Shown: piece by piece, positions 1 through 10,574 of the stretch | Numbering within the stretch: position 1 is the first letter of the stretch | How the letters are laid out: each line of letters begins with the position of its first letter | DNA from: Nitrospinota bacterium | Lineage (GTDB): Bacteria; Tectomicrobia; Entotheonellia; J063 | DNA length: 10,574 nt | Reading direction: 5' to 3' | Assembly: GCA_003696125.1 (NCBI GenBank) | Contig: RFHZ01000431.1 | Coordinates: 1-10,574 of the forward strand | Program-made: the position numbers and the translations under genes | The notes under the pieces: model-generated | Told to the model about the DNA's origin: nothing | The model's database searches: none | What the model saw: only the letters and a program-made list of their open reading frames with translations

Positions 1-390
1 GCCCACACCCATGTCACCCTTCACTATACCTCTTCTTCTCTCCTTCCCCCCCTGGTAGCCGACGAGAATCAGATCCGGCAGATGCTGATCAATCTCCTGT
101 TGAACGCGATCCAGGCTCAACCCGATGGAGGTGCTGTGTTCATCTCGACGCATTACGATCCGCAGAGGCAGATCATCCATCTTGTAGTCCAGGACAAGGG
201 ACCAGGCATTGCCCAGGAGCAGATCTCCGAGATCTGGAAACCGTTTTTCACCACCAAAGAGACCGGCACGGGACTGGGACTGGCGATTGTACACCGTATT
301 GTCCAAGACCATAGAGGAACCATTACCTGCGTCTCCGAACCAGGCAAAGGGGCGTGTTTTCAGGTCTCCCTCCCGGTGGAGTCTTCCTGA
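1..390 (+). CDS. Sensor histidine kinase, C-terminal ATPase domain (5' partial)
   Basis: The reading frame is open from the first base, so the gene begins upstream; 129 residues are visible. They form the HATPase_c domain of a sensor kinase: an N-box (NLLLNA, from base 94), a G1 box (DKGPGI), the F-box PFFTTKE and a G2 box with TGTGLGLAIV, ending in a normal C-terminal strand. The protein would autophosphorylate on a histidine that is not in view and pass the phosphate to a response regulator. The NtrC-like regulator that starts 57 bp downstream on the same strand is the obvious partner. The PFFTTKETGTGLGLAI wording is typical of NtrB/AtoS-like kinases that pair with sigma-54 activators. The sensing domain, and so the signal and any membrane segments, lie outside the window. 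Confidence 0.93.
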   Translation, partial: AHTHVTLHYTSSSLLPPLVADENQIRQMLINLLLNAIQAQPDGGAVFISTHYDPQRQIIHLVVQDKGPGIAQEQISEIWKPFFTTKETGTGLGLAIVHRIVQDHRGTITCVSEPGKGACFQVSLPVESS

Positions 391-447
391 TAATATCGCT
401 CTCCCAGGCCGGAGAGGGAGAATCGCATGGGGGGAGGGGAGGAAAGG

Positions 448-1794
448 ATGGCGGTAACCGTTCTGATCGTCGAGGATGATGAGAATACCCGGAAGAGCCT
501 GGGTATGGCTCTGGAAGAAGATGGGTACTTGGTGCGTCTGGCCTCGAGTGCAGAAGCAGCGCTCAAGGTATTACAGGAGGAGATCGTCGATGCGGTGATC
601 ACCGATATCGTGATGGGCAAGATGAGCGGTATGGACCTGCTGGACTATATCTTTCACAATAAGATAGACACGGTGGTGATCGTGGTCACCGGGTACGGCA
701 CGATCGAATCGGCAGTGGAAGCGATGCGGAAAGGAGCCTATGACTATATCACCAAGCCGATCGATATCGAGAAGCTGAGCCTCCTCATCCAGAAAGGGGT
801 AGCCAGCCAGCAACTCGTCCTGGAGAATAAGGCGCTCAAGCAACAGCTCCGGGATCGCTTCTCCCTGACCAACATTGTGGGGAAGTCCCCGGCCGTACAA
901 CGCCTGCTCTATCAGATAGAGCAGGTGGCTGCAACCGATGTCACCGTGCTGATCCGGGGAGAGAGTGGTACCGGCAAAGAGCTGATTGCCGAAGCGATTC
1001 ATTATAACAGTCTTCGTGCCGACAAACCGCTGATCAAGGTAAACTGTGGGATCTTTGCCGAAGGGGTGGTGGAAAGCGAGCTCTTTGGACATGAACGCGG
1101 GGCCTTTACCGGTGCTGTTCGCCAGAAGAAGGGACGCTTTGAGCTGGCCGACCAGGGGACCCTCTTCCTCGATGAAGTGGGGGAGTTGACCCCCTCTGTC
1201 CAGGTAAAGTTGTTGCGGGTCCTGCAGGATCAGGTCTTTGAAAGGGTAGGAGGAACCGCTTCGATTGCCGTCGATGTCCGACTCCTGGCCGCCACCAATA
1301 AGGATCTGGAGCGAGAAGTGGCTGAGGGTCGTTTTCGTGAAGACCTCTACTATCGTCTGAACGTGGTGAGCGTAGAGGTCCCTCCCCTCCGGGATCGCGT
1401 AGAGGACATCCCCCTCCTGGCCGATTACTTTCTGGAAGTCTTGAATCGGAAGTACCAGAAGCAGGTAACCGGCCTTTCCCGGGAAGCGCTGCAGTGCCTG
1501 TTGCACTATCCATGGCCGGGGAACGTCCGTGAGCTGCGGAACTGCCTGGAGAGCCTCGTGGTCATGGCCAAACGGGGGAGGATCGAGGTGGAAGACCTTC
1601 CCTCTCATATCCGGGGCGATCCCGGGCTACAGAAAATCCGTTTCTCACCCGGGACTTCGTTGCAGGAGATCGAAAAAGAGGCCATCCTCCGTACCTTGCA
1701 TCTGGTAGGGGGCAACAAGACGAAAGCAGCCCAACTGCTAGGTATCGGGGTGAAGACGTTGTACCGCCGGCTGAAAGAATACCAGATCGAATAG
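448..1794 (+). CDS. NtrC-family sigma-54-dependent response regulator
   Basis: The protein has 448 residues and the full NtrC layout. The receiver domain (about 1-120) has the acidic pair D10/D11, phospho-acceptor D53, T81 and K103. The AAA+ domain has a Walker A motif GESGTGKE (171-178), the sigma-54-contacting loop GAFTGA (218-223) and Walker B LFLDE ending at D242-E243. A C-terminal Fis-type helix-turn-helix (about 405-447) contains GGNKTKAAQLLGI. When phosphorylated it should oligomerise and drive open-complex formation by sigma-54 RNA polymerase. I chose the ATG at 448 because a purine-rich ribosome site (GGGGAGGAAAGG) lies just before it and the receiver begins at once. An in-frame ATG at 427 would add seven residues, GGGEER-like, that are really the ribosome site. 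The likely target is the promoter just downstream, since the first of three palindromes overlaps this gene's stop codon. Confidence 0.95.
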   Translation: MAVTVLIVEDDENTRKSLGMALEEDGYLVRLASSAEAALKVLQEEIVDAVITDIVMGKMSGMDLLDYIFHNKIDTVVIVVTGYGTIESAVEAMRKGAYDYITKPIDIEKLSLLIQKGVASQQLVLENKALKQQLRDRFSLTNIVGKSPAVQRLLYQIEQVAATDVTVLIRGESGTGKELIAEAIHYNSLRADKPLIKVNCGIFAEGVVESELFGHERGAFTGAVRQKKGRFELADQGTLFLDEVGELTPSVQVKLLRVLQDQVFERVGGTASIAVDVRLLAATNKDLEREVAEGRFREDLYYRLNVVSVEVPPLRDRVEDIPLLADYFLEVLNRKYQKQVTGLSREALQCLLHYPWPGNVRELRNCLESLVVMAKRGRIEVEDLPSHIRGDPGLQKIRFSPGTSLQEIEKEAILRTLHLVGGNKTKAAQLLGIGVKTLYRRLKEYQIE

Positions 1795-1806
1795 GTCAAT
1801 TTGACC
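1794..1806. promoter_or_regulatory. Palindromic activator site 1 (GGTCA-ATT-TGACC)
   Basis: This is a perfect 5+5 inverted repeat with a 3-bp AT-rich centre. It overlaps the last base of the regulator's stop codon. The same arms recur twice downstream, at 41 and 84 bp. Its centre is about 228 bp upstream of the predicted start of transcription, within the range used by enhancer-type sites of sigma-54 activators. Binding by the adjacent NtrC-like protein is inferred from position and symmetry. Confidence 0.75.
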
Positions 1807-1834
1807 CTTTCCTCCTCTTCTCCCCTCCTCATCT

Positions 1835-1847
1835 GGTCAAAATGACC
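1835..1847. promoter_or_regulatory. Palindromic activator site 2 (GGTCA-AAA-TGACC)
   Basis: This is the second copy of the 13-bp palindrome, with identical arms and only the 3-bp centre changed. It begins 41 bp after site 1, close to four turns of the helix, so both sites face the same side of the DNA. Between the sites the plus strand is almost pure pyrimidine (1805-1830 is uninterrupted C/T), which makes the palindromes stand out. Confidence 0.77.
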
Positions 1848-1877
1848 TTTCTCCCCCTGTTGCCGTTCTCCCCTCCT

Positions 1878-1890
1878 GGTCAATCTGACC
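1878..1890. promoter_or_regulatory. Palindromic activator site 3 (GGTCA-ATC-TGACC)
   Basis: This is the third copy, with the same arms, 43 bp after site 2 and again about four helical turns. Its right edge lies 111 bp before the -24 element at 2002. Three helically phased dimer sites would suit cooperative assembly of a hexameric AAA+ activator. I found no fourth copy between here and the promoter, and no good IHF site. Confidence 0.77.
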
Positions 1891-2001
1891 TTCTCCTCCC
1901 CTCTCCCTGAACCAGATATCCTCTGCTGGCTAAACAGGGATGGAGGGGATAACCGCTGTATTCCTATCGTTTTCCACCCTGACTTCCCTCGGTCCTCCCG
2001 G

Positions 2002-2018
2002 TTGGCATGCAGATTGCT
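2002..2018 (+). promoter_or_regulatory. Sigma-54 (-24/-12) promoter of the bc-type operon
   Basis: TTGGCATGCAGATTGCT matches the sigma-54 consensus YTGGCACGRNNNTTGCW at all but two specified positions. It keeps the essential GG (2004-2005) and GC (2016-2017) with exactly 10 bp between them. Transcription would begin near 2028, giving a leader of about 41 nt to the ATG at 2070. The site lies on the same strand as the operon, downstream of a gene for a sigma-54 activator and of three palindromic sites, and this context greatly raises its credibility. Confidence 0.85.
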
Positions 2019-2069
2019 CATCTTCCCCTCCCAGAAATCTGTCCACCTGTATGAGAAAGGAGGAAAACC

Positions 2070-3029
2070 ATGCAGCACTACGGGAGTAAGATGGGAAGAA
2101 TCCTGGGGATCGGTCTTCTCCTCATCCTGGTTTTCATGGGCACAAGTCGTGCCGATGGGCAGGAGGTCCGGGCGGTGAAGGTCCAGCAACCGCCGGCCAT
2201 CGATGGAGAGGTCGAGGCGGTCTGGGCACAGGCCCCCAGCCTCTCTATCCCGGTGGCAGGACCGAGTGGGAGCTTCACCGTGACCATGAAGGCCCTCTAC
2301 ACCGAGAGCGATCTCTACCTCCTCTTCCAATGGCCCGATGCTACCGAGAGCCTGAATCGACTTTATACGTACGACGGCAAGGCCTGGAAGAAGGTCAAGG
2401 GGAACGAGGATCGTTTTAATGTGATGTGGGGAAACAACATCGCAAACTTCAAGAAGATGGGCTGTTTTGCCCTGTGCCATGGGAATGCGATGCACACCAA
2501 TGCGCCAGAGGAACGGGGAGACCTCTGGCACTGGAAAGCCCAGCGGACCAATCCGGCCGGCTATGCCGATGACCAGTACATCGTGCATGAGCCAAAAGAA
2601 CACGAGCCGGGAGAGGTGACCGGCCGGCTGACCGATGCCAAGAGCGGGGGAGGATATCAGGGGAACTGGGATAAAGCGGGGAAGCATCCCCAATACACCT
2701 TTAAATCACCTCCCCCCGACCGCCGTGTCCTCCTGAAAGAGCAGGCCGTTCCCCTGACCGATCTCAGCACCGTTAAGGCGGGAGATATCCTCCCCCGTGA
2801 GGTGCTGGCCAGAGCAGAGGGGAGTCGGGGAGACATCACGGCCAAGGGACGCTGGGCCAACGGTACCTGGACATTGGAACTGCAGCGGGCTCTGGTCACC
2901 GGACACGAGGACGATATTCAATTTGCTGATCTCCACCGTGATTACTACTTCAGCATCTCGGTACACGACAACAGCGGGGAAGCGCATCACTCTTTCGCTA
3001 CCAGGGCTTATAAGCTTGAATTCGAATAG
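2070..3029 (+). CDS. Secreted ethylbenzene-dehydrogenase-type (EB_dh) heme protein with CX3CH motif
   Basis: The protein has 319 residues. The N-terminus is a signal peptide or membrane anchor (hydrophobic stretch about 11-24), so it acts in the periplasm. The body matches the EB_dh heme-binding fold, known from the gamma subunits of DMSO-reductase-family enzymes such as ethylbenzene dehydrogenase and from relatives of nitrite oxidoreductase NxrC. The opening AIDGEVEAVWAQAP strand and the signature DLWHWKAQRTNPAGYADDQ are visible. C132-FAL-C136-H137 is a CX3CH motif that may attach a c-type heme, one residue wider than the classical CXXCH. The start at 2070 has a strong AAAGGAGG (2056-2063) six bases upstream; the ATG at 2091 is an alternative. 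It is the first gene after the sigma-54 promoter. No molybdopterin catalytic subunit lies nearby, so it is probably an electron carrier or accessory subunit for the downstream complex. Confidence 0.8.
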   Translation: MQHYGSKMGRILGIGLLLILVFMGTSRADGQEVRAVKVQQPPAIDGEVEAVWAQAPSLSIPVAGPSGSFTVTMKALYTESDLYLLFQWPDATESLNRLYTYDGKAWKKVKGNEDRFNVMWGNNIANFKKMGCFALCHGNAMHTNAPEERGDLWHWKAQRTNPAGYADDQYIVHEPKEHEPGEVTGRLTDAKSGGGYQGNWDKAGKHPQYTFKSPPPDRRVLLKEQAVPLTDLSTVKAGDILPREVLARAEGSRGDITAKGRWANGTWTLELQRALVTGHEDDIQFADLHRDYYFSISVHDNSGEAHHSFATRAYKLEFE

Positions 3030-3070
3030 CCGGTGTCCGGGCAGGGGAGAATCAAAGAAGGGAGAAGGGG

Positions 3071-5032
3071 ATGAGGGAGCAGCGCTATCGAGTCCGCATA
3101 CCGGACCTGGACTACTACCGGGAGCTGATCAAGTGCCAGGCCGCCTGCCCTATCCACACCAGCGCCGGCTGTTATGTCACGGCCATTGCCAGGGAGGATT
3201 ACGAGGAAGCTTACGCCCTTGCCCGTAAACCCAACCCCTTTGTCTATACCTTAGGGCGGGTCTGTGGTCATCCCTGTGAGGATGCCTGCCGGCGGGGAGA
3301 GTTTGATGCACCGGTTGCCATCTGCGCACTCAAGCGGGTGGCCACCGAGCATCACAACCTGGGACTGGGACACAGTGTAGAGACGGCGGTGGTAAAGAAG
3401 AAAGCGCAGAAGGTGGCCATTGTGGGGGCCGGTCCGGCCGGCTTATCTGCTGCCCATGACCTGGCCCGCATGGGCTACCAGGTGACCGTCTTTGAAGCCT
3501 CGGGGGTGGCTGGAGGGATGTTGAACCTGGGGCTTCCGGTGTACCGGCTCCCTAAAGACATTGTCAAGCTGGAAGTCGATGCCATCTTGCATCTGGGAGT
3601 CGAATTACGACTCCATACTCCCCTGGGACCCCACTTCACCTTGCAGGACCTGCGGCGACAAGGGTACCATGCCATCTTTATCGCCGTGGGTGCCGGGAAG
3701 AGTCGCGATCTGAAGATTGAGGGAGTGGAGCTGGATGGGGTCTTGAAGGGGGTGGAATTCCTCCTCAACATCAACCTCGGCTATCGCGTGGAGCTGGGAG
3801 AGCGGGTGATTGTCATCGGTGGGGGCAACGTGGCCGTCGATGTGGCCCGGTCGGTGGTGCGGCGTATAGAGACGGTCGATATCGTCGATATCGATGAAAT
3901 CAAAGAGACACTGGATATCTATCGAGCCACCCTCCGCCGCCTGCTCGACCAGCATACTCCCAGTGAAGAAGGATTGACCGTGGCGATGGATGCGGCCCGA
4001 TCTGCCTTGCGTCTCGGAGCCAAGGAGGTCCGGATGGTCTGTCTGGAATCGCTAGAAGAGATGCCTGCCCATAAAAAGGAGATCGCGGAAGCACAAAAGG
4101 AAGGGATTCTCCTCTCCCCTTCGCGCGGACCCAAGCGGATCATCGGCCGGGATGGGAAGGTGGTGGGACTGGAAACCATTGCCTGCAGCGCCGTCTTCGA
4201 TCAGCAGGGGCGCTTTAATCCCACCTTTGTCGAGGGGACAGAAGAGGTCATCCCTGCAGATACGATCATCCTGGCGATCGGACAGACCTCAGACTTCAGC
4301 TTCATCCAGGAAGAGGATGGCATTCAGCTCTCCCCCCGTGGAACCATCGCCGTGGATCCGGATACGCTGGCCACCTCGGCTCCCGGGATCTTTGCCGGTG
4401 GAGACGCCGCCTTTGGTCCACGCCTCATCGTCCATGCCATCGCGGATGGGCAAAAAGCGGCGCGAGCGATTGATGCCTTCCTCAGTGGTGGGGAAAAGCG
4501 GTGGAAGACCGTTGCTCGCTTCCATCCCCTCCCACACCATCGGATGCCGGAACACTATCTGGAGATCGGTCGGCACGAGATGCCCACCCTCCCTTTGAAC
4601 CGGAGGGTGGGCATCGCCGAGGTGGAACTGGGGTTTGCTGACGCGGATGCGGTGGAAGAGGGGAAGCGCTGCTTACAATGCTTTATCAATCCGATCTTTG
4701 ATGGAGACAAATGCATCCTCTGTGGTGGCTGTGTCGATGTCTGCCCGGAGAACTGCCTCCGGTTGGTACGCATCCAGGATCTAGAAGGGGACGAGGACCT
4801 GGAGAGGCTCTTACAGATCCGATACGGGGGGGAGGAGATCTCCCTACAACCCGACTTAAGCTCATGGCCGGTAGAGGGAAGCGCCATGCTCAAAGAGGAG
4901 GATCGATGCATCCGGTGCGGTCTCTGTGCCTTACGTTGCCCTACCGGTGCGATCAGTATGGAGTTCTTTGAGTGGCAAGAGCGGGTGGAGCGCGCTCCCC
5001 ATCCGGGTGATAAGGGAGGGGAAGAGGGATGA
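3071..5032 (+). CDS. FAD/NAD(P)-dependent oxidoreductase with [4Fe-4S] domains (GltD/NfnB-like core)
   Basis: The protein has 653 residues, with no signal peptide or membrane span, so it is cytoplasmic. The N-terminal Fe-S domain has C22, C26, C34 and C65-x3-C69-x3-C73, as in the dihydropyrimidine dehydrogenase/GltD family. The FAD fold has G119-AG-PAG and a closing [12 protein letters not shown] segment. The NAD(P) fold has GGGN at 250-253. A C-terminal 2x[4Fe-4S] ferredoxin module has C548/551/554/558 and C613/616/619/623. Such proteins move electrons between NAD(P)H, flavin and Fe-S clusters. Placed directly before cytochrome b, with an ATGA stop-start overlap, it is probably a peripheral subunit linking the bc-type complex to the NAD(P)H or ferredoxin pool; the direction of electron flow cannot be told. 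Residues 266-303 carry an insertion not expected in GltD. The start has GAAGGGAG six bases upstream. Confidence 0.88.
3875..3892 (+). repeat. 9-bp perfect tandem duplication inside the oxidoreductase gene
   Basis: GTCGATATC occurs twice back to back and is followed by GATGA, encoding VDIVDID. It lies inside the insertion in the NAD(P)-binding fold and keeps the frame. It looks like a replication-slippage duplication. Confidence 0.85.
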
Positions 5033-6300
5033 GGTCGATGGAGGAAACAGGCCGTCTGGCCCGGATAACCCATTCTCCTGTCTGGAAGTCGATCTTCCGT
5101 CACGGCTATTCTGGAAGCGAGCTGGATAGAGCCCAGACCGTGTTTACCAATTTCTTCCTCCATATCCACCCAGTGAAAGTACGCAGAGAAACTCTAGAGT
5201 TTCGACACACCTTTTATCTGGGTGGTCTCGCCTTTCTTCTCTTCCTCCTCCTGCTGGTCACGGGAATCCTCCTCATGTTCTACTATGTCCCATCCGTGGA
5301 GCGGGCGTATCAGAGCATGCTGGGACTACAGACCGCCGTGGTCTTTGGTGTCTTTTTGCGCAACCTCCACCGCTGGTCGGCCCATGCCATGGTGGTGGTC
5401 GTGTTTCTGCACATGTGCCGGGTGTTTTATGGCGGAGCGTATAAGACCCCACGCGAATTCAACTGGGTGGTGGGGGTCATCCTCCTGGGACTCACCCTCT
5501 TCCTGAGCTTTACCGGATACCTGCTCCCCTGGGATCAACTGGCCTACTGGGCCATCACGGTCGGTACCAGCATCGCCGGCTATATCCCGGTGGTAGGGAA
5601 AAGCCTCCGACAGCTCCTCCTGGGGGGATTAGAGGTGGGACAGGAGACGCTCTTGCGTTTCTATGTGCTCCATGTGGCGGTGCTCCCTCTCCTGTCTGCC
5701 CTCTTCATTGCCATCCACTTCTGGCGCATCCGGAAGGATGGAGGCCTGGCCGAGCCGCTGTACGGCAGGAGAGAAAGGAAGGAAGAGAACAGGCCGTGGC
5801 AAGAGGTATTTCCAGAAAACCCGCAGAAGACCTATGGGCTGATGGCTCTGGTGAAAGGGGTATCCCCGGCCGTGGGAAAGGAGCCGGAGGAGACCGTTTT
5901 CACCGTCCCGTATCTGCTGGTGCTGGAGTTGGTGGGAACCCTGGTGGTCCTCTTTCTCCTGACCCTCGTCTCTATCTTCTTCTCTGCCCCTTTGGAGGAG
6001 TTGGCCAATCCGCTGCATACTCCCAATCCTGCCAAAGCCCCCTGGTACTTCCTGTGGCTGCAGGAACTGGTTTCCCACTCTGCCCTGTACGGGGGGGTGG
6101 TGCTTCCGAGCCTGATCTTCCTTGGCCTGCTCCTCCTCCCTTACCTGGATCGCAAGCCGGAGAGGGAGATGCGGGCACGCATGCTGTTCGTGTTCCCCTT
6201 TACCCTCATCATTATCGCCATAGTCGTGCTGACGATCATCGGTGCCTTTTTCCGCGGGCCGGAGTGGCGGTGGGTCTGGCCCTGGTCGGCAGGAGGATAA
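5029..6300 (+). CDS. Cytochrome b (fused b6/subunit IV type) of a bc-type complex
   Basis: This membrane protein of 423 residues resembles cytochrome b6 in its N-terminal half and subunit IV in its C-terminal half. The four b-heme histidines are present: H114 and H128 (HRWSA...FLH), and H215 and H230. The last pair has 14 residues between them, as in b6 rather than mitochondrial cytochrome b. Other b6 marks are [14 protein letters not shown] and the [15 protein letters not shown] loop. A charged loop of about 60 residues (about 237-300) joins the halves. It should oxidise quinol at the positive side and pass electrons to the Rieske protein. Two departures from b6f are notable. The quinol-site PEWY motif reads APWY (337-340). 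Tyr63 occupies the place of the cysteine that binds heme c-n. The start codon overlaps the upstream stop (ATGA), behind a GGGAGGGG ribosome site, which implies coupled translation. Confidence 0.94.
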
Positions 6301-6320
6301 CCGAAGGGAGGAGAGAAGCG

Positions 6321-6845
6321 GTGAAAAGGGAAGGAGAGGAGCGTTCTCTGCAACAAGGACTTACCCGTAGACGTATTCTCCTGGGGAGCTGGATCGTTGC
6401 CACTCTTGTCCTGCTGGGAGAGGGGATGGCCAGCCTGCTCCGCTACCTGAAACCGAGAACACGGGGGAAATTTGGGGGTGAGATCGTTGCCGGTGTGGTC
6501 ACCGAATTTCCTCCAGGTTCGATCACACACATTCAAAAGGGGAAGTTTTATCTCGTCCATCTGGATAGCGGGTTTCTGGCCATGTGGCACCGTTGTACCC
6601 ATCTGGGGTGTACCGTTCCCTGGAAGGAAGAGGATCAACGCTTTGAATGCCCCTGTCACGGCTCGATTTTTAACAAGAAGGGAGAGGTGCTGAGTGGCCC
6701 TGCGCCGCGTCCTCTCGATCTCTTTCCCCTGCGTATCATCCGGGGACAGATTGTGGTCGATACGGGTCAGGTCATCGAACGCACCCGCTTTGATCCTGCC
6801 CAGACGGTCTCTGCCCACCTGAGGCAAGAACAGGAGAAAGGATGA
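6321..6845 (+). CDS. Rieske [2Fe-2S] iron-sulfur protein
   Basis: The protein has 174 residues. The cluster-binding loops are C92-T-H94-L-G-C97 and C110-P-C112-H113-G. C92, H94, C110 and H113 bind the [2Fe-2S] cluster; C97 and C112 form the usual disulfide. The N-terminus has a twin-arginine stretch (LTRRRILLGSW) before a hydrophobic segment, so it is probably Tat-exported and stays anchored in the membrane with its head in the periplasm. It takes the first electron from quinol and hands it to cytochrome c. I chose the GTG at 6321 because AGGGAGGAG lies seven bases upstream and the gene follows cytochrome b by 20 bp. The same frame stays open back to 5796 inside cytochrome b, but that stretch has no domain and duplicates coding use. 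Confidence 0.95.
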   Translation: MKREGEERSLQQGLTRRRILLGSWIVATLVLLGEGMASLLRYLKPRTRGKFGGEIVAGVVTEFPPGSITHIQKGKFYLVHLDSGFLAMWHRCTHLGCTVPWKEEDQRFECPCHGSIFNKKGEVLSGPAPRPLDLFPLRIIRGQIVVDTGQVIERTRFDPAQTVSAHLRQEQEKG

Positions 6846-6849
6846 GACT

Positions 6850-7824
6850 ATGCCTCGCGATCTTCTGGATTGGGAGCTAGGCCTGGGAACCGTGCTCACT
6901 TTAGGACTGGCTGTACTGATCGGTGCCTACGGATTACGGGAACCGCAACGCCTGGATACAGCCACGGTTCAGCTGCACCGCTCTTCGATTGCCCGGGGGG
7001 CTACCCTCTATCAGCGCTACTGCGTCACCTGTCATGGGGCAAACGGCAAGGGGATTCCCCAGGTAGCTCCGGCATTGAACGATAAGAATTTCCTCGCTAC
7101 CGCCTCCGTAGAGGCCATTACCGATGCCATCACCGATGGACGACCCAATACGGCCATGCCGGCGTGGGGGCAACGGCACGGTGGTCCTCTCAATGCCCAG
7201 CATGTGCAAGATCTGGTGGCTTTTATCCAGAACTGGGAAAAGGCAGAAGTCCGTGTCCCCTCCTCTCCCCTCGTCCAGGGAGACCCGGTCGCCGGCAAGC
7301 GGATTTTTGATCAGGTCTGTTATCTCTGTCATGGAGAGAATGGGGAGGGGGGAGTGGCACCAGCCCTGAATAACCAGGAATTTCTCCGCCGCTATGATGA
7401 TGCCTTTATCCGGGAGACCGTGACCAAAGGACGACCGAGTAAGGGGATGCCCACCTGGGGAAAGGTCTTCTCCGCAGAACAGATCGCCGATGTTACCGCG
7501 TATATTCGAAGCTGGCAGCAGGGAGCAACTCTTCCTTCTCCTTCCCCGGCTTCTGCCCCCGCTGCGGAGTCCTCTTCTGCCGTCGAACGGGGCAAAGCGC
7601 TCTATCAGTCGCTGAACTGCGCTGCCTGTCATCGCATTCAAGGAGAGGGAGGCACCATCGGCCCTGATCTCTCCCATGAGGGGGAAAAGCGAGAAGCGGC
7701 CTGGCTACTCAAGCATTTCCAGGATCCACGCGCTCTCGTTCCCGATTCGGTGATGCCGGCCTTTGGGCATCTCTCTCCTGAAGATCTGGAGGGATTGGTG
7801 GCCTATATGCGCAGTCTGCGGTGA
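6850..7824 (+). CDS. Membrane-anchored triheme cytochrome c
   Basis: The protein has 324 residues. One N-terminal hydrophobic helix (about 9-29) lacks a clear cleavage site, so it probably anchors the protein with its domains in the periplasm. There are three c-heme motifs: CVTCH (58-62), CYLCH (157-161) and CAACH (257-261). Each is followed by a likely methionine ligand, in NTAMPAWG, SKGMPTWG and DSVMPAFG. Domains 1 and 2 are clearly related (VAPALN, GRP...MPxWG, then an aromatic helix), while domain 3 is of a different mono-heme type. A linker rich in Pro, Ser and Ala (about 222-240) separates domains 2 and 3. It begins 4 bp after the Rieske stop. It replaces cytochrome f or c1 as electron acceptor of the complex and may pass electrons directly to a terminal enzyme. 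Confidence 0.93.
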   Translation: MPRDLLDWELGLGTVLTLGLAVLIGAYGLREPQRLDTATVQLHRSSIARGATLYQRYCVTCHGANGKGIPQVAPALNDKNFLATASVEAITDAITDGRPNTAMPAWGQRHGGPLNAQHVQDLVAFIQNWEKAEVRVPSSPLVQGDPVAGKRIFDQVCYLCHGENGEGGVAPALNNQEFLRRYDDAFIRETVTKGRPSKGMPTWGKVFSAEQIADVTAYIRSWQQGATLPSPSPASAPAAESSSAVERGKALYQSLNCAACHRIQGEGGTIGPDLSHEGEKREAAWLLKHFQDPRALVPDSVMPAFGHLSPEDLEGLVAYMRSLR

Positions 7825-7844
7825 GACATCGGCAGGGGGGAAGA

Positions 7845-8837
7845 TCAGGGGCTAAAAAAGAGGAGGCCCCAGGCCAGGTTCACCAGCATGTGGGTCAGCG
7901 CCGAGACGGTCACTTTCCCTGTACGGCGCCAGACCCATCCATAAACCATGCCGGCCGGTGTGGCCATCAGCACATAAGCCCAGTTGGGCACGGCAAAGCC
8001 GGGAGTGGCATCGTTGAGATGGGCCAGGCCAAAGACCAGTGAGGCTATCAGCCATCCGGCTCGCTCCTTGCCAAGCCGTTGTGCCAGCAGGTTTTGGATA
8101 GCTCCCCGGAAAAGCATCTCTTCTACCAGGGCGACCAGGAAATAGCCCCCCAGGATGCCGGCAAGCAGATGGAGAGGGGAAGGGGCAAGCGGATGGAAGT
8201 GCAAAAACCCCACTCCCAACCCGAGTGGAAGCCCGATCACCGCATAGGCCAACAGGCCCTGCAAGGCATATTGCCAGTCCTTAAGACGGAGACGGAAGGT
8301 GAAACCCACACCCGGGAGGGGATGGTGCACCAGGAAGAGGAAGAGGGCCAGTGATATTGCTGTCAGCTTGGATACGGGGAGCTCCACACCGGGGAGCAGT
8401 GTTGTTCCCACTCCAGGTAACCCCAAGAAGCTCGCCAGTCGCGCACCCCACCCTCTCTCAGGCCAGAGGAGGTCCACCGGCAAGACGAACAGATCGGCCT
8501 CCACAGGTATCCAGAGGGCCAATATGGCGAGGAACTGGAGCAAGTCACCAGGCCTTGCCTGACAGGAACGCCAGCGCAGGCAGAGGGTAGGGAGGGTGAG
8601 AAAGAGGATAAGACGCAGGAGTTCACCCGGTGTCGGCTGCAGGTTGACGGCCAGCAGGTAAGGAGGCAAGAGAAGCAGGACGGTCCAGTCGCCTGAGCAC
8701 CTGCTGAGACGGGTCAGCAGGACCCGACCAGGATGAAACACCAGGGTCAGGTATATCCCCAACAGCAACCATGCGGCCAGCATGTTCATCTTGCTAACTC
8801 CATGCTCAGGGGTGGCGATGGAGCAACCCTTCCTCAT
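7845..8837 (-). CDS. CPBP-family intramembrane metalloprotease (CAAX protease-like)
   Basis: The protein has up to 330 residues with many hydrophobic helices, so it is an integral membrane protein. The C-terminal third carries the CPBP (Abi/Rce1-like) motifs: VEEMLFRG with the glutamate pair E239-E240 and the following arginine, VFGLAHL with a metal-binding histidine, and a final SALTHMLVNLAW with a second histidine. Family members cleave membrane or prenylated proteins or act in peptide modification; the substrate here cannot be told. The N-terminal half is a less conserved membrane region. The start at 8837 fits a predicted promoter that would leave a 24-nt leader. An in-frame ATG at 8789 has GGAG eight bases upstream and begins directly with hydrophobic sequence, so it is a real alternative. 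The gene converges on the cytochrome operon with a 20-bp gap and has no evident link to it. Confidence 0.87.
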   Translation of the reverse strand: MRKGCSIATPEHGVSKMNMLAAWLLLGIYLTLVFHPGRVLLTRLSRCSGDWTVLLLLPPYLLAVNLQPTPGELLRLILFLTLPTLCLRWRSCQARPGDLLQFLAILALWIPVEADLFVLPVDLLWPERGWGARLASFLGLPGVGTTLLPGVELPVSKLTAISLALFLFLVHHPLPGVGFTFRLRLKDWQYALQGLLAYAVIGLPLGLGVGFLHFHPLAPSPLHLLAGILGGYFLVALVEEMLFRGAIQNLLAQRLGKERAGWLIASLVFGLAHLNDATPGFAVPNWAYVLMATPAGMVYGWVWRRTGKVTVSALTHMLVNLAWGLLFFSP

Positions 8838-8866
8838 CCCCGCCTCTTCTTCTCCCCACCAGGTAG

Positions 8867-8875
8867 ATTATACCA
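8867..8875 (-). promoter_or_regulatory. Extended -10 promoter for the CPBP protease gene
   Basis: On the minus strand the sequence reads TGGTATAAT, a perfect extended -10 element (TG-N-TATAAT). No good -35 hexamer sits 16-18 bp upstream, which is usual for extended -10 promoters. Transcription would begin near 8860, just before the gene's first ATG at 8837. Confidence 0.6.
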
Positions 8876-8957
8876 TGGGTATGGCGAGGAGAGGTGAATG
8901 TGGCTCATCATTTTTCTTGCCGCTTCAGCCAGGCATTGACCACAAGGAAAAATTCTG

Positions 8958-8985
8958 TTGCCTTTTTCGCCAGAGAGAGTATGAT
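8958..8985 (+). promoter_or_regulatory. Sigma-70-type promoter for the NarL-type regulator
   Basis: TTGCCT (8958-8963) and TATGAT (8980-8985) are separated by 16 bp, a reasonable housekeeping promoter on the plus strand. Transcription would begin near 8992, leaving about 134 nt before the preferred GTG start at 9126. The rest of 8838-9125 shows only a small hairpin (TTGCT-GGA-AGCAA, 9082-9094). Confidence 0.5.
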
Positions 8986-9125
8986 AAGAGCAGGGGGGCA
9001 GCAGTACATCGATGGTTCTCGTTAGATGCCGTGTTTGTCGCCTTGCCTATTCCCTCAGGGTGTCGCCCTTCCGTGAACGGGTTGCTGGAAGCAAGAATAG
9101 GGACAGGTACAGGAGCAAAGAAGTC

Positions 9126-9794
9126 GTGTCATCGATTCGTGTGTTGCTTGTCGATGATCATACTTTATTCCGGAAAGGGCTTGCCTACCTGTTGTCTCTA
9201 TATCCTGATATCGAGGTGGTGGGCGAGGCAGAGAATGGAGAAGAGGCGATTGCCCGGGCGCAGGAGACGCAGCCTGATGTGATCCTTATGGACATCTATA
9301 TGCCGCGGATGGGCGGGTTAGAGGCTACCCAAAAGATTAAAGCGCTCATGCCCGCCCTGCCGATTGTTATCCTGACCGTATCCGATGATGAGCAGACCCT
9401 CCTGGCAGCGATTAAAAGTGGTGCACAGGGTTACCTGTTAAAGGATATTGCGCCAGAAGAACTGGTGGAGATGCTGCGCGGCATGGCACGAGGTGAAGCC
9501 CCTCTTTCCCGGGCAACTGCAGCAAAGATCCTGGCTGCTTTTTCTCGACAGATACACCAAGATCCTCCTCCCCCTACCCATCACCTGACCCAGCGAGAGC
9601 AGGAAGTATTGAGTTTAGTCGCTCAGGGAGCTACCAACAAAGAGATTGCGCTGGCTCTTCACATCAGTGAGAGCACGGTGAAGAATCACCTCCAGAGCAT
9701 CTTAGAGAAGCTCCACCTGGGGAACAGGGTCCAGGCCGCCACCTATGCCATTCAACACGGTCTACTCGATCCTTTCCCCTCTGAAGAATCCTGA
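9126..9794 (+). CDS. NarL/LuxR-family response regulator
   Basis: The protein has 222 residues in two domains. The receiver has the acidic pair D10/D11, phospho-acceptor D56 in DVILMDIYMP, and the lysine of GYLLKDI. The C-terminal LuxR-type helix-turn-helix has LTQREQEVLSLVAQG and NKEIALALHISESTVKNHL. It should bind DNA when phosphorylated by an unseen sensor kinase; no kinase gene is next to it in the window. I prefer the GTG at 9126 because the receiver begins within four residues and an AGGAG lies ten bases upstream. The same frame is open from an ATG at 9012, which would add 38 basic residues that match no receiver; its ribosome site is poor. The Tat-protein gene 289 bp downstream on the same strand is a possible target, but no binding site could be named. 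Confidence 0.93.
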   Translation: MSSIRVLLVDDHTLFRKGLAYLLSLYPDIEVVGEAENGEEAIARAQETQPDVILMDIYMPRMGGLEATQKIKALMPALPIVILTVSDDEQTLLAAIKSGAQGYLLKDIAPEELVEMLRGMARGEAPLSRATAAKILAAFSRQIHQDPPPPTHHLTQREQEVLSLVAQGATNKEIALALHISESTVKNHLQSILEKLHLGNRVQAATYAIQHGLLDPFPSEES

Positions 9795-10083
9795 TTCCTC
9801 CTCTACCTCTCCCATCGGACTAGGCCATCTTTCCTGGTTCCCCGCCTCTTCATCTCCCCCTTTCTTCTCCGGGCTGATCGGCCATTTATCCGGTCCAGAA
9901 TCGGCTGTTTGGAGGCTACCGAAGCACAGGACCAGGGGATATAATGGAAGTTGGAGCCCCCGGTTGTAGAACTGGAAGGAGGAAGTGTTTCCAGAGGAGA
10001 CGGGGGAGAGAAAGAGGGGGGTGGACAGCCGGGGGAGAAGCAAAAGTCGCCAACGGGAACGGTATAGGAGAGGAGGAAGGCTC
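9795..10083 (+). promoter_or_regulatory. Spacer upstream of the Tat-protein gene, with a perfect -10 hexamer
   Basis: These 289 bp hold no gene I can support. The first part is pyrimidine-rich and the last 100 bp purine-rich on the plus strand. TATAAT at 9940-9945 is a consensus -10 element, but the proper distance upstream holds no -35 resembling TTGACA, so an activator may be needed. Transcription would begin near 9952. AGGAGG (10071-10076) is the ribosome site of the next gene, seven bases before its ATG. No intrinsic terminator for the preceding gene was found. Confidence 0.4.
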
Positions 10084-10574
10084 ATGAGTAAGGAGGAGGT
10101 CAATCGTCGTCAATTTCTACAGACGAGTAGTCTCGCTCTCGCCGGTATCGCGGTGATCGGGGGTGCGGGCACGACACTGCTCGTCCCCACCAGAGCCTGG
10201 GCCCTATCGACAACCACCCTGGACAGGCATACCGCGATGACCTTAGTAAAGATGTGTCGCTATCTTTACCCGCATGCCATGCTCAGCGATGTGTACTACG
10301 CGAACGTGGTGCAGGCCCTGGACAAAAAGGCGCAACAGGATAGGGCATTAGCAGAGTTGTTGCGTGATGGGGTGGCCGCACTCGATGCCGTGTACCCGGT
10401 GCAATGGCTGGAATTGAGCGAGGGTTATAAACTGAAAGCCTTACAGCACCTCGAAGCCACACCCTTTTTCCAGACCGTCCGGAGCTTTATGGTAGGATCC
10501 TCTGGTCTCTATAATCAACCCTTAGTCTGGCGATATTTTGGCTACGAAGGTCCTGCCTGGGAATTCGGAGGCTA
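10084..10574 (+). CDS. Tat-exported protein resembling the small subunit of GMC-type dehydrogenases (3' partial)
   Basis: The frame is open from ATG 10084 to the end of the window (163 codons) without a stop. The N-terminus is a clear Tat signal: NRRQFL at residues 7-12, then a hydrophobic stretch, and a likely cleavage site after RAWA near residue 40. The rest is mostly helical. It ends in PLVWRYFGYEGPAWEFGG, which resembles the C-terminal WxxxGYxGPxW signature of the small subunits (gluconate 2-dehydrogenase subunit 3-like) that accompany flavin GMC-type alcohol or sugar dehydrogenases. In those enzymes the small subunit helps export the signal-less flavoprotein through Tat. If so, a GMC oxidoreductase gene should follow just outside the window. 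The assignment rests on this short motif and the Tat signal. Confidence 0.65.
   Translation, partial: MSKEEVNRRQFLQTSSLALAGIAVIGGAGTTLLVPTRAWALSTTTLDRHTAMTLVKMCRYLYPHAMLSDVYYANVVQALDKKAQQDRALAELLRDGVAALDAVYPVQWLELSEGYKLKALQHLEATPFFQTVRSFMVGSSGLYNQPLVWRYFGYEGPAWEFGG

Follow-up and report, generated by a model that had tools for sequence, protein, structure and literature searches.

A putative sigma-54 switch upstream of an NAD(P)-linked Rieske/cytochrome b operon in a Nitrospinota bacterium

What controls the operon at 2070-7824 of this Nitrospinota contig, which encodes a Rieske/cytochrome b complex together with an NAD(P) oxidoreductase and c-type cytochromes? The window, that is, the whole stretch of 10,574 nucleotides analysed here, is one entire contig (C762) of a 4.18-Mb bin (990 contigs, 94.8% complete, 8% contaminated), and upstream of the operon it carries a regulator gene, an array of palindromes and a -24/-12 element. 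Our answer is that a two-component enhancer-binding protein very probably drives the operon through sigma-54, as a local switch.

The control region and its neighbouring regulator

The forward strand of the window begins with the 3' part of a histidine kinase gene (1..390; HATPase_c, PF02518, 1.7e-27), the sensor part of which is lost at the contig edge, and which is likely the cognate sensor kinase of the protein encoded next: an NtrC/AtoC-type response regulator, i.e., an enhancer-binding protein (427..1794, forward strand; PF00072, PF00158, PF25601, and PF02954). The domains and motif residues of the regulator are intact: D60 and K110 in the receiver domain (REC); Walker A GESGTGKE, GAFTGA at residue 225, GTLFLDE, and the lid in the AAA+ domain; and, at the C-terminus, a Fis-type HTH with GIGVKTLYRRLKEYQIE in its helix. 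Its best solved relative, a full-length member of the NtrC family (4l4u, 7e-113), aligns from end to end and has LRTLYRRLKEYGIE in the corresponding position and a nearly identical last helix, LYRRLKEY.

Between this gene and the -24/-12 element lie three 13-bp palindromes, all exact matches and putative activator sites, to which no strand is assigned: GGTCAATTTGACC at 1794-1806, GGTCAAAATGACC at 1835-1847, and GGTCAATCTGACC at 1878-1890. Their GGTCA-N3-TGACC arms are the same in all three, the centres being ATT, AAA, and ATC, and the base after GGTCA is an A in 3/3; the first G of palindrome 1 is also the last base of the TAG stop codon of the regulator. Start-to-start distances are 41 bp (about 3.9 helical turns) between palindromes 1 and 2 and 43 bp (about 4.1 turns) between palindromes 2 and 3, so that palindromes 1 and 3 are separated by 84 bp, or 8.0 turns at 10.5 bp per turn. 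Relative to the predicted transcription start they lie about 145, 188, and 229 bp upstream, as tandem dyads within the 80-250 bp expected of sigma-54 enhancer sites. The triplet is well beyond chance: shuffling the 278-bp intergenic stretch 20,000 times at constant base composition never produced three same-arm N3 palindromes (5 of the shuffles produced two), nor did any of 500 shuffles of the whole window, and when the 300 bp upstream were put through 100 dinucleotide shuffles the score of the best pair was never reached. The sequence at 1807-1905 is strongly pyrimidine-rich on the strand of the downstream gene (CTCCTCCCCTCTCC), as are many intergenic regions of the same genome.

The -24/-12 sigma-54 promoter, TGGCATGCAGATTGCT at 2003-2018 on the forward strand, has one mismatch to TGGCACGN4TTGCW, and its GG (2004-2005) and GC (2016-2017) have the spacing GG-N10-GC. 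A loose scan of the roughly 10-kb window, with 3 mismatches allowed, gave 14 matches where 12.4 were expected, and a lone loose match in 10 kb is thus not significant by itself. In the genome the strict pattern TGGCRYRN4TTGCW has 28 matches against 1 for its reversed control, from which we conclude that the genome uses this promoter type, and the only strict match on this contig is the one at 2003-2018, which therefore fits the organism's own sigma-54 consensus. The genome also encodes rpoN, i.e., sigma-54 itself, as a profile search shows (PF04552, 1.4e-64, contig C633). From the position of the element, transcription is predicted to start near 2028-2029. Several points that a preliminary description of this stretch had made on the region are borne out: its three inverted repeats with identical arms and 41/43-bp spacing are exact matches, its -24/-12 element with exact GG-N10-GC spacing is confirmed at 2003-2018, its reading of that element as a sigma-54 promoter is supported by rpoN and by the 28:1 enrichment, and the adjacent activator to which it had ascribed a GAFTGA motif has the REC, AAA+, and Fis-type HTH domains as well.

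Palindromes and sigma-54 promoters beyond the window

The exact palindrome occurs 30 times in the 4.18 Mb of the genome, against 2 occurrences of the reversed control. With coding or intergenic placement computed on individual genome stretches, the 27 copies outside the window all fall inside open reading frames, and the three in the window are the sole intergenic ones. Genomes of the same class that have no array nevertheless contain 12-23 scattered palindromes, compared with 2-8 for the reversed control; as an excess is seen there too, that of 30 over 2 is mostly an effect of coding sequence and not the mark of a regulon. The 27 scattered copies are therefore background, the three intergenic ones define one locus, and their being the only such copies supports a local regulator with a single target. 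A genome-wide regulon built on the palindrome was considered and rejected, the other exact copies lying in open frames and the relatives showing similar singletons. Since the bin is fragmented and 8% contaminated, an origin of the contig in another organism is conceivable in principle; in sigma-54 promoter type the contig agrees with the remainder of the bin.

The recognition sequence was not found to be conserved at other loci. The preliminary description had made its reading depend on conservation of the palindromes at orthologous loci, an expectation that was disappointed: in 385 other genomes no tandem array was found apart from one unrelated pair (in G284), so that a two-palindrome pattern is present in 2 of 386 genomes including that of the window, and the palindrome is found at 0 of the 10 homologous operon loci. 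The closest DNA-binding helix, with 16/24 residues identical, belongs to a regulator of another genome (G003), within 700 bp downstream of whose gene there is no such palindrome. Activator sites diverge rapidly, and the sample holds no close orthologous locus with this regulator; for these two reasons the missing conservation is missing support rather than refutation. In its exact form the recognition sequence predicted here, GGTCA-N3-TGACC, is a new and putative one.

The layout, by contrast with the sequence, is of a known kind, indeed a textbook one. The genome encodes about 20 sigma-54 activator genes or fragments. Among the loci examined, those of other organisms included, the stop codons of several activator genes unrelated to one another have a strong -24/-12 element roughly 150-260 bp behind them, and then the next gene. 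The order of regulator gene, -24/-12 element, and next gene is repeated on contig C263, tandem TGCACA-N6-TGTGCA palindromes accompany a sigma-54 promoter on C777, and a sigma-54 promoter on C648 has palindrome arms of the GTTAC type. The array of the window can thus be understood as part of a system spanning the genome, with a separate site for each activator. In Desulfovibrio vulgaris, 10 of 13 one-component activator genes lie beside sigma-54 promoters (PMC4641369).

Several details of these loci deserve mention in their own right. On C263 a palindrome, CTGACAGCGCTGTCAG, and a degenerate copy nearby follow the activator gene (3186-4541) and precede the -24/-12 element, itself located before a gene with a Tat signal (RRQF). 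On C777, in the stretch about 210 to 170 bp ahead of a strong -24/-12 element at 7444, there is a second activator-site array, in which TGCACAAAAACCTGTGCA occurs in two exact copies with 21 bp between them, together with an overlapping palindrome. Sequences resembling TGTCCCATTTTGCCACA occur upstream of several sigma-54 promoters (C814, C163), possibly as the site of a multi-target activator. A CA-N3-TG geometry common to all activator sites of the genome, suggested by C831 and C777, was dropped because C263 does not fit it.

The operon and its homologues

The operon consists of five tightly packed genes on the forward strand, with gaps of 41, -4, 20, and 4 bp. The first encodes a signal-peptide-like protein with an EB_dh (haem-binding) domain (2070..3029; PF09459, 2.6e-35), in which a single CX3CH motif, CFALCH, is found rather than the usual CXXCH. 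It is followed by a GltD/NfnA-like FAD-NAD(P) oxidoreductase (3071..5032; PF07992, PF14691, and PF00037) whose C-terminal part has two 4Fe-4S motifs (residues 548 and 613) and whose relatives are the NfnA of 9n5u and glutamate synthase small chains; by a cytochrome b with the N and C domains fused in one chain (5029..6300; PF00033 and PF00032), which scores just above the cut-off of the ExtP model NF040969; by a Rieske 2Fe-2S protein with the motifs CTHLGC and CPCHGS (6321..6845; PF00355), for which 9rk4 and 9rk3 rank first among 79 solved matches; and by a tri-haem c-type cytochrome with CVTCH, CYLCH, and CAACH (6850..7824; PF13442/PF00034 in 3 stretches). At the Qo site of the cytochrome b, PEWY is replaced by KAPWYFL(G/W)(L/I)QE, both in the window and in 8 of 8 homologues checked.

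At least one further cytochrome b cluster of the Rieske/cytochrome b kind is present in the genome: that on C983, a 4.5-kb contig without any -24/-12 match, is split-type and includes a penta-haem protein. The presence of that cluster and of an NAD(P) oxidoreductase in the operon sets the complex of the window apart from a housekeeping bc1/b6f complex, and it is probably an alternative Rieske/cytochrome b complex in conditional use. On both grounds the housekeeping frame, in which the preliminary description had seen bc-type complexes as usually placed, is overstated for this one; the proposal of that description that the operon at 2070-7824 is the target of the switch is supported.

The core of oxidoreductase, Rieske protein, and cytochrome b recurs in ten other loci examined, where the genes stand in that order, as opposed to the window, where cytochrome b precedes the Rieske protein. 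Sigma-54 elements recur at two of these homologues, in genomes unrelated to that of the window. In G091 a kinase and activator pair lies upstream of the locus, where a perfect -24/-12 element is present twice, in one case ahead of a cytochrome c gene that itself precedes the oxidoreductase. In G179 (C4, about 6500-6660) a perfect -24/-12 element lies between the gene of a GAF-type activator and, divergent from it, a hemerythrin-like gene together with the operon of the oxidoreductase. The types of these activators differ, and their distance from the regulator of the window is about that of its own paralogues; judged from three loci compared without a tree, the complex has thus probably come under sigma-54 control on more than one occasion.

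The proposed switch, its alternatives, and known systems

In the mechanism that we infer, the upstream histidine kinase would, upon a signal, phosphorylate the NtrC-type regulator, dimers of which would bind the three GGTCA-N3-TGACC palindromes on one face of the helix. The bound regulator would oligomerise and loop to the sigma-54 RNA polymerase waiting at 2003-2018, ATP hydrolysis acting through the GAFTGA loop would open the promoter, and the open promoter would allow transcription of 2070-7824, i.e., of the NAD(P)-linked Rieske/cytochrome b complex with its c-type cytochromes.

Three other explanations have to be weighed against this switch. The palindromes might be activator sites whose main role is in autoregulation or in a wider regulon, the downstream operon being one target among many. 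The 395 one-mismatch matches in the genome, in which coding and intergenic copies are counted together, would leave room for this, but none of the 27 other exact matches falls outside an open frame, and relatives that lack the array have about as many singletons; we regard this explanation as unlikely. It is rather improbable, too, that the protein binding the palindromes is another regulator, such as the LuxR/NarL-type response regulator that the window also encodes (9012-9794) or one encoded elsewhere, which would modulate the same promoter with the NtrC-type neighbour acting elsewhere. A sigma-54 promoter requires an enhancer-binding protein, and one is encoded immediately upstream; no other clear repeated site was found between the regulator gene and the promoter; and three tandem 13-bp palindromes are the geometry expected for an activator with a Fis-type HTH. 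Against these points stand the presence of a second response regulator in the window and the lack of a downstream site at the regulator with the closest helix (G003).

The -24/-12 element, finally, might be fortuitous, the palindromes serving some other purpose and the operon being read from an undetected promoter of the sigma-70 type or by readthrough from the regulator gene. Kinase, regulator, and operon do lie on one strand with no clear terminator between them, and the loose scan of the window was not above chance; yet the strict pattern is enriched 28:1 in the genome, its only match on the contig is exactly here, and no sigma-70-like site was found at 1700-2120. This explanation we consider highly improbable. 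The local sigma-54 switch driven by the adjacent two-component regulator is accordingly the reading that we retain, and it provides an activator not characterised before with a predicted recognition site, GGTCA-N3-TGACC, and with one predicted target.

The more interesting part, if of modest interest, is the regulated complex and the recurrence of sigma-54 control over NAD(P)-linked Rieske/cytochrome b complexes. Investigated to date chiefly in anammox bacteria, these complexes may be widespread and sigma-54-switched in several lineages, and conditional control would help to decide on their role: making NAD(P)H or serving a particular electron acceptor. Tentatively, we can picture in this sparsely sampled lineage a dedicated two-component sigma-54 switch acting on an NAD(P)H-linked and possibly electron-bifurcating complex; with sigma-54 control attached repeatedly by way of different activators, the complex would be a conditional module for reverse electron transport and no permanent component of respiration. 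We entertain this as a possibility that falls somewhat short of probable.

How does the locus compare with known systems? Activators of the NtrC type are phosphorylated, bind as dimers, oligomerise, and loop to the sigma-54 polymerase, which they open at the expense of ATP. The window shares with the NtrC, ZraR, and AtoC systems the domain order, the GAFTGA motif, tandem palindromes 80-250 bp upstream, and GG-N10-GC; it differs in having three near-perfect sites in a row and in its putative recognition sequence, GGTCA-N3-TGACC. Among bc-type complexes, CbcBA of Geobacter is activated by the sigma-54 regulator BccR and is not known to include an NAD(P) oxidoreductase. CbcBA is a conditionally induced inner-membrane bc-type cytochrome (PMC12307469).

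Sigma-54 control of a membrane redox complex also has a precedent in the Ohc complex of Desulfovibrio, where, as in the window, the gene of an enhancer-binding protein (DVU3142) adjoins the sigma-54 promoter of the complex (ohcBAC, an octahaem cytochrome complex), and where the complex, again as in the window, is a membrane redox complex with c- and b-type haems (PMC4641369). Unlike the complex of the window, Ohc is not a Rieske/cytochrome b complex, and DVU3142, which is divergently transcribed, is listed among one-component regulators (PMC4641369), whereas the regulator of the window is of the two-component type. Similar in composition are the anammox complexes of Kuenenia, Kuste4569-4574 and Kustd1480-1485, in which Rieske protein, cytochrome b, and NAD(P) oxidoreductase are likewise encoded together (PMC12954380); the two solved Rieske proteins nearest to that of the window, 9rk4 and 9rk3, appear from their names and date to be those of Kuenenia. 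The anammox complexes have b6 plus subunit IV in place of one fused cytochrome b chain, and hexa- or octahaem cytochromes in place of the EB_dh protein and tri-haem cytochrome, and for those with the putative NAD(P) oxidoreductase the formation of NAD(P)H by electron bifurcation has been proposed (PMC12954380).

Follow-up and report, generated by a model that had tools for sequence, protein, structure and literature searches.

A flavoprotein-linked Rieske/cytochrome b operon with an EB_dh gene and a sigma-54 promoter in a Nitrospinota bacterium

In the anammox bacterium Kuenenia, the clusters Kustd1480-1485 and Kuste4569-4574 encode a flavoprotein-bc core for which quinol bifurcation to NAD(P)+ has been proposed (PMC12954380). 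The Rieske proteins of the two clusters had measured potentials of +303 and +335 mV, which supported the bifurcation mechanism, and the Kuste4569-4574 subunits are all stated to have comigrated in experiments (PMC12954380). In the same study, the Fe-S clusters of the flavoprotein were placed by means of the NfnABC entry 9bp5 (PMC12954380). A related Geobacter system is ExtO-ExtP-ExtQ, whose cluster as described lists no flavoprotein (PMC5877670). The EB_dh proteins EbdC and NXR-C carry a b-type heme (PMC8387239). Here we describe an operon combining relatives of these proteins in a Nitrospinota bacterium (contig RFHZ01000431.1); the window refers to the whole 10,574 nt stretch analysed.

The operon and the spread of its flavoprotein-bc core

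The ORF list places five same-strand genes at 2070-7824 of the window (+ strand), separated by 41, -4, 20 and 4 bp, and ORFs and Pfam domains alike confirm the operon described in the initial annotation. An EB_dh (PF09459) gene (2070..3029, Pfam E 2.6e-35) is followed by genes for a 653 aa FAD/NAD(P) flavoprotein (3071..5032; Pyr_redox_2, Fer4_20 and two Fer4 domains), a fused cytochrome b (5029..6300; the N- and C-terminal Pfam families, that is b6 and subunit IV, in a single chain), a Rieske [2Fe-2S] protein with a GTG start (6321..6845; CTHLGC...CPCHGSIF) and a triheme cytochrome c (6850..7824; three Pfam cytochrome c domains and three CXXCH motifs). The cytochrome b scores 292.3 against an ExtP cut-off of 290. 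The operon holds a multiheme cytochrome c gene and an NfnABC/GltD-like NAD(P) flavoprotein gene alongside those for the Rieske protein and an ExtP-type cytochrome b. The Rieske protein has one hydrophobic segment, at its N-terminus, in addition to its CTHLGC..CPCHGS motif, and its closest solved structures are 9rk4 and 9rk3, the names of which fit both Kuenenia Rieske proteins of PMC12954380. The triheme cytochrome c also has a hydrophobic segment at its N-terminus.

The flavoprotein is GltD/NfnABC-like, with an N-terminal Fer4_20 domain, Pyr_redox_2 and a C-terminal ferredoxin domain; it falls below all NCBIfam cut-offs shown for it, and its best solved relative is 9bov/9bp5. Across 87 sequences, 16 cysteines are conserved family-wide, five in Fer4_20 (plus Cys85) and 11 in the C-terminal ferredoxin domain. 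This is in agreement with the approximately four Fe-S sites originally assigned to this protein, and the same cysteines are found in a Scalindua flavoprotein (locus L213).

Flavoprotein loci were collected by an alignment-based search of genome contigs, as a single-sequence query gave no match. Cytochrome b and Rieske genes lie beside the flavoprotein gene in 76 of 81 loci, from about a dozen phyla, and the remaining five loci are truncated by the end of a contig; sampling of 386 genomes showed the core linked at 26 of 27 high-scoring flavoprotein places. Absence of co-occurrence in relatives, the outcome set beforehand as counting against the proposed flavoprotein-cytochrome b association, is therefore excluded. 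The carriers include Acidobacteriota, Chloroflexota, Verrucomicrobiota, Zixibacteria, Armatimonadota and Bacteroidota, and a gene set that recurs across dozens of genomes is far beyond what chance would produce. The core is thus not unique to the window and was already published for anammox Kuenenia. The initial annotation was correct in naming anammox bacteria as having flavoprotein-bc neighbours, both per PMC12954380 and per two loci in a Scalindua genome, which has a window-type operon (L058) as well as a Rieske-b6-flavoprotein-subunit IV operon (L213, whose flavoprotein scores 576 bits against the family profile). What is new is the breadth of the core, about a dozen bacterial phyla. No paper was found on the operon outside anammox, which is weak evidence given that subscription journals were thinly covered.

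The cytochrome b signature

The window cytochrome b retains the four b-heme histidine ligands of helices B and D known from canonical bc1/b6f complexes (H114, H128, H215 and H230), all of them conserved in the family. The canonical PEWY motif is absent and AKAPWYF is found instead (residues 335-341), a replacement that the sister cytochromes b share. In the N-terminal region, His45 is invariant in all 81 flavoprotein-linked cytochromes b. Comparison with the Kuenenia interface-heme histidine was by spacing to a shared RK pair and not by direct alignment: the His-to-Arg distance is 204 in L213, as it is in the two Kuenenia proteins, and 190 to the same RK pair in the window type. By this measure His45 would correspond to the proposed Kuenenia interface-heme ligand, and a heme at His45 is predicted accordingly by analogy.

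His45 was considered as a marker of the flavoprotein and rejected, as it is equally conserved in ExtP-type sister cytochromes b with no flavoprotein gene in their fetched flanks and thus marks the wider ExtP clade. Its conservation in these sisters means that it provides no specific evidence for wiring to NAD(P). The cysteine for heme cN behaves differently: 3 of the 81 flavoprotein-linked cytochromes b have it, compared with 11 of 18 sisters without a flavoprotein gene, and the window protein has Tyr63 at this helix A position. The rarity of this cysteine alongside the flavoprotein fits an exit of electrons to the flavoprotein and not to an N-side quinone. The signature of invariant His45 with AKAPWYF is new, as are the presence of His45 in sister complexes that lack a neighbouring flavoprotein gene and the variant with fused b, triheme c and no heme cN. 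If the interface heme is real, conservation of its ligand without a nearby flavoprotein gene means that it needs another role in the sisters, and their histidine can serve to test the published electron path stringently.

The EB_dh protein and sigma-54 control

The EB_dh protein has a hydrophobic N-terminus, so it is likely exported, and carries a CX3CH motif (CFALCH, residues 132-137) that all 10 close relatives compared have as well and that may point to covalent heme attachment in this subfamily. An EB_dh subfamily with invariant CX3CH is new; no paper on such proteins was found, again weak evidence for the same reason of journal coverage. The search profile was built on domain boundaries, since the kinase chain of one homolog (L040, below) otherwise pulled in histidine kinases, and a structure predicted from two sequences (pLDDT 39) was set aside. 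No type II DMSO-reductase-family A/B pair is present in the window, and no NarG/NXR-like protein was found at the seven tested of the ten PF00384 places in the genome; these seven match formate dehydrogenase, NuoG, QrcB, DmsA/PhsA and arsenic-enzyme models.

Upstream on the + strand lie the C-terminal part of a sensor histidine kinase (1..390; HATPase_c, PF02518, E 1.7e-27), which is AtoS/ZraS-like below cut-offs and whose sensor half precedes the contig start (the window begins at contig base 1), and an NtrC-family response regulator (427..1794; receiver, sigma-54 AAA domain with GAFTGA, and Fis HTH). These are followed by three candidate operator palindromes, each an exact match to GGTCA-N3-TGACC, at 1794..1806 (GGTCAATTTGACC), 1835..1847 (GGTCAAAATGACC) and 1878..1890 (GGTCAATCTGACC), versus 0.02 matches expected. 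The genome contains 30 such sites, clustered only here, and the six other contexts examined had no matching sigma-54 site. A -24/-12 promoter with 0 mismatches (TGGCATGCAGATTGCT, 2003..2018, + strand) lies about 50 bp upstream of the EB_dh start, where 0.14 sites would be expected even with one mismatch allowed, and no sigma-70-like site was found on the + strand at 1780-8000. The sigma-54 control suspected earlier is thus strongly supported by the promoter, the three upstream palindromes and the adjoining activator gene, and the NtrC-family regulator likely activates the operon. The promoter with its three palindromes is new.

Possible modes of action and comparison with known complexes

From the genes, the complex is most likely a quinol-oxidising one in which reduction of NAD(P)+ is coupled to that of cytochrome c. 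More specifically, we give an even chance to the genes at 3071-7824 encoding a quinol-bifurcating Rieske/cytochrome b complex of the anammox kind, with EB_dh added and sigma-54 as its switch. The physical assembly, cofactor content, direction of electron flow and role of EB_dh that we infer would be as follows. Quinol would be oxidised on the periplasmic side, with one electron passing through the Rieske cluster to the triheme cytochrome c and on to periplasmic acceptors, possibly via the EB_dh heme protein. The other would reach the cytoplasmic flavoprotein by way of both b hemes and, perhaps, of an inter-monomer heme with His45 as its ligand; Fe-S clusters and FAD of the flavoprotein would then relay it to NAD(P)+. 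The favourable branch would thereby pay for NAD(P)H formation, EB_dh would be a lineage-specific addition in the periplasm, and the adjoining NtrC-type two-component system would switch the operon on through sigma-54. As for the type of quinone, MenD matches in this genome are only below cut-off and MqnC also does not pass its cut-off; the MqnC match was rejected as CofH.

The same cofactor chain is reversible in principle, so the complex could instead act as a cytochrome b-based NAD(P)H dehydrogenase, with the flavoprotein taking electrons from NAD(P)H or ferredoxin and the b hemes delivering them to quinone or cytochrome c. Oxidants for this exist, as the genome has heme-copper oxidase fragments and alternative-complex-III-like (QrcB/QrcC) and NuoG-like proteins. 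However, such a mode would waste energy beside proton-pumping NADH dehydrogenases, as PMC12954380 argues, and the high Kuenenia Rieske potentials fit bifurcation, the window Rieske protein having the Ser, and a Phe like Kustd1480; we consider this direction unlikely. Quite unlikely, in our assessment, is an ordinary proton-translocating Q-cycle core, with the flavoprotein co-transcribed but either a separate enzyme of the cytoplasm or an accessory point of electron entry. The sisters with His45 and AKAPWYF but no nearby flavoprotein gene are consistent with it; among them are ExtP-type cytochrome b loci at two places of this genome (C810 and C983) and the Geobacter cluster, for which no flavoprotein is listed (PMC5877670). 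Against this, the flavoprotein gene is almost always adjacent across dozens of distant genomes, the Kuste4569-4574 subunits are stated to comigrate (PMC12954380), and the N-side heme cN cysteine is mostly absent where the flavoprotein is linked.

For EB_dh, membership of the complex in general, as first proposed, did not hold up. Among the surveyed flavoprotein loci, it occurs only in the window and in L040 (Desulfobacterales), where the same operon is directly followed by a gene whose product combines the closest EB_dh domain with a HisKA_3 kinase domain in one chain; by its distribution, we regard EB_dh as a lineage-specific addition outside the conserved complex. Its tie to the complex consists of one operon plus scattered neighbourhoods. 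The L040 chain, together with a second EB_dh in this genome near a chemoreceptor gene (L030), would fit EB_dh acting as a periplasmic heme sensor for the upstream histidine kinase instead of carrying electrons for the complex. We find this rather unlikely, given that elsewhere EB_dh genes with CX3CH lie next to Rieske/cytochrome b genes (L133, L138) or next to genes for cytochromes c and a cytochrome bd-like oxidase (L135, L137), and that the window gene sits behind the sigma-54 promoter and not with the kinase.

Returning to quinol bifurcation, if the anammox proposal is true, a bc complex makes NAD(P)H directly from quinol with no reverse flow through complex I. That such NAD(P)+-reducing complexes form a widespread class of about a dozen phyla, with the CX3CH EB_dh protein as an electron outlet here, is a tentative and on balance doubtful generalization. 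Nevertheless, the occurrence of the gene set in many phyla makes the question testable outside slow-growing anammox cultures.

Compared with Kuenenia, the window shares the Rieske protein, b6f-like cytochrome b, a subunit IV part, multiheme c, an NfnABC-like NAD(P) oxidoreductase with about four Fe-S sites and an equivalent of the proposed interface-heme histidine, and its Rieske protein retains the Ser, with Phe as in Kustd1480. It differs in having cytochrome b and subunit IV fused, a triheme (three CXXCH) rather than hexa- or octaheme cytochrome c, Tyr63 in place of the heme-cN cysteine, the order flavoprotein-b-Rieske-c with an EB_dh gene in front, and a sigma-54 promoter. The ExtP-type sisters of Geobacter ExtO-ExtP-ExtQ and its kin, which are Rieske-b6-subunit IV-multiheme complexes, share the His45 equivalent and KAPWYF, whereas they have no nearby flavoprotein gene, often have the heme-cN cysteine, and keep b6 and subunit IV separate. 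Similar to canonical bc1/b6f complexes, the window cytochrome b has the same fold (Z 23-27 to bc1 structures), the same four heme ligands and a b6f-like 15-residue helix D spacing, next to the Rieske motif; in contrast, the window adds the NAD(P) flavoprotein gene, AKAPWYF for PEWY and the N-terminal His45. The flavoprotein has the Fer4_20, Pyr_redox_2 and ferredoxin domains of NfnABC and of GltD/PRK12771-type proteins, its genetic linkage being with cytochrome b and not with the other Nfn subunits. Finally, the window EB_dh protein shares PF09459 with the molybdoenzyme gamma subunits EbdC and NXR-C and has a weak sequence match to NXR-C (E 0.21), but its subfamily has the invariant CX3CH and no adjacent molybdoenzyme gene.

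Gene content and distribution of the operon

The genome of the window (contig C762, bases 1-10574) comprises 4.18 Mb in 990 contigs; the genomes surveyed include only four more members of its phylum, which all fall in the same class. Five genes on the + strand encode an EB_dh protein (Pfam EB_dh; 2070-3029), a GltD/NfnABC-like flavoprotein with Pfam Fer4_20, Pyr_redox_2 and two Fer4 domains (3071-5032), a fused cytochrome b with Pfam Cytochrome_B and Cytochrom_B_C (5029-6300), a Rieske protein with a GTG start and CTHLGC...CPCHGSIF (6321-6845), and a triheme cytochrome c recognised by Pfam/NCBIfam (6850-7824). The ORF coordinates confirm the intergenic gaps of 41, -4, 20 and 4 bp in the initial annotation. 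For the flavoprotein, the nearest NCBIfam models, PRK12771 and PRK12814, both score below cut-off; the cytochrome b reaches 292.3 bits against the NCBIfam ExtP equivalog model (cut-off 290), and its predicted structure (pLDDT 71) aligns to bc1 cytochromes b with Z of 23-27. Beyond the operon lie a convergent CPBP-family membrane protease, Rce1-like and myxosortase-like (7845-8837, - strand), a NarL-type response regulator (9138-9794), similar to regulators flanking related operons at loci L024 and L025, and a Tat-signal protein of no recognised family, truncated by the contig end (10081-10572).

An alignment-based scan of named genomes was used to survey the flavoprotein's neighbourhood, as the initial annotation had proposed, with the best 80 of 519 relatives taken as loci. 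These 80 span Acidobacteriota, Chloroflexota, Zixibacteria, Verrucomicrobiota, Armatimonadota, Binatota, Desulfobacterales, Neomarinimicrobiota, Bacteroidota/Ignavibacteria, Nitrospinota and anammox Scalindua. Together with the window, 76 of 81 loci have a cytochrome b gene, and 79 of 81 a Rieske gene, no more than 3 kb from the flavoprotein gene and in the same orientation; the five loci lacking a neighbouring cytochrome b are each cut by a contig end. Among 386 sampled genomes, 25 contain 27 high-scoring flavoprotein places, 26 of which have a cytochrome b nearby on the same contig (compared by hand); a few of these genomes also contributed to the search profile. The predicted co-occurrence thus holds in both samples. 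The order flavoprotein, b, Rieske, c is common to the window and Chloroflexota loci, most others having flavoprotein, Rieske, b, c; the window flavoprotein itself clusters with those of Zixibacteria loci L032 and L033. We consider the window complex very probably a member of this flavoprotein-Rieske/cytochrome b kind.

Conserved residues and sister complexes

Heme ligands H114 and H128, as well as His45 ahead of the first membrane helix, are invariant across the 81 cytochromes b, as are H215 and H230 in those covering them. The helix D heme-ligand spacing is 15, likewise the b6f spacing, and AKA[PA]WY[FL] takes the place of PEWY in all 76 sequences covering the motif, one of which has an unread base within it. 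Among 87 flavoproteins, 16 Cys are family-wide (5 N-terminal and 11 C-terminal). Cys61 is found in 77, and Leu61 with Cys85 in 7, including the window protein and that of the anammox locus L213; this swap (Cys61/Arg85 against Leu61/Cys85) probably reflects an exchanged ligand of an N-terminal Fe-S cluster.

We also read 18 loci of sister ExtP-type cytochromes b, which carry Rieske, b6 and subunit IV genes, mostly also multiheme c, but lack a flavoprotein gene within the flanking sequence covered. Two of them are in the window's own genome (contigs C810, locus L176, and C983, locus L187), likewise with no flavoprotein gene nearby; at C810, cytochrome b is surrounded by a Rieske gene and multiheme cytochromes. 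The sisters carry the His45 equivalent and KAPWYF, both absent from the canonical b6f and bc1 members compared, and they nest among the flavoprotein-linked proteins in a tree built from the N-terminal half of cytochrome b, where L213 falls within the sisters. His45 was therefore ruled out as a marker of the flavoprotein and marks the whole clade. A Cys at the heme-cN position occurs in 11 of 18 sisters but only 3 of 81 flavoprotein-linked cytochromes b (Tyr63 in the window). This rarity fits a loss of N-side quinone reduction once the flavoprotein takes the electrons, but it is a tendency rather than a test, given the relatedness of the sequences and the presence in L213 of a flavoprotein together with the Cys.

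The EB_dh protein and probable sigma-54 control

EB_dh is indeed a member of the window operon, but among the surveyed flavoprotein loci (best 80 of 519 plus the window) it is otherwise found only at L040, from Desulfobacterales. C-X3-C-H, a motif of unusual spacing that could bind heme covalently, is kept in all 10 close relatives of the window protein. The heme of EbdC and NXR-C is of b type (PMC8387239). Other genes for CX3CH EB_dh proteins lie beside ordinary Rieske/cytochrome b (L133, L138) or, at L135 and L137, beside cytochromes c and a cytochrome bd-like oxidase. The preferred reading of EB_dh is a periplasmic electron-transfer heme protein specific to this lineage. Alternatively, it may be a sensor: at L040 (10486-12873), directly 3' of a flavoprotein-Rieske-b-octaheme operon, an EB_dh domain with CAVLCH shares one chain with a histidine kinase domain (HisKA_3), and this protein may be a heme-based sensor that serves the complex. 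In L135 and L137 (7550-14240), the genes after EB_dh encode a 598-aa protein resembling cytochrome bd subunit I and three cytochromes c, an arrangement conserved in two genomes that looks like an unusual oxidase cluster.

Two regulatory genes lie 5' of the operon, one for a histidine kinase, of which the C-terminal part is present, and one for an NtrC-type response regulator that carries GAFTGA. Between the regulator and EB_dh genes are a perfect -24/-12 element (2003-2018; 0.14 expected if one mismatch is allowed) and three GGTCA-N3-TGACC palindromes (0.02 expected), their starts spaced 41 and 43 bp. The palindrome has 30 sites genome-wide, clustered only here, and no sigma-54 site was present at six others whose contexts were read. 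Given the element, the unique cluster and the adjoining regulator, sigma-54 control of the operon by that regulator is likely.

Relation to anammox complexes and proposed mechanism

Hauser et al. (2025) described Kuenenia Kustd1480-1485 and Kuste4569-4574 as Rieske/cytochrome b complexes that include a putative NAD(P) oxidoreductase, with Rieske potentials of +335 and +303 mV, and proposed quinol bifurcation to NAD(P)+ (PMC12954380). The nearest solved relatives of the window Rieske protein are 9rk4 and 9rk3, whose entry names fit the two Kuenenia Rieske proteins, and those of the flavoprotein are 9bov/9bp5, the latter being the NfnABC structure used by those authors (PMC12954380). The anammox neighbours named in the initial annotation are thus real, and include Scalindua L058, a window-type operon, and L213, a Rieske-b6-flavoprotein-subunit IV operon. 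That Scalindua genome (G386) holds three ExtP-clade complexes, the third, L214, being Rieske-b6-subunit IV-hexaheme without an adjoining flavoprotein gene.

In Kuenenia, a heme is predicted by AlphaFold between His43/His62 of two cytochrome b monomers, and the ligand His lies 204 residues ahead of an Arg near the heme propionates (PMC12954380). The spacing from His to the RK pair is 204 in L213 and 190, to the same pair, in the window type; from this spacing and the Scalindua homologue, His45 is taken to be the equivalent of the Kuenenia interface-heme His.

The complex would oxidise quinol, passing one electron to the periplasm and the other through the flavoprotein to make NAD(P)H; we give this statement as a whole even chances, the direction of electron flow being its weakest step. 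In a model search of the window genome, MenD and MqnC were below cut-offs; an F420-type CofH is present on contig C777 (L231).

The core operon and proposed mechanism are already published for anammox (PMC12954380). Relative to the literature covered, what is new is how widely the operon occurs, a signature that unites its cytochromes b, the reassignment of His45 from the flavoprotein to the clade, the tendency seen at the heme-cN position, an EB_dh subfamily with CX3CH, and the fused-b, triheme, probably sigma-54-controlled variant in the window.
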